From NCBI RefSeq assembly GCF_000423865.1, contig NZ_AUIU01000013.1, positions 1-64,000 of the forward strand: DNA of 64,000 nt. The letters run 5' to 3'. Within the stretch, counting starts at the first letter, position 1; each line of letters opens with the position of its first letter. Positions 1 through 64,000 of this stretch are shown here, piece by piece. The position numbers and the translations under genes are program-made. The notes below the pieces were generated by a model. It was given only the letters and a program-made list of their open reading frames with translations. It had not been told where the DNA came from and ran no database searches. This DNA is from Thermodesulfovibrio thiophilus DSM 17215 (GTDB lineage Bacteria > Nitrospirota > Thermodesulfovibrionia > Thermodesulfovibrionales > Thermodesulfovibrionaceae).

Positions 1-390
1 CTCTTTCATAGAATATGGAAGATTAAGTGAGTTAAGAAGACTTCTTATTCTGCTTGGTGAGTAACTCTGTAGTATCAGATTAAGCAGTAAGTCTTGAAAG
101 TCTTTGTCGTATCTCTGCCACTCCTTTGGTAACACCTGGGGTCTAAACTGTCCTGATCTGTCTCTTGGAATTTTAAGAGATAGATTACCTAACATGCAGG
201 CAAGATTCCTTGGATAAAATCCATTTGCCTTGTTTTCTTCACTGTCATCTGATTTAAGAAAGAAATCCCTCTCTTTTAACATGAAAAGATTAAGTAACAT
301 CTCAGTTATGTATTTCATTGCAGCTTGAGGTTCCATCTCTGCTATCTCTGTTGCAAGATCTTCTAAGCCCATCTCTTTAATTTTTTGCAT
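1..390 (-). CDS. IS256-family (Mutator-type) transposase, N-terminal part, runs off the window
   Basis: Reading leftward from the ATG at 390 gives an open frame of 130 codons that leaves the window. The residues fit the N-terminal domain of IS256-family DDE transposases: FYPRNLACMLGNLSLKIPRD is followed by a GQFRPQVLPKEWQRYDK segment and by LNLILQSYSPSRIRSLLNSL. A strong GGAGGAGACC Shine-Dalgarno region precedes the ATG. The catalytic DDE domain would lie outside the window, so whether the copy is intact cannot be judged. The element's left inverted repeat should lie somewhere between about 480 and 520, because the neighbouring gene is cut there; the exact end was not resolved. Confidence 0.85.
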   Translation of the reverse strand, partial: MQKIKEMGLEDLATEIAEMEPQAAMKYITEMLLNLFMLKERDFFLKSDDSEENKANGFYPRNLACMLGNLSLKIPRDRSGQFRPQVLPKEWQRYDKDFQDLLLNLILQSYSPSRIRSLLNSLNLPYSMKE

Positions 391-516
391 GGTCTCCTCC
401 CTTATATTGATTTTCTTTTTTCGTTTCCCTGTGTTATTATCTTTTTTAGGTTTTTCCATTCCCCTATATTATCACTAATATAACCATTAATCAGACACAA
501 TTTTATTTTAACCTCC

Positions 517-936
517 AAAAATGGCACACAGGAAGAAGCAGAAGAAATATGGCAGAAGTTGAATGAGAAAGAAGAATTTATAATAAATGACATATGGTAT
601 GAACCAGAAGCAACCATGGGCAGAATCCTTAGGTCAAGTAAATACAATTCCAGGGGTGATGCTCCGGCAAAGCCTGCATTACTGAGAAGGGGGAATGTGG
701 GTTTTACTTCAACAAATCATACTGCAGAAGATCAACTGGTAATTATCTTCGGAGGCGATTACTCAGAGTTAAAAATAAAAAAATATTTAGATAACACAGA
801 TTTATACTTTATTATGACTAAATATTTAAACATTACATATTACAATCCTAAAATGACAGAGGAAGAAGCAAAGCCATTTATTAAAACCATCTCTCGCAAA
901 GAATGGGAAGAGCATCTCAAACTTCATATAGGCTAA
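517..936 (+). pseudogene. 5'-truncated hypothetical protein gene beside the insertion sequence
   Basis: The frame is open from about 484 to the stop at 936, but there is no ATG near its beginning and no ribosome binding site; the only possible start is a TTG at 559. The in-frame residues before that TTG (GTQEEAEEIWQKLNEKEEF) look like ordinary coding sequence. This suggests a gene whose 5' part was removed or displaced by the IS256 element on its left. The remaining roughly 140 residues are charged, have no membrane segment, and contain an IIFGGDY segment. I do not recognise the family. It could be expressed as a 125-residue protein from the TTG, but truncation is the simpler reading. Confidence 0.5.
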
Positions 937-953
937 ATAAAAGGTAATGATAA

Positions 954-1109
954 TTTGATAAATATAGACAGAAACTAAAAGGTATGTCTAGTAGTGAAGC
1001 AAAAAGACTTAAAGTTCTTGAAGATGAAAATCTAAGACTAAAAAGAATACTCGCAGAAAAAGAACTTAAGCTGCATGTTCTAAGAGACATCAGGATGAAT
1101 TATTTTTAA
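954..1109 (+). pseudogene. Remnant of IS3-family OrfA (transposase helper)
   Basis: A short open frame between stops encodes YRQKLKGMSSSEAKRLKVLE, then DENLRLKRILAEKELKLHVLRDI and a stop. This is the C-terminal coiled-coil (leucine-zipper) part of IS3/IS911-type OrfA proteins, whose usual pattern is GM..SEAKRLKELEEEN..LKR. The N-terminal helix-turn-helix is missing and no OrfB follows, so it is a dead fragment. Together with the IS256 copy at 1-390 it marks this end of the window as a repeated landing site for mobile elements. Confidence 0.75.
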
Positions 1110-1149
1110 AAAATATAATGCATGGCATAACAAAAAATACCGAATAACA

Positions 1150-1170
1150 GGGGGGAGAGAATGTCCCCCC
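1150..1170 (-). terminator. GC-rich hairpin after the small secreted protein gene
   Basis: GGGGGGA at the left pairs with TCCCCCC at the right across a short loop, just downstream of the minus-strand gene ending at 1181. Only a weak T-rich tail follows in the minus direction, so termination strength is uncertain. Confidence 0.55.
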
Positions 1171-1180
1171 GTGAAAGTTT

Positions 1181-1471
1181 TTAGCATCCCTCAACTGCTT
1201 TCTTTTTTGGGGATTTTTCGTCCTTTGCTTTTTCCTTTGCTACAACACCACCTTTAACTGTAACTTTGTCACCGACTTTAATGCCTTTTGCATCCTTTAC
1301 TTCAACTGTAGCTTCTTTACCATCAGCTTGCTTAATTGTAAGCTTGTTTCCTTCAATTTTTGTGACGGTTCCTTTTACAACATCAGATTTTTTAGCCTCA
1401 GCAGCAAAAGAAGCAAACGCTACTGCAAGAATAAATGTTAAAACTACCATTAATGCTACCGCTTTCCTCAT
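1181..1471 (-). CDS. Small secreted protein with a DUF5666-like beta-barrel
   Basis: The 96-residue product starts with a Sec signal peptide (positive MRK, then a hydrophobic stretch to about residue 20, cleavage likely near SFAAEA). The mature part has alternating hydrophobic strands (GTVTKIEGNKLTIKQADGK, then VKVGDKV-like turns) resembling small OB-like DUF5666 domains, and a lysine-rich tail ending in a single Cys. AAAGGAGGTG sits 5 nt before the ATG, one of the strongest Shine-Dalgarno sites here, suggesting abundant production. A GC-rich hairpin follows the stop. Location is probably periplasmic. No enzymatic motif is visible and the function is unknown. Confidence 0.75.
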   Translation of the reverse strand: MRKAVALMVVLTFILAVAFASFAAEAKKSDVVKGTVTKIEGNKLTIKQADGKEATVEVKDAKGIKVGDKVTVKGGVVAKEKAKDEKSPKKKAVEGC

Positions 1472-1507
1472 TTTATCACCTCCTTTTTGTACGTTTTTTA
1501 AATTATA

Positions 1508-2494
1508 TCAATAAGCAGAAAGTTTTGTTAACTGCCCTGCATAAACAATTGCTGCCCTTAAAATAAAGGTTCCAGCAAGTACCAGACTAGCAGCAAAATT
1601 CATTCTGAAAATTTGAGCCTTTGTAAACTCGCCATGGAACCCTCCCTCAAACTCTTTTAATTCTCCGAGTTTAATTCGCAGGGCAAGAGGTAAAAGCAAA
1701 AATATTGAAATCAAAGCAATAGTGAATATAAAATGTTCGCTTGTCAGAGAAAAGAAAGGCTGAATTGCTCTTTTGTAAGGAGCTGTTGATGTATAAAGGC
1801 CATAAAAGAAAAGCAGAATTACAATAAGCTCAGCAACAATAAGCCAGATATCAATTTTTGTAAAGAGAAATTTTATTTCAGACTTATTAGCTATAATAAC
1901 TACCATAGCAGCACCTGATGACAGTGCAGAAGTTAGAAACAGAATAGGAAGTGTAGCGTTATTCCATAATGGTATAGCTGCAAATGAGCTTAAAAGTACA
2001 CCTGTATATATACCAAGAAATACTCCAAGCACGAAATTTAATTTTGCTATTGATCTCATCCTTATAGCAGCCATTTCTGCTAATTTTATAAGGGAGTTAA
2101 ATTTTAGAAGATGTCTTTTGTCTTTCGGTATTACTGCCAGGATGTATAAAGCATTAGTTATCAAGACTACTGGAACACCCCATGAACCCCAAGACATAAG
2201 AGAAAGAGGCTGAAATGTCAGATAAAGCCAAATAGAATGAATTGGTTTACCCAGGTCTAAAAATATGAATATAGCACCAATGATAAGTGAGATAAAAGCA
2301 ACAAATGGTGCACGTACACATTGAGCAAGTTCTTCGACATCTGTTTTGGGAATCCTTAAATTGGCAATTGAACACATTACAAGCATTCCAGCAGACAGTC
2401 CACCTAAAAAGAGATAGATAATTATCCGCCAATCCCATACCTCTAAATAGGGATAGGTTATTGCATTTGTTCCTGTTATACTCAGTTCTATCAT
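1508..2494 (-). CDS. psrC: NrfD/PsrC-family membrane subunit of a molybdoenzyme complex
   Basis: The 328-residue, very hydrophobic protein has about eight transmembrane helices and the NrfD/PsrC look, with an early YLFLGGLSAGMLV helix and an FLDLGKPIHSIWLYL segment. In this family the subunit anchors the complex and exchanges electrons with membrane quinones. Its ATG overlaps the stop of the upstream iron-sulfur gene by 4 nt, and GGAG lies 7 nt before the start, so the three genes form an operon. Substrate class (polysulfide, thiosulfate, tetrathionate or other) cannot be decided from this subunit. The symbol is given by family resemblance. Confidence 0.85.
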   Translation of the reverse strand: MIELSITGTNAITYPYLEVWDWRIIIYLFLGGLSAGMLVMCSIANLRIPKTDVEELAQCVRAPFVAFISLIIGAIFIFLDLGKPIHSIWLYLTFQPLSLMSWGSWGVPVVLITNALYILAVIPKDKRHLLKFNSLIKLAEMAAIRMRSIAKLNFVLGVFLGIYTGVLLSSFAAIPLWNNATLPILFLTSALSSGAAMVVIIANKSEIKFLFTKIDIWLIVAELIVILLFFYGLYTSTAPYKRAIQPFFSLTSEHFIFTIALISIFLLLPLALRIKLGELKEFEGGFHGEFTKAQIFRMNFAASLVLAGTFILRAAIVYAGQLTKLSAY

Positions 2495-3051
2495 GATAGT
2501 TCTCCTACAAACTTCTTCTTAATGTAAAAAACTCTCGGATTTGTACCTGCAAACTCGAGTCTAACGCTGGAATCATGTTTTTTTAGAATTTGAAAAACTT
2601 CACTCTTGGGATCATCAAGATCTCCGAAAATTCTTGACTTTCCAAGACATGTCTCAACACACGCTGGATCCCTGCCTTCTTTAATTCTGTGATCACAGAA
2701 TGTGCATTTATCAGCAAATCCATCTGGATGGGAGTATCTAGCATCGTAAGGACATGCCAGTATGCATGCTTTACAGCCTACACACTTTTTTCTGTCAATT
2801 TGAACTGTGCCATCCTTTGCTCTATGAGATGCTCTTGTAGGGCAGGCATCTATGCATGGAGCATTTTCGCAGTGATTGCATAGTTCTGATCTGAGTTCCA
2901 TTCTCAAATTTGGAAACTCGCCTCTAACCTCTTCCACAACTCTTGTTCTGAAATACTTTTCGGGAATATTGTTTTCCTTTTTACATGCAATAACACATGC
3001 CATACAACCAATACACCTTTCAACATCTATTACCATTACATATTTCGGCAT
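2491..3051 (-). CDS. psrB: 4Fe-4S ferredoxin-type electron-transfer subunit (PsrB/PhsB/NrfC-like)
   Basis: The 186-residue protein contains four cysteine clusters typical of the DMSO-reductase-family beta subunit: CIGCMACVIACKKEN near the N terminus, CNHCENAPCIDACPT, CVGCKACILACPYDA, and CTFCDHRIKEGRDPACVETC. These bind four [4Fe-4S] clusters that carry electrons between the membrane subunit and the catalytic subunit. I chose the ATG at 3051 because AAGGAG lies 7 nt upstream; the longer frame begins with a TTG inside the upstream gene. It sits between the catalytic (psrA) and membrane (psrC) genes. It has no signal peptide and is presumably exported with the Tat-dependent catalytic subunit. 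Confidence 0.88.
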   Translation of the reverse strand: MPKYVMVIDVERCIGCMACVIACKKENNIPEKYFRTRVVEEVRGEFPNLRMELRSELCNHCENAPCIDACPTRASHRAKDGTVQIDRKKCVGCKACILACPYDARYSHPDGFADKCTFCDHRIKEGRDPACVETCLGKSRIFGDLDDPKSEVFQILKKHDSSVRLEFAGTNPRVFYIKKKFVGELS

Positions 3052-3052
3052 A

Positions 3053-5245
3053 TCAGAACTCCTTGGCAATTTTTACGAAATTAACCCTCATTCCAACACT
3101 ACCCGAGATTGGATCAATCGCATATTTTGTTATCAGTTGCTGGTCATCAGCTCCTTTTAAGTAGGCTCTGTGTAAGAGCTTTGACGTAGCACCAAATCCA
3201 TGAACAACATAAATGCAGTCAGGTCTGATTCTTTCTGTAACTTTAATCTTAACCCTGTTACTTTTTACTCCATCCTGGTTAATAAGAACAATATATTTTC
3301 CGGATTTTAATCCATATCTTTTTGCAACTTCAGCATTTACCCATGCTACATTTTCATCCATAAGCTCAGATAAAGATGTGTTATTGATAGTTCTTGAAAA
3401 TGTATGAACAGGTGCCCTCCCATAAATCAATCTAAACCAGCCATCAGGTGGTTGTTCATGTTTAGTATATTTTGGAACAGGGTCAAATCCTTTTTCCTTA
3501 AGCTCCTTACTGTAAAGCTCTATTTTATCTGATGAAGTCTTGAATATAGGCTGATTGTCAGGAGTAATATAAGGTTTTTCAGTCTCCGGGAAACTCATAT
3601 ATCCTTTTTTTACAAGTTCACTGTAGTCTATTCCCCATGTGTCACATTTTATTTTCAAAAAATCCTCAAGACTGTTCCATTGGAAATGTTCTGCAAGACC
3701 CAGTCTTTTACCAAGTTCCTTAGCTATCCACCAACCTGGTTTAGTATCATACATCGGCTGAACTACCGGCTGACGAAAGGATATTCCAAAGGCTCTTTCT
3801 TTGACTGTAAATAAGTCATCATGTCTTTCAAGATAAGTGCATTCAGGAAGCACAACATCTGCAAGCATCACTCCATCATATGGCATCATATCAACAGCAA
3901 CAAGAAGGTCAAGTTTTTGCAGAGCCTGCAGAGTATCTCTCTGATTTGGCATTGCTTTCATGATATTAGTCCCGGTTATAAACCATCCTTTAACTGGATA
4001 AGGATCTTCAGTAAGTGTTGTTTGAACAATTGCATGAGTGATTCCTTCTTCACCGGCAAATGGATACTTACCTTTATTGATTGATGGTTTTTGAGGCTCA
4101 GGATAGTCCTTTTCTGATAAAAACACAGGCTCGAGTTTTTTCTTCGGGTTTAAATATATTCCTCCAGGCCTTCCATAAGCACCCAAGAGTGCTGTAAGTA
4201 TGGCAACAGCCCGCTGTCTCTGCACATTGTCAGAATACCATGCTGTATGTCTTCCAGGATGAATAAGCACATTTGGTTTATTTTTGCCCATTATTCTTGC
4301 GGTCTCAACAATGAGACTGGCAGGAATCTCTGTCTCCTTTTGTGCCCACTCTGGAGTATAATTTCTGATTTCATGAACAACGTCTTTAAATCCAACTGTA
4401 TATTTGTTTACATAATCTTTATCATAACTCTCTTCATTTATTATTACATTTATCCATGCAAGTAGAAGCGCCAGGTCAGTTGCAGGCTTTATGGGTAACC
4501 AATATTTTGCCTTTCCAGCAGCTGTTGAAAATCTTGGATCAACAACTATAACTTCTGCTCCTTTACTAACTGCCTCTGCAAACTCCTGACATTGAGAATT
4601 ATGGGCATTTTCTCCAAGATGGCTTCCTATCAGAACAATAACCTTACTGTTCTGAATATCAAGTCGCTCAGGATTGCCCACATCCTCACCATAGGTAACC
4701 TCAAAGGCAACTCCACGAGCACCACGACACAGTGCGAATGATGGCATTGCAAAATTTGGTGAACCGAAAGCTTGGAGGAGATGTAAAAAATATGTTGATA
4801 TTGTGCCATGTGTAAGAAGGGCAATTGATTCTGCACCATACTGGTCCTTGATTTTTTGCATTTTATCTGCCACATAACCCAGAGCCTCATCCCATGATGC
4901 CTTTTTAAATTTTCCTTCTCCTCGTTTTCCAGTGTTAATAAGCGGAGTTTTCAATCTATCAGCATCATAAAGAAGCCCTATGCCTCCATGCCCCCTTGCA
5001 CATAATTTTCCACGACTATTAGGATGCAAGGGATTCCCGTCAAGTTTTACAACTTTACCATCAACTACTTTTGCAATTACTCCACAGCGCCAGAAACACA
5101 TTTCACATGTTGTTGGAACATATTGAGCAAGTGGCACAGGTTTTTTTCCAAGAGCTAAAACAGATTTAATTACAGGAGTTCCAGCTACAGCTATTCCGCC
5201 TGTAACAGCGGCAATTTTTAAAAAATCTCTTCTACTGACAGTCAT
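3053..5245 (-). CDS. psrA: Molybdopterin oxidoreductase catalytic subunit (PsrA/PhsA-like, polysulfide or thiosulfate reductase)
   Basis: The 730-residue protein has a Tat signal (SRRDFLK, residues 4-10, then a hydrophobic segment), so the complex faces the periplasm. An N-terminal [4Fe-4S] site is visible as C47-x2-C50-x3-C54-x27-C82. Cys173 in FALCRGARG is the likely molybdenum ligand, which favours PsrA/PhsA-type enzymes over Ser- or Sec-ligated relatives. Length and domain order (MGD-binding domains, then the C-terminal dinucleotide-binding beta barrel from about 600) match the family. It heads an operon with psrB and psrC. Reduction of polysulfide or thiosulfate by quinol is the likely reaction; tetrathionate or other sulfur substrates remain possible. 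Confidence 0.85.
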   Translation of the reverse strand: MTVSRRDFLKIAAVTGGIAVAGTPVIKSVLALGKKPVPLAQYVPTTCEMCFWRCGVIAKVVDGKVVKLDGNPLHPNSRGKLCARGHGGIGLLYDADRLKTPLINTGKRGEGKFKKASWDEALGYVADKMQKIKDQYGAESIALLTHGTISTYFLHLLQAFGSPNFAMPSFALCRGARGVAFEVTYGEDVGNPERLDIQNSKVIVLIGSHLGENAHNSQCQEFAEAVSKGAEVIVVDPRFSTAAGKAKYWLPIKPATDLALLLAWINVIINEESYDKDYVNKYTVGFKDVVHEIRNYTPEWAQKETEIPASLIVETARIMGKNKPNVLIHPGRHTAWYSDNVQRQRAVAILTALLGAYGRPGGIYLNPKKKLEPVFLSEKDYPEPQKPSINKGKYPFAGEEGITHAIVQTTLTEDPYPVKGWFITGTNIMKAMPNQRDTLQALQKLDLLVAVDMMPYDGVMLADVVLPECTYLERHDDLFTVKERAFGISFRQPVVQPMYDTKPGWWIAKELGKRLGLAEHFQWNSLEDFLKIKCDTWGIDYSELVKKGYMSFPETEKPYITPDNQPIFKTSSDKIELYSKELKEKGFDPVPKYTKHEQPPDGWFRLIYGRAPVHTFSRTINNTSLSELMDENVAWVNAEVAKRYGLKSGKYIVLINQDGVKSNRVKIKVTERIRPDCIYVVHGFGATSKLLHRAYLKGADDQQLITKYAIDPISGSVGMRVNFVKIAKEF

Positions 5246-5354
5246 ACCATAATCTTTCTTTTTTATATATCTGATATACTAGTTACATTCATTTAATTAG
5301 ATAGTAATCGAAATTAAAAAAATTGTCAATAATTTTTCAATCAGGATAAGTTGT

Positions 5355-5828
5355 ATGATTTTGAACAAAAAAAATGAAAATTACAATGGTTATGGCACAG
5401 ATAGAAGAAAATTCTTAAAAAAAATTATAAGCTTTTTCTTTTATCTAATTTCTTTTATTTTTATCATAACCGGCGTATTTTATTTAAAACCAAGTAAATC
5501 AAAGAAGAAAAACTATAAATTTTATGAAATTGACTCTGACAGCATACCAAGAGAAGGAGTAAAAAAAATAGAAGTAAAAATCAATGAGAATATGAAAATG
5601 AAAATATTTCTTGTTAGATACAATTCATTAATTGCTCTTTCACCTGTCTGTACTCATCTTGGTTGTTTTGTGAATTTTGACAGAAATGCCAATGAATTTA
5701 TCTGCCCCTGTCACAGCGGGTGCTATGATATTGAAGGCAATGTTCTTGCAGGACCTCCAAGACAACCTCTTCATAGACTTCCTGTTAAAATAGAAAATGG
5801 TAAAATTTTTATTGGGCTAAAGTTATGA
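5355..5828 (+). CDS. Rieske iron-sulfur protein of a cytochrome b6/bc complex
   Basis: The 157-residue protein starts with a Tat-type signal anchor (DRRKFLKK at 16-23, then a hydrophobic helix to about 44), as in other Rieske subunits. The [2Fe-2S] site is complete: box I CTHLGC gives ligands C99 and H101, box II CPCH gives C117 and H120, and C104/C119 are the disulfide pair. The GPPRQPLHRLPV segment is also typical. It takes electrons from quinol at the Qo site and passes them to a c-type cytochrome. Its stop overlaps the ATG of the cytochrome b gene by 4 nt, so the subunits are co-translated. It diverges from the psrABC operon across about 110 bp. Confidence 0.92.
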   Translation: MILNKKNENYNGYGTDRRKFLKKIISFFFYLISFIFIITGVFYLKPSKSKKKNYKFYEIDSDSIPREGVKKIEVKINENMKMKIFLVRYNSLIALSPVCTHLGCFVNFDRNANEFICPCHSGCYDIEGNVLAGPPRQPLHRLPVKIENGKIFIGLKL

Positions 5829-6469
5829 ATATTGTAGATTGGTTTATTGATAGATTCAGACTGAAATCGGCTCACAGGGGAATTTTCGAAAGAGACATTC
5901 CTGAAGGAATTAACTATTTTTACTGTTTTGGAGGAATTGCATTCACATCATTTCTTCTGTGTTTTGTGTCAGGTCTATTTTTATCTTTATACTACGTGCC
6001 GTCTGAAAAAGAGGCTTATCTCAGCATTCAAAGAATTCATGAAGATGTCAATCTTGGCAAATTAATAAGAGGCATCCATAAATGGTCTGCGAATTTTTTA
6101 ATTGTGAGTATTATGATTCATTCTTTTAGGGTCTTTATTACAAAAAGTTATCGACCTCCCAGAGAATTGAACTGGATAGTTGGTGTTTTTATATTTGTTG
6201 TTGTCATGCTTGAAGGATTTACCGGTTATCTTCTTCCATGGGATCAGAAGTCATACTGGGCAACTGTTGTTGGAACAAATATAGCGGGTTCAATACCATT
6301 TATAGGACAGACTCTGTTACTGATTATAAGAGGCGGATATGATGTTACAGGTATTACACTTATAAGATTTTACAGTCTTCATGTGTTGTGGTTCCCTTTG
6401 ATCGTGGTAATTTTACTCTGGGCTCATTTCCATATGATAAAAAAGCTTGGAGTATCAAAACCTCTATGA
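5825..6469 (+). CDS. petB: Cytochrome b6-type subunit (N-terminal half of cytochrome b), with heme c-i cysteine
   Basis: The 214-residue, four-helix protein is close to plastid/cyanobacterial PetB: INYFYCFGG, YYVPS, PRELNW, GYLLPWDQKSYWA and a terminal KKLGVSKPL. The two bis-His heme pairs are visible, H-x13-H (IHKWSANFLIVSIMIHS) and H-x14-H (LHVLWFPLIVVILLWAH); the 14-residue second spacing is the b6 type. Cys34 in YFYCFGG aligns with the cysteine that binds the extra heme c-i (cn) in b6f complexes. The split from subunit IV at 6466 is also b6f-like. The complex should oxidise menaquinol. It lies between the Rieske and subunit IV genes with 4-nt overlaps on both sides. Confidence 0.9.
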   Translation: MNIVDWFIDRFRLKSAHRGIFERDIPEGINYFYCFGGIAFTSFLLCFVSGLFLSLYYVPSEKEAYLSIQRIHEDVNLGKLIRGIHKWSANFLIVSIMIHSFRVFITKSYRPPRELNWIVGVFIFVVVMLEGFTGYLLPWDQKSYWATVVGTNIAGSIPFIGQTLLLIIRGGYDVTGITLIRFYSLHVLWFPLIVVILLWAHFHMIKKLGVSKPL

Positions 6470-6822
6470 AGAAGTTTTATCCTGATTATCTGATTGAAAT
6501 TCTATTTTTTGCAATTGTTACCTTTGAGCTAATTCTTGTTTGTGCTTTTATTTTTCCTCCTGTAATTGGCAGAGAAATTGATCTTACAGCCGCTTATCAA
6601 CCTCGGCCGGAATGGTATTATCTATGGCTATTCTGGTTATTGAGATTTTTCTCATCTCAGACTGTATTTATCGGAGGGTTGTTAATTCCTTTAATCATTA
6701 TTATTTTTCTGATTTCTATACCATTTGTAGAAAAATATATTGGATGGAAATTCACAGCATTAATAGGTTTAAGCTTCTTTTTATTGTTTCTGATCGGGAC
6801 ATTTATTGAGGCTTTTTTTTAA
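6466..6822 (+). CDS. petD: Cytochrome b subunit IV-like protein (C-terminal half of cytochrome b)
   Basis: The start is the ATG at 6466, inside an ATGA overlap with the petB stop; an upstream ATG at 6388 in the same frame lies within petB and is rejected. The 118-residue product begins MKKFYPDYL and has three hydrophobic helices. It carries PRPEWYYLWLFWLLR, containing the PEWY motif of the quinol oxidation site, so it completes the split cytochrome b. It is shorter than the usual 150-160-residue subunit IV, mostly because its N-terminal extension and C-terminal tail are short. Its end overlaps the last 20 nt of the convergent multiheme cytochrome gene. Confidence 0.87.
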   Translation: MKKFYPDYLIEILFFAIVTFELILVCAFIFPPVIGREIDLTAAYQPRPEWYYLWLFWLLRFFSSQTVFIGGLLIPLIIIIFLISIPFVEKYIGWKFTALIGLSFFLLFLIGTFIEAFF

Positions 6823-8728
6823 GGAATTCATTCCACTGTATTTCTGAATTGTGAATTATAATTGCTTTTATTTCATTGAGTTTTAATTTGATTTTCTCAT
6901 TTTTAATTTTTTGTTCTAGCTGCTTTATACTTTTTAGGTTTTTTACGTAAAGATTTAGATATTTTTTATATTTTCCCCTGTCAACGTTAATTGAAAAATC
7001 ACCGGGTATGAACCATTTATCAGTAAGATAAACCCAGGAAGCAAAATCACATAAATCAAAGCCTGGTAAAACTTCAATTTTATTATGCCAGAAATTCTGC
7101 AATCTTAATCCCTTTTTATTAGCAACTATTTTATAGCCTCCCTGAAATGGTTCTGCACCCTGTATATCTTCGTAATGCCACTTAGAAATAGAAATTTGTT
7201 TATCACCATGACAGCTTCCGCAACTTCTTGCTTTTCCAAATGGATGAGCTACTTCCTCAATCTGAAACCATAGAAGATGTTTATTTGCAGATGGAAGTTC
7301 ATCAAATGTTCCGACTATGTAATACATGTCTCTTGTTTCAGAATTCTGCCATCTAAACCTAAGTTCAGATGAAGCCACATCATTTTTAATGTTTCCAACA
7401 CTATGAGGGAATATTTTGACTGGAAACCAGATTCCTTTCTGATCTTTCATTAAAATCAAAGGCTTCTGGATTCCGTAGTAGAGTGAATATTTTTTAAAAG
7501 GAGTTTCCTTTGCTCCAACATATCCTTTCCCCCATATCGTTATTTGATACCCGCCTGCTTCATTGACATGACAGGCTGTGCAGGTTAAATTCTTATGAAT
7601 TGATTTTGCGTGAGCTTGTTCAATTTCCATATGACAGTCCTGACAACTTGCTTTTCTTTGCATATCACCCATTCCTTTTCTGCCTGTCTGATGACACTCA
7701 ACACAGTGAATGCCCTTTTTGAAATGTATATCAGCCTCTCTTCCCTGCGGAATTGAATAAAATTTTCCAATATATGTCTCGCCTCTTCTTGAATGAGCTG
7801 AACCTGTATGGCAGACTGAATTTCCTCTCCCTCTTCCCATACAACTATATGAATCTGGAATTTTTATAAAAGCATGAGAACCTTTTTCCTTGGATGGAGC
7901 ATAATGACAGTCAAGACATCCTGCATGACAGACATTGCAGAGTCGTTGTTTTGTGATTGTCTGTTCATCTGTAAATGGTATATTAATCTCGTGTCTTATT
8001 TTTTCAGTATTGGTAAAATCAAAACCAGCTTTTTTTAAAACCTCTTGCGGTGGAAGATCAGCAAAGGAAGGTCCGCAGTTATGTGGTCCGTATGGCTTAA
8101 GCCATGTTTTCATAGTTCGCTGTCTGAAATTTCTTGCCATAATCGAGGTTTTAAACTGTTTTAGTTCTTCACCGTGACAACCTCTTTTACCACAGGTTTT
8201 TTTCGCAAGTTCAGGATCAAAATTAAAACTGTTAGTTTCTCTGTCATGCCAGAGCATATTTCTTATCTCAGGATGCAATACAAATTCGCCTTTCTCTTGC
8301 TTTTTAGGTAAAAGTTCAAATAGAGCATTATCCCCAAGAGGTTCAATCTTATTAACATTATACTCTTGTTTACTGTATACAGATTTTCTATCTACTGGTT
8401 CAGCTTCTTCATTGACAAAGACAGGTTTTAACATTCCCCTGTGAGAGATATCTTTATCATAAGCTCTGCCATTTCCAAGATGACAGTCCCTGCATAAAAC
8501 CGTTTTATGACCTGTCTGCTTTCTAACATCCTCAACAGTAATAAAAAATTGTGGATAACCAAAATCCTGCATTTTTTCTTTTGAACTGTGACAGACAATA
8601 CAGCTTTCAGAAGAATCCATATAATAGTTATATCCAAAGACTAAAATAACTAAAAAAAACTGAATAAAAAAAATAGTGATTGTTAACGGAGTTGCGAAAT
8701 TACTAATTCTACCCAGCTTAAAAGACAT
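6803..8728 (-). CDS. Membrane-anchored multiheme cytochrome c (8 CXXCH plus 2 atypical heme motifs)
   Basis: The 641-residue protein has an N-terminal anchor helix (about residues 12-32) and a large extracytoplasmic domain. Eight standard heme sites are visible: CIVCH, CRDCH, CNVCH, CLDCH, CVECH, CQDCH, CTACH and CGSCH. Two more look like expanded sites, CGKRGCH (CX4CH) and CMGRGRGNSVCH (CX9CH), giving perhaps ten hemes. The C-terminal ~180 residues contain no heme and end in a lysine-rich amphipathic stretch. It converges on the Rieske/b6 operon and is a candidate electron acceptor for it, or a link to the sulfur reductase complex. No close named family recognised. There is no Shine-Dalgarno; an extended -10 lies 5 nt before the ATG. 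Confidence 0.85.
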   Translation of the reverse strand: MSFKLGRISNFATPLTITIFFIQFFLVILVFGYNYYMDSSESCIVCHSSKEKMQDFGYPQFFITVEDVRKQTGHKTVLCRDCHLGNGRAYDKDISHRGMLKPVFVNEEAEPVDRKSVYSKQEYNVNKIEPLGDNALFELLPKKQEKGEFVLHPEIRNMLWHDRETNSFNFDPELAKKTCGKRGCHGEELKQFKTSIMARNFRQRTMKTWLKPYGPHNCGPSFADLPPQEVLKKAGFDFTNTEKIRHEINIPFTDEQTITKQRLCNVCHAGCLDCHYAPSKEKGSHAFIKIPDSYSCMGRGRGNSVCHTGSAHSRRGETYIGKFYSIPQGREADIHFKKGIHCVECHQTGRKGMGDMQRKASCQDCHMEIEQAHAKSIHKNLTCTACHVNEAGGYQITIWGKGYVGAKETPFKKYSLYYGIQKPLILMKDQKGIWFPVKIFPHSVGNIKNDVASSELRFRWQNSETRDMYYIVGTFDELPSANKHLLWFQIEEVAHPFGKARSCGSCHGDKQISISKWHYEDIQGAEPFQGGYKIVANKKGLRLQNFWHNKIEVLPGFDLCDFASWVYLTDKWFIPGDFSINVDRGKYKKYLNLYVKNLKSIKQLEQKIKNEKIKLKLNEIKAIIIHNSEIQWNEFLKKKPQ

Positions 8729-8733
8729 TTAAA

Positions 8734-8742
8734 ATTTTAACA
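8734..8742 (-). promoter_or_regulatory. Extended -10 (TGTTAAAAT), multiheme cytochrome gene, leaderless type
   Basis: Reading leftward, TGT followed by TAAAAT ends 5 nt before the ATG at 8728, and no purine-rich ribosome binding site lies between. Confidence 0.5.
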
Positions 8743-8799
8743 TATAAGCTTAATAAATTAGCCTCAATATAATAGTCTTTTTAAACATCTTTCCTCAAA

Positions 8800-9170
8800 A
8801 TAAAATCTCTTTGAAATAGTTTTTAAAGTTAGACGTTGTTAAGCCTCTGTTGATGCTCCTCAAGTTATATACAAGATCTATCTCAACATGCCCAGGCTCT
8901 TTTACTTTCTCAAATCAGTTCTCTACTTTTGTGGACTTCTTGAGATTACTGCTAAAGGAATTGGCATTATAACGATTCTTCAGTTTTAATTGATCCCTGT
9001 ATGGTTTAAAAAGTCTTTAAGTTTTGCATGATTGAAGATTATATCAGAGTTAAACTTTATGAATGCTACAACATGTTTTGATGATGTAAATCCTGTAAGA
9101 TTCTTTAATAGGGTCACTACCTGTTTACCATAAACTTTGTCTTGCCCTTTTTTCAATTCTGAGGAAACAA
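8800..9170 (-). pseudogene. Decayed transposase (integrase-like) fragments in a gene-poor stretch
   Basis: The 538 bp between the multiheme cytochrome and aroD contain no intact gene. On the minus strand, scattered pieces translate as protein: FEKVKEPGHVEIDLVYN (about 8866-8916) resembles the EPGFVEIDLVAH segment that carries the first catalytic Asp in some DDE-integrase transposases, and KVYGKQVVTLLKNLTGF (about 9100-9150) resembles part of an upstream DNA-binding region. The pieces lie in order but in different frames and are interrupted by stops. I read this as an old, inactive element. Confidence 0.4.
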
Positions 9171-9252
9171 TTACTTTTCAGAGAGATTTTTTAGAGGAAT
9201 TTCCACACTTTTCAATGGTTAAAAATTATTTTGGATAGATGTGATATAAAAC

Positions 9253-9261
9253 TGTTAAACT
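9253..9261 (+). promoter_or_regulatory. Extended -10 (TGTTAAACT), aroD, leaderless type
   Basis: TGT-TAAACT ends 5 nt before the ATG at 9267. There is no Shine-Dalgarno sequence before this ATG or before the upstream TTG at 9231. Confidence 0.45.
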
Positions 9262-9266
9262 TTAGT

Positions 9267-9962
9267 ATGCTGCTTAAAAATCTACCGGCAATAGCGGTCG
9301 TTCTTACAGATCGTGATATTTTGTCTATCAGTAAAGAATCATTAGAAGGTGCTGATCTTATTGAATTAAGAGTTGATATGTTTGAAACATGCGATGATAA
9401 TTTAAATACTATAGAAAATATTTTTGCTCTGGCGAAGAAAAAGTTTAATCTCCCTATTCTCTGCACCATAAGGTCTTCTCAAGAAGGTGGGAAAAAGGAC
9501 ATTGACAATAGATTGCAAATTTATGAAAGATTAATACCCTATTGTGAATTTTTTGATATTGAAATTTTCTCAAAAGAGGCTCCATCTTTGAGACAAATTA
9601 GCCAACAACATAATATAAAATTAATTGCTTCCTATCATAGATTTGACCTCACTCCTTCCGTAGATGAATTAGAAGTAGTTTTTAAAGATGCTAAAAAACT
9701 CAATGCAGATATAGTGAAGATTGCAACAATGGTTAATAAAAAAAGGGATCTTGAAACCCTTCTTCTTTTTACTCTTAAACACAGGAATGATAAAATTATT
9801 ATTATAGGAATGGGTGAAAAAGGAATCCCCTCGCGTATAATAAATCCAGTATTTTATTCTCTAATAACATATGCCAGTTTAAATATAAATTCTGCACCGG
9901 GACAGATTTCTTTGCAGGATATTGTTAATATTTTCAGAATACTCGGGGTGAGAAGTAATTAA
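9267..9962 (+). CDS. aroD: 3-dehydroquinate dehydratase, type I
   Basis: The protein (231 residues from ATG 9267; 243 if the TTG at 9231 were used) is a class I dehydroquinase that makes 3-dehydroshikimate in the shikimate pathway through a Schiff base. The active-site lysine is in ADIVKIATM, the general-base histidine in IASYHRF, and substrate-binding arginines in ELRVD and CTIRS are present. The family start (PAIAVVLTD) begins just after this ATG, supporting the shorter form. It stands alone on the plus strand, with decayed transposon sequence before it and a strong shared terminator after it. Confidence 0.9.
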   Translation: MLLKNLPAIAVVLTDRDILSISKESLEGADLIELRVDMFETCDDNLNTIENIFALAKKKFNLPILCTIRSSQEGGKKDIDNRLQIYERLIPYCEFFDIEIFSKEAPSLRQISQQHNIKLIASYHRFDLTPSVDELEVVFKDAKKLNADIVKIATMVNKKRDLETLLLFTLKHRNDKIIIIGMGEKGIPSRIINPVFYSLITYASLNINSAPGQISLQDIVNIFRILGVRSN

Positions 9963-9966
9963 AAAA

Positions 9967-10000
9967 TAGCCTGGAAAGGATTAAATCCCTCCCCAGGCTA
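9967..10000. terminator. Bidirectional terminator between aroD and pstS
   Basis: TAGCCTGG (9967-9974) pairs with CCAGGCTA (9993-10000), flanked by A-runs on the left and T-rich sequence on the right. It serves the two convergent genes. Confidence 0.75.
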
Positions 10001-10006
10001 TAAATG

Positions 10007-11014
10007 TTATTTTATATAATTTTTCCAATACGCTCTTATCTTATCTTTAACAGAGTTTGGTAATGGAACATAGTCAAGTTTTTTTGCCGTTCCATCACCA
10101 TTTTTAAAAGCCCAGTCAAAAAATTGGATAACAGACTTATTGACATCATTTTTTTCTCTTGCAAGCAGAATATATGTAGCACCTGTGATAGGCCATGCTT
10201 TTTTACCAGGAGAGTTTGTCATCCATGAATAAAAATGATTTTTGGAGTCAAGTTGAGCTGTGGCTGCAGCCTCAGCAAAACTGTCAAAATCAGGTGCAAC
10301 TACCTGTCCTGCTGGATTTTTTAATTTTGCCACAGCAAGTTTATTCTGTCTAGCATAGGCAAACTCAACATATCCAATGGAATAAGGCGTTCTTTTTACA
10401 TAATTTGCCACACCTTCATTGCCTTTTCCACCAAGTCCTGTTTTCCAGCTTACAGCTGTTCCATAACCAACCTGATCAGCCCATTTTTTACATGCTCCAC
10501 TTAAATAATGAGTAAATATGGCTGTTGTTCCTGATCCATCTGATCTGTGCACCACTGTTATTGGATTAGCAGGTAAATTGAGTTTTGGATTCAAAGCTTT
10601 AATCTTAGGATCATTCCACTGTTTGATCTCGCCAAGAAATATCTCGCACATGGTTGTTCCATCAAGCACCAGAGATTCTGAAGAAATTCCAGGAACATTT
10701 ATAATTGCTACCACTCCTCCGATTACAGCTGGAAATTGGATGAGTTTAGACTTTTCAAGCTCTTCAGGTTTTAAAGCCATATCTGATGCTCCAAAATCAA
10801 CTGTTCTTTCTTTAATCTGTCTGATTCCACCACCGGAACCGATTGACTGATAGTTGATTTTAATACCTGTAGCTTTTTGATACTGAGCTGCCCAGCTCGA
10901 ATAAAGAGGATATGGGAATGTTGCACCAGCGCCATTGAGCATCTCAGCAGAATAACCCAAAGTGAAACTGAGCAAGACAAAAAGCATAACGCTTAAGAAA
11001 GTTAACTGCTTCAT
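10007..11014 (-). CDS. pstS: Phosphate ABC transporter, periplasmic phosphate-binding protein
   Basis: The 335-residue protein has a Sec signal peptide (cleavage near LGYSAEM) and PstS hallmarks: GAGATFPYPLYSSWAAQY at the mature N terminus, GSGGGIRQI, the DFGASDM phosphate-contact loop, and HRSDGSGTT. It captures phosphate for the PstCAB permease. AAGGAGG stands 5 nt before the ATG. A GGAGC/GCTCC hairpin (11041-11053) may sit at the 5' end of the mRNA. pstCAB is not in this window; the divergent neighbour is phoU, so this appears to be a split Pst locus. Confidence 0.95.
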   Translation of the reverse strand: MKQLTFLSVMLFVLLSFTLGYSAEMLNGAGATFPYPLYSSWAAQYQKATGIKINYQSIGSGGGIRQIKERTVDFGASDMALKPEELEKSKLIQFPAVIGGVVAIINVPGISSESLVLDGTTMCEIFLGEIKQWNDPKIKALNPKLNLPANPITVVHRSDGSGTTAIFTHYLSGACKKWADQVGYGTAVSWKTGLGGKGNEGVANYVKRTPYSIGYVEFAYARQNKLAVAKLKNPAGQVVAPDFDSFAEAAATAQLDSKNHFYSWMTNSPGKKAWPITGATYILLAREKNDVNKSVIQFFDWAFKNGDGTAKKLDYVPLPNSVKDKIRAYWKNYIK

Positions 11015-11149
11015 AAAAACCTCCTTCTAAAATATTTTTCGGAGCCAGGCTCCTGTTCTTATATTTAAAATAATAGCACAGCATATGTTAAAACAGGGTT
11101 ACAGTAATATTAAATTTCTGTTAAAACCTATCATTTATAACATAAAAAC

Positions 11150-11158
11150 TGTTAAAAT
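11150..11158 (+). promoter_or_regulatory. Extended -10 (TGTTAAAAT) of phoU
   Basis: TGT-TAAAAT lies 27 nt before the ATG at 11186, so transcription should start near 11165, followed by an AAGGAGG ribosome binding site at 11177. Two further same-strand TGTTAAAA copies start at 11086 and 11119, 33 and 31 bp apart (about three helical turns). They might be regulator half-sites for the pstS/phoU pair, but this is unproven. Confidence 0.4.
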
Positions 11159-11185
11159 GCTTCTAAGTAACAGATCAAGGAGGCA

Positions 11186-11893
11186 ATGATGGGCATTCTG
11201 GATGATGAATTAAGAAAACTAAAAGAAAAAATCCTTATTCTTGGTTGTCTTGTTGAAGAAGGAATAAGAAAATCAGTTAAAGCTCTCATTGAAAGAGATA
11301 GTGACATTGCAAAACAAGTTATCTCAAGGGACAATCTTATTAATGGACTTGAGGTTGAAATAAATGAAGAATGTATCAGATTAATTGCTCTGAGGCAACC
11401 ACTGGCAAAGGATTTAAGATTTATAACTACAGCAATGAAAATAAGTACAGATCTTGAAAGAATGGGTGATTCTGCCGTAAATATTGCTGAACGAGCAATA
11501 GAGCTTAATCAGGAACCTTTTTTAAAACCATTTGTAAATATTCCTAAAATGGCAGAAGTAACTGAAAGTATGGTTGAGGATGCTATAGATGCTTTTGTTA
11601 AGGAAGATATTGATCTTTGTTACGATGTTATTAAAAGAGATGACAAAGTTGATGAATTACTAAAAAATAACCATAATGAACTATTTGAGCTAATGGTTAA
11701 AAATCCTGATATTATTCCTCTTGCCCTTAAAAGAATGTTTATTGCTAAGTATCTTGAAAGAATTGCTGATCATGCTACAAATATAGCTGAAATGGTTATT
11801 TATATGGTAGAAGGTAAGATGTTAAGACAGACATTTGTTACTGAAGAGATTCATAAACTATGTTTAGAAGATTTCATGTCAAGGCAGAAATAG
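11186..11893 (+). CDS. phoU: Phosphate signalling protein PhoU
   Basis: The 235-residue all-helical protein has the two PhoU metal-binding repeats: ISTDLERMGDSAVNIAERA (about residues 90-108) and AKYLERIADHATNIAEMV (about 190-207), the (E/D)xxxD pattern that holds iron or zinc clusters. PhoU restrains the Pho response by acting between PstB and the PhoR kinase. AAGGAGG precedes two adjacent ATGs (11186 and 11189), the second at the better spacing. It diverges from pstS, consistent with a joint phosphate response. Its 3' end overlaps the convergent small gene by 15 nt. Confidence 0.93.
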   Translation: MMGILDDELRKLKEKILILGCLVEEGIRKSVKALIERDSDIAKQVISRDNLINGLEVEINEECIRLIALRQPLAKDLRFITTAMKISTDLERMGDSAVNIAERAIELNQEPFLKPFVNIPKMAEVTESMVEDAIDAFVKEDIDLCYDVIKRDDKVDELLKNNHNELFELMVKNPDIIPLALKRMFIAKYLERIADHATNIAEMVIYMVEGKMLRQTFVTEEIHKLCLEDFMSRQK

Positions 11894-12214
11894 ATTTATC
11901 TCGTATGTGCCAATACTTACTTTTTCAGTAATTCCTTCCTTCCATAAAACTTCTGTTATTTTAAGTTTTTCATCTTTTGGAACAACTATCGTTAATTTAT
12001 ATCCTTCAGAAATCAGTTGCCTCCATTTAGTAATCCTTTCAGATGTAATTTCCTTTTCAGTCACGATATCAATATATCCGATGATCACGCTATAGCTTAA
12101 AATTTTTAAATCTGGAGGAGGTTCTTGTGTATACTCTAACTCCTGCTGAAGTCTGCCAAGTTTCTGTTTTAAATGATAAATTATAAGTTCTTTTAAATAT
12201 TTTTCCATGCTCAT
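11879..12214 (-). CDS. Small conserved-looking protein of unknown function, coupled to the SspB-like gene
   Basis: The 111-residue protein has an N-terminal helical, coiled-coil-like stretch (KQKLGRLQQELEYTQ), then alternating strands and helices (ILSYSVIIGYIDIV, YKLTIVVPKDEKL). It lacks a signal peptide or membrane helix and should be cytoplasmic. Its start overlaps the stop of the SspB-like gene by 4 nt, so the two are translationally coupled and may act together. I do not recognise the family. Confidence 0.6.
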   Translation of the reverse strand: MSMEKYLKELIIYHLKQKLGRLQQELEYTQEPPPDLKILSYSVIIGYIDIVTEKEITSERITKWRQLISEGYKLTIVVPKDEKLKITEVLWKEGITEKVSIGTYEINLFLP

Positions 12215-12648
12215 TTTTTCTTCCTGAAGTCTGAAAGATTTATTATTTTTGAGATTTTATCTTCCTCAGAAATGTCCTTTTTCAAAGAGTCAGATGGTTC
12301 TTCAGAGTTAATTAATTTTAAAACAGGGACTGTAAGTTGAACCCTGAGCTCAGGAGAAAATACTGCTGCTATCGAATTTATAGGGATGTAACACTTCTCA
12401 CGAGCTCCTCCAAATACCAAAGTAGCTAATAAAGCTTCGTCATCCCATTGAAACTTCATTTGGCTGTTGAAAACAAGAACAAGTCCTCTTTCTTTTTCTT
12501 CAGGTAAAAAACCTCTTTTCCCTATGATGACATTTTCATTGTAGTCAACAATTATGAATACTCTATCAACAAGATCAAGAATTTCAAAAAAAGTGTGTTT
12601 TTTTAAGTTATTCAACCTTTTGATAAGCTCAGGAGAATATTCAATCAT
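12211..12648 (-). CDS. SspB-like ClpXP adaptor family protein
   Basis: The 145-residue protein contains the core of the SspB fold: FQWDDEALLATLVFGGAREK then CYIPINSIAAVFSPEL, matching the family pattern (E/D)ALxFxxxFGGxPxxxYVPxxAIxAIYA. A flexible charged tail ends in LSDFRKKK; SspB proteins carry a C-terminal ClpX-binding peptide, and ILNLSDF-like endings could serve that role here. Known SspB proteins deliver ssrA-tagged or regulatory proteins to ClpXP. It overlaps lgt upstream and the 111-residue gene downstream by 4 nt each. Substrate specificity cannot be predicted. Confidence 0.6.
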   Translation of the reverse strand: MIEYSPELIKRLNNLKKHTFFEILDLVDRVFIIVDYNENVIIGKRGFLPEEKERGLVLVFNSQMKFQWDDEALLATLVFGGAREKCYIPINSIAAVFSPELRVQLTVPVLKLINSEEPSDSLKKDISEEDKISKIINLSDFRKKK

Positions 12649-13418
12649 TTTTTAGTCCTGTAGATAAACAATGCCACACCAATTACTATCATTGTTATAC
12701 AGAGAATCTGTCCCATTGTAAAAACCTCGAGGATATATCCAACCTGAAGGTCAGGCTCTCTGAAAAATTCAATAACAAAGCGAAAAATTCCATATAAAAT
12801 AAGAAATAAAGATGAAACAATCCCTGAACGACTGAACTTATCTTTTAAAAACCATAAAATTAAAAAAAGTGCTACACCTTCCAGAGTTGCTTCATAAAGC
12901 TGACTTGGATGTCTTGGAAGAGGTCCTCCGTCAGGGAAAATCATTGCCCATGGAACATCTGTTATTCTTCCATAGAGCTCTCCATTTATAAAGTTTCCTA
13001 TTCTTCCAAGTCCCAGTCCTATAGGCGCGGTAAGCACAAGCATATCAGTTAGAGTAAAAAAATCAAACTTTTTAGCTCTTGTGAAAAACCATATTGCCAG
13101 GATCACTCCAATCAGTCCTCCATGAAAGGACATGCCTCCACGCCATATAGCAAAAATTTCAAGGGGATTCTCAAGATAGTACGGAAGATTATAAAATATG
13201 ATATAACCAAGTCTTGCACCAATCAAAAGTCCTAGAATTAAATAAAAATACAGATTTTCAAGAAAATCTTTTTCAACGCGCAAACCTCTCCTGTGTATCT
13301 CTCTTTTGACAATCAGATAAGATGAGATAAATCCAACGAGGTACATTAAACCATACCAGCGAATTGAAAGTGGACCAATCCTTACAATTTCAGGACTTAT
13401 ATCTGGATATGGAAGCAT
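12645..13418 (-). CDS. lgt: Prolipoprotein diacylglyceryl transferase
   Basis: The 257-residue, seven-helix membrane protein transfers diacylglycerol from phosphatidylglycerol to the lipobox cysteine, the first step of lipoprotein maturation. The Lgt signature GRIGNFINGELYGR (with the essential Arg and Asn) and HPSQLYEATLEG are present, as is IRWYGLMYLVGF near the N terminus. It lies between menG and the SspB-like gene on the minus strand, with a 6-nt gap to menG, so it is probably in the menG transcript. lnt, for the last step of the pathway, lies at 30.4 kb. Confidence 0.95.
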   Translation of the reverse strand: MLPYPDISPEIVRIGPLSIRWYGLMYLVGFISSYLIVKREIHRRGLRVEKDFLENLYFYLILGLLIGARLGYIIFYNLPYYLENPLEIFAIWRGGMSFHGGLIGVILAIWFFTRAKKFDFFTLTDMLVLTAPIGLGLGRIGNFINGELYGRITDVPWAMIFPDGGPLPRHPSQLYEATLEGVALFLILWFLKDKFSRSGIVSSLFLILYGIFRFVIEFFREPDLQVGYILEVFTMGQILCITMIVIGVALFIYRTKK

Positions 13419-13424
13419 AATTAA

Positions 13425-14132
13425 TTATTTTACGCCAACATATAGATAAACGCAACCAAAACTTAGGGAAAAAGCTTTTATGTTTTTAAAACCACATCTG
13501 TCAAGCAGACGAACAAACTCAGACGGTTTATAAAATTCTTCAATAGATTTTCCCAGATATTCGTAAGCTGATTTCACTGAAAGCATTGAAGCCATAGCCG
13601 GTATAATTTTTTTCAGATAAAAAAGATAGGGTTTTCTGATGGAGCTTTCTGGCAAAGAAAACTCAAGAATCACAACTCTGCCCTCTGGTCTGATAACTCT
13701 GTAGATTTCTCTTAAAGCATCCTCGGTATCATGCATATTTCTTATACCAAATGCAGAGGTAACAGCGTCAACAAAGCTGTCTCTCATAGGAATTTGATAT
13801 CCAGAACCTGTAACAGGAAAGAATGATATTTTTTTATTAAATAATTGACTCTGTCTGGAATACTTTTTTTTTATTTTATTTGCACCTGTTTTTAACATCT
13901 CAAAGCTTATGTCTAATCCTATCACATTAACTCCCCTTTTAAGTAAAGCAATTGCCGAGTCTCCTGTTCCCGAAGCTAGGTCTAAAACAAGATGAGTATT
14001 ATTATCTACAACTTGGTCTGCCATTTCTTTTCTCCATATAATATCCTGCCCAAAGGAAAGAAAGTGATTAAGAAAGTCATACCTGTGTGCGATTTTATCA
14101 AACATCAATTTTATTTCGTCAGTTTCATTCAT
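13425..14132 (-). CDS. menG: Demethylmenaquinone/ubiquinone C-methyltransferase (UbiE/MenG)
   Basis: The 235-residue protein has the UbiE/MenG pattern: FDKIAHRYDFLNHFLSFGQD at the N terminus, SAM motif I VLDLASGTGDSAIAL, the AFGIRNM block, and EFSLPESS. It performs the last methylation of menaquinone, the quinone expected for the respiratory complexes at 1.5-8.7 kb. I start at ATG 14132 (MNETDEIKL); the frame extends 23 codons further but would overlap the divergent gene, and an extended -10 sits exactly 7 nt before 14132. No Shine-Dalgarno is present. lgt and further genes follow closely. Confidence 0.9.
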   Translation of the reverse strand: MNETDEIKLMFDKIAHRYDFLNHFLSFGQDIIWRKEMADQVVDNNTHLVLDLASGTGDSAIALLKRGVNVIGLDISFEMLKTGANKIKKKYSRQSQLFNKKISFFPVTGSGYQIPMRDSFVDAVTSAFGIRNMHDTEDALREIYRVIRPEGRVVILEFSLPESSIRKPYLFYLKKIIPAMASMLSVKSAYEYLGKSIEEFYKPSEFVRLLDRCGFKNIKAFSLSFGCVYLYVGVK

Positions 14133-14139
14133 ATGAAAA

Positions 14140-14148
14140 ATTATAGCA
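14140..14148 (-). promoter_or_regulatory. Extended -10 (TGCTATAAT), menG, leaderless type
   Basis: Reading leftward, TGC-TATAAT ends 7 nt before the menG ATG. It abuts a plus-strand CATAAT (14147-14152) that lies 5 nt before the divergent ATG at 14158, so the two promoters interleave within 25 bp. Confidence 0.6.
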
Positions 14149-14157
14149 TAATAAATC

Positions 14158-15006
14158 ATGTATACTCGCTCTTTTGATCCGTGGAAAAACAAGCTGTGCA
14201 CATGTCCTTCAAAATTCTCTCTGAATCCTTACACAGGCTGTGCACATGGATGTCTGTACTGTTACGCATCATCCTATATAAAAGAGTTCTTCAACTGTCG
14301 TGCCAAACAAAAACTCATTGAAAGCCTACAAAAAGAGATAAAAAAAATTCCTGCAAACTCACTAATTTCCCTGTGTAATACTTCAGATCCTTATCCTCCT
14401 ATGGAAAAAAAATTTGAACTTACAAGGCAGTGTCTGAAGATTTTCAAAGAACATGAAATGAGAATTCTCATACTCACAAAAAGCGATATTGTCTGCCGTG
14501 ATGTAGATTTACTTAAAGATATGCGCTCATGTGTAACAATTACCGTAACAACCCTTAAACATTACAAACAGCTTGAACCAAATGCTCCATCGTCTTATGA
14601 ACGATTTAGAGCTCTTGAAAAATTAAGTAAAGACCTTCCAACAGGATTGAGACTTGACCCTATAATTCCCTTTATAAATGAATATGAGATTGAATCTATA
14701 CTTAAGCTTGCCAGGGAATCCGGAGTAAAGCATGTAACAGCAAGCACTTTTAAGCCACGATGGGATAACTGGAAAAAATTGAAATTAGCCTATCCAGAGT
14801 TTGCTTCATCCCTTAACAGACTCTATTATAAAAATGGTCAAAAAATTGGAAATTCCAGGTACTTATCCACTGATTTAAGAAAGAAGATAATCTTTAGAGT
14901 AAAACAGATATGTGATAGTTTTTCTTTTACATTTTCTTCATGTAGAGAAGGATTCCCGGAGTTTAATACATCCAGTTCCTGCGATGCCAGCCATTTAATT
15001 AGATAG
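14158..15006 (+). CDS. Radical SAM protein, SplB-like (Rv2578c-type) family
   Basis: The 282-residue protein carries a radical-SAM cluster motif C-x3-C-x2-C in NPYTGCAHGCLYCYA (about residues 23-37), preceded by a CTCPSKFSLN segment typical of the SplB-related group often annotated as DNA-repair photolyase-like. The STSDPYPPMEK-like segment (NTSDPYPPMEKKFELTR) and LILTKS motif also fit that group. True spore photoproduct lyase function is unlikely in a non-sporulating diderm; the actual substrate is unknown. The ATG lies only 25 bp from the divergent menG ATG and has no Shine-Dalgarno. Confidence 0.85.
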   Translation: MYTRSFDPWKNKLCTCPSKFSLNPYTGCAHGCLYCYASSYIKEFFNCRAKQKLIESLQKEIKKIPANSLISLCNTSDPYPPMEKKFELTRQCLKIFKEHEMRILILTKSDIVCRDVDLLKDMRSCVTITVTTLKHYKQLEPNAPSSYERFRALEKLSKDLPTGLRLDPIIPFINEYEIESILKLARESGVKHVTASTFKPRWDNWKKLKLAYPEFASSLNRLYYKNGQKIGNSRYLSTDLRKKIIFRVKQICDSFSFTFSSCREGFPEFNTSSSCDASHLIR

Positions 15007-15014
15007 TTATTAAC

Positions 15015-15023
15015 TGCTAAAAT
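15015..15023 (+). promoter_or_regulatory. Extended -10 (TGCTAAAAT), tgt, leaderless type
   Basis: TGC-TAAAAT ends 5 nt before the tgt ATG at 15029, just after the stop of the radical SAM gene. No ribosome binding site is visible. Confidence 0.5.
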
Positions 15024-15028
15024 ATTAA

Positions 15029-16163
<1,135 letters not shown>

Positions 16164-16174
16164 GAAAGCGTGAT

Positions 16175-17788
16175 TTATCCAAGAATCGCCTTTAAATCCT
16201 CATCAGCAGTCTTAATTGGTTTTATCCCAAAATTATTAACAAGCACATTTAATACATTCGGGCTGATAAAAGCTGGAAGGCTTGGACCAAGCCGAATATC
16301 TTTAATTCCAAGATAAAGCAGCGTTGTGAGAATTGCCACAGCTTTCTGTTCAAACCATGAAAGAATTAGTGAGAGTGGAAGCTCGTTTACACTCACATTA
16401 AAAGCCTTTGCCAGTGCAAGTGCAATCTGAATGGCAGAGAAAGCGTCATTACACTGACCAACATCAAGCAGTCTTGGAATGCCATCAATTGAACCAAGCT
16501 CTTTATCAAAAAATCTGAATTTTCCACATGCAAGGGTAAGGATTACCGTATCCTTTGGTGCTTTCTCAACAAACTCTGTATAATAGCTTCTTCCAGGTTT
16601 TGCTCCATCACATCCTCCAACAAGGAAGAAATGACGAATCTTGCCAGCCTTTACAAGTTCTATTACCTTATCAGCAATAGAAAGGACAGAATTCCTTGCA
16701 AATCCTACCATAACAGTTTTGCCATCTTTGTCTTCAGTAAATCCTGGCAGTTCAAGTGCCTTATCTATTACTTCTGTAAAGTCCTTATCTTTTATATGCT
16801 TAACACCTGGCCAGCCAACAACTCCTGTTGTAAAAATTCTGTCTTTGTATGAATCCTGTGGCTTTATAATACAGTTTGTCGTCATAAGAATTGCACCTGG
16901 AAACTGAGAAAATTCTCTCTGCTGGTTTTGCCAGGCTGTGCCATAATGTCCGTAAAAGTGTTTATATTGTTTAAGCTCTGGATATCCATGACATGGAAGC
17001 ATTTCGCCATGCGTATAAATATATATTCCCTTACCTTCTGTCTGCTGTAGCAACAGCTCAAGATCTCTTAAATCATGCCCTGAAACCACTATTGCCTTAC
17101 CCTTTTTGTGACCCAGTGGTACAGCAGTTGGGACTGGATGTCCATATTTGCCAGTATTTGCAGCATCCAGAAGTTCCATTGTTCTGAGATTAATCTCTCC
17201 TGCTTTAAGAACCATATTAAGCCAGAAATTCAAATCTCCATCTCTCTGCATGGCATCAAGAGCTTCATAGATAAAAGCATAGACATTTTCGTCTTCATGT
17301 TCAAGAATCTGAGCATGATCCGCATATGCAGCAATACCTTTCAATGCATAAAGTGTTGTTTCTTTCAATGATTGAATATCTTCATCTGATGACTGTTTAA
17401 AAAGTTTTTCATTGACTTCTTCTCCCTGTTTTACAAGTTCTGCAAAGTTATCTGATGGTATAAATTTAGATGCGTCTGTTTCTGTAACTCTAAAGCCCTC
17501 GTTTTTAAGCTCATCTCTAAGCCTTACTGCTTCATAAATAAAATTCTTAATTGCTTCACCATCAAAATTAACATTTGTAAGTGTTGCAAAAAGTCCAGCA
17601 ATAGTAAATTTGTTTACCTTGTTGCCAAGTTTACCCCCTTTCAATGCCTCTTTTGCATAGCTGGATAGTCCTTGAAGAGCATATAAGAGCAAGTCTTGCA
17701 ATACCGCCACATCTGGTTGTTTACCGCATATCCCAAGTTTGGTGCACGCAATTTGATTTGATGTTTGTTCACACTGCCTACAAAACAT
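16175..17788 (-). CDS. hcp: Hybrid cluster protein / hydroxylamine reductase
   Basis: The 537-residue protein begins MFCRQCEQTSNQIACTKLGIC, giving a Cys set C3-x2-C6-x8-C15-x5-C21 for the proximal iron-sulfur cluster, the arrangement of strict anaerobes. Later motifs (GHDLRDLELLL, HGEMLPCHGYPELK, TTNCIIKPQ, VGGCDG, LACGKFRF, GQCNDA) hold the hybrid 4Fe-2S-2O cluster. It protects against nitrosative stress (NO/hydroxylamine reduction). AAAGGAGG lies 7 nt before the ATG. A Crp/Fnr regulator is divergent, with an FNR-like operator between them. Confidence 0.96.
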   Translation of the reverse strand: MFCRQCEQTSNQIACTKLGICGKQPDVAVLQDLLLYALQGLSSYAKEALKGGKLGNKVNKFTIAGLFATLTNVNFDGEAIKNFIYEAVRLRDELKNEGFRVTETDASKFIPSDNFAELVKQGEEVNEKLFKQSSDEDIQSLKETTLYALKGIAAYADHAQILEHEDENVYAFIYEALDAMQRDGDLNFWLNMVLKAGEINLRTMELLDAANTGKYGHPVPTAVPLGHKKGKAIVVSGHDLRDLELLLQQTEGKGIYIYTHGEMLPCHGYPELKQYKHFYGHYGTAWQNQQREFSQFPGAILMTTNCIIKPQDSYKDRIFTTGVVGWPGVKHIKDKDFTEVIDKALELPGFTEDKDGKTVMVGFARNSVLSIADKVIELVKAGKIRHFFLVGGCDGAKPGRSYYTEFVEKAPKDTVILTLACGKFRFFDKELGSIDGIPRLLDVGQCNDAFSAIQIALALAKAFNVSVNELPLSLILSWFEQKAVAILTTLLYLGIKDIRLGPSLPAFISPNVLNVLVNNFGIKPIKTADEDLKAILG

Positions 17789-17854
17789 AGCCAGACCTCC
17801 TTTTTTATTATTAAATCCTGGTTTTAATATTAATAGAATTTCATAAATAAAACT

Positions 17855-17868
17855 ATGATTAAAATCAT
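17855..17868. promoter_or_regulatory. FNR/HcpR-like operator between hcp and its regulator
   Basis: ATGATTAAAATCAT is an inverted repeat (ATGAT-4-ATCAT), one base per side different from the FNR consensus TTGAT-4-ATCAA. Its centre lies about 39-41 bp before the probable hcp transcription start (-10 near 17830-17835), a class II activator position, and between the -35 and -10 region of the regulator's own promoter, which would fit autorepression. Confidence 0.65.
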
Positions 17869-17875
17869 AAAATTT

Positions 17876-17884
17876 TGTTAAAAT
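17876..17884 (+). promoter_or_regulatory. Extended -10 (TGTTAAAAT), regulator gene, leaderless type
   Basis: TGT-TAAAAT ends 5 nt before the ATG at 17890, 7 bp after the FNR-like operator, with no ribosome binding site in between. Confidence 0.5.
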
Positions 17885-17889
17885 TAGCT

Positions 17890-18558
17890 ATGTTACAAGA
17901 AATTGCTATTTTTAACAATTTGAGTAGTGATGATCTGTTAAAGCTTGAAAATAATTTAATAATAAAAAATTTCAAAAAAAGAAAAACAATTTTTAACGAA
18001 GGAGATGAACCTTTATGGTCTTATTTTCTCTTGAAGGGTAAGGTTAAAATCTCTAAATCTTCGGCTGATGGAAGAGACGTAGTTCTTGAAATCATTGATG
18101 CACCTGATTTTTTTGGTACTCTGGCAGTAATTAAAGGATTCCCTTATCCAGCCAATGCCATAGCAATGGAGGATTGTGAAGTAGGGAAAATTAAAAGAGA
18201 GATATTCCTTCAAATTTTTAATAAATATCCAGAATTGCACAGTCAGTTGTTGCATCATATCACTACAAGATTAAAATCAGGAATTGATACCCTTAAAAAT
18301 ATTGCATTAGAAGATGTTCCTTCAAGAATAATACATCAGCTTTTTAAGCTTACCACAAAATATGGTAAAAAACTTTCAGATGGAGTTTTGATAGATTTAA
18401 AACTCACAAAACAGGAGCTTGCTGAAATGGCTGGAACAACTACAGAAACAGCGATAAGAGTAATAAGCAAACTAAAAAAAGAAGGTTATATCTACGAAAA
18501 TAAGCACAAAATTATTATAAAAGATATAAATAAGCTTTACGATTTAATTAGAAATTAA
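17890..18558 (+). CDS. Crp/Fnr-family regulator (HcpR-like) of hcp
   Basis: The 222-residue protein (ATG 17890; an in-frame TTG at 17875 is less likely) has a cyclic-nucleotide-like beta roll (about 15-115, with GDEPLWSYFLLKGKVKI), a dimerisation helix, and a C-terminal winged helix whose recognition region reads LTKQELAEMAGTTTETAIRVISKLKKEG. The TxxT-x2-RxxxxL register resembles FNR/HcpR proteins. No N-terminal four-Cys iron-sulfur motif is present, so it is not a classic Fnr; HcpR proteins sense NO-type stress with heme or unknown ligands. Position next to hcp with a shared operator supports an HcpR role. Confidence 0.83.
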   Translation: MLQEIAIFNNLSSDDLLKLENNLIIKNFKKRKTIFNEGDEPLWSYFLLKGKVKISKSSADGRDVVLEIIDAPDFFGTLAVIKGFPYPANAIAMEDCEVGKIKREIFLQIFNKYPELHSQLLHHITTRLKSGIDTLKNIALEDVPSRIIHQLFKLTTKYGKKLSDGVLIDLKLTKQELAEMAGTTTETAIRVISKLKKEGYIYENKHKIIIKDINKLYDLIRN

Positions 18559-18591
18559 AAGATAGTAAAATTCCAGTGCGGATTTTTTAAA

Positions 18592-18638
18592 TATTAACCT
18601 ACTAACATTCCAAAAATTTTGTTTTTAAAAGGTTAATA
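18592..18638. terminator. Possible bidirectional terminator between the regulator and the pseudo-receiver gene
   Basis: TATTAACCT (18592-18600) is inverted as AGGTTAATA (18630-18638), with an inner CAAAA/TTTTG pair. The stem is AT-rich and the loop long, so this is tentative. Confidence 0.3.
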
Positions 18639-19037
18639 CTTAATAGCTAGTTCTTTAAAATTTTTATAGAAATTTTTATATTCAAGATATGTTTTTTTAA
18701 AATAAGCAGAAAAATTTTCAATATCTTTGGTGTTCACAGTTAAATTCAGGCCTTCTTTAAAGGCAAAAAGTCTGCTCATTGTGGGAACATTATCTCCTAC
18801 AATTACAAGGAAAATATTTCGTCTTTTATACATCGGTAAACTAGTAATGTTTTGAATCAATTTATTTGAATCATTGCCTTCATTTATAACAAAAATTATA
18901 TCATCTTCCGTTTCTAACAATAATACTGCTTCATCATAAGATAAAACAGTTAAGCAATTAAATCCTTGAGATTTTAAAGCTGTGAGTATTTTCTGTATTT
19001 TATTTCCATCTTTTCCATATATTACAGCCTTAGGCAT
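18633..19037 (-). CDS. Receiver-like (pseudo-receiver) protein, pilT operon
   Basis: The 134-residue protein has the alternating strand/helix pattern of a response-regulator receiver (KAVIYGKDG, NCLTVLSYDEAVLLLE, IIFVINEG, IFLVIVGD). It lacks the phospho-acceptor Asp (the third strand reads DIIFVINEGND) and a DD pair after the first strand, so phosphorylation is unlikely. There is no output domain. It directly follows the second PilT-type ATPase (stop and start abut by 1 nt), suggesting a part in controlling pilus retraction by protein contact. Confidence 0.6.
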   Translation of the reverse strand: MPKAVIYGKDGNKIQKILTALKSQGFNCLTVLSYDEAVLLLETEDDIIFVINEGNDSNKLIQNITSLPMYKRRNIFLVIVGDNVPTMSRLFAFKEGLNLTVNTKDIENFSAYFKKTYLEYKNFYKNFKELAIKY

Positions 19038-20218
19038 TAAATACCTCTTTTGATTTTTTTCTCATAATCAACATCTATACTTAAACCTTCAAGGTCGGTA
19101 GTTTTTTCACCTCTTTGAATTTTAATTTTATCAAGTTCCTGTCTAACATTAGTTTTACTTGATGCATAAGCCATAGCTACCTCTTCAGTAATCAAACCCT
19201 CATTGTAAAGGTTTATTATGCTTTGATCAAAAGTATGCATACCAAAGGCTCCAGATGTTTCAATAACATCATAAAAGGTTTTTTCAGGAGTCTCTCCATT
19301 TAATATTAATTCTCTTATTCTGAGATTTTTCCTCATAACTTCTGTTGCTACTATTCTGCCACCACCCATTTTTGGAAGAAGCCTCTGACTTACAACCCAT
19401 TTAAGAGATTCTGCAAGACGAAGTCTCGTAAAAGGTTCTTCTGACTGAGGAAGCATACTCAACACTCTATGAATTGCCTGTCCAGCATCTGTTGTGTGAA
19501 GAGTACTTAAAACAAGATGTCCTGTTTCAGCAGCCATCAATGCAATCTCAAGAGTCTCCCTGTCTCTTATTTCTCCAACAAGTATTACATTGGGAGCCTG
19601 TCTTAATGAAGCACGCAGTCCATCAGCAAAGCTGAAGAAATCAACACCAAGCTCTCTTTGATTAAAAGTAGATTTTTTATGAATATGAATAAATTCAACT
19701 GGATCTTCTAAGGTAATTATGTGACAGGCTCTGGACTCATTTATAAGATCAAGAATGAGTGCTAAAGTAGTGGATTTACCTGAACCAGTGGGTCCTGTAA
19801 CAAGAACAAGTCCAAATTTTTCCTGAGCAATATCATATATAATTTTTGGTAAATGAAGCTCTTCTACTGTTGGAATCCTTTCAGGAAGTTTCCTCATTAC
19901 AATTGAAAAGTTTCCTCGCTGAGAAAATATATTTACTCTAAATCTTAGATTTTCAAGAGAGCATGAAAAATCACAGTAGCCATTGTTAAAATAATTATCC
20001 AGTAATTTTGTTTGAACATTTGAAATCAGGCTTAAAGCAATAGTTTCTGTATGAAAAGGCATCAACACTTCTATTGGGCAGGTTTTCAGTATTACTGGTT
20101 TTAATTCTCCCCAGAGAATAACCTGAAAAGGCTTACCAACAGTAAAAACTATATCTGAAATTTCAGGATGATAATTCACAAGATTTTTTAATATAAAATC
20201 AAGTTCCTGCTTTCTCAT
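19037..20218 (-). CDS. PilT/PilU-type twitching motility ATPase (second copy)
   Basis: The 393-residue secretion-type ATPase has Walker A GPTGSGKST, Asp box LEDPVEFIH, Walker B NVILVGEIRD and the His box LVLSTLHTTDAGQAIHR. It belongs to the PilT/PilU group that powers pilus retraction. Its N-terminal PAS-like domain (about 1-115) is more divergent than in the upstream pilT product, which suggests a PilU-like accessory role. The start overlaps the upstream pilT stop by 4 nt; a pseudo-receiver gene follows. Confidence 0.9.
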   Translation of the reverse strand: MRKQELDFILKNLVNYHPEISDIVFTVGKPFQVILWGELKPVILKTCPIEVLMPFHTETIALSLISNVQTKLLDNYFNNGYCDFSCSLENLRFRVNIFSQRGNFSIVMRKLPERIPTVEELHLPKIIYDIAQEKFGLVLVTGPTGSGKSTTLALILDLINESRACHIITLEDPVEFIHIHKKSTFNQRELGVDFFSFADGLRASLRQAPNVILVGEIRDRETLEIALMAAETGHLVLSTLHTTDAGQAIHRVLSMLPQSEEPFTRLRLAESLKWVVSQRLLPKMGGGRIVATEVMRKNLRIRELILNGETPEKTFYDVIETSGAFGMHTFDQSIINLYNEGLITEEVAMAYASSKTNVRQELDKIKIQRGEKTTDLEGLSIDVDYEKKIKRGI

Positions 20219-21291
20219 TTAAGACCTTCGGGAATTTCCTTGAGGAATTTGGCAAACTTCTGTTTATCGGTTGCTCTTTCATATGCATCTTCCGGAGAGA
20301 TTTTCTGTTCCTGAAGAAGCTGAAGTAAAGTATCGTCCATAGTTTGCATTCCTATTTTTTTACTTGTCTGCATAATTGAAAGTATCTGATGAGTTTTACC
20401 TTCTCTTATAAGGTTTGCAACAGCGTAACTATTAATTAAAATTTCACATCCAGCAACTCTTCCTCTTCCATCTGCCCTTTTTATAAGAGTCTGTGCAACA
20501 ACTGCTTCAAGGGATTCACTGAGAGATGTCCTTACCTGCGCCTGCTGCTCAGGTGGGAAAACATCTATAATTCTATCAACTGTTTTAATTGCAGATGAAG
20601 TATGAAGAGTACTGAATACAAGATGTCCTGTTGCTGCAGCTTCTAAAGCAAGCTGAACTGTTTCAATATCTCTCATTTCACCCACAAGAATTATATCAGG
20701 GTCTTCTCTTAAAGCTGCTCTTAGAGCCTTTGCAAAGCTTTCTGTATGCGTTCCTACTTCTCTGTAAGAAATAACGCATCCTTTGTTTGGATGAATAAAC
20801 TCTATAGGATCTTCGATTGTTATAATTCTTTCTTTTCTGTTTGTGTTAGCGTGATCAATCATTGCAGCCAGAGTAGTGGATTTACCTGAACCAGTGGGTC
20901 CTGTAACAAGCACAATTCCTTTTTTAAGCATTACGAATTGTTTCAAGACCTGAGGTAATCCAAGTTGATCAATGGTTTTTATTTCATTGGGAATATGTCT
21001 GAATGCTCCCCCCACACCCTCTTTGTGCTTGAAGTAATTAACACGAAAACGAGCAACGCCTGGAATCTCATGAGCAAAATCGAGGTCTCCTGTTTCTTCA
21101 AATATTTTGATTTTTTCTTCAGGAGTAATCTCATAGAGAAGCTTCCTCAAATCCTCATTATCGAAAACTTTATATTGAACTCTTACAAGTTCTCCGTTGA
21201 TTCTTAAAACAGGCTGGCTTCCAGCAACAAGATGTAAATCACTTGCTTTGTTTTCAAGCATTAGTTTAAAAAAAGCATCTATCCGCGCCAT
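20215..21291 (-). CDS. pilT: Type IV pilus retraction ATPase PilT
   Basis: The 358-residue protein follows standard PilT: N-terminal MLENKASDLHLVAGSQPVLR, Walker A GPTGSGKST, Asp box TIEDPIEFIHPN, Walker B DIILVGEMRD, and His box LVFSTLHTSSAIKTVDRIID. It disassembles the pilus whose major subunit may be the pilin at 58.8 kb. The gene starts a three-gene minus-strand operon. Its extended -10 lies 6 nt before the ATG with no Shine-Dalgarno; the divergent gph gene is organised in the same way 55 bp away. Confidence 0.95.
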   Translation of the reverse strand: MARIDAFFKLMLENKASDLHLVAGSQPVLRINGELVRVQYKVFDNEDLRKLLYEITPEEKIKIFEETGDLDFAHEIPGVARFRVNYFKHKEGVGGAFRHIPNEIKTIDQLGLPQVLKQFVMLKKGIVLVTGPTGSGKSTTLAAMIDHANTNRKERIITIEDPIEFIHPNKGCVISYREVGTHTESFAKALRAALREDPDIILVGEMRDIETVQLALEAAATGHLVFSTLHTSSAIKTVDRIIDVFPPEQQAQVRTSLSESLEAVVAQTLIKRADGRGRVAGCEILINSYAVANLIREGKTHQILSIMQTSKKIGMQTMDDTLLQLLQEQKISPEDAYERATDKQKFAKFLKEIPEGLK

Positions 21292-21297
21292 GCTTTA

Positions 21298-21306
21298 ATT
21301 ATAGCA
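21298..21306 (-). promoter_or_regulatory. Extended -10 (TGCTATAAT), pilT, leaderless type
   Basis: Reading leftward, TGC-TATAAT ends 6 nt before the pilT ATG at 21291, so the A of ATG is the expected transcription start. Confidence 0.65.
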
Positions 21307-21330
21307 GAATTTTTAGAATAAGAGAATGCA

Positions 21331-21339
21331 TGTTATACT
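21331..21339 (+). promoter_or_regulatory. Extended -10 (TGTTATACT), gph, leaderless type
   Basis: TGT-TATACT ends 7 nt before the ATG at 21347. The ATG at 21326 would lie upstream of this promoter and is therefore less likely to be the start. Confidence 0.55.
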
Positions 21340-21346
21340 AAATAGT

Positions 21347-21997
21347 ATGTCTATTGAACTTATTATTTTTGATCTTGATGGCACACTCGTAGATTCCTGC
21401 AAAGACATAACTCGAGCATTGAACTACTGCTTCGAAGAAAAAGGCATCTCAGGTTTTTCAGAAGATGAAGTACGAAAGATGGTCGGAGAAGGAGTTAATC
21501 GTCTTATAGAAAAAGCTTTAGAGGCAAGGGGAATTTTCAGTTTTAAAGAGCCAATGCTTGAATGTTTTATCAACTATTACAAAGAACATATAACAGATTA
21601 TTCCAGACCTTATCCTCAGGTGAAAGAAACTCTTAACCAATTAAAAGACTTCAAAAAAGCTGTAATTTCAAATAAACTTACTGACCTAAGCATTAAGACG
21701 CTTAACAGTCTCGGACTTTTAAAATATTTTGATTTTGTAGGTGGCAGTGATCTATTTTCTGAAAGAAAACCTTCAGCATTGCCAATCCTTGAAACAATTA
21801 AAAAGTTGCAAACATCCTGTGACAGAACAATTATTGTTGGAGACAGTGAGCTTGATATTAAGGCTGGAAAATCAGCTGGAGTGAAAACAGCGGCAGTTAC
21901 ATATGGATATAGAGACAGAGAATTTTTAAAGGATGCTGATTTTTTAATTGATAAATTCAGTGATTTACTTAATATTATTAAGCTAATAGGAACATGA
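21347..21997 (+). CDS. gph: HAD-superfamily phosphatase, phosphoglycolate phosphatase-like
   Basis: The 216-residue protein begins SIELIIFDLDGTLVDSC, the HAD motif I DxDGT, followed by a four-helix cap (about 15-80), motif II VISNK, and motif III IIVGDSELDIKAGKSAG. This is the Gph/PpaX type; 2-phosphoglycolate from DNA repair is the usual substrate, but pyrophosphatase or another small phosphate ester is possible. I start at ATG 21347, where the family alignment begins. Its stop overlaps the next ATG by 4 nt, so it is cotranslated with the CooC-like gene. Confidence 0.85.
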   Translation: MSIELIIFDLDGTLVDSCKDITRALNYCFEEKGISGFSEDEVRKMVGEGVNRLIEKALEARGIFSFKEPMLECFINYYKEHITDYSRPYPQVKETLNQLKDFKKAVISNKLTDLSIKTLNSLGLLKYFDFVGGSDLFSERKPSALPILETIKKLQTSCDRTIIVGDSELDIKAGKSAGVKTAAVTYGYRDREFLKDADFLIDKFSDLLNIIKLIGT

Positions 21998-22728
21998 ATT
22001 ATTTTATAGTTTTCGCTGGAAAAGGTGGTACAGGCAAGAGTACTCTTGCTGCATTAACAGTAAGATACCTCTCAGAGAATAAAGCACATTCTGTACTTGT
22101 AGTGGACGCAGATCCTAATTTCTGCCTTCCTGAACTTCTTGGAGTTAGAGTTAATGAAACCCTTGCATCAATAAGAGACCATGCTATGCAAAATAAACCA
22201 GAAGGAATCTCTCTTGATGAATGGCTTGAGATTCAAATAAATAGAATTATGGCAGAAAGTCAGGGATTTGATCTTCTTGTAATGGGAAGACCCGAAGGAA
22301 GCGGATGTTATTGTGCTGTAAATAATATTTTAAGAAGAATTCTTCAGGAAATTTCAGAACAGTACAGATATATAGTTGTTGACAATGAAGCAGGAATGGA
22401 ACATATAAGCAGAGGAATTGTCAATAAAATCGACTTTTTATTTATAGTAAGTAGCCCTTCTAAAACCAGTATGCAAGCTGCTACAAGAATAAACAATCTT
22501 GTAAATGAAGTTGGAATAATGCCTAAAAATAAAGCTCTAATTATTAATCAGGCTTTCAATGAGGTTGAAGAAGATGAGTTAACAAAACAATTCGGAAAAA
22601 TCAGATATGTTTTTTTTGATGAAAATCTAAGAAAACTCAGTGAAAGAGGAGAAAGCATTTTCTCTCTTAGCCATACATCAGAGACATTAAAAAATTTCTA
22701 TGCTATCCTGGAGGATGCAATTGGATGA
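21994..22728 (+). CDS. CooC-type nickel/metallocluster maturation ATPase
   Basis: The 244-residue MinD/SIMIBI-type ATPase has the deviant Walker A GKGGTGKST (residues 9-17), the switch VVDADPN, and the CooC-typical MGRPEGSGCYCAVNNILRRI segment with a Cys-x-Cys pair used for metal-dependent dimerisation. VDNEAGMEHISRG is Walker B-like. CooC/AcsF proteins help insert nickel into CO dehydrogenase or acetyl-CoA synthase. No CODH gene is in the window; it sits between gph and mazG with overlapping ends. The exact target is inferred only. Confidence 0.85.
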   Translation: MNYFIVFAGKGGTGKSTLAALTVRYLSENKAHSVLVVDADPNFCLPELLGVRVNETLASIRDHAMQNKPEGISLDEWLEIQINRIMAESQGFDLLVMGRPEGSGCYCAVNNILRRILQEISEQYRYIVVDNEAGMEHISRGIVNKIDFLFIVSSPSKTSMQAATRINNLVNEVGIMPKNKALIINQAFNEVEEDELTKQFGKIRYVFFDENLRKLSERGESIFSLSHTSETLKNFYAILEDAIG

Positions 22729-23494
22729 AAAATTTCAAAAACTAATAGAAATCATGGAAACTCTTCGTTCTGAAAAAGGCTGTCCATGGGACAGAGCTCA
22801 AACCCATGATACACTTAAACGATACCTTCTTGAAGAAACTTATGAACTGATTGAAGCAATTGAAAAAAAAGACATAAATGGCATCAAAGAAGAACTGGGA
22901 GACCTACTACTTCAAATAGTTTTTCATAGTCAGATAGCAAGAGAAGAGGGCAATTTTGATATAAATGATGTAATAGATACAATTTCTAAGAAGATGATTG
23001 GAAGACATCCTCATGTTTTTGGAAACGCTGAATTTAAAACATCTGAAGAAGTATTAAATCAGTGGGATGAAAGGAAAAAAGAGGAAGGCAAGCTTTGTAG
23101 CTCAATACTTGAAGGGATTCCACCAACACTTACAGCATTGCTCAGAGCATATAAAATTCAATCAAGAGTTGCCAGGGTTGGATTTGACTGGGAAAATACT
23201 GATGGAGTGATTGATAAAATCAAAGAAGAACTGAATGAAGTTGAAGAAGCCATCAAATCAGGCAGAAAAAATGAAACAGAAGAAGAAATTGGCGATTTAT
23301 TATTCAGTATTGTGAATCTTGCACGTTTTTTCAAAATTGATCCTGAAACTGCTTTGAGGAAAACAAATAGAAAATTTGAAGAAAGGTTTAAAAAACTTGA
23401 AGAGCTTGCCAGAGAAAAAGGCAAGAACTTAAAAGAGATGAATTTATCAGAAATGGACAATCTCTGGGAAGACATCAAAAATAAAGAATTATAA
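22721..23494 (+). CDS. mazG: Nucleoside triphosphate pyrophosphohydrolase MazG
   Basis: The protein (about 258 residues) has two MazG domains. The first begins FQKLIEIMETLRSEKGCPWDRAQTHDTL with metal-binding EExYE and ELGDLLLQ; the second has EEIGDLLFSIVNLARFF. It hydrolyses (d)NTPs to monophosphates. Three in-frame starts are possible (ATG 22700, ATG 22715, TTG 22721). I chose TTG 22721 because CTGGAGG lies 6 nt upstream of it, and the upstream gene's stop overlaps here. The convergent paaK gene lies 237 bp away, across the parS site. Confidence 0.92.
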   Translation: MDEKFQKLIEIMETLRSEKGCPWDRAQTHDTLKRYLLEETYELIEAIEKKDINGIKEELGDLLLQIVFHSQIAREEGNFDINDVIDTISKKMIGRHPHVFGNAEFKTSEEVLNQWDERKKEEGKLCSSILEGIPPTLTALLRAYKIQSRVARVGFDWENTDGVIDKIKEELNEVEEAIKSGRKNETEEEIGDLLFSIVNLARFFKIDPETALRKTNRKFEERFKKLEELAREKGKNLKEMNLSEMDNLWEDIKNKEL

Positions 23495-23698
23495 GTTTCC
23501 CTGTCCTGTAAATTCCGTGTTTTGTTAAAAGATTTTAAACCATCTCGGTGATTCATAAAATAGATTGCAAAAATAAATTCATTAAATCGTTAACCTATAT
23601 CGCTCATTCATTAACTGTTTAAATTAGCCTATGTTACTATTGACATAGCTCTCTTTCGAATCGTATCGCAAACCATAAAAAATCAACAAAAAGGATTT

Positions 23699-23714
23699 TG
23701 TTCCACGTGGAACA
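23699..23714. promoter_or_regulatory. parS centromere-like site (ParB-binding palindrome)
   Basis: TGTTCCACGTGGAACA is a perfect 16-bp palindrome fitting the bacterial parS consensus TGTTNCACGTGNAACA. The symmetry extends to 24 bp (23695-23718). It lies in the 237-bp gap between the convergent genes mazG and paaK, 9.7 kb from dnaA, as expected for an origin-proximal site. parA/parB are not in the window. Confidence 0.85.
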
Positions 23715-23731
23715 AAATATATTGATAACAC

Positions 23732-25015
23732 TTACGTCTTTTTTCTTTTATCTATAATTCTCGTTGCTTTGCCAGGAACTCTTTGAATAGTACCCTCTGG
23801 AACAATCTGAATTTTACTATGAAAAGCAAGAAAATCATAAAGTTCGAGATCAAGGTGCTCAAGCTCTTTCTGGGTGATTCCATTATTAACCTTTTCAACG
23901 ATTATAGTCATCTCATCTTTTCCTTTTACTGTCTCAATAACTAGTTGATAATAAGGAGAAATGCCCTTGTATTTAAGCAAAATCTGCTCAACCTGAGATG
24001 GATAGAAATTGACTCCTTTAACTTTAAGCATATCATCGGTTCTACCTTTAATTCTGTCCACTCTTACATGAGTTCTGCCACAGTCACATTTTTCATAAGT
24101 TAAAATTCTTGATATATCTCTTGTTCTATATCTTATAAGAGGAAGGCCTTCTCTTGTAATGGTGGTAATAACCATCTCTCCTTCTTCTCCGAGTTCTACA
24201 GGCTTGTCATTGCCAGGATTAATTATTTCAACAATATAGTGGTCTTCCCAGACATGGATTCCTGATCTTGCCGGACAGTCTATACCAAGACCTATTCCTC
24301 CTGTTTCTGTAAGTCCGATTATATCAAATGTTTTAACCCCCATCTCTTCTTCAATTCTATTTCTATATTCATCTGACCATGTTTCTGCTCCCAGAATCGC
24401 CACTTTTAGCTTTGTCTGTCTGAAATCAAAATCGCTTTCTCGGGCAACCTCTATCAGTCTTGCAGGATATGATGCTATTGCTCCTATTGCTGTAACCTCA
24501 AGTTCTTTAATAAGTTTAAGTTGCATAAGAGAACGGCCCGCTCCAGCAGGGACGACAAAGCAACCAAGACATTCTGCACCATAGTGAAAACCAAATCCGC
24601 CATTAAAAAGTCCAAAGGAAGGCATTATCTGAATTCTATCTTTTTCAGTAAGGCCTGCACAGGCAAGACATCGAGCCATCATCTCTGACCATTGAGCAAT
24701 ATCATTACGAGTCATCGCATTTATAACCGGTACACCTGTTGTCCCTGAACTTAAATGCATTCTTGCACAACTGGACGGATCAATAGCAATGTGATCGAAA
24801 GGATAACAGTCTTTAAGTTCATCTTTTGTAGTAAGGGGTAAGTTTTTTAAGTCTTCAAGGCTTGTGATATCCTCAGGTTCAACATGTTTATATTTTTCCT
24901 TGAGTTTTGATCTTGAATTTTTCAGATATTTTAAAGTCTTTTTAAATTGTGCAATCTGAAGCTTTTCAAGTTTTTCTCTTGGAAGAGTCTCCTTTTCAGG
25001 ATTGAACATATTCAC
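23732..25015 (-). CDS. paaK: Phenylacetate-CoA ligase-like (PaaK family) acyl-CoA synthetase
   Basis: The 427-residue adenylate-forming enzyme has HLSSGTTGVPVINAMT (P-loop-like), DIIGLTETGG, the RYRTRDISRI hinge region and RIKGRTDDMLKVKGVNFYPSQVE near the C terminus, all PaaK-type. A CDCGRTH segment is also conserved. It would activate an arylacetate (phenylacetate, indoleacetate) with CoA and ATP, or run in reverse to make ATP. Its start overlaps iorB by 20 nt and iorA lies upstream, so the three genes form an aryl-acid operon. Confidence 0.9.
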   Translation of the reverse strand: MNMFNPEKETLPREKLEKLQIAQFKKTLKYLKNSRSKLKEKYKHVEPEDITSLEDLKNLPLTTKDELKDCYPFDHIAIDPSSCARMHLSSGTTGVPVINAMTRNDIAQWSEMMARCLACAGLTEKDRIQIMPSFGLFNGGFGFHYGAECLGCFVVPAGAGRSLMQLKLIKELEVTAIGAIASYPARLIEVARESDFDFRQTKLKVAILGAETWSDEYRNRIEEEMGVKTFDIIGLTETGGIGLGIDCPARSGIHVWEDHYIVEIINPGNDKPVELGEEGEMVITTITREGLPLIRYRTRDISRILTYEKCDCGRTHVRVDRIKGRTDDMLKVKGVNFYPSQVEQILLKYKGISPYYQLVIETVKGKDEMTIIVEKVNNGITQKELEHLDLELYDFLAFHSKIQIVPEGTIQRVPGKATRIIDKRKKT

Positions 25016-25439
25016 ACCCCTTTATAAATGATTTTTTATTTTCATCATCGAGTATCTTTATAAAATCTTCACAGCTAAATAAATCTGTCTTTTTTACAAA
25101 AATTCCAAGAAGAAAGGTATTTATATAGCGAGATGAAACAATTTTTAATGCATCATCTATCTGTGATTTTGTAAATGTAAAAATTTTTTCTCCAAATGTT
25201 TGGGCATAATCAGTCAAATCATCACTTAAAAGAATAACAAGGTCAGCAGTGCCTCTGCGAACGAAGCCACTTAGCCCCTCTGCTATCTTCATTTGAACTT
25301 CAACAACACCGCCTTTTTTAGCCATTCCCTTAATTTCAGTAGAGCAAACACTGGTACCTTTTTTGATTGCTGCCTGAGCAATCAGTTTTGAAAAGAATAT
25401 CACACCCTGTCCACCTTTTCCGATAATCACAAGTTTCAT
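24996..25439 (-). CDS. iorB: Indolepyruvate:ferredoxin oxidoreductase, beta subunit (short form)
   Basis: The 147-residue protein has the gamma-type fold of 2-oxoacid oxidoreductases: IIGKGGQGVIFFSKLIAQAA at the N terminus and STEIKGMAKKGGVVEVQMKI. It works with IorA to convert arylpyruvates plus CoA to aryl-acetyl-CoA and reduced ferredoxin. It is clearly shorter than the usual 190-200 residues; the missing part is at the C-terminal end. It lies 1 nt after the iorA stop and overlaps paaK. Confidence 0.85.
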   Translation of the reverse strand: MKLVIIGKGGQGVIFFSKLIAQAAIKKGTSVCSTEIKGMAKKGGVVEVQMKIAEGLSGFVRRGTADLVILLSDDLTDYAQTFGEKIFTFTKSQIDDALKIVSSRYINTFLLGIFVKKTDLFSCEDFIKILDDENKKSFIKGCEYVQS

Positions 25440-25440
25440 T

Positions 25441-27246
25441 TTATTCTTTTACTATTTCTCCCTTAATTATCGCCTTTGTTGGACATGAATAAACGCAACA
25501 ACCACAGCTTATACACAGATTTCTGTCTATCTCTGCCTTATTTTCTTCTTCATTGAAAATAATTGCAGGGCATTCAAACTCATTTACGCAGACCTTACAG
25601 CCCTTGCAGAGTTTTTTATCTATCTTAATAGCGTATACTGGATTAATACTCAACCCCTTCTTTGTATTAATGCAGGGATGTCTGAAGACAATAACAGCAG
25701 GTTCAGAACTATCCTTTAAGAATTTCTTAGCTTCCTTTAAAAGCTTAAGAGAAGTTTCAAAATCATAAGAATCAACAACTTGCACAAAATTGACTCCAAG
25801 TCCTTTTATGACATTTTCTATAATAATTGGTTTTAATGCTACATCTGTGGAGCTTTCAGAATCCGATAGAGTCTTTTGATTACCTGTCATAGCAACTGTC
25901 TGATTGTCAAGAATAACAACTAAAAATGGCACTTTATAATGAACAGCATCAATTAATGGAGGAATTCCAGAATGAAAAAAGGTTGAATCTCCTATAATTG
26001 AAACCACATCCCTATCTTTATCAGAGAGTTCAAAAGCTTTCTTTAATGCAAATCCAAACGATACGCTTGCTCCCATACACAATACTGTATCTGTAACATT
26101 AAAATTAAGTGCTAAAGTGTAACAGCCTATGTCCCCAGCATAGATTGCCTTTTTACCAAAAACCTTCTTGACTGCAAAAAGAGAAATCCTGTGAGCACAT
26201 CCAGGGCATAAAGAAGGTCTCTTAAGTGCAGGAACTGTAACTATTTTTTTTCTTTCAATTAACCCAAGTCTTTGAAGAATATCCTCACATACTTCTGGCG
26301 TGAGTTCACCCTCGCCTGGTACTAATCCATTTCTTCGTCCTTCTGTATTAAGTTGAAGCTCTATCACTGGATAGGTTTCTTCAACAGCAATAACTCTTTG
26401 AAATTGAGAAAAATCCTGAAAATTAAGAGGATATGGCATATCAATTTTTCCAAGAGTTAGTCTATCCTGAAGTTTATAATCTTCAATCAGTTCATACAAA
26501 TAAGAAAAAACTGCTCCACTTGAAAGCATCAAAATTTTACCATTAAAAAATAGCTTAATTTTATTTTCATCTGCAATTTTTTTAATCTTATCATTTAGAA
26601 GTTCGTGCAGTTTCAGTCTCTGTTTTGGTGTAGCTGCAAATCTCCAGATAAATTCATGCCAGTTTTTAGCTGTTTTAAAATTAGCCTCCATTGGTTCATT
26701 ATATAACTCTTCATCTATCCTCACATCAGCTCGAGCATGTGACACTCTGGTTGAGCTCCTGAGCATGACTGGCATGTTATATTTATTACTCAACTCAGTA
26801 GCTTTTCTAGCAAACTCATAAGCTTCCTGGACTGTGGATGGGTCTAAAACTGGAATTTTTGCAGCCATTGCTATAAATCGACTATCCTGCTCAGTTTGTG
26901 ATGAATGCGGACCAGGGTCATCAACGCTTACAACAACCATTGATGCAACTGTACCAACATAAGCAGAATTCATAAATGGATCCATGGCAATATTAAGTCC
27001 CACCTGTTTCATTGTAACAGCACTTTTTATATTTGACAGAGCTGCTCCGTAGGCTATCTCATAAGCTACCTTTTCATTTATTGACCATTCAATAAATGCT
27101 TTCAAACCATGTTGTTTTTTTAATTTCTGGGCTGCTGGAATAATTTCACTTGAAGGAGTACCTGGATAACCTGTGATGAATCTTACGCCTGCATTTATTA
27201 ATCCATACGCAATTGCTTCATTACCCGAAATATATAACCGTGACAT
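25441..27246 (-). CDS. iorA: Indolepyruvate:ferredoxin oxidoreductase, alpha subunit
   Basis: The 601-residue protein starts at ATG 27246 (MSRLYISGNEAIAYGL; the TTG at 27282 is less likely). It contains the pyrimidine-binding region (FITGYPGTPSSEII), the TPP-binding region (GDIGCYTLAL, then IGDSTFFHSGIPPLIDAVHY, with the metal motif GDS...N), and a C-terminal 2x[4Fe-4S] ferredoxin domain (CKGCKVCVNEFECPAI, CISCGCCVYSCPTKAI). A TATTAT -10-like element lies 6 nt before the ATG and no Shine-Dalgarno is present. It heads the iorA-iorB-paaK operon. Confidence 0.93.
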   Translation of the reverse strand: MSRLYISGNEAIAYGLINAGVRFITGYPGTPSSEIIPAAQKLKKQHGLKAFIEWSINEKVAYEIAYGAALSNIKSAVTMKQVGLNIAMDPFMNSAYVGTVASMVVVSVDDPGPHSSQTEQDSRFIAMAAKIPVLDPSTVQEAYEFARKATELSNKYNMPVMLRSSTRVSHARADVRIDEELYNEPMEANFKTAKNWHEFIWRFAATPKQRLKLHELLNDKIKKIADENKIKLFFNGKILMLSSGAVFSYLYELIEDYKLQDRLTLGKIDMPYPLNFQDFSQFQRVIAVEETYPVIELQLNTEGRRNGLVPGEGELTPEVCEDILQRLGLIERKKIVTVPALKRPSLCPGCAHRISLFAVKKVFGKKAIYAGDIGCYTLALNFNVTDTVLCMGASVSFGFALKKAFELSDKDRDVVSIIGDSTFFHSGIPPLIDAVHYKVPFLVVILDNQTVAMTGNQKTLSDSESSTDVALKPIIIENVIKGLGVNFVQVVDSYDFETSLKLLKEAKKFLKDSSEPAVIVFRHPCINTKKGLSINPVYAIKIDKKLCKGCKVCVNEFECPAIIFNEEENKAEIDRNLCISCGCCVYSCPTKAIIKGEIVKE

Positions 27247-27252
27247 TTTTAT

Positions 27253-27258
27253 ATAATA
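27253..27258 (-). promoter_or_regulatory. -10-like TATTAT, iorA, leaderless type
   Basis: TATTAT (minus strand) ends 6 nt before the iorA ATG. It has no upstream TG extension, so it is weaker evidence than the other sites. Confidence 0.35.
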
Positions 27259-27397
27259 AGAAAAAATGGAGTATTGAAGCAATTCTACTGGCGAAAAATA
27301 AAAGGTATTTTTTAAACATTAGGTGTGTTAAAATAGGTACGTCTTAAGCACTTTACACTATTGCGGTTTTTTAATAATTTTTTAAAATTTTAACAGT

Positions 27398-27793
27398 ATG
27401 AATGAACAGGATAATATCCATCCAAAAGTTCGTAATCGAAGAGTCCATCTTGCTAATGAGAGGACCTTCCTTTCATGGATAAGAACAAGCATTGGAATAA
27501 TGGCTTTTGGATTTGTTGTAGAAAAATTTGCTCTCTTTGTAAAACAGTTTTATCTGATTCTAGGAAAACAACCTTTTCATTCAAGTGAAGCAGAATACTC
27601 CACTTTTTTTGGCATAGTTCTTATTTCTCTTGGTGGATTGATGGGATTTCTTGCTTTTATACGGTATAAAAAAATCGAAAAACAGATTGATGAAGATACA
27701 TATCAACCTTCTACTTTACTTGATATACTTCTTATAATATGTCTTCTTATAATTTTAGTATTTCTAATTGTTTATTTAATTCGTAGTATTTGA
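27398..27793 (+). CDS. DUF202 (YidH-type) small membrane protein
   Basis: The 131-residue protein has the DUF202 start HLANERTFLSWIRTSIGIMAFGFVVEKF, then a second helix (FGIVLISLGGLMGFLAFIRY) and a third at the C terminus. YidH-type proteins are inner-membrane proteins of unknown function. An insert of about 20 residues between the first two helices is a small difference. No Shine-Dalgarno precedes the ATG. It is a single-gene unit between two minus-strand operons. Confidence 0.83.
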   Translation: MNEQDNIHPKVRNRRVHLANERTFLSWIRTSIGIMAFGFVVEKFALFVKQFYLILGKQPFHSSEAEYSTFFGIVLISLGGLMGFLAFIRYKKIEKQIDEDTYQPSTLLDILLIICLLIILVFLIVYLIRSI

Positions 27794-27931
27794 TTTTAAT
27801 TAAATATACTACTAATTTTCACATTCTAATGATGTAAAGATGGATATTTATATTCGCAATAATATTCGTGAATAAGCAATAAAATTTTAATATTTATAAT
27901 GATTGTCTAAAGAAAAAAAGCAGAATAAATT

Positions 27932-29572
27932 TTAAAAAAGTGTTCTTCTTCCTTTTAAAGATTCAGAAATAAAAGCCCTGAATAAAGGATGCGGTTTAAA
28001 GGGCTTGGACTTAAACTCTGGATGGAATTGACAACCAAGAAACCATGGATGGTCTCTTAATTCGATTATTTCTACAAGCTGACCATCTGGCGAAGTTCCA
28101 CTGAATAACACTCCTTTTTCTTCAAGAATCGGAAGATATTTATTATTAAACTCATATCGATGTCTATGTCTTTCAGAAATTTCTTTTACTCTGTAAGCTT
28201 CATATGCCTTTGTTCCATCTTTAAGGACACATGGATAGGCACCAAGCCTCATAGTTCCACCTTTCTGAGAATCTACTGTTCTTATTTCATATTTTTCAGT
28301 TTTTGGATTAAACCATTTCTGCATTAAATAAATAACAGGATGCTCCGTATCTGGATCAAATTCGGTACTGTGAGCCCTGAGTCCTGCAAGATGCCTGCTT
28401 ATTTCAATTACTGCACACTGCATACCAAGACAGATACCTAAGAATGGTATTTTATTTTCTCTTGCATACTTTATTGCTTCAATTTTGCCTTCTATCCCCC
28501 GACTGCCAAAACCACCAGGAATTAATATACCGTGCGCCTCAGAAAGATGCATACCTGCTCCATCTTTTTCTATATCTTCTGAATCTACCCATATAAGATT
28601 GACCTTCGCATCATTTGCAATACCACCATGAATTAATGCTTCATTAAGACTTTTATAAGAATCCTTAAGACCTACATATTTACCAACAATTGCTATATTA
28701 ACCTCTGTTTTAGGATTTTTAATCTTATCAACAATCTCTTCCCATAAAGAAAGATCGCCGATTCTATGAGGGAAAGAAAATTTTTTTTCTATTAAAAGGT
28801 CAAGTCCCTCATTTTGAAAGTTTAAAGGGACTGCATAAACGGTTTCAACATCATGGGCTGAAATAACAGCATCAAAATCAAGGTTACAGTGAAGAGCGAT
28901 CTTTTTTTTCAAACTATGAGGAATTGGCCTGTCAGCGCGACACAGTAAAATATCCGGCTGGATACCAATAGCCCTCAAACTGTTCACACTGTGTTGTGTT
29001 GGTTTTGTTTTAAGTTCTCCAGCGCTTTTTACATATGGAACAAGGGTCAGATGAATATATAAAACATTTTCTCTACCAACATCATACCGAAACTGCCTTA
29101 TTGCTTCAAGAAAAGGGAGCCCTTCAATATCTCCTACAGTTCCTCCAACTTCGACTATAACAACATCAAAATCATTGTCTCCTGCAGCTGATTTTATAGC
29201 TTCCTTTATTTCATCGGTAACATGTGGAACAACCTGAACAGTGTGTCCAAGATAACTACCTTTTCTTTCTTTGGATATAACATTAAAATAAATTTTTCCT
29301 GATGTATAATTATTAACATGTGAAGCAATAAGATGAGTGAACCTTTCATAGTGCCCGAGATCTAAATCTGTTTCACAACCATCATCAGTAACATAAACCT
29401 CTCCATGTTCAAAAGGACTCAGAGTTCCTGGATCAACATTTATATATGGGTCAAGCTTCTGGATTGTAACCTTAAATCCCTTTGTCTCAAGTAAAGCACC
29501 AATTGCAGATGCTGCGATACCTTTACCAAGAGCTGACACTACTCCCCCTGTTATAAATATGTACTTAGGCAT
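27932..29572 (-). CDS. pyrG: CTP synthase
   Basis: The 546-residue protein has the N-terminal synthetase domain ([21 protein letters not shown]-loop-like; [21 protein letters not shown]) and the C-terminal class I glutamine amidotransferase domain with nucleophile GICLGMQ and catalytic HPEF. It makes CTP from UTP, ATP and glutamine. Its start overlaps kdsB by 22 nt. CTP is a kdsB substrate (CMP-KDO synthesis), and the pyrG-kdsB pairing is common in diderms. Confidence 0.97.
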
Positions 29573-30336
29573 TTTTCTGCTACCTCCAGGTCTTCTGGTG
29601 TATCTATTCCAAAGGAATCATATTCTGTAATATTTACTTTGATTTTTATTCCATTTTCAAGTGCTCTGAGCTGTTCAAGAGACTCAACCTTTTCAAGTGT
29701 TGATTGGGGTAGAGTGACAAATTTTTTAAGAATTTCAACTGTATATCCATAAATTCCTATATGCTTGTACATAAAATTATTTGTAGAATCACCTTTTATA
29801 AATTTTTCCCTGTCAAATGGTATTGGAGAACGTGAAAAATACAGGGCATATCCATTTTCATCAAAAACAGCTTTCACAATATTAGGATTTTTAAAAATTT
29901 TTTCATCATCGATTTTTGTTACAAGAGTTCCAATAAGCTGAGAAGTCTCATCCACATTATAACCTTCTTTCATAAGTTTTACAAGCTGTTCAATCATTTC
30001 AGGCTTAATCATCGGTTCATCGCCCTGAACATTAATTACAATGGAGTCACCTTCCAAATTATATCCTTTTTTTATCAAGCTATCAACTGCCTCGGCTATT
30101 CTATCTGTACCAGAAGGATGTGTTTTTGATGTGATTATTGCTTTTCCACCAAAGCTCTCCACACACTTTAGTATTCTTTCATCATCAGTAGCTACAAAAA
30201 CATCATCAATAAAGTGAGAGATTTTCGCTTTTTCATACACATGTTGAATAAGTGGTTTCTTTTGAAGAAGTGCAAGAGGTTTACCAGGGAATCGTGTTGA
30301 AGCAAACCTTGCAGGAATAATGCAAATAGTAACCAT
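29551..30336 (-). CDS. kdsB: 3-deoxy-manno-octulosonate cytidylyltransferase
   Basis: The 261-residue protein activates KDO as CMP-KDO for lipopolysaccharide core synthesis. Landmarks are [44 protein letters not shown]-type [16 protein letters not shown], and [10 protein letters not shown]. Its presence shows a diderm envelope with KDO-LPS. It is the first gene of the kdsB-pyrG pair; an extended -10 (TGTTATCAT) lies 13 nt before the ATG without a clear Shine-Dalgarno, so the leader would be only a few nucleotides. Confidence 0.96.
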
Positions 30337-30368
30337 AACTTTAACTTTTATGATAACATAATTATCTG

Positions 30369-31958
30369 ATGTTGTGGCCAGATTTTATAAAAGAAACAAA
30401 AAGTTATTTAGTTAACACTGTTAAAAAGTATTTTTTACCATTTTTATCTGCTATTATGTTAATTCTAAGTTTTGCACCATTTGATGTTTTTTTCCTTGCA
30501 TGGGTTTCTTTTTTACCATTTTTTTTCTTTTTATATAAAGCTCAAGATTCCAGAACTGTTTTTAAAGGTGGATTGGTTTTTGGATTTTTATATTTTTTAG
30601 GCAATGTTTACTGGATTTATCATTCTCTTTACTTTTATGGCTCTGTACCTTTTATTTTAAGCTATGTTATAGTTGGTCTATTAGCTCTATATCTTGCTCT
30701 ATACCCAGCTTTTTTTGCTTTAATATATAAAAATTTATTAAAAAATAATTTACCAACTTCATTTTATGCACCTTTTATATGGGTCAGTTTTGAAGTTTTA
30801 AGAACATATCTTTTTACAGGCTTCCCATGGGCTATATTAGGATACAGTCAGTATAAATTTTTAATTATTAATCAGATTGCTGATATAACAGGAATTTACG
30901 GAATTTCTTATCTTATTATTCTTTTTAATTGCTTGATTTTTGATTTATTGATTTTTAAAAAACTTAAAACTCGATATCCTCTCATATCATATATTCCTGT
31001 TGTTTTAAGCACAGCTGGAATTGTCATAATATTTGCTTTAACCATAATTTATGGAGTTATAAAACTAAATGAGCCAATTGATAGTCAAACTCTAAAAGTA
31101 GCTGTAATTCAGGGAAGTATTCCTCAGCATGAAAAGTGGGATTTTAACAAAATAAATGAAATTTTAAATATTTATAAAAATCTTACAATTCAAGCTAAAT
31201 CATCTAATCCCCAATTAGTTGTATGGCCTGAAACAGCTCTACCTTTTATATACGAAAAAAATAAATACTTTACCTCGGATTTAATTAACTTTGTTAAAGG
31301 ACAAAATATATATTTACTGGTTGGAACTATAATGGAAAGGCAGGAAAATCAATATACAAACAGTGCTGTCTTGATTGATTCAAATGGAGTGACCGCTTAT
31401 TTTTATGATAAAATACATTTAGTACCATTTGGTGAATATGTTCCTTTAAGAAAGATTTTATTTTTTATAGATAAATTGACTGTAGGTGTCGGAGATTATC
31501 AGAGTGGTAGCAGTTATAATTTAGCAGTCACTCCATTTGGAAAGTTTGCAACTTTAATCTGCTATGAGAGTATTTTTCCGGGACAAGTACGAAAGTTTTA
31601 TCAAAAAGGTGGAAATTTTATTGTCAATATCACCAATGATGGTTGGTTTGGAAAGACATCTGGACCGTATCAGCATTTTTCAATGGCTGTGTTTAGAGCA
31701 ATTGAAAATAGAAAACCCTTAATAAGAGCTGCAAATTCTGGTATTTCTGGTTTTATCGACAGTAAAGGAAGGATTATAAATAAAACAAAGCTATTTGAAC
31801 GAACTTATTTAGTTGAAAATATACAGGAAAACGAAAAAAACAGCTTTTACATAAAATATGGTGATATATTCGCTTATTTATGTATTGTTTTTTCTTTAAT
31901 TTTTTTAATTGGAAATATAAGCTTTGGAGGTAAAAAATGGTTACATATGAAGATTTAA
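30369..31958 (+). CDS. lnt: Apolipoprotein N-acyltransferase
   Basis: The 529-residue protein has an N-terminal multi-helix membrane region (to about 230) and a C-terminal nitrilase domain with the Glu-Lys-Cys triad in WPETALPF, DKIHLVPFGEYVP and LICYESIFPG. It adds the third acyl chain to lipoproteins. The stop overlaps the start of prfB by 22 nt. A CATAAT -10-like element lies 6 nt before the ATG. Codons are notably AT-rich, with many poly-T stretches. Confidence 0.95.
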   Translation: MLWPDFIKETKSYLVNTVKKYFLPFLSAIMLILSFAPFDVFFLAWVSFLPFFFFLYKAQDSRTVFKGGLVFGFLYFLGNVYWIYHSLYFYGSVPFILSYVIVGLLALYLALYPAFFALIYKNLLKNNLPTSFYAPFIWVSFEVLRTYLFTGFPWAILGYSQYKFLIINQIADITGIYGISYLIILFNCLIFDLLIFKKLKTRYPLISYIPVVLSTAGIVIIFALTIIYGVIKLNEPIDSQTLKVAVIQGSIPQHEKWDFNKINEILNIYKNLTIQAKSSNPQLVVWPETALPFIYEKNKYFTSDLINFVKGQNIYLLVGTIMERQENQYTNSAVLIDSNGVTAYFYDKIHLVPFGEYVPLRKILFFIDKLTVGVGDYQSGSSYNLAVTPFGKFATLICYESIFPGQVRKFYQKGGNFIVNITNDGWFGKTSGPYQHFSMAVFRAIENRKPLIRAANSGISGFIDSKGRIINKTKLFERTYLVENIQENEKNSFYIKYGDIFAYLCIVFSLIFLIGNISFGGKKWLHMKI

Positions 31959-33050
31959 AGATTAATTTAAAAGAAACTAAAGAAAAAGTTCTTTCTTTAA
32001 GAGGTTGTCTTTGAAATAGATAAGCTTAAAGAGAAAATTAAAACACTTGATATAGAACTTCAGAAGGAAGTTAACTGGAAAGATATAAAAAAAATAAAAT
32101 CAATTCAGCAGGAAAAAAATAGTCTTCAGGAAATAGTTGAACCTTTAGACTCTTTTATCAATAAGATTGAATATCTTGAAGAAGCGTTAAATATTTCAGA
32201 GTCAGAAGAAGAAGGATATTTATTTTTACATGATTTAGAAAAAGATATAGAAGAAACTAAAAAAAATATTGAAAAGCTTGAATTGAGGCTTTTACTTAAT
32301 AAAGAACATGATAAAAATAATGCTATAGTATCAATCCATCCTGGAGCAGGTGGCACAGAAAGTCAGGACTGGGCTGAGATGCTCATGAGGATGTATTTAA
32401 GATGGGCTGAAAAAAAGGGATTTAAAGTGAACATTATTGATTTACAATCAGGAGAAGAAGCAGGAATAAAGGATGTAACTTTTACTGTTGAAGGATTATA
32501 TGCTTACGGATATTTAAAATCAGAAGCCGGAGTTCATAGACTTGTAAGAATTTCTCCATTTGATGCAAATAAAAGAAGACATACTTCTTTTGTAGCTGTC
32601 AGTATTTATCCAGAAATAGAAGATAATATTGAGGTTGAAATAAAAGATGAGGACTTAAGAATCGATACTTTTAGAGCTTCGGGAGCAGGTGGTCAGCATG
32701 TTAATAAGGTTTCATCAGCTGTAAGAATTGTTCATATTCCTACAGGTATTATTGTTAACTGTCAAACTGAAAGATCTCAGCATAGAAATAAAGAAATTGC
32801 AATGAAGATATTAAGGTCAAAACTTTATGCTCTTTTACAGAAAGAACAGGAAGATAAGATAAAGTCTATTATAAGTGACAAAAAAGATATAGCATGGGGA
32901 AATCAGATCAGGTCTTATATACTTCATCCTTATAGGCTGATAAAAGATCACAGGACTGATATTGAGATTTATGATGTTGAACAGATTTTAGATGGTGATA
33001 TAGATGTTTTTATTGAAGCTTATCTTAAAAGATTTTCTTCTGTTTTTTAA
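31937..33050 (+). CDS. prfB: Peptide chain release factor 2, with programmed +1 frameshift
   Basis: Translation starts at ATG 31937 (GGAGG 6 nt upstream) and reads 25 codons to an in-frame TGA at 32012-32014; a +1 shift on CTT continues in the frame GAA ATA GAT to 33050, giving about 370 residues. The SPFDANKRRHTSF segment carries the RF2-specific SPF tripeptide and ASGAGGQHVNKV carries the GGQ hydrolysis motif. RF2 recognises UGA, so the frameshift is an autoregulatory loop. It overlaps lnt and lies directly before the dnaA intergenic region. A call starting at 32283 would miss the first third of the protein. Confidence 0.95.
32001..32014 (+). promoter_or_regulatory. prfB: prfB recoding site (SD-like GAGGT, CTT TGA slip site)
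   Basis: GAGGT (32001-32005), a TGT spacer, then CTT-TGA reproduces the spacing of the classic prfB site (AGGGGG TAT CTT TGA), so the anti-Shine-Dalgarno can pull the ribosome forward by one base. Confidence 0.9.
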
Positions 33051-33385
33051 TCTTTTTTTTGTTTTTTATAGAAGTAGTGATAGGTGATGTTGTTTATGTT
33101 TAAAGATGTTTTTTTTACTTTTTTTATAATTTGTTTTAGTGTTTAAAATTTGTACTGATTTTTTATAAAGTTAACCTTTTAATAATGAAGATTTTTATTA
33201 ATGTTGAAATATGAATTTATTCTACAGATTTTAAACAATTTATTGCTCACTTTGTTAATTATAGGATATAATGAAAAGGTCTTAAAAAGAGGTTATATGT
33301 ATAACCATTTGAATTTTAAAAACTTTTTTATTTAACAGGCTCTCAACATGATAGTTTTTAACAAATGTTTAAAAGTTGTTGAAAA
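33051..33385 (+). promoter_or_regulatory. Noncoding region upstream of dnaA: promoter and candidate origin sequences
   Basis: This 335-bp gap is very AT-rich and has no gene. A dnaA promoter is plausible: TTGCTC (33243-33248), 18 bp, TATAAT (33267-33272), leaving a leader of about 105 nt. TGTTGAAAA (33377-33385), touching the dnaA ATG, is the complement of TTTTCAACA, a DnaA-box-like sequence, and TTTAACA-like words occur at about 33330 and 33358. The long T-runs at 33050-33130 could form an unwinding region. No cluster of perfect TTATCCACA boxes is visible, so an oriC assignment is tentative. Confidence 0.35.
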
Positions 33386-34705
33386 ATGAATGAAATAAAT
33401 AAAATCTGGCAGAAAGTTTTAGAAATTATAGCACAAAAAGTAGGTGAATCTATTTTTGAACTCTGGTTTTCTCCTATAAAGCTTTTGGATATAAAGAATT
33501 CAAACGCTTTTATAGAGGTTCCAAATAGATTTTTTAAGGACTGGATAGAGGATAATTTCCCATCGATAATAAGTGACAGCTTTTATCAGATTACAGGAAA
33601 TCAAATAAAAATTCATTATATTATTACGGGTAAGGAGCAGGAATTAATATCTATTGACGAAAAAAAGCCGGCTATAAAAAGGGGCTATTTCAATCCTAAA
33701 TATACTTTTGATACCTTTGTTGTTGGACCTTCGAATCAGTTCGCACATGCGGCAGCGCAGAGAGTTGCTGAAAATCCTGGAGTTGCTTATAATCCTCTTT
33801 TTATATATGGTGGAGTCGGGCTTGGTAAGACTCATCTTATAACAGCTATAGGGAATTATATTTTGGATAAAAAGCCTGAAATTAATGCATGTTATATTTC
33901 TTCAGAGCAGTTTACTGGCGAGTTTGTTTCGGCAATCAGACATGAAAAAATGACTGAATTTAAAAATAAGTATAGAACAGTGGATATATTTCTGGTAGAT
34001 GATATCCAGTTTATTGCTGGTAAGGATTCTACACAGGAAGAGTTTTTTCATACATTCAATGAACTTTATAGTAAGCAAAAACAAATAGTTATCTCCAGTG
34101 ATAGACCTCCAATGGAGATTTCAGATATTACAGACAGACTACGTTCAAGATTTGGAATGGGGCTTATAGCAGATATTCAGCCTCCGGAAATAGAAACGAG
34201 AGTTGCAATTTTATATAAAAAAGCAGAAATGGAAGGGATTAAATTACCAGAAGATGTGGCTTACTTTATAGCTTCGAGAATTAAATCAAATGTAAGAGAG
34301 CTTGAAGGTTCTTTGATCAAGTTGTGTGCATATAGTTCTCTAACAAAGGCTCCGATAACTATGGACATAGCAAAGCATGTTTTAAAAGATTTGCTCCCTG
34401 ATGAAAACAAACCAATCACAGTTGAATTAATTCAAAAAGCTGTGTGTGAAACAATGGATATAAAAATTCAGGATATAAGATCAAAAAAAAGAACAAAAGA
34501 GATTGCAAATGCAAGAAAGTTGGCTATGTATATAGCAAAAAAGCTGACCAATTTTTCGCTGGCAGAAATAGGTAGTGCCTTTGGTGGTAAAGATCATGCA
34601 ACAGTTATATATGCATGCAAACAGATTGAAAAGGCAAGACAAAAAGATGACAATCTGGCGAAGCTTATAGATAACATTATAAAAAGATTACAGGTTAATA
34701 AATAA
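33386..34705 (+). CDS. dnaA: Chromosomal replication initiator DnaA
   Basis: The 439-residue protein has the four DnaA domains: an N-terminal helicase-loading domain (IWQKVLEIIAQKVGESIFELWF), AAA+ core with Walker A GGVGLGKTHL and Walker B VDDIQFIAGK, sensor region RLRSRFGMGL, and the C-terminal DNA-binding signature GSAFGGKDHATVIYACKQI. It opens the origin and loads DnaB. dnaN follows after 16 nt and gyrB after that: the conserved origin-side cluster. No Shine-Dalgarno precedes the ATG. Confidence 0.98.
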   Translation: MNEINKIWQKVLEIIAQKVGESIFELWFSPIKLLDIKNSNAFIEVPNRFFKDWIEDNFPSIISDSFYQITGNQIKIHYIITGKEQELISIDEKKPAIKRGYFNPKYTFDTFVVGPSNQFAHAAAQRVAENPGVAYNPLFIYGGVGLGKTHLITAIGNYILDKKPEINACYISSEQFTGEFVSAIRHEKMTEFKNKYRTVDIFLVDDIQFIAGKDSTQEEFFHTFNELYSKQKQIVISSDRPPMEISDITDRLRSRFGMGLIADIQPPEIETRVAILYKKAEMEGIKLPEDVAYFIASRIKSNVRELEGSLIKLCAYSSLTKAPITMDIAKHVLKDLLPDENKPITVELIQKAVCETMDIKIQDIRSKKRTKEIANARKLAMYIAKKLTNFSLAEIGSAFGGKDHATVIYACKQIEKARQKDDNLAKLIDNIIKRLQVNK

Positions 34706-34721
34706 TTCAGGGGGTAAGCCA

Positions 34722-35825
34722 ATGCATTTAAAGCTAAAAAAACAGAAGATACAGGATAATCTTTCAAAAATTCAAAACATTGTTGAAAAAAAAAGTATTA
34801 TGCCTGTATTAAATCATTTTCTCATGGATGTTACACAAAATGGTGGATATATCTTAGCTACAGACCTTGAAACAGCGGTAAAACAACCACTTGATGTTGA
34901 AGTTTTACAACCGGGTAGAGCATGTATTCCCGCAAAAAAATTTTATGAAATTGTAAAAGAGCTTGCAGAAGATATTGAAATAACACTTGTAGAGCAATGG
35001 ATTAAAATTCAGTCAGGTAGATCAAATTTCAGGCTTGCTACGCTTGATCCTGCTGAATTTCCTGTATGGCCAGACATCGGAGATGCTACAAAAATTGATC
35101 TGTCAAGAGATTTTCTTCTTACTGCCATAGAGAAAACAATTTATGCTTCTGGCGATGCTGATGTGAGATATGTTTTAAACGGACTTCTTTTTCATATCAA
35201 AGCTTCTTCAGAGTTTAAAGTGGTCGGTACAGATGGCCACAGGCTTGCAGTTTTCTCCGCTCCAGCTGAGGGAATGAACTTTACAGAAGAAAAAAAGATA
35301 ATTCTGTCAAAAAAATCATTGAATGAACTGAGAAAGTTTTTATCTGATACTGAAACAGTTTCTCTGCACATTGGCAAAACACACGTTATGTGTGAAATGG
35401 ATGGTATAACCTTTCTTACACGAATGATAGATGGCAATTATCCTGAATATGAAGCAGTAATACCGAAAAATAATGATAAAGTGGCAGTTGTTGATAAAAG
35501 TATGTTTATAGCGTCACTTAAAAGAGTTTCTGTTTTAAGCAGAGAACATCAGAATGCCGTTAAAACAGAATGGGATAAAAATTTAGTTATAATATCATCA
35601 TCAGACCCTGAACTTGGAGAAGCGAGAGACGAATTACCTATTGATTACCAGGGTGAGCCTTTTATAACAGGTTTTAATGCCAGATATCTGATAGATGCTC
35701 TTGAAAAGATTACTTCAGATAAAGCAAAAATAACCATGAGCAAGCCAGATAAGGCAGTGTATATAACAGATGCTGATGTTACCTCTTTTGTTTATGAATG
35801 TGTTGTAATGCCGCTAAGAATTTAA
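34722..35825 (+). CDS. dnaN: DNA polymerase III sliding clamp (beta subunit)
   Basis: The 367-residue protein shows the three-domain clamp pattern: LSKIQNIVEKKSIMPVLNHF near the N terminus, ATDLETAVKQPL, VVGTDGHRLAVF in the middle, and the C-terminal ending YECVVMPLRI, which matches the family's ...MPMRL end. The ring tethers polymerase III. GGGGG lies 7 nt before the ATG. It lies between dnaA and gyrB; recF, often found here, is absent. Confidence 0.98.
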   Translation: MHLKLKKQKIQDNLSKIQNIVEKKSIMPVLNHFLMDVTQNGGYILATDLETAVKQPLDVEVLQPGRACIPAKKFYEIVKELAEDIEITLVEQWIKIQSGRSNFRLATLDPAEFPVWPDIGDATKIDLSRDFLLTAIEKTIYASGDADVRYVLNGLLFHIKASSEFKVVGTDGHRLAVFSAPAEGMNFTEEKKIILSKKSLNELRKFLSDTETVSLHIGKTHVMCEMDGITFLTRMIDGNYPEYEAVIPKNNDKVAVVDKSMFIASLKRVSVLSREHQNAVKTEWDKNLVIISSSDPELGEARDELPIDYQGEPFITGFNARYLIDALEKITSDKAKITMSKPDKAVYITDADVTSFVYECVVMPLRI

Positions 35826-35851
35826 TTAAAAAAATTTTTTTAAATATTTGA

Positions 35852-38101
<2,250 letters not shown>

Positions 38102-38261
38102 AAAGGCAGAGTTAAGATGGAAGAAGCTTTCTGTAAATCATTTTTAAGAAATTTCATTAATATTATCCCTCAAAGCCTGAGTTTTTTATTTAAAATTGAG
38201 TATTTCTGAATGGCGATGTTATGAAAATTATGGAATGTCCATCAGTAAACTGGAGGAATAA

Positions 38262-40752
<2,491 letters not shown>

Positions 40753-40756
<4 letters not shown>

Positions 40757-41019
40757 CAGAAGAAAGCAAAAAAGCAGTAGCATTAAGATATGAACAGAAG
40801 AAGGATTCAGCACCAAAAGTTGTTGCAAAAGGCAGAGGCTGGCTCGCGGATAGAATTATTGAACTTGCAAGACAACATGGAGTTCCTTTAAAAGAAGATA
40901 AAACTCTTGTTGAAGTTCTTTCAAAACTCGAGCTTTCAGAAGAAATACCAGTTGAACTGTATAAAGCAGTTGCTGAAATTCTTGTATTTGTTTACCAGAT
41001 CAAGGAGAAAATAAAGTAA
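40753..41019 (+). CDS. FlhB C-terminal-domain homologue (YlqH/FhlB type)
   Basis: The 88-residue protein matches the cytoplasmic C-terminal domain of the export switch FlhB: KKAVALRYEQKKDSAPKVVA, then RIIELARQHGVPLKED and IPVELYKAVAEILVFVY. It lacks FlhB's membrane domain and the autocleaving NPTH motif, as in YlqH/FhlB stand-alone proteins that can partly replace FlhB-C. I start at ATG 40753 (ATGA overlap with the FliK-like gene) rather than at 40717. Its TAA overlaps the ATG of trpC by one base. Confidence 0.88.
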
Positions 41020-41810
41020 TGAATATTTTACACAAAATAGTAGATGCTAAAAAAATAAGAGTTGAAAACGCAAAAAAAATTAATCCACTAAAAAATATAC
41101 AAAAAATTGCTGAATCTTTAGCCAGCGAATCTTCTAATTTTTACAGCGCGATAAAAAGATTCCCTGATGAGCCAATAAATCTAATTGCTGAGATTAAAAG
41201 AGCTTCTCCCAGTAAGGGATTACTGAAAGATTATGATATTACAGAAATGGCTGATATATATGTTTCTCATGGAGCAGATGCTATTTCAGTAGTCACTGAG
41301 GAAGATTTTTTTGTTGGAAGTACTGAGATATTCCAGAAAGTGAAAACAAGACATTCTCGAATTCCGGTATTGAGAAAGGATTTTATTGTTGATGAGTATC
41401 AAATCTATGAATCAAAACTGCTTAAAGCAGATGCCATTTTGTTAATTGCCTGTATTTTAACAGTTAATCAATGTAGAACCTTCTATGAGCTTTCAAAAGC
41501 TCTTGGTATGGATGTTTTATTTGAAATTCACGATGAAGAAGATTTAAAAAAAGCCATATATACTGAAGCAGATATAGTAGGAATAAACAACAGAAATCTT
41601 AATACATTGCAAGTTGATCTTGACACAACTTTCAGGCTACAAAAAATAATTCCTCCTGGTAAACTCACTGTTAGTGAAAGCGGTATTTCTGAAAAAAGTC
41701 ATGTTAGAGAACTTATCAAACATGGAATTGATGCTATTTTAGTGGGAACATCACTGATTTTAAGTGATAATCCAGGTAAAAAAATAAAAGAATTTAAATG
41801 CCTTGTATGA
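41019..41810 (+). CDS. trpC: Indole-3-glycerol phosphate synthase
   Basis: The 263-residue TIM-barrel enzyme of tryptophan synthesis shows LIAEIKRASPSKG with the catalytic lysine, RKDFIVDEYQIYES, VGINNRNLNTLQVD, and VSESGI with the phosphate-binding end VGTSLI. It is the only anthranilate-pathway gene in the window (trpB2 lies at 47.7-49.0 kb), so the trp genes are dispersed. It is translationally linked to the FlhB-C-like gene, which looks like chance operon membership. Confidence 0.95.
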   Translation: MNILHKIVDAKKIRVENAKKINPLKNIQKIAESLASESSNFYSAIKRFPDEPINLIAEIKRASPSKGLLKDYDITEMADIYVSHGADAISVVTEEDFFVGSTEIFQKVKTRHSRIPVLRKDFIVDEYQIYESKLLKADAILLIACILTVNQCRTFYELSKALGMDVLFEIHDEEDLKKAIYTEADIVGINNRNLNTLQVDLDTTFRLQKIIPPGKLTVSESGISEKSHVRELIKHGIDAILVGTSLILSDNPGKKIKEFKCLV

Positions 41811-41855
41811 TTTTACTTATTTTTTCGTTGTCATTCCTTAACTTTAGTTAAAAAA

Positions 41856-43100
41856 TTAAAGATAGATCAATTCATCGTTATAATATTGAGAAATAAAAAG
41901 CAAAAGGTAATCCTTTAAATGTCTTGTTATTAGAAAATTCTGTTTTACATGGGAATGGCCATTTTTACCGAGCCATTTCGCATATTCAGGATTTGTCAGT
42001 AATGTTCTTATTGCATAGGCAGCACCCTCAATTGAATGACATAGCAGTCCTGTAAGTTTATTTTTCACTTGAAGCAGTATTCCACCCACAGCAGATGCCA
42101 CAACTGGCTTTCCTTTCCATAGAGCCTCTGTAACAGTCAATCCGAATCCTTCTTTAATTGATTTCTGTACAACCACTGTTGCAATTCTCTGCAAAGCATT
42201 TATTTCAATATCACTGTCTGGAGGTAAAAGAAGAATATGTATATCAGGGTTGTCTTTTGCTATTTCCTGTACCTCTGCAAGCACTTTGTCTGATTCAGGA
42301 TCATCTGTTGCAGTTCCTCCTGCAAGAATGAGCTGACAGGGCATGGTTCTTCTCACCATTTCAAATGCTTTAATCACTCCAACAGGATCTTTGAGATAAT
42401 CAAATCTTGACACCTGCAAAATTATGGGCTTCTTTTTGTCAATACCATACTTTTCAATGACAGCGTTAATTTGTTCCTCTGTGAGTTCTCTGTTTTTATT
42501 ACTGAGTGGGTCTATTGATGGATATATGAGAAACATTCTTAATGCAAGCATTTTTGCAAAATTTGGAGCTGAAAAAACAGTGGCATCATATTTTTCAACA
42601 TAGTTTTTTATAAAATTCCAGACTGTTTCATCGGGATTTGATATATCTATATGACAGCGCCAGATCCATTTTTCTCCTATTTCATTTCTTTTCTTAACAA
42701 GTGCCACTGGCTGAGGATCATGCACAAAAATTATATGCTCGGCAAATTCTAAGGCTTCCGCGTTTTTTCTGTTTATCTCAAGGAAGTATTCAAATTCTTC
42801 CTCTGTAAACATCTCTTTTCTTCCATGAAGAGCATTATGAAACTTTTTTGTTATATTGAAAAATTCAGTATCTCCCTTGATTACACTCCATCTTGCATCT
42901 ATGCCAAGTTCATTCAGAAATGGAACCATTCTTGAAAGTATTTCAGCAACTCCACCACCTATATATGTAGAGTTAATGTTCTGAACTGTTTTGCCTGAAA
43001 GTTTATCCGCTAGAATTTTTAACTCTTCAAGAGATGATTTTCCAATTATTGGCTCATAATCTCTTAACTTCGGTTTAATTGATTTAATTTCTTTATCCAC
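41856..43100 (-). CDS. treT: TreT-like trehalose synthase (GT4 glycosyltransferase)
   Basis: The protein (about 414 residues) is a GT-B glycosyltransferase with TreT hallmarks: NSTYIGGGVAEILSRMVPFL at the N terminus, HDPQPVALV, WRCHIDISNPD, then the donor side QVSRFDYLKDPVGVI, QKSIKEGFGLTVTEALWKGKPVVAS. TreT joins an NDP-glucose donor to free glucose to form trehalose in one step. I prefer the GTG at 43100 (GGAG 7 nt upstream, overlapping the mscS stop) over the ATG at 43118. It is the last gene of the trehalose operon, giving a second route next to OtsAB. Confidence 0.83.
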   Translation of the reverse strand: MDKEIKSIKPKLRDYEPIIGKSSLEELKILADKLSGKTVQNINSTYIGGGVAEILSRMVPFLNELGIDARWSVIKGDTEFFNITKKFHNALHGRKEMFTEEEFEYFLEINRKNAEALEFAEHIIFVHDPQPVALVKKRNEIGEKWIWRCHIDISNPDETVWNFIKNYVEKYDATVFSAPNFAKMLALRMFLIYPSIDPLSNKNRELTEEQINAVIEKYGIDKKKPIILQVSRFDYLKDPVGVIKAFEMVRRTMPCQLILAGGTATDDPESDKVLAEVQEIAKDNPDIHILLLPPDSDIEINALQRIATVVVQKSIKEGFGLTVTEALWKGKPVVASAVGGILLQVKNKLTGLLCHSIEGAAYAIRTLLTNPEYAKWLGKNGHSHVKQNFLITRHLKDYLLLFISQYYNDELIYL

Positions 43101-44490
43101 TTGCTGTCTCCATTTCAAGATGATTTTCTATTATAGATACTAACTTTTCTCTTATACCCTCAATTGTGTGCATATAAGGATCAATGCTCATGATTTTTTC
43201 AGCAAGCTCTTTTTCTTCAAAGCTTTCACTTAACCACAATGAAAAATCATTGGAAATTTTACCAAGTCTTAATTTCGCTTCATATATGTGGAAAAATAAA
43301 GAGTTCAAGCTTATAAATTTCAGAATCTGTACAAATTCCCTCAGGTCATGAGCAACATAAGCTGTGGGCATAACCGCTCCTACTGATTTAATGAAATGAA
43401 ATTCTTCTCCTTCTTCACAGTTTTTATCGTGTGGATAGTTGTTAATATATTCATCTATTATATCCGCTATCCTTTTTCTTATTTCTCCAATGCTTGAAAA
43501 CTCAAAAATATCAACTGTAGAAAGTTTTTCTGAAAGAATATCATACCCCAGCACATTTCCAATCCATAAAGCAAACTCATTTGATGGCTGTGAGATAAGA
43601 TAATGATACTCTTCCATAAAATCATGAGTATGATAAAAGATAGCAGAATCCGGTGCTTCTTTTATGTATTTTAATAGTTCCTTGAGATTTTTTGCTTTTA
43701 AGCCTGTCAGCTCTTTTATATTAAGTCTTGTGTAAAATCTAAAAGGTGCTTTCGCTCTTTTGGGTGGTTTCCTAAGAATCTCTAGTCTAGTTTTAATCAG
43801 TCTGCCATTAGGAATAAAGATTATTTTGTCATCAAATGTTTTTATCTCTACATGTCTCCATGTTGTATTTATCACGGTTCCCTCTTCTGCAGTTTCAAGT
43901 TTTATATAGTCCCCTTTTTTAACTATCTCATTATTGATTATTTCAAAACCTGCAATTAAATTTGAAATTTCGTCTTTAAAAACAATCAATACTACTGTGC
44001 ATCCAAGCAGTATGAAGATAAAAAATGGAGTGGTTGGAAAATGCCAGATTTCAAATAGAATTAATAGTCCAATTGCTATAAAGCATATTGTCAGAAAAGT
44101 CTTCAATCTTTGAAATGGTTTAAATAACGGTTTCTTAACCTGATTAGAATATAAATTTAAAATACCGATGCTTATCCTGTGAAGAACGTATATTAAAGAT
44201 AAGAAAAACAGACTTAAAAGCAATCTGCAAATGGCAATATATATAGAGCCCTTAACAGGAGATATTTCTATTGCTGTATATGCACCCAGAATCAAAATAC
44301 AGTAAAATGCAAATATTGTAACGTTTTTGATTAAAAGCTCTTTGCCCTGCCATTTTACAGCTTTAAGTTTTGTATTCACATAGCTGGGAACAAGTTTGAA
44401 GCGTAACCAGAAAGCTAAAATTGTAAAAGAAAAAAATACAATGAATGGAACAAAAACAGATAACCAGTTTTTTTCAATCCATTCAAACAT
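43093..44490 (-). CDS. MscS-family mechanosensitive channel within the trehalose operon
   Basis: The 465-residue protein has about five N-terminal membrane helices (to about residue 175) and the MscS core: NLIAGFEIINNEIVKKGDYI, EGTVINTTWRHVEIKTFDDK, IIFIPNGRLIKT. A soluble C-terminal part of roughly 230 residues follows, longer than in E. coli MscS. MscS channels release small solutes on osmotic downshift. Its start overlaps otsB by 8 nt and its end overlaps treT, so channel and trehalose enzymes are made together. Confidence 0.88.
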   Translation of the reverse strand: MFEWIEKNWLSVFVPFIVFFSFTILAFWLRFKLVPSYVNTKLKAVKWQGKELLIKNVTIFAFYCILILGAYTAIEISPVKGSIYIAICRLLLSLFFLSLIYVLHRISIGILNLYSNQVKKPLFKPFQRLKTFLTICFIAIGLLILFEIWHFPTTPFFIFILLGCTVVLIVFKDEISNLIAGFEIINNEIVKKGDYIKLETAEEGTVINTTWRHVEIKTFDDKIIFIPNGRLIKTRLEILRKPPKRAKAPFRFYTRLNIKELTGLKAKNLKELLKYIKEAPDSAIFYHTHDFMEEYHYLISQPSNEFALWIGNVLGYDILSEKLSTVDIFEFSSIGEIRKRIADIIDEYINNYPHDKNCEEGEEFHFIKSVGAVMPTAYVAHDLREFVQILKFISLNSLFFHIYEAKLRLGKISNDFSLWLSESFEEKELAEKIMSIDPYMHTIEGIREKLVSIIENHLEMETASG

Positions 44491-45253
44491 TAAACACCTC
44501 TTTCAGGGTTGAAAGAAATTTATAAATTTCTTTCTGATTTTTTAAATAATAAATCGCCTCTGTATTTTTTGAATGACCTATCCTCACAGCCAATCCTGTA
44601 TTTTTAATTGCTTTAAAAACTGTTTCATCAGTTTTATCATCACCTATAAATATTGGGAAAAATTTTTTATTAAAATAGTTTATTATAAATAATACAGCTT
44701 TTCCCTTATCCCAATCAACTGCTGGCATGACTTCAAAAACCATTTTACCTTTCAATATTTTTATTTTTTCTTGATTGAAATCTTTTAAAATTCTGAAAAA
44801 CAATTTCTTTAGATTGTTTCTCTGTTCAGGTAAAACTCTGCGATAATGTAATGTGAAGGAAAAGGCTTTTTTCTCAACAAAGACATCTTTAAAATCCCGC
44901 ATTGCCTCTATAAGTCTTCTATAAATTCTATCAATCAAAGGTTTGATTGTTTTAGCTTCCGGGTGAATGTATTTTATATTTTCTCTCTCTATCTCTAATC
45001 CATGACTGCCACTGTAATATATGCCATGAATTAAAACTCTTCTTTTTATGTCCTCTAGGTCTCTACCACTGATTATTCCTATTTTTATTTTATTTTGTAT
45101 GCTTTCAAGTACGGTTTTTATATCAGGTGATATGTAACAGTTTTCTGGATTTTTCTGTATAGGAACCAGAGTTCCATCAAAATCAAAAAAAAGAAAAATG
45201 TTTTTATCTCTTATACTCTCAATCCATGCTGATTTAAAAAGATACTCTGCCAA
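44483..45253 (-). CDS. otsB: Trehalose-6-phosphate phosphatase
   Basis: The 256-residue HAD-family enzyme has motif I FLFFDFDGTLVPIQKNP, motif II IGIISGRDLEDI, the ISGSHGLE-like YYSGSHGLEIE, the cap strand/helix region, and motif III FIGDDKTDETVFKAI. It removes phosphate from trehalose-6-phosphate. It lies 1 nt after the otsA-fusion stop and overlaps mscS by 8 nt. A 3'-end region with several lysine-rich helices is normal for the family. Confidence 0.93.
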   Translation of the reverse strand: MAEYLFKSAWIESIRDKNIFLFFDFDGTLVPIQKNPENCYISPDIKTVLESIQNKIKIGIISGRDLEDIKRRVLIHGIYYSGSHGLEIERENIKYIHPEAKTIKPLIDRIYRRLIEAMRDFKDVFVEKKAFSFTLHYRRVLPEQRNNLKKLFFRILKDFNQEKIKILKGKMVFEVMPAVDWDKGKAVLFIINYFNKKFFPIFIGDDKTDETVFKAIKNTGLAVRIGHSKNTEAIYYLKNQKEIYKFLSTLKEVFNV

Positions 45254-45254
45254 A

Positions 45255-47486
45255 TTATAACCTCACAAGAGATGATATTAAATCCTTTGTCCATCTATAA
45301 ATATTTCTTTCCTGAACAATATGTCTCATTTTTCTCATTCGTTGTTTTTTTTCTTCTATATCCATGTTCAAGGCCTGATATATTGCATCTGCTATGCTTT
45401 CAATATCATATGGATTTATAATTATCGCATCCTTGAGTTCACGAGAAGCTCCAGCAAACTGACTTAAAATTAAAGCACCTCCTTCATCATCTCTTGAAGC
45501 AATAAACTCTTTTGCAACAAGATTCATACCATCATGAAGTGATGTTACCATGCACAGATCAGCTATTTTATAAAAAGGTAATATCTTTGAGTGAGGATGA
45601 TGACCCTTTAAAAACACGATGGGTTTATAATTTTTATTATGAAACTTCCAGTTAACTCTGTCAGCAGTTTCCTCAATTGATTCCATAATCTCCCGGTATT
45701 GCTTTATATGGGTTCTGCTTGGAGAACCAAACTGTATTAAACTGAATTTACCGATAAATTGAGGATACTTTTCAAAAAATCTTTCAATACCAAGAAATCT
45801 TTCTAGTATTCCCTTTGTGTAGTCGATTCTGTCAACGCCAACTCCTATGTACTCCGCCATTATGCCGAGCTCTTTAAGTAGTTTTTCTCTTAAGTCAGTT
45901 AAATCTGAACCATCAGCAAAATTCTCCACACTTACACTTACTGGAAAAGGTTTAACGGTTGTTATATGCCCTCTTCTTTCTATTGAAAAATGTTCCCAGT
46001 CTATCTTGGATTCAAGAAATCTATCAACTGTATCAAGAAAATTGTTGCAGTAAAACTGTATGTGAAAACCTACAAGATCTGCTCCAAGCATCCCAATTAA
46101 AATCTCTCTTGCCCATGGGCATATACCGAATACTTCAGGATTTGGCCATGGAATATGCCAGAATAAAGCAATTTTTGCATCAGGTCTCTGTTTTCTTATA
46201 AGCAACGGTACAAGAGCAAGATGATAATCCTGAACAAGCACGAGAGGAGATTCCTCATCTTTTATTGCTTCAATTAAAGCGGTAGCAAATTTTTCATTCA
46301 CTCTCTGATACTCTATCCAGTCATCCGTCCTGAAAACAGGACGAACATATGTTATATGACATAATGGCCAGAGTCCTTCATTTGAAAAGCCATAGTAGTA
46401 TCTTTTCTCTTCATCTTTTGTAAGCCACACTCTTTTCAAAGTATAGGCAGGTTTATCTGGAGGAACTCTTATTGTACCATTTTTATCAACAACATCTCTA
46501 TCAGCATCTCCTGCTCCATGGGCAATCCATACGCCATCACAGGCTCTCATCACAGGATCAAGAGCTGTAACAAGTCCTCCAGCTGGAATAATACATTTTA
46601 TATTTTCTCCCTCTCTTACATGTATGTAAGGTTCTCTATTTGAAAGCAGGAACAGTTTTTTGTCTCCTAATTGTTCTTTTATAAATTCTTTAAGGCGCTC
46701 AGCAGTCCAGTAAGAGTCTGTTCCTGCTTTTAAACGTTCTTCTTCTTCAAGATTTGCTTTTACCATTGATAAGGTTTTAACAAGTGTAGTAACCTCATCA
46801 ACAAGTGGAGCGAGAATGTCTCCTTTTACAGGTATATCTGATGATTCTTTTATTTTCCCACTTCGTAATTCCTTGAGCCATTCAGCCATCCGGGCTACAG
46901 GTCCTGTAATGCTCCAGCGAATTATCAAAATTGATATTGCTACAATTGACAGAGTTAATGCTAAAAGACGAATGATATTCTGTTTCCATATATCTTTAAT
47001 CCTTATATCAATATATGAAGCATCTTGAAAAAGCGCAAGAGCGCCTATTAATTTCTCCTCTGTAGTGCTTTCTGAAAAAAGTGGAATTACATAAATATAA
47101 ATTTTTTCATTGTGAAGTTTTAAGATTTTTAAAGAAGGAAGTTTATCAACAATGGTGTTTACAACTTCTACTGGTGTTTTTGAAATGCTTGCTTTAAGAT
47201 TCGAAGTTAGAGAAATAATATTACCAGAAGCATCATACACTGCAATACCTTTTAATCTTTCTCGATTGTCAAACTTTTCTACTATACGATTTAAACGCTC
47301 TATCTGACCTGTCTCAATAAGTGTAACTATTGACTCTTTAAGACTTTCAGCAACAATGATACTTCTTCTTACGAGATCAGCCTGGAGTCTGTTTTTCTCA
47401 TCTTTAATCTGAATTGCCGAGAATACTACAATCACGAGAGAAATACCTATGAAAAGAGAAATAATAATCCTGAGGGTCAATTTCAT
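45255..47486 (-). CDS. otsA: Trehalose-6-phosphate synthase fused to a membrane sensor (two TM, periplasmic domain, HAMP)
   Basis: This 743-residue protein has two parts. Residues about 1-250 form a sensor: TM1 (about 4-24), a ~145-residue extracytoplasmic Cache-like region (with GIAVYDASGNIISLT), TM2 (about 170-190), and a HAMP-like segment (ITGPVARMAEWLKELRSGKI). Residues about 270-740 are a complete GT20 OtsA: LFLLSNREPYIH, AGGLVTALDPVM, VQDYHLALVPLL, FWHIPWPNPEVFG, VDRIDYTKGILERF (conserved Arg/Lys) and SLHDGMNLVAKEF. I start at the second ATG (47486), because TGTTATAAT overlaps the first. It makes trehalose-6-phosphate at the membrane face and heads otsA-otsB-mscS-treT. Confidence 0.92.
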   Translation of the reverse strand: MKLTLRIIISLFIGISLVIVVFSAIQIKDEKNRLQADLVRRSIIVAESLKESIVTLIETGQIERLNRIVEKFDNRERLKGIAVYDASGNIISLTSNLKASISKTPVEVVNTIVDKLPSLKILKLHNEKIYIYVIPLFSESTTEEKLIGALALFQDASYIDIRIKDIWKQNIIRLLALTLSIVAISILIIRWSITGPVARMAEWLKELRSGKIKESSDIPVKGDILAPLVDEVTTLVKTLSMVKANLEEEERLKAGTDSYWTAERLKEFIKEQLGDKKLFLLSNREPYIHVREGENIKCIIPAGGLVTALDPVMRACDGVWIAHGAGDADRDVVDKNGTIRVPPDKPAYTLKRVWLTKDEEKRYYYGFSNEGLWPLCHITYVRPVFRTDDWIEYQRVNEKFATALIEAIKDEESPLVLVQDYHLALVPLLIRKQRPDAKIALFWHIPWPNPEVFGICPWAREILIGMLGADLVGFHIQFYCNNFLDTVDRFLESKIDWEHFSIERRGHITTVKPFPVSVSVENFADGSDLTDLREKLLKELGIMAEYIGVGVDRIDYTKGILERFLGIERFFEKYPQFIGKFSLIQFGSPSRTHIKQYREIMESIEETADRVNWKFHNKNYKPIVFLKGHHPHSKILPFYKIADLCMVTSLHDGMNLVAKEFIASRDDEGGALILSQFAGASRELKDAIIINPYDIESIADAIYQALNMDIEEKKQRMRKMRHIVQERNIYRWTKDLISSLVRL

Positions 47487-47493
47487 TAATTGC

Positions 47494-47502
47494 ATTATAA
47501 CA
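47494..47502 (-). promoter_or_regulatory. Extended -10 (TGTTATAAT), otsA operon, leaderless type
   Basis: Reading leftward, TGT-TATAAT ends 7 nt before the ATG at 47486 and contains the upstream ATG (47495), which therefore cannot be in the mRNA made from it. No Shine-Dalgarno is present. Confidence 0.6.
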
Positions 47503-47657
47503 TATCATCGTCAGGCTTTCTTGTTATAGAAATAGAATTTTTCTACTAAAAGGAATAAAATCTTTCGAAATATAGAACCTGTTTAAATGACTAAAAGATT
47601 ATAATAATTCTGAAATTTATACATGATATATATGAAATTTATTGAGAAATCATGAGG

Positions 47658-49010
47658 CTAAAGCTTAATATCCGGTAATTTTTGTAAAGACTTTTTTATC
47701 ATTTCATCCGGATATTCAAAATCTGTAAGCTGTCCAGACAGGTAGGCTTTGTAGGACGGTAAATCAAGAAATCCTATGCCACTTAGATTAAAAAGTATTA
47801 CTCTTTCCTTGCCCTCTTGCCTTGCCTTTAATGCCTCATCAACTGCTGATTTAATAGCATGAGCACTTTCAGGAGCAGGGATTATTCCTTCTGTTCTTGC
47901 AAACAGAATTGCTGATTCAAATACAGCGGTCTGACCATAAGCAACTGCTTCTATTAATCCATCATGATACAGTTGACTTATAAGTGGAGAGTTTCCATGA
48001 TAACGGAGTCCTCCTGCATGAATGCCTGATGGAATAAAATCATGCCCGAGTGTATACATCATAAGAAATGGTGTAAGACCTGCTGTATCTCCATAGTCAT
48101 ATCTGAACGCACCTTTTGTAAGAGTTGGACAGGAAGATGGTTCAACTGCAATAACTTTTAAGTCTTTACCGTGAATCTTGTCGTATAAAAATGGAAAACT
48201 TATTCCACCGAGATTACTTCCTCCTCCGCAGCATCCAATTACAATGTCAGGATACTCTCCTATAAGCTCAAGCTGTTTTCTGGCTTCCAGTCCAATGATT
48301 GTCTGATGTAAAAGCACATGATTAAGTACTGATCCAAGTGCATAGTTTGTATCTCTGTGAGTTGCGGCATCTTCTACAGCTTCAGAAATGGCTATCCCAA
48401 GTGTACCGGGATGCTCGGGATTTTCTTTAAGAATTTTTTTACCTGATTCGGTCTTCTCAGATGGAGATGGATGAACTTTGGCTCCCCATGTTTCCATCAT
48501 TATTCTGCGATAGGGTTTCTGTTCATAACTGACTTTTACCATATAAACAGTAACTTCAATGCCCATGAGTGTACCTGCAAGGGCAAGGGCTGCACCCCAC
48601 TGACCCGCACCTGTTTCAGTTGAAATTCGTTTTATTCCTTCCTTTTTATTGTAATATGCCTGAGGTATAGATGTATTAGTTTTATGACTTCCTGCAGGTC
48701 CGATTCCTTCATGTTTGAAATATATCCTGGCAGGAGTTTGTAATACCTTTTCCAGTGCGATTGCTCTATAAAGAGGAGTAGGCCGAAAACTTGCATAGAT
48801 CTTCAAAACTTCTTCTGGGATTTTTATCCATCTTTCTGTGCTTACTTCCTGTGCAATAAGAGACATCGGAAATATAATATTCAATTCATCAACTGTTACT
48901 GGTTTATTTGTTTGAGGACTTAATGGAGGTGGAGGAATTTTTGGCATATCCGCCTGTATGTTATACCACTGCTCTGGTAAATCCTTCTCTGACAATACAA
49001 TTTTCCGCAT
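47658..49010 (-). CDS. trpB2: Tryptophan synthase beta-like protein, TrpB2 type
   Basis: The protein (about 450 residues from ATG 49010, GAGGG 4 nt upstream; the frame extends to 49070) is a PLP enzyme of the TrpB2 group, longer than TrpB1. It shows [15 protein letters not shown], the PLP-lysine region [37 protein letters not shown] (phosphate-binding loop) and [10 protein letters not shown]. TrpB2 makes tryptophan from indole and serine, often without TrpA; no trpA is adjacent. It is a separate minus-strand unit after the trehalose operon promoter. Confidence 0.93.
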
Positions 49011-49244
49011 CTTACCCTCAAGATTAATGAATGTACTCATATAATACGAATTAAGATTAATTTTTTGCAATCAATTATTAATAATCGAATTATAAAACCT
49101 CTTTATTTTTTCTAATACAAAATGATAGCTTTTCTGAGAGCTTTATATAAGCAAAGGATAAGTTGCAACAAATTACAAATCACGATTTAAAACTATTATT
49201 TCAATCTATTGCAAGAGTTGTCCATGAACTATAAAATCTTTCTT

Positions 49245-49769
49245 TTAATGATTAAACTCCCAGCTCAGATCATCAATGGCATCAACCACGATACCAGTTC
49301 CTATCGCAATGAGCAGAATGTCAGTTGCAACTCGTACAAAACGATGTCCATGAGGTGGTGGTCCCAAATATGCAAGAACGCGCGGTGGAAGGTCATAAAA
49401 GATAACACCACGCGGCAGTGGCCGACCAATTGCCCATTTTTTCGCCTGTCCAGGAGGCATACAGCCATTATGTTTCTTGGCAAGTCCTGGAGGGCAGTGG
49501 CCTTTTCTATAGTAATCCGCGAAATAGTCATGGATAAAAGTCCTGTGGTGGTCAGTAAAATAGCGATGACGTTGATCTCTTTCTCTCTTTTCTTTATATT
49601 CGTGTTTATTATCCCTGTCATCATGTTTCCAATCATTCTTTTTATTATATTCATGTTTATTACCTTTACCATTTCCGCTCCATGAAGGCTTTTCAGCCAA
49701 TACCTGTTCTACTGTCCCGATTAACATAAAAATTATTACAATGCTTATTGGCAAAGAAAAACGTTTCAT
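49245..49769 (-). CDS. Secreted RcnB/CigR-like protein
   Basis: The 174-residue product has a Sec signal peptide (to about VEQVLAEK), a His/Lys/Asp-rich linker (HEYNKKNDWKHDDRDNKHEY) and a C-terminal domain CPPGLAKKHNGCMPPGQAKK, then GRPLPRG and GPPPHGHRFVRVATDILLIA. The PPGLAKK/GxPLP pattern followed by a final hydrophobic TGIVVDAI helix matches the RcnB-related CigR family. RcnB proteins affect Ni/Co homeostasis; CigR is a periplasmic regulator; the role here is unknown. AGGAGG precedes the ATG at good spacing. The His-rich linker could bind metal. Confidence 0.75.
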   Translation of the reverse strand: MKRFSLPISIVIIFMLIGTVEQVLAEKPSWSGNGKGNKHEYNKKNDWKHDDRDNKHEYKEKRERDQRHRYFTDHHRTFIHDYFADYYRKGHCPPGLAKKHNGCMPPGQAKKWAIGRPLPRGVIFYDLPPRVLAYLGPPPHGHRFVRVATDILLIAIGTGIVVDAIDDLSWEFNH

Positions 49770-50041
49770 AATTAGCTTCCTCCTTAGGAAAGAGTTATAA
49801 TTCCAATTTAATACTAATGAAGATTAAAATTATTTGTCAATACCCCTAAATTTCTCCAAAATAATAGCTGTGAGAGATATTTGTTCTATCAAAATTGAAT
49901 TTTTGATACCATTATACTAAAACATCAGATGAAGGTAATTTATCCGGAAGGATAAAAATCTATGAATTTTTATTTGCAATTACAGGTAAATTCTTTGTGT
50001 AAGTTTAAAGATTTAATTATAATAAATAGCTGACAATTAAG

Positions 50042-51574
50042 ATGAAAGGATTACAAAAAAGACAATTCTGGAAGTCTAAAATAGGGCTTATTCTCGCAGT
50101 TGCAGGCAATGCCGTTGGATTAGGAAATGTTCTGAGATTTCCTTCAAAGGCTGCACTTTATGGTGGCGGAGCTTTTATGGTTCCGTACTTTATCGCTCTT
50201 TTCCTTATGGGATTTCCTTTGATGATTATTGAGTGGGTTATAGGAAGATATGCTGGACAACACGGACATGGTTCAATGACAGGCATTGTGGGGCTTTTTT
50301 TTAATCATGCAAACTGGGCAAGAGTGCTTGGCTCAATCGGTGTTGCTATTCCAATTCTTATTTGTGTGTATTATATATATATTGAATCTTGGACGCTTGG
50401 ATTTGCATTTTTATCTCTCTTTAAACAGATACCTCTTCCTGTTGTAAGCTCCAACCTTTACGATGCTGTTAAACCCTATATGGAATTTTTCAAGGAATAT
50501 ACAAGGCCTTCCATAATAGCGTATTTTTTTCTGCTTGTTACACTCCTGATTAACTGGTTTATTTTGCAAAAAGGAGTTGCACGGGGAATAGAAATTACTG
50601 CTAAAATTGGAATGCCTGCAATTATATTATCTGGAATTCTTCTTGGAATCATCTGTCTTTCAGCAAAGAACTGGGCCGGATTTGAAGGGTTAAAATTCAT
50701 ATATAATCTTAATTTTTCCAAAATTACAGATCCTGAAGTCTGGATTGAAGCTTCAGGGCAGATCTTTTTTACCCTTTCCCTTGGAATGGGCGCAATTGCA
50801 GTTTATGCCAGTTATGTAAAACCAACAGAAGATGTTATAAGAGCCGGGATTTATACAGCAGGTATAAATGAATTTGTGGAAGTTGTTATTGGTGCATCAA
50901 TTGCAATTCCTGCAGCATTTGCAATGTTTTCTGCTGTAGTTGTGCCAGAACTTGCAAAGGAAGGTACTTTCAGGCTTGGATTTATGACCATGCCGGCTGT
51001 GCTTATGAATTTTCCATTTGGTTCTGTTATTTCATTTATCTGGTTTCTTCTTCTTTTTCTTGCAGCCCTTACTTCTTCTCTGGCTTTAATACAGCCACTT
51101 ATCGCACTTTTTGAAGATGAAATGAAGTGGGAACATACAAAAGCTACAACAGTAGCAATGATTTTTGTAATTCTTGGAAGTCATCTATCAGCTTTCCTTC
51201 CAAATTTTATAGATGAACTTGATTTCTGGGTTGGTTCTTTTATGCTTCTTACCTTTGGACTTATTGAGATAATTGTTTTTATCTGGATTTTTGGAATAAA
51301 TAATTTTTACAAGGAATTAACAGCCAATACAACTCTTAAACTGCCAAAAGCATGTGTGTATGTTATGGCTCTAATTTCACCGATATTTATTGCTGCAATA
51401 CTGTATTTCTGGGTTATCAAGGATTTCGGGAATGTAATTCTTACAAGAGAGCCTACAAAACTTATTTCACGAGGATTTATACTGTTTTTTATTGTATTTC
51501 TATCATTTATTGCAGTAAAAAGTAGAAAAATTATATTAAGGGATTTGCGATACTCAATAAGAATAAAAAAATAA
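50042..51574 (+). CDS. Neurotransmitter:sodium symporter (NSS/SNF) family transporter
   Basis: The 510-residue protein has about 12 membrane helices with the NSS signature: IGLILAVAGNAVGLGNVLRF (unwound TM1 region with Na+ and substrate contacts), FMVPYFIALFLMGFPLMIIEW, and GMGAIAVYASYVKP (TM6). Bacterial homologues (LeuT-like) import amino acids with sodium. The substrate cannot be told from sequence. A TATAAT (about 50019) lies 18 nt before the ATG. bioB follows after 12 nt with its own GGGAGG, so it may be in the same transcript. Confidence 0.9.
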   Translation: MKGLQKRQFWKSKIGLILAVAGNAVGLGNVLRFPSKAALYGGGAFMVPYFIALFLMGFPLMIIEWVIGRYAGQHGHGSMTGIVGLFFNHANWARVLGSIGVAIPILICVYYIYIESWTLGFAFLSLFKQIPLPVVSSNLYDAVKPYMEFFKEYTRPSIIAYFFLLVTLLINWFILQKGVARGIEITAKIGMPAIILSGILLGIICLSAKNWAGFEGLKFIYNLNFSKITDPEVWIEASGQIFFTLSLGMGAIAVYASYVKPTEDVIRAGIYTAGINEFVEVVIGASIAIPAAFAMFSAVVVPELAKEGTFRLGFMTMPAVLMNFPFGSVISFIWFLLLFLAALTSSLALIQPLIALFEDEMKWEHTKATTVAMIFVILGSHLSAFLPNFIDELDFWVGSFMLLTFGLIEIIVFIWIFGINNFYKELTANTTLKLPKACVYVMALISPIFIAAILYFWVIKDFGNVILTREPTKLISRGFILFFIVFLSFIAVKSRKIILRDLRYSIRIKK

Positions 51575-51586
51575 GGGAGGCTTATC

Positions 51587-52522
51587 TTGATAAAAAATGA
51601 ATCAAAGGAGATGTATCTGAAAATTTTAGATAAATTAAATTTTTATGACTTAATTTTTACTGCAAATGCAGTGAGAAAAAAATATAGAGGAGATAAAGTT
51701 GAACTATGTGCGATAGTAAATGCCAAAAGCGGAAAATGTTCAGAAGACTGCTCTTTCTGTGCTCAATCTTCAAGATATAAAACAGACTCACCAGTTTATC
51801 CTTTAGTTGATAAAGATGAACTCCTGAAAAAAGCTATCGAGGCAAAAAAGCATAAAGTAAAGAGATTTTCCATTGTTATAAGTGGTAAAAAACCTTCAAA
51901 ACAGGAATTAAAACAGATTGGGGAAACAATAGAGCATCTTACTAAAAAAGAGATAAACACCTGCGCATCTTTAGGATTTTTAAACTATGATGAACTATGT
52001 TACCTGAGAGACTGCGGACTTCAGAGAGTTCATTGCAATATTGAGAGTTCAGAAAAAATTTTTCCTGAAATATGTACAACTCACAGCTTTTCCAGTAAAG
52101 TTCAGACGTTAGAGCAAGCTAAAAATGCAGGTCTTTCAATCTGCTCCGGAGGAGTTTTTGGATTGGGTGAGAACTGGTCTGATAGAGTTGATATGGCATA
52201 TTTTTTAAAAAATTTGAATGTTGATTCTGTCCCAATTAATTTTCTTATTCCTATAAAAGGTACGCCTATGGAACATAGAACTCCTTTATCACCAATAGAT
52301 GCTTTAAAAATTATTGCTTTATTCAGATTGATTCTACCACAGAAAGATATAAGAATCTGTGGAGGAAGGCAACTGCTCGGTGAGTTTTCCTCCTGGATTT
52401 TTATTGCTGGAGCAAATGCATTAATGACAGGAAATTATCTAACAACTCAGGGAAGACACTATATTGATGACTTAAAATTTATAGAAAATCATGGACTGGA
52501 GGTTGACTTTGTGGTCTCTTAG
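51587..52522 (+). CDS. bioB: Biotin synthase
   Basis: The 311-residue radical SAM enzyme has the AdoMet cluster motif C-x3-C-x2-C in KCSEDCSFCAQSSRYKT (about residues 46-62), and the second [2Fe-2S] cluster residues including CSGGVFGLGE and RICGGRQLLGEFSSW. It inserts sulfur into dethiobiotin. The first codon is TTG with GGGAGG 6 nt upstream. It overlaps bioW by 14 nt. Confidence 0.95.
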   Translation: MIKNESKEMYLKILDKLNFYDLIFTANAVRKKYRGDKVELCAIVNAKSGKCSEDCSFCAQSSRYKTDSPVYPLVDKDELLKKAIEAKKHKVKRFSIVISGKKPSKQELKQIGETIEHLTKKEINTCASLGFLNYDELCYLRDCGLQRVHCNIESSEKIFPEICTTHSFSSKVQTLEQAKNAGLSICSGGVFGLGENWSDRVDMAYFLKNLNVDSVPINFLIPIKGTPMEHRTPLSPIDALKIIALFRLILPQKDIRICGGRQLLGEFSSWIFIAGANALMTGNYLTTQGRHYIDDLKFIENHGLEVDFVVS

Positions 52523-53246
52523 AATGAGAGCAGCAAAAATTGAAAATGATGCAGAAGAACATATTTCAGGTGCTGAAGGAATATACAATTTCAGTGAAGT
52601 AGAAAGGCTTCTCAAAAAATTTTTTCAGAGAGCTATTAAGCATTCAAATGGTATGCCAGATAAGGTGATTTTAACAATTGAAAAAATAAAAGAACCAATT
52701 CATGAGATTAAAGCTCTTACTGTAAAAACCATATTCTGTAGTTCACCAGATGATGCTCAAAATATTTCAAGAGAATATCTCATAAATCTGGGAATTTCAG
52801 AAAAGGCGATAGTTACAGCGTGGAATGTAATAAAAAATCATAAGATGAGAGGTGCAACTTTAATCGATGCTTTTACTGGAGAACGTCTTGAACCTGATAA
52901 AAAAAGAGGAGTTAGAGTATCGAGAATTCAGATGGCTACAAAAAAAAGATTACAGATATTAGGAAAAATAAAAAATTTTACTACTGAACCAGAAAGAGTA
53001 ATCGAGGCAATAACAGTAGCATCAAAAGTGATATCTTTTAGTGAAATAATAGCTGAAATTTGCGTTTCAGACAATCCTGACTACACAACTGGTTATATAG
53101 CCTCAAAAGAATCTGGATATTTGCGCCTGCTTAACATTAAAAACAAAGGTGAACATATTGGAGGAAGAGCTTTTTTTGTCAAATCTCCGGTAGATCTAAA
53201 TAAAATGATAGAATTTCTTGAAAGGACACCTGTGATAATTATATGA
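52509..53246 (+). CDS. bioW: 6-carboxyhexanoate-CoA ligase (pimeloyl-CoA synthetase)
   Basis: The protein (about 246 residues) matches BioW: MRAAKIENDAEEHISGAEGI at the N terminus, MRGATLIDAFTGERLEPD, RGVRVSRIQM, ASKVISFSEIIAEICVSDNPDYTTGYIAS (two parts of a conserved block) and a C-terminal RTPVIII. It activates pimelate for biotin synthesis. I start at TTG 52509 because TGGAGG lies 6 nt upstream; an ATG at 52524 is the alternative. Its stop overlaps the next ATG by 4 nt. bioF, bioA and bioD are not in the window. Confidence 0.92.
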   Translation: MWSLRMRAAKIENDAEEHISGAEGIYNFSEVERLLKKFFQRAIKHSNGMPDKVILTIEKIKEPIHEIKALTVKTIFCSSPDDAQNISREYLINLGISEKAIVTAWNVIKNHKMRGATLIDAFTGERLEPDKKRGVRVSRIQMATKKRLQILGKIKNFTTEPERVIEAITVASKVISFSEIIAEICVSDNPDYTTGYIASKESGYLRLLNIKNKGEHIGGRAFFVKSPVDLNKMIEFLERTPVIII

Positions 53247-54145
53247 AATATAAGAAGGTTTTTTTAATAGGAAATCCTATCGCAGGTGGTGGAGCCTTAA
53301 AAAAAATTAAAAAAGCAGAACAGATTTTAAAATCTTCAGGAATGCCTTTAGAAACTCTGCTTACCGGTAAACACGGTGATGCTGAACAATTTGCAAGACA
53401 TATAAAAGAAAGTTTTAATAATAGTAACGAACAAATTCTTGTTCTTGCTGCAGGTGGAGATGGAACATATAATGAAGTTTTAAATGGACTTGCTTTTTCT
53501 GATATTCCAATGGCAATTCTTCCCATGGGAACAACATCAGTGCTTGCAAAAGAATTAAAAATTCCAGGCAATCTAAAAAAAGCCGTTAATATAGCTCTCA
53601 CAGGAAGTGTTAAAAAGGTTCATCTTGGAAAGATAAAAAACCAGGAAAAACAGAGACTTTTTATTCTTATGGCAGGCATTGGCTTTGATGGTCAGGCAGT
53701 ATATAATGTAAATCCTGAAAAGAAGAGGCATTTAAAAAAGATAACTTATATTTTAAGTGGAATAAAAACTTTACTGAATTATGATCCGGAAGAACTCTAT
53801 ATCTCCAACTCTAAACAAACAAAAGCATACACTGCAGTAATATGTAAGTCCTCATGCTATGGAGGAAGCTTTAAGCTTGCTCCAGATGCCAGTCTAAAAG
53901 AACCTTGCTTTTATGTTTTTTTGTCAAAAACTCAATCTAAAATTTGCTTTGCTTTTCAAATACTGGCGATTATTTTTGGTTTCCATTTGAAATTGAAACA
54001 TATTGATTATTTTAAAGTGGAAAAGTTAAAAATATCCGGCGATGCTCACGTACAGATAGATGGTGATTACTTCGGGAAAAACCCTGTAGAAATTGAGATT
54101 GTTCATGATGCTCTCAATCTTATTGTCCCTGAATCATGGGATTAG
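53243..54145 (+). CDS. Diacylglycerol kinase-family lipid kinase (YegS/DgkB type)
   Basis: The 300-residue protein has GNPIAGGGALKKI at the N terminus, the catalytic loop LAAGGDGTYNEVLNGLAF, LPMGTTSVLAKEL, and the second-domain FKLAPDASLKEP region. Such kinases phosphorylate diacylglycerol or related lipids. It follows bioW with an ATGA overlap. Its end overlaps the convergent motB gene by 26 nt. Confidence 0.88.
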   Translation: MKYKKVFLIGNPIAGGGALKKIKKAEQILKSSGMPLETLLTGKHGDAEQFARHIKESFNNSNEQILVLAAGGDGTYNEVLNGLAFSDIPMAILPMGTTSVLAKELKIPGNLKKAVNIALTGSVKKVHLGKIKNQEKQRLFILMAGIGFDGQAVYNVNPEKKRHLKKITYILSGIKTLLNYDPEELYISNSKQTKAYTAVICKSSCYGGSFKLAPDASLKEPCFYVFLSKTQSKICFAFQILAIIFGFHLKLKHIDYFKVEKLKISGDAHVQIDGDYFGKNPVEIEIVHDALNLIVPESWD

Positions 54146-54902
54146 AAGTCTTTTGCCCTTTCTCAAACATGAGTATTATGCTGATTCTTCTGTTTCTGGG
54201 ATCTTTTTTGTTTTCCTTTATTAATGGCATTGTATCAGCATACCCGACAACCCTTGCAATTTTTGCAGGGTCAACTCCGTTTTTTTCAATCTCACGCATG
54301 GCAGAAGATGCCCTTGCAGTGGATAGTTCCCAGTTTGTTATTGCTCCTCCTCTGAAAGGTATAGCATCTGTATGACCTTCAACTGCTATGCGTGCAGGTT
54401 CATCTTTGATGTTTTCTGCAACTACTTTTAAAATAGCTTTAGCCTTATCTGTTGGATCAGCAGAAGAAAGAGGAAACATTGGTTCTCCCTCAAGATCAAC
54501 AATCTGAATTCTCACTCCGCCTTCAACAGTATCTATCATTATATGATCTTTCAATTCTTTAAGTTTTTCTTCAATGATTTTTTTAAGATGTTCTTCGAAT
54601 TGTTTTGAATGACTTTGCACCTGAGCAGTTTCCTGTCCAGTTGTATTACTTTCTTTCGGAGTTACTGAAGACTGTTGCATAAATGATTGTCCTGATTGAA
54701 GTAATGTAAAATTTGCAAAATAATCAGCAACTGCAGATCTTTTAACAGGATCCAGCATTGAAAGAAGCCATAATAGAAGGAAAAAAGCCATCATAGCTGT
54801 TGTAAAATCAGCATAAGCTACTTTCCAGCTTCCACCATGATGAGGCTCATGCCCTTTTTTGATTTTTTTTACTATTATCGTTGTTTTAGATTTATCTGCC
54901 AC
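54120..54902 (-). CDS. motB: Flagellar motor stator MotB (pair 1)
   Basis: The 260-residue protein has a single N-terminal TM with the proton/sodium-conducting Asp in AYADFTTAMMAFFLLLWLLS, a plug/linker, and a C-terminal OmpA-like peptidoglycan-binding domain (VEGHTDAIPFRGG, NWELSTARAS, DPRNRRISI). Its start overlaps the motA-1 stop by 11 nt. A polar linker rich in Gln/Ser (residues about 65-100) is longer than in the second MotB. Confidence 0.92.
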   Translation of the reverse strand: MADKSKTTIIVKKIKKGHEPHHGGSWKVAYADFTTAMMAFFLLLWLLSMLDPVKRSAVADYFANFTLLQSGQSFMQQSSVTPKESNTTGQETAQVQSHSKQFEEHLKKIIEEKLKELKDHIMIDTVEGGVRIQIVDLEGEPMFPLSSADPTDKAKAILKVVAENIKDEPARIAVEGHTDAIPFRGGAITNWELSTARASSAMREIEKNGVDPAKIARVVGYADTMPLIKENKKDPRNRRISIILMFEKGQKTSNPMIQGQ

Positions 54903-55758
54903 TTTTTAATGCCCTTATTTCTTCTTCTAGTTCATAAAACGAAGGTCGTAAATGGTGAGGTATATTTCTACGAGCAAACTCAACAGCAATCTGAGGAGCA
55001 ACTCCACTTATAAATGAAACAAGCGCTGATTTGATTACCTGTAGATATTCTTTCTCATGATTGACATTTGCTTCAAGTCTTCTTGCTAGAGGTCCAACAA
55101 ATCCATAACACAGCAAAACTCCTATGAATGTTCCAACAAGAGCGGCTGCAACAGAATGACCTATCACCTCTGGTGGTTCTTTCATTTTTCCCATAGTTAA
55201 AACAACACCAAGAACTGCTGCAACAATTCCCAGTCCTGGAAGACTGTCAGCAATATTAATCAGATTTTTTACAGGTCCTGATTGTGTTTCATATAACGTA
55301 TCAATCTCACTGTCTAAGATGCTCTCAAGCTCATATGGTGATACAGTTGTAGTCATTACTGTTCTAAGGGTGTCTGTAAGAAATGTAATCGCATGGGAAT
55401 TGTTCATAAATTTAGGATATTTAGAGAAAATAGTGCTGTTTTCCGGCTCTTCAACATCCTGCTCAATTGAAATGAGCCCTTCTTTTCTTATTTTTGTAAA
55501 GAGCTCACTTAAAAGTAACATTATATCCAGATAATCTCTTCTTGAATAACCTCTACCACCTGTGATTGTTTGAATCGTTCCTTTGACTACTCCTTTAAGA
55601 ACATGGGTTGGAGATGAAATTATAAGTGCTCCTGTAGCAGCACCGAAAATAATTAGAAGTTCTGCTGGCTGAAAAAGAACAGAAAGATTCCCATCTTCAA
55701 GAAGATAACCACAAATTATACTGCCTAGGACAACTATAGCACCGATTATTACAAGCAT
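54892..55758 (-). CDS. motA: Flagellar motor stator MotA (pair 1)
   Basis: The 288-residue protein has four membrane helices and the MotA pattern: GSIICGYLLEDGNLSVLFQP, ADSLPGLGIVAAVLGVVLTM, SVAAALVGTFIGVLLCYGFVGPLA, and a large cytoplasmic loop that contacts FliG. It is probably the flagellar rotor-drive partner of the MotB at 54120. It follows the PilZ gene, whose stop shares its first base (overlap 1 nt). Confidence 0.93.
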   Translation of the reverse strand: MLVIIGAIVVLGSIICGYLLEDGNLSVLFQPAELLIIFGAATGALIISSPTHVLKGVVKGTIQTITGGRGYSRRDYLDIMLLLSELFTKIRKEGLISIEQDVEEPENSTIFSKYPKFMNNSHAITFLTDTLRTVMTTTVSPYELESILDSEIDTLYETQSGPVKNLINIADSLPGLGIVAAVLGVVLTMGKMKEPPEVIGHSVAAALVGTFIGVLLCYGFVGPLARRLEANVNHEKEYLQVIKSALVSFISGVAPQIAVEFARRNIPHHLRPSFYELEEEIRALKSGR

Positions 55759-56297
55759 TATATTTCTTTTTTCTGTCTTAGTATCTGTCTTTGACGGTAG
55801 AAAACAAATCTCACAATGTAATCTCTGATATCCTCTTCTATATTGATAAATTGTACTGCTACTCTATAAGTGTCATTTAATTTTTCACATTTTAAGACTT
55901 CTCCATAAAGATATAATGCCATAGGAGAAGGCGATTCAAGAACTGTTTTTAATTCAAGAATATCACCTTTGTTATAGGGTGAATCAGACATGAAACTCAT
56001 TCCACCTCCACTTATGTTTACTTCAGTGGAAGATAGTGAACAGAAATCTCCTTCACGCAGGTTCCATAGATTAATAAGATAATCAAGTTTTGAATTAATG
56101 ATTTTGAGCCATTCAGTAAGAGCCCTATCCGCAGGCTCTTCTGTTGGCAGAGGTATAGATGTGATATCACCAGAGATTCTTGCTTTTACTCTCTGTTGTT
56201 CCTCTGAAGAAATCAATCTCACTCCAAGAGGAATAATCACATCAACTCTCGAAAACTCCCTCATTTTCTGATATTTTTCTTCCATCTGCTCTTCCAT
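55758..56297 (-). CDS. PilZ-domain protein between the two stator pairs
   Basis: The 179-residue protein has a C-terminal PilZ-like barrel: REFSRVDVIIPLGVRL provides the RxxxR-type entry (about residues 13-28) and STEVNISGGGMSFMSD the (D/N)xSxxG motif (about 92-107), then strands to about 160. PilZ domains bind cyclic di-GMP. The region between these motifs (about 30-90) is a helical insert. Together with stators on both sides it is a good candidate for a motor brake or stator regulator. Confidence 0.8.
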   Translation of the reverse strand: MEEQMEEKYQKMREFSRVDVIIPLGVRLISSEEQQRVKARISGDITSIPLPTEEPADRALTEWLKIINSKLDYLINLWNLREGDFCSLSSTEVNISGGGMSFMSDSPYNKGDILELKTVLESPSPMALYLYGEVLKCEKLNDTYRVAVQFINIEEDIRDYIVRFVFYRQRQILRQKKEI

Positions 56298-56302
56298 TAT
56301 AA

Positions 56303-56950
56303 TTATCTCAATATAATCAGTTCAACTCTTCTATTTTTTGTTCTATCCTCTTCAGTATCATTTGAGGCAACAGGTTTGTATTCTCCATAACCAGCTATAG
56401 CAAATCTATCGGGTGCAAGTCCTTTCTGTAATAAAAAATGCAATACTGATGAGGCTCTTGCTGCAGAAAGTTCCCAGTTTGATTTATAAAAAGAAGATGA
56501 AGAAATAGGAATATTGTCTGTATGACCTTCTATTATGATTTTCCCAGGGATTTCTTTCAATTTTTCTGCAAGTCGTGTTAGTATTTCATGAGATCCTTCT
56601 CTAAGATAAGCTGAACCTGAATCAAATAGCAATGAATCAGGCATGGTTATCACAACACCCCGCGCATCTGATTTTATGCTTATCCCTGAAATATCATTCA
56701 AGAGCTTGCGTAAATCTTCAATAATTGCTTTATTTCGATCTTCTTCAAAAGGTATAGGTTCATCAATAACCTTAAATACTTTTCTTAAAGAAGTTGTCAT
56801 TTTTTCAGCTTTGCTAATATCAACAGTTGACAGAGCATAAAGAGCAACAAAAAATGTAAATAGAAGTGTTAAAAAATCCGAATATGAAATAAGCCAGCGA
56901 TGAATGTTTTCTTCTTCATTATGATTATTATTTCTTCTCCTTGTCCTCAT
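56303..56950 (-). CDS. Flagellar motor stator MotB-like (pair 2)
   Basis: The 215-residue protein has the ion-channel Asp in WLISYSDFLTLLFTFFVALYA, and an OmpA-like domain (IIEGHTDNIPI, NWELSAARASSVLHFL, RTKNRRVELIIL). It is shorter than the first MotB, with a shorter linker. Start and stop of the upstream motA-2 overlap it by 4 nt. It ends 5 nt before the PilZ gene, so the five motor genes are probably one transcription unit. Confidence 0.9.
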   Translation of the reverse strand: MRTRRRNNNHNEEENIHRWLISYSDFLTLLFTFFVALYALSTVDISKAEKMTTSLRKVFKVIDEPIPFEEDRNKAIIEDLRKLLNDISGISIKSDARGVVITMPDSLLFDSGSAYLREGSHEILTRLAEKLKEIPGKIIIEGHTDNIPISSSSFYKSNWELSAARASSVLHFLLQKGLAPDRFAIAGYGEYKPVASNDTEEDRTKNRRVELIILR

Positions 56951-57708
56951 ATTCTTTCCTTCTGCTTGTCTGTGATGTAAGCCTCAAGCTTTGCTCTTAA
57001 AAAATAGGGATTCATACCTGATTCTATACCAAGGATGCCTTCAACCATGAGTTCCATCAGCAGAATTTCATTCTCGAGTTTATTAATAATTCTTTTTGCC
57101 ATTGGAATAAATATAAGATTTGCAGAACCAACTCCATAAATAGTTGCTACAAAAGCGGTTGCTATGCCTGCACCTATTTTGGAAGGATCAGCAACATTTT
57201 TCAAAACGTGAATAAGTCCTAAAATAGCTCCAATGATACCAATTGTTGGAGCATATCCACCGGCTGAATCATAAACTTTTGCAGCTCTCCTTATAATATC
57301 TTCGTAAGTGTATATTTCCTGGTAGAGTGAATCCTTAATAATACTTGGAGATAACCCATCAATAACATAAGTAAGTCCTCTTTTAAGAAATGGATCATCT
57401 ATTCTATCGAATTCTTGCTGAAGAGCAAGAAGTCCTTTCTTTCTGGCTATGACCAGAAGATCAAGGATGGTCTCTATGGTATCATTAAAATTAACTTTCC
57501 TGTTAAAAAATATAAATTTTAAACTAAGGATTGCTGTAATTATATCCTTAAATGGAAAACTCAAGATTGTGGCGCCAAATGTTCCACCAAACACGATAAT
57601 TGCTGCTGCCACCTGAACAAGGTGGGCTGTTGTTCCGCCTTCAGCTATGTTGCCGGTAACAATTGCTCCAATGCCTATAATTAACCCTATTAGCGCAATT
57701 AGATCCAT
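56947..57708 (-). CDS. Flagellar motor stator MotA-like (pair 2)
   Basis: The 253-residue protein has four TMs with a MotA/PomA pattern: GIGAIVTGNIAEGGTTAHLVQ, KVYDSAGGYAPTIGIIGAIL, and GIATAFVATIYGVGSANLIF. It is the first gene of the minus-strand motor cluster and lies 24 bp from divergent miaA. It differs substantially from motA-1, so the two pairs are not a recent duplication. Ion specificity (H+ or Na+) cannot be judged with confidence. Confidence 0.9.
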   Translation of the reverse strand: MDLIALIGLIIGIGAIVTGNIAEGGTTAHLVQVAAAIIVFGGTFGATILSFPFKDIITAILSLKFIFFNRKVNFNDTIETILDLLVIARKKGLLALQQEFDRIDDPFLKRGLTYVIDGLSPSIIKDSLYQEIYTYEDIIRRAAKVYDSAGGYAPTIGIIGAILGLIHVLKNVADPSKIGAGIATAFVATIYGVGSANLIFIPMAKRIINKLENEILLMELMVEGILGIESGMNPYFLRAKLEAYITDKQKERI

Positions 57709-57719
57709 GTTTTTTAAAT

Positions 57720-57725
57720 TATAAT
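57720..57725 (+). promoter_or_regulatory. -10 TATAAT, miaA, leaderless type
   Basis: A perfect TATAAT ends 7 nt before the miaA ATG at 57733, with no ribosome binding site and no room for a longer leader. Confidence 0.55.
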
Positions 57726-57732
57726 ATAAATT

Positions 57733-58695
57733 ATGGAAAAAGTTATCATTATTCTTGGACCTACCGGAGTTGGTAAAACTGAAGTTTCAATAAATCTTGC
57801 AAGGCTTCTGAGAACCGAGATAATAAGTTCTGACTCAATGCAGATTTACAGATATATGGATATCGGTACAGCAAAACCTTCTCGGGAACAGAGATGCGAA
57901 GTTGTTCACCACATGATAGACATCGTGAATCCGTGGGAGTACTATAGTACAGGTCAGTATATTGAACAGGCCAGTAAAATAATAGAAAAAATTTTTAAAA
58001 AAAATAAAATTCCTTTAGTTGTGGGAGGAACAGGGCTTTATCTACGTGCAATGACAGAGGGAATTTTTGAAGGACCTGATGCTGACTGGAGCTTAAGAAA
58101 AAAACTTGTAGATGAAGAGAAAAAAAAACCGGGAACACTTTATGAACTCTTAAAGGAATTTGACCCTGCTTCTGCAGAAAAAATTAATCAGGCTGATTTA
58201 AGAAGAATAATCAGATCACTTGAGGTGTTTTTTAAAGAAAAAAAGACAATAACAGAGTTTAAGAAGAATTTTACCAGATCCCTTCCATATGAGTTTATAA
58301 AAATCGGACTTACCAGAGATCGTAAAGAACTTTACAGAATGATTGAAGACAGAGTTGACAGGATGATTGATTCAGGATTGATTGAAGAAGTAAGAAATGT
58401 TTTAAATTTGATAAAACAAAATGCAACCACAGATCTACCTCTTCCGGCATTACAGGCAATAGGATATAAAGAAATTGGAGGATATCTTGCGGATTTCTAC
58501 TCTCTTGATGAAGCGATAAGATTGATAAAGAAGCGAACAAAGACCTATGCAAAAAGGCAGTTTACATGGTTTAGAAAAGAAAAAGACATAGTATGGTTTG
58601 ATGTTACGGAAAGCTATGATGCTTGGATGATTGCTCAAAAAATTTGCACTTGCATACGTGATATCCAGTCTGTCGAAATAATAGAAAATCATTGA
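57733..58695 (+). CDS. miaA: tRNA dimethylallyltransferase
   Basis: The 320-residue protein has the P-loop IILGPTGVGKTEVSINLARL, SSDSMQIYRYMDIGTAKPS, HHMIDIVNPWEYYSTGQY, and VGGTGLYLRAMTEG. It adds the dimethylallyl group to A37 of UNN-reading tRNAs. Length is normal. Its ATG is 24 bp from the divergent motA-2 start. pilA lies 138 bp downstream. Confidence 0.96.
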   Translation: MEKVIIILGPTGVGKTEVSINLARLLRTEIISSDSMQIYRYMDIGTAKPSREQRCEVVHHMIDIVNPWEYYSTGQYIEQASKIIEKIFKKNKIPLVVGGTGLYLRAMTEGIFEGPDADWSLRKKLVDEEKKKPGTLYELLKEFDPASAEKINQADLRRIIRSLEVFFKEKKTITEFKKNFTRSLPYEFIKIGLTRDRKELYRMIEDRVDRMIDSGLIEEVRNVLNLIKQNATTDLPLPALQAIGYKEIGGYLADFYSLDEAIRLIKKRTKTYAKRQFTWFRKEKDIVWFDVTESYDAWMIAQKICTCIRDIQSVEIIENH

Positions 58696-58833
58696 ACTCT
58701 GAAGTTTCTATGGATAATTTTTGATGATTATGTTAATATTCACATAATTTTCACAAAAATTGGAGATTTTTAAATTATACTATATTTAAAAATCCGCATT
58801 GCAGATTAAAAAAATTTTTCAGGAGGTGATTTT

Positions 58834-59262
58834 ATGAAGATTTTAAGAGATCAAAAGGGTTTCACGCTTATTGAGCTATTGATTGTTATTGCTATCATTG
58901 CAATCCTGGCATCAATCGCAATTCCTCAGTACATGAAATATCAGAAGAAAGCTAAGGTGTCATCTTATGCTGAGCCACTTGCAAGGGCATGTATGATGGA
59001 TGCGGTTGCATACTGTGTTGAGAATCCAGGCTCAGCAACAGGCACTAACATTCCGGAGGCAAGCTTAAAAAACTGCTCAGTTAACCCTGTGACATTGCTT
59101 ACACCGGGAGGTAGTGTGGCATTGGATGGGCAGAATAAAATTAGTTGTGACTCCACAGGTTCAATTGTTTCAGGAGGCGTTACAGGTTCTTTGGTAGGTG
59201 TAGATGAATATTTTTCACTGTGTTGGGTTACTGAAAATGGTTTTAAATGTACGGTTAAATAG
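58834..59262 (+). CDS. pilA: Type IV pilin major subunit
   Basis: The 142-residue prepilin has a short leader cut after Gly9 (MKILRDQKG before FTLIELLIVIAIIAILASIA); Phe10 becomes the N-methylated N terminus and Glu14 is the conserved Glu5. The C-terminal domain is small and carries seven cysteines (CMMDAVAYC, NCS, SCDS, LCW, KC), so it may be stabilised by disulfides. AGGAGGTGAT lies 5 nt before the ATG, and a strong terminator follows, fitting a highly expressed single gene. The retraction ATPases are at 19-21 kb; assembly genes are not in the window. Confidence 0.93.
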   Translation: MKILRDQKGFTLIELLIVIAIIAILASIAIPQYMKYQKKAKVSSYAEPLARACMMDAVAYCVENPGSATGTNIPEASLKNCSVNPVTLLTPGGSVALDGQNKISCDSTGSIVSGGVTGSLVGVDEYFSLCWVTENGFKCTVK

Positions 59263-59271
59263 TTAACATAT

Positions 59272-59303
59272 AAAAAGGGCAGGTTTTTTGCCTGCCCTTT
59301 TTA
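59272..59303 (+). terminator. Strong intrinsic terminator after pilA
   Basis: AAAAGGGCAGG (59273-59283) pairs with CCTGCCCTTTT (59291-59301) across a T-rich loop, ending in a T-run: a classical rho-independent terminator. Confidence 0.9.
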
Positions 59304-59344
59304 TATGCTCTTGTAAAATCTGAGACTCATAAAATAGCTATTTA

Positions 59345-61228
59345 ATGATAAGCTCAAGCAAGAACATTTTGTTTATTGTCCTTTTCTTAATTATTTTTAT
59401 TTATATTTTCTCTCTTCCACCAGTTTTTTCAACAGGTGATGGAGGGGAGCTGATTACAGCCTCATATGGCCTGGGCACTCCACATCCTTCAGGTTATCCT
59501 CTTTATGTTCAGATGGGAAAGATTTTCAGTTTTTTGCCATTAGGTAACATCGGTATCAGAATTGAAATAGTTTCAGTTTTTTTCTCGATTCTTGCTCTTT
59601 TTATTGTTTATTTAATTATTTTTAGACTTTCAGGCAGTACAAGAGAGGGATACCTGGCCGGAGTTGCTTCAATTATTCTACTTGCATTTTCTTACTCCTT
59701 TTTTGGACAGAGCATTGTCGCAAAATTTTATACATTGAATGTTTTTTTTGTTCTGCTGTTGGTGTTCATTGGTGTTTATACTGTTTTAAATGGATACGAC
59801 AGGAGAATGCAGTTTCTTGCGAGTTTTGTTCTAGGGCTTACGCTTTCAGGTCATCATACTGGATTTATGATGATAGTGCCTTTGTTTATTCTAAGTCTTT
59901 TTTATTATAGAGAATTTTTAAAGAATTGCTTTTTGAGTATTATCTTCTTTTTTGCAGGCTTTTCTGTAAATCTTTACCTTTATATGAGAGGTATAAAAGA
60001 GAGTTTGTTCAGTATGATTTCAGTGAAAGACTGGAATTCTTTTGTCAATGTTTTTTTAAGAAAAAGCTATGGAGCAAGCTCATCCATTGAGACAACATCT
60101 TATGGTTTTGTGGATTTTAATGGCTATATGTATGCTTTTAAAAACTATTTTTATCTTATAGAAAAAAATTTTACTCTTTTTTCAATCCCTTTTTTTATTC
60201 TTGGACTCATCTGGCTTTTTAAAAAATCAAAAAAGCTTTTTGCATTTATTTTTGTATCATTTTTTGTTTACTCCATCTTTCTTGCAAAACTGACTTTTTC
60301 CACTCCGAAGCTTGATTCTCACATCCTGTATGTAGTGGGGCATCAGTATTTTATTCCTTCTTTTTCAATTTATTGTATTGTAGCTGGCTCAGGACTGTAT
60401 TTAATGTATACCATTTTTGAAAGATTAAATTTACAGCTACTTAAAAAAGTTGTGCCGGTTATTGTTCTTTTTTTCCCTCTATTGATGGGTATGCACAGAC
60501 TTACAGACCAGTATCAGAGATGGAACTATGTTCCTTATTCCTATACAAAGGAACTATTTTCATCTTTACCAGTAAGTCCTATATATATGACATTTGGGGA
60601 CAATCATGCCTTTCAGGCATGGTATATCAAGCTTGTTGGGAAATATAGAGAGGATATTTGTCATATAACTCTTGATAATTATAATACAATGGTATGGGCA
60701 CTTCAGGGCTGCAAACCCTATAAACTATACAGAGGGATTTTACCAGAGTTCTTCGGTGGAAATTTGAAGGATTTAACGGATAAAAAAAGATTTTATTCAA
60801 TAGTTGCACTTTCAGAAAAACATCCACTCTACAGAGTGGTTGACAGCCATCTATATTTTTATAACTTTATATATATTGCGAGGTCTTCGGATAAAAAGGA
60901 GTTTGCCGAATTTTTTAAAGAAAGAATTAAAAAAATAGAATCATTTCTCAATTATGAAGACTGTCTTACTCATGGAACAGATGAGCGATATACCAACATG
61001 CTCTGTGATTTTTCGGGACTTGCATATATTGCTGTTGCAAAAGCTCTTGAGCCTTTACATGGTGAGGAAACTTCATTTGATCAGACAATAACCTATGGAG
61101 ACTTTATGGCGCCTCTTAAGATCAACGTAAAGATCGGCAATGAAAATCAGAAATATATTGATAAATACAGAGCTATAAGAACTTACAATGCTTTAAACAG
61201 GTTTTATCTGCTTGAAGGAGACAGATGA
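59345..61228 (+). CDS. DUF2723 / GT117-type membrane glycosyltransferase
   Basis: The 627-residue protein has about 12 membrane helices and the DUF2723 motif STGDGGELITASYGLGTPHPSG (shown in parts: STGDGGELI and GTPHPSGYPLY), with conserved Asp/Glu in the first loop as in protein mannosyltransferase-like GT-C enzymes. It likely transfers a sugar from a lipid carrier to a surface or exported protein. pilA lies upstream and further glycosylation-type genes follow. The C-terminal soluble part (about 430-627) is unlike common domains. Confidence 0.8.
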   Translation: MISSSKNILFIVLFLIIFIYIFSLPPVFSTGDGGELITASYGLGTPHPSGYPLYVQMGKIFSFLPLGNIGIRIEIVSVFFSILALFIVYLIIFRLSGSTREGYLAGVASIILLAFSYSFFGQSIVAKFYTLNVFFVLLLVFIGVYTVLNGYDRRMQFLASFVLGLTLSGHHTGFMMIVPLFILSLFYYREFLKNCFLSIIFFFAGFSVNLYLYMRGIKESLFSMISVKDWNSFVNVFLRKSYGASSSIETTSYGFVDFNGYMYAFKNYFYLIEKNFTLFSIPFFILGLIWLFKKSKKLFAFIFVSFFVYSIFLAKLTFSTPKLDSHILYVVGHQYFIPSFSIYCIVAGSGLYLMYTIFERLNLQLLKKVVPVIVLFFPLLMGMHRLTDQYQRWNYVPYSYTKELFSSLPVSPIYMTFGDNHAFQAWYIKLVGKYREDICHITLDNYNTMVWALQGCKPYKLYRGILPEFFGGNLKDLTDKKRFYSIVALSEKHPLYRVVDSHLYFYNFIYIARSSDKKEFAEFFKERIKKIESFLNYEDCLTHGTDERYTNMLCDFSGLAYIAVAKALEPLHGEETSFDQTITYGDFMAPLKINVKIGNENQKYIDKYRAIRTYNALNRFYLLEGDR

Positions 61229-61830
61229 AAAAGATTATTATTCTTGTTTTATTGATAGTGTTTTTATTGAGCATGAGAGCATTACTCACTCAAAAAAGTT
61301 TTATCGAAAGAGCACAGAAAACAGATAACTCAATTCAGGCAATAAGATACTATGAAAGGGTTTTACTCTTTTATGTCCCTATGAGTCCCTATAATAAAAA
61401 CGCTGTAAATGGAATTCTTGAGAAGTGTGAATATGTTCAAGATTTAGAACAGAAACTGTACTGTTATGAGACTTTAAGAACATCTCTTTATCAGGTAAGA
61501 AGCTTTTTCATACCATATGAAGATGAGATAGAAAAACTGAATCCATTAATTGCCGAGCTCAGGGCAAAACAGATGATTCAATGGAAGTATAACAATTTTT
61601 CAGACAAGGACTATCAAAGGCTTTACAACTATCATATGGAAATACTCAAATATGATGGTTCTCCATCAGTATTCTGGTCTATTATAGTTATTTTTTCGCT
61701 TATTGGTTGGATTAGTTCGATTATTTTTTTAATTTTTAAAGGCTTTGTTAATAAAAAATATCTTTCTCTTGCTTTAACATCTTATTTAATTTTCTTCACT
61801 CTCTGGATTTTAGGACTCTACATGGCATGA
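61225..61830 (+). CDS. Unknown membrane protein coupled to the DUF2723 gene
   Basis: The 201-residue protein has one N-terminal membrane helix (signal-like, about 3-20), a helical soluble segment of about 120 residues (RAQKTDNSIQAIRYYERVLL reads like a TPR-like helix pair), and two C-terminal membrane helices. The start overlaps the DUF2723 stop by 4 nt. I do not recognise the family; a partner role to the glycosyltransferase is likely from context. Confidence 0.65.
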   Translation: MKKIIILVLLIVFLLSMRALLTQKSFIERAQKTDNSIQAIRYYERVLLFYVPMSPYNKNAVNGILEKCEYVQDLEQKLYCYETLRTSLYQVRSFFIPYEDEIEKLNPLIAELRAKQMIQWKYNNFSDKDYQRLYNYHMEILKYDGSPSVFWSIIVIFSLIGWISSIIFLIFKGFVNKKYLSLALTSYLIFFTLWILGLYMA

Positions 61831-61837
61831 GCAGTTT

Positions 61838-62872
61838 ATGAAAGTTGTTATTCTTCCTTTATATGGAATTGGCGATACCTTGATGACAACCCCGGCGATT
61901 AAGATTTTAAAGAATTCTATAAAATGCGAGATCACTAATATCTGCATGTTTCAGAGTAATTATGAAGTTTTAAAGGGTAATCCATTTATTGACGACCTGA
62001 TCTATTTCCCGTTTCTGAAAAAATCAAAATTGGAAGTAGTTAAATTTATCAACTCTTTGAGAGGGAGGTTTGAAGCTTCAATTAATTTTTATCCTTCAAA
62101 TCGCTGGCAGTATAATCTTATTGCCTGGTTTATCGGTTCTAAAAACCGTATGGGACACAGATACATTAAAATGGACTTAAGACAACTCAATTTTCTTAAA
62201 AACTACACAGTAAAAGAAGATGAAAATCTTCATAATGTTGAGGAAAATGTTAAACTTCTTAAGTTTTTTGGAGTTAACAGCATTGATATACCTCAAATGC
62301 TGTTCTATCATGATGACAGAGAAATTGAATCCGGAAGAGAATTTGTAAAAAAGTCATCTATGCGAGAGGTAAAACTCGGAGTTCATACCGGAACAAGCAG
62401 CTTTAAGAACCATAAAAATAGAAGATGGCCAAAGGAAAACTTTTCAGAACTTATAAACAGTTTTCCAGATATTGATTTTTTTGTTTTTGGTACAAAAGAG
62501 GAGGAAGAATCAAATCAATTTATACTCAATAATGCAAGATATAAAAATATAATTCTTATTCAGGATAGAGCATTGAGACAGGTGGCCTCAATAATCAAAC
62601 AGATGAATGCTTTTATATCAAATGATTCAGGACTGATGCATCTTGCAGCAGCAGTTGGAACTCCTGTGGTTGCAATATTTGGCCCGACAAATCCGGTATG
62701 GGTCAGGCCATGGGGAGTAAAACACAGAGTTGTGAGAGCCGGGCTTTCCTGTTCACCGTGTTTTTATTATTCACCTAAAGCTCTTGAATGTGTTGAGGGA
62801 TTAGATTTTAAATGTCTTGAAGATATAGATGTTTCAATGGTTAAATCTGCCATTGAAAGGTTAATTCTATAA
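61838..62872 (+). CDS. ADP-heptose:LPS heptosyltransferase-like (GT9) glycosyltransferase
   Basis: The 344-residue protein has the GT9 pattern: LPLYGIGDTLMTTPAIKILK at the N terminus, a central LGVHTGTSSFKNHKNRRWPK, ISNDSGLMHLAAAVGTPVVA (the donor-site DxGxxHLAAA motif) and IFGPTNPVWVRPWG. GT9 enzymes add heptose, or related sugars, to LPS core. It follows the unknown membrane protein with a 7-nt gap. Confidence 0.88.
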   Translation: MKVVILPLYGIGDTLMTTPAIKILKNSIKCEITNICMFQSNYEVLKGNPFIDDLIYFPFLKKSKLEVVKFINSLRGRFEASINFYPSNRWQYNLIAWFIGSKNRMGHRYIKMDLRQLNFLKNYTVKEDENLHNVEENVKLLKFFGVNSIDIPQMLFYHDDREIESGREFVKKSSMREVKLGVHTGTSSFKNHKNRRWPKENFSELINSFPDIDFFVFGTKEEEESNQFILNNARYKNIILIQDRALRQVASIIKQMNAFISNDSGLMHLAAAVGTPVVAIFGPTNPVWVRPWGVKHRVVRAGLSCSPCFYYSPKALECVEGLDFKCLEDIDVSMVKSAIERLIL

Positions 62873-62950
62873 CTACTGATTATTTTAATGTTGCCATATA
62901 CTGAAATTTTTCAATCGACAGGCTATGGCAGGATAAATTTTATTGTTAAA

Positions 62951-63096
62951 TGCTATAATTTACAAAAACTTATGATGGATTGAAGAAAGACTGAAGGACA
63001 GAATCCTTCAAAAGACCGAATAATTGGGACATCCTGTCTGTAAACAGGATATATTTATTAAAAAGCTTGAAAAATTCTATGTGTAAAATTGAGGTT
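62951..63096 (+). promoter_or_regulatory. Promoter and structured leader before the polyprenol-phosphate glycosyltransferase gene
   Basis: TGCTATAAT (62951-62959) is an extended -10 for a start near 62966, leaving a leader of about 130 nt. It contains two hairpins: GAAGGA/TCCTTC (62993-63009) and ATCCTGT/ACAGGAT (63031-63050). I do not recognise a riboswitch family. The hairpins could be attenuating, protein-binding or stability elements. This contrasts with the leaderless genes elsewhere in the window. Confidence 0.5.
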
Positions 63097-63804
63097 ATGA
63101 AGACAGTCATTATTATTCCAACATACAATGAAGTAGAAAACATTGACAGACTGCTTCCTTCAGTTTTCAACAATGATGTTGACATTTTATTCATAGATGA
63201 TGCATCAGAAGATGGGACATCTCAGAGAATAAAGCAATGGATGGACAGATCAGAAAGAATAAATCTCATCCACAGACCAATGAAACTCGGGCTTGGTACT
63301 GCCTATGTTACAGGATTTAAGTGGGCATTAAAAAGAGGTTATCAGTACATCTTTGAGATGGATGCTGACTTAAGTCATGATCCTTTAGAGATTCCGAATT
63401 TTATTAAAAAGGCTCAGGAAGGCTATGCTCTTGTTATTGGGTCAAGATATACTCGAGGAACAATAAGCGTTGTTGGATGGGATTTTCATAGACTTCTTCT
63501 TTCCAAGTTTGCAAATAAATATGCAGGTACTGTACTTGGGCTAAATTTTCTCACAGATATCACAAGTGGATATCGCTGTTATCACAGAAGTGTAATTGAA
63601 TCAATAGAGCTTGATAGAATCAGGTCAAATGGATATGCCTTTCAGATTGAGATGGTTTACAGAGCATATAAGAAGGGATTCAGAATTGGAGAGATTCCAA
63701 TAATTTTTTATGAACGCAACAGTGGTTCATCCAAGATGAATAGAAAAATTGTTAGAGAAGCAGCTTTAATGGTGTGGAAATTGAGATTTGGAAGATGGAA
63801 ATGA
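63097..63804 (+). CDS. Polyprenol-phosphate mannose synthase-like (DPM1) glycosyltransferase
   Basis: The 235-residue GT2 enzyme shows IIPTYNEVENIDRLLPSVF, IDDASEDGTSQ, the DxD-type FEMDADLSHDP, VIGSRYTRGT, and DITSGYRCYHR, typical of polyprenol monophosphomannose synthases. It has no C-terminal membrane anchor, so it is the soluble one-domain form. It would supply polyprenyl-phosphate-sugar donors for GT-C enzymes such as the DUF2723 protein at 59.3 kb. I start at ATG 63097, after GAGG; alternatives are at 63067 (TTG) and 63079 (ATG). Confidence 0.88.
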   Translation: MKTVIIIPTYNEVENIDRLLPSVFNNDVDILFIDDASEDGTSQRIKQWMDRSERINLIHRPMKLGLGTAYVTGFKWALKRGYQYIFEMDADLSHDPLEIPNFIKKAQEGYALVIGSRYTRGTISVVGWDFHRLLLSKFANKYAGTVLGLNFLTDITSGYRCYHRSVIESIELDRIRSNGYAFQIEMVYRAYKKGFRIGEIPIIFYERNSGSSKMNRKIVREAALMVWKLRFGRWK

Positions 63805-63835
63805 ACTCTTCTTGTAAAATTCATTAAAATAAAAG

Positions 63836-64000
63836 ATGAGCAGGCTTTTGATTGATGGATACAATCTTATAGGAATTCTTCATCGTGATTTGAAAAAAGC
63901 CAGGCAGGAGCTCATAGAAACACTGATAAACTATCGTAAGAAAAAAGGACATGATATTACTGTAGTTTTTGACGGATATAAAACAGGACCTGGCATGGAA
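63836..64000 (+). CDS. NYN-domain (YacP-like) protein, N-terminal part, runs off the window
   Basis: The frame from ATG 63836 stays open to the end of the window and encodes LLIDGYNLIGILHRDL and VVFDGYKTGPGME, the start and second strand of the NYN domain of YacP/Rae1-type ribosome-associated endoribonucleases. The conserved Asp residues of the PIN-like site are present so far as the sequence goes. Only 55 codons are visible. Confidence 0.8.
   Translation, partial: MSRLLIDGYNLIGILHRDLKKARQELIETLINYRKKKGHDITVVFDGYKTGPGME

Follow-up and report, generated by a model that had tools for sequence, protein, structure and literature searches.

An OtsA-type synthase behind a Cache-HAMP-like receptor module in Thermodesulfovibrio thiophilus

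Whether a receptor module at the head of a trehalose-6-phosphate synthase controls the enzyme is the question raised by a locus of Thermodesulfovibrio thiophilus DSM 17215, which we analysed within a stretch of 64,000 nucleotides (contig NZ_AUIU01000013.1, positions 1 to 64,000; hereafter the window). Cache-HAMP inputs drive kinases, cyclases, phosphatases, second-messenger enzymes and chemotaxis, and here such an input appears to precede a glycosyltransferase of primary metabolism. We regard the receptor-synthase architecture itself as near certain. Its occurrence in many relatives, with an apparently single origin, suggests that outside conditions control trehalose synthesis in these bacteria without the usual signalling relay, and it seems to us fairly probable that here a Cache-HAMP-like receptor, perhaps one that reports the osmotic or envelope state, gates a membrane-bound trehalose-6-phosphate synthase.

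The coding sequence lies on the minus strand at 45255..47486 and encodes 743 amino acids from a conserved Met. The longest minus-strand open reading frame extends slightly further (45255-47495, 746 amino acids, ATG at 47495), and residues are numbered throughout from the ATG at 47495. As nearly all homologues begin at residue 4 of this frame (MK..., base 47486), we take 47486 to be the likelier start; the interval proposed in an earlier note on this DNA, 45255-47486, is open on the minus strand and its end coincides with the conserved Met. A plus-strand reading of the interval was ruled out by its many stops, and a chance or assembly-error fusion because dozens of independent genomes encode full-length homologues. 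The gene is the only one with a GT20 domain in this genome, which is 99.8% complete. A scan for promoters and terminators gave signals no better than those in shuffled sequence.

Architecture of the receptor-type synthase

Hydropathy places one transmembrane segment at residues 10-28 (TM1; 47412..47468, minus strand) and another at residues 174-192 (TM2; 46920..46976, minus strand), both at the same position in 35 of 35 homologues. Between them, residues 29-172 (about 144 residues; 46980..47411, minus strand) are assigned to a single extracytoplasmic Cache domain on the basis of models and fold matches. The AlphaFold2 models of the full protein (35 homologues; mean pLDDT 83.4, pTM 0.62) and of its N-terminal 272 residues (47 homologues; pLDDT 85.4, pTM 0.63) contain a long helix at residues 2-62 that includes TM1, a Cache/PAS-like sheet at residues 81-158 and a second long helix, starting at residue 160, that includes TM2. 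Structural comparison of the outside domain (Foldseek, VIA-align) gave the extracellular domain of WalK/YycG as the best match (4ywz; Z 15.3, 2.4 Å, 136 residues), with 7dud and 5is1 at Z 14.9, and KinD, DctB, CitA and chemoreceptor Cache domains after WalK/YycG. A sequence profile of the N-terminal module also placed YycG/WalK at the top of the PDB (E 4.5e-4). The protein has the makeup of a Cache sensor domain, an extracytoplasmic Cache/PAS-like fold enclosed by two transmembrane segments. The earlier note had read an N-terminal transmembrane segment, a Cache-like domain of about 145 residues and a second transmembrane segment from the letters alone, and had called for structure prediction and a domain search of this part; hydropathy, the models and the WalK match agree with it, and the predicted structure shows the two-TM, Cache, HAMP-like architecture.

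Cache domains such as those of CitA, DctB and KinD bind small ligands. Their presence among the best fold matches would suit a receptor that detects a specific outside small molecule (e.g., a sugar, organic acid or fragment of the envelope) instead of the osmotic or membrane state, with control of the enzyme unchanged. The nearest match is WalK, however, and the sensor has few conserved polar residues, so that no ligand pocket can be named from sequence. We rate detection of a small molecule at somewhat below an even chance, an estimate that overlaps with the one for receptor gating, as the two are not mutually exclusive.

TM2 is followed by a HAMP-like segment at residues 193-245 (46761..46919, minus strand), assigned from a sub-threshold Pfam match, helix-connector-helix models and alignment with kinase HAMP domains, and then by a helical linker at residues 246-280 (46656..46760, minus strand; model and alignment) with invariant W263 and L268. 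The Pfam HAMP model (PF00672) scores 12.8 bits at residues 192-242, under its cut-off of 25, and matches 7 of the 35 homologues with E values up to 0.5 (best 7e-4). The region aligns with the above-threshold HAMPs of related kinases and is modelled as a helix at residues 199-211 (AS1), a connector and a helix from residue 228 or 229 to 260 (AS2 and linker). The wording of the earlier note, which spoke of a "HAMP-like" segment, is therefore right, upheld by the kinase alignment and the model, with the Pfam cut-off missed. Model confidence is low in the connector (213-228) and in the linker (251-259), which counts against gating by the receptor, as do the sub-threshold HAMP match and the loss of the proline box in one sub-clade.

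This proline box reads ITGP in the window-type clade, and it is lost together with four AS1 residues in a sub-clade that includes family f29. In the alignment rows L063, L064, L065, L070, L082 and L123-L126, the box and the four AS1 residues are gone and the next helix is exactly seven residues shorter. Counted from P230 (AS2) to the invariant W263, the linker spans 34 residues in 34 of 47 proteins, 27 in the nine-member sub-clade and 32-33 in four others. A step of exactly one heptad would leave a putative coiled coil in register, as coiled-coil coupling would demand, though it happened only once.

When the window protein was used as the query in genomes of the same order, sensor proteins matched parts of residues 2-280 (E 1e-7 to 9e-4). 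Ten of these matches were scanned, namely nine histidine kinases (one of them truncated by the limits of the contig segment read) and one HD-domain protein, and all ten have a HAMP above the Pfam cut-off. Because the N-terminal part is homologous to these TM-Cache-TM-HAMP inputs, we consider the module a kinase-type input; the likeness to histidine-kinase architecture claimed earlier is thus borne out by fold, homology and conservation. Cache-HAMP histidine kinases with a WalK/YycG-type input resemble the window synthase in TM-Cache-TM-HAMP order, in fold and in sequence, but their output is a kinase, whereas here it is a sugar-nucleotide glycosyltransferase and the HAMP has diverged. Pfam detected neither a kinase nor a methyl-accepting output domain in the chain, and GT20 stands alone after the linker.

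The GT20 (OtsA-type) catalytic domain occupies residues 281-743 (45267..46655, minus strand; Pfam and PDB alignments). It scores 412.7 bits against PF00982 (cut-off 32.5) and covers profile positions 3-471 of 473, and residues 277-743 align with trehalose-6-phosphate synthases in the PDB (phmmer; 5jij, E 6e-79). The motifs GGLVTAL, YYxGFSN..LWPL, QDY, HIP, VDRxDYTKG, PSR and DGMNLVAKE are in register with solved trehalose-6-phosphate synthases, and most donor- and acceptor-site motif positions are invariant across 35 homologues. The domain is accordingly complete with its catalytic motifs intact, as had been stated before. Solved OtsA enzymes (GT20; E. coli and Mycobacterium thermoresistibile) have the same catalytic domain, motifs and fold, but are soluble and about 450-500 residues long, whereas in the window synthase a membrane receptor module stands ahead of the enzyme.

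Trehalose-6-phosphate synthesis, the OtsA function, is our best guess for this domain. Its score against the OtsA equivalog TIGR02400 is 430.9 bits, below the NCBI cut-off of 564.85, and the synthase is therefore left out of that equivalog. The missed cut-off would favour another product, e.g., glucosylglycerol phosphate, in place of trehalose-6-phosphate. We find this very improbable, as the model for glucosylglycerol-phosphate synthase scores lower (312.8 bits versus 430.9 for the OtsA type), on which ground that identity was rejected, and as otsB adjoins the synthase gene here and lies nearby in 25 of 30 receptor-type loci with flanks.

Distribution, origin and selection

The receptor-type synthase family is widespread. 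Within the same order, 24 of 176 genomes encode the full-length protein and two more encode part of it, while in 18 the match is confined to the GT20 part; those of the latter that were examined have soluble OtsA-OtsB fusions. Among 396 sampled genomes of the phylum, a further 74, all of family f29, have matches (695-744 bits) that reach into the N-terminal module; the two transmembrane segments were checked in five of these genomes. Three MAGs labelled Deltaproteobacteria carry a homologue with 58-59% identity, and full-length matches occur in 25 of 297 sampled genomes from the phylum of one of them. The two genome samples share no genomes, therefore this second phylum differs from that of the window.

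In a tree of 89 GT20 domains, built by a quick method and midpoint-rooted, one branch (SH-aLRT 98) separates all 48 receptor-type proteins from the rest and another (SH-aLRT 99) sets apart the 18 OtsA-OtsB fusions, which fits a single gain of the receptor-synthase architecture, now present in at least two phyla. Receptor-type architecture in every GT20 protein of these bacteria was considered and rejected, since the GT20 proteins of sister families include soluble OtsA-OtsB fusions and soluble OtsA that fall elsewhere in the tree. The soluble OtsA-OtsB fusion (TPSP) found in DUF5752-TreT cassettes of the same order has the same neighbours as the receptor-type genes and a homologous GT20 (42-45% identity), but it is without transmembrane segments or a Cache domain, has OtsB fused to it and forms a separate clade. 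Altogether, the earlier note had recognised the architecture and its kinase-type input, and had missed both the wide family of single origin and the gene neighbourhood.

Both sensor and linker show purifying selection (dN/dS roughly 0.1-0.25, with dS near saturation in most pairs). The rate of change in the sensor is about double that in the enzyme, which counts against receptor gating. As the fastest-evolving part of the protein, and with a HAMP that is degenerate in one sub-clade, the N-terminal part could instead be a mere anchor that holds the synthase near OtsB and the neighbouring channel and TreT-like enzyme described below, i.e., a metabolon with no gating. This is the main rival of the receptor-gated reading. 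For an anchor, however, one helix would suffice, whereas the Cache fold, two transmembrane segments, the HAMP-like linker and near-fixed segment lengths are kept in two phyla; anchoring accounts for the membrane location but not for the preserved Cache fold or the near-fixed segment lengths, and we consider it unlikely.

Gene neighbourhood and the possible signal

The synthase gene heads a tightly packed run of four genes, all on the minus strand. It is followed by otsB, for trehalose-6-phosphate phosphatase (44483..45253; PF02358 136.8 bits; TIGR00685 155.4 bits, above cut-off), which begins one base beyond the synthase stop and is overlapped by a gene for an MscS-type mechanosensitive channel fused to DUF5752 (43093..44490; PF00924 48 bits; PF19027 206.5 bits). 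This is one of only two MscS-family genes in the genome. The last gene encodes a TreT-like GT4 glycosyltransferase (41856..43100; PF21269 195.2 bits; NF041139 379.8 bits, with the cut-off at 775) and overlaps the channel gene from a GTG start at 43100, its longest frame being 41856-43118. In the 30 receptor-type loci with flanks, a TreT-like gene lies nearby in 13, DUF5752, alone or fused, in 14 and MscS in 10. The f29 loci have otsB only, without channel and TreT neighbours, which counts against the receptor-gated reading. In sister families, DUF5752, TreT and the soluble OtsA-OtsB fusion follow one another in consecutive order.

DUF5752, a family with no assigned function, makes up the C-terminal part of the window channel and in other genomes stands as a separate gene beside a TreT-like one; a role in linking the channel with the enzymes of trehalose synthesis is possible. 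No mention of it was found in the open-licence literature searched. In two receptor-type loci, otsB is replaced by a gene resembling those for low-molecular-weight phosphotyrosine phosphatases (L067:8337-8741 and L068:8186-8665, both plus strand; PF01451, 73.7 and 63.5 bits), possibly as a stand-in trehalose-6-phosphate phosphatase.

A comparable cassette is the msc-gt-tpsp operon of Thermoproteus tenax, where channel, glycosyltransferase and TPSP occur together (PMC3634074). Its synthase activity requires the glycosyltransferase and is activated by complex formation with that neighbour, and its authors propose synthesis at times of stress and release via the channel (PMC3634074). The operon and the window run both encode a mechanosensitive channel, a GT4-type glycosyltransferase and trehalose-6-phosphate synthase and phosphatase together; in T. 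tenax, the synthase is fused to the phosphatase and the paper describes no receptor module (PMC3634074), whereas in the window they are separate genes, with a receptor on the synthase and DUF5752 on the channel. Activation of the T. tenax synthase in a complex with its neighbour lends weight to the N-terminal part being an anchor (PMC3634074).

In one protein of 722 amino acids (L090:1184-3349, minus strand; G305:C1), an MscS core (transmembrane segments, beta-domain 163-225) is joined directly to GT20 (253-718). This fusion is alone among the 396 genomes of the phylum and independent of the Cache-type fusion. As a single case it is a pointer rather than proof; it hints that membrane tension and trehalose synthesis may be connected, and it counts for the receptor-gated reading. 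Together with the mechanosensitive channel in the operon, it points to tension and weighs against a small molecule as the signal. Likewise, the neighbourhood of otsB, the MscS-DUF5752 channel and the TreT-like gene makes an osmotic or tension-related signal more plausible, and such a signal is what we would guess.

Proposed receptor gating and its implications

The intact GT20 domain, the fixed places of the transmembrane segments, the Cache fold, the kinase homology, purifying selection, the heptad step, the lack of a second GT20 gene in the genome and the tight operon, with similar neighbours at homologous loci, all count in favour of gating. The GT20 domain would lie in the cytoplasm behind the two-TM Cache-HAMP-like receptor, with the Cache domain outside, after the pattern of the homologous kinases. 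An external or membrane change (in osmotic or envelope state, or in a ligand that tracks this state) would move the Cache domains and transmembrane helices of a dimer, and the HAMP-like segment and helical linker would pass this movement to the GT20 domains and alter their activity. OtsB, encoded next door, would finish trehalose, the MscS-DUF5752 channel would let the solute out on down-shock and the TreT-like enzyme would open an alternative route or serve as a partner. In this scheme, we infer the trehalose-6-phosphate synthase activity, the topology, the dimerisation and the transfer of the signal to GT20. The sensor would control the synthase allosterically; as the chain holds no kinase or receiver domain, control without a phosphorelay follows from the architecture.

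With a primary metabolic glycosyltransferase as its output, a receptor of this kind would, if the reading is true, control the metabolite directly, with neither second messenger nor phosphorelay nor transcription in between. The system would also be simple to reconstitute, with one protein and one assay, for the study of how an enzyme is gated through a HAMP-type linker and of how these bacteria match trehalose to their osmotic state. It is tempting to speculate, though we lean against so broad a claim, that these proteins form a class of one-component osmosensors, in which a transmembrane Cache-HAMP receptor has a compatible-solute enzyme as its output and unites sensing and synthesis in one polypeptide, encoded in many genomes next to a channel that may let the solute out, in at least two phyla and probably including the nitrite-oxidising Nitrospira lineage.

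The enzyme, the input module and the cassette are each of a known kind. For their combination, a compatible-solute synthase as the output of a Cache-HAMP receptor, the open-licence literature searched gave no match, which is weak evidence that none exists, and it held no paper that brings together a HAMP domain, trehalose and OtsA. Papers on Nitrospira and on a Nitrospirota magnetotactic bacterium mention trehalose genes and no sensor domain, and the literature examined labels such genes plainly otsA. Two other GT20 proteins (L101:170-2677 and L121:468-2420, both plus strand) have N-terminal extensions of about 350 and about 155 residues, respectively, with no Pfam match and no predicted transmembrane segment; these are either further variants or over-extended frames.
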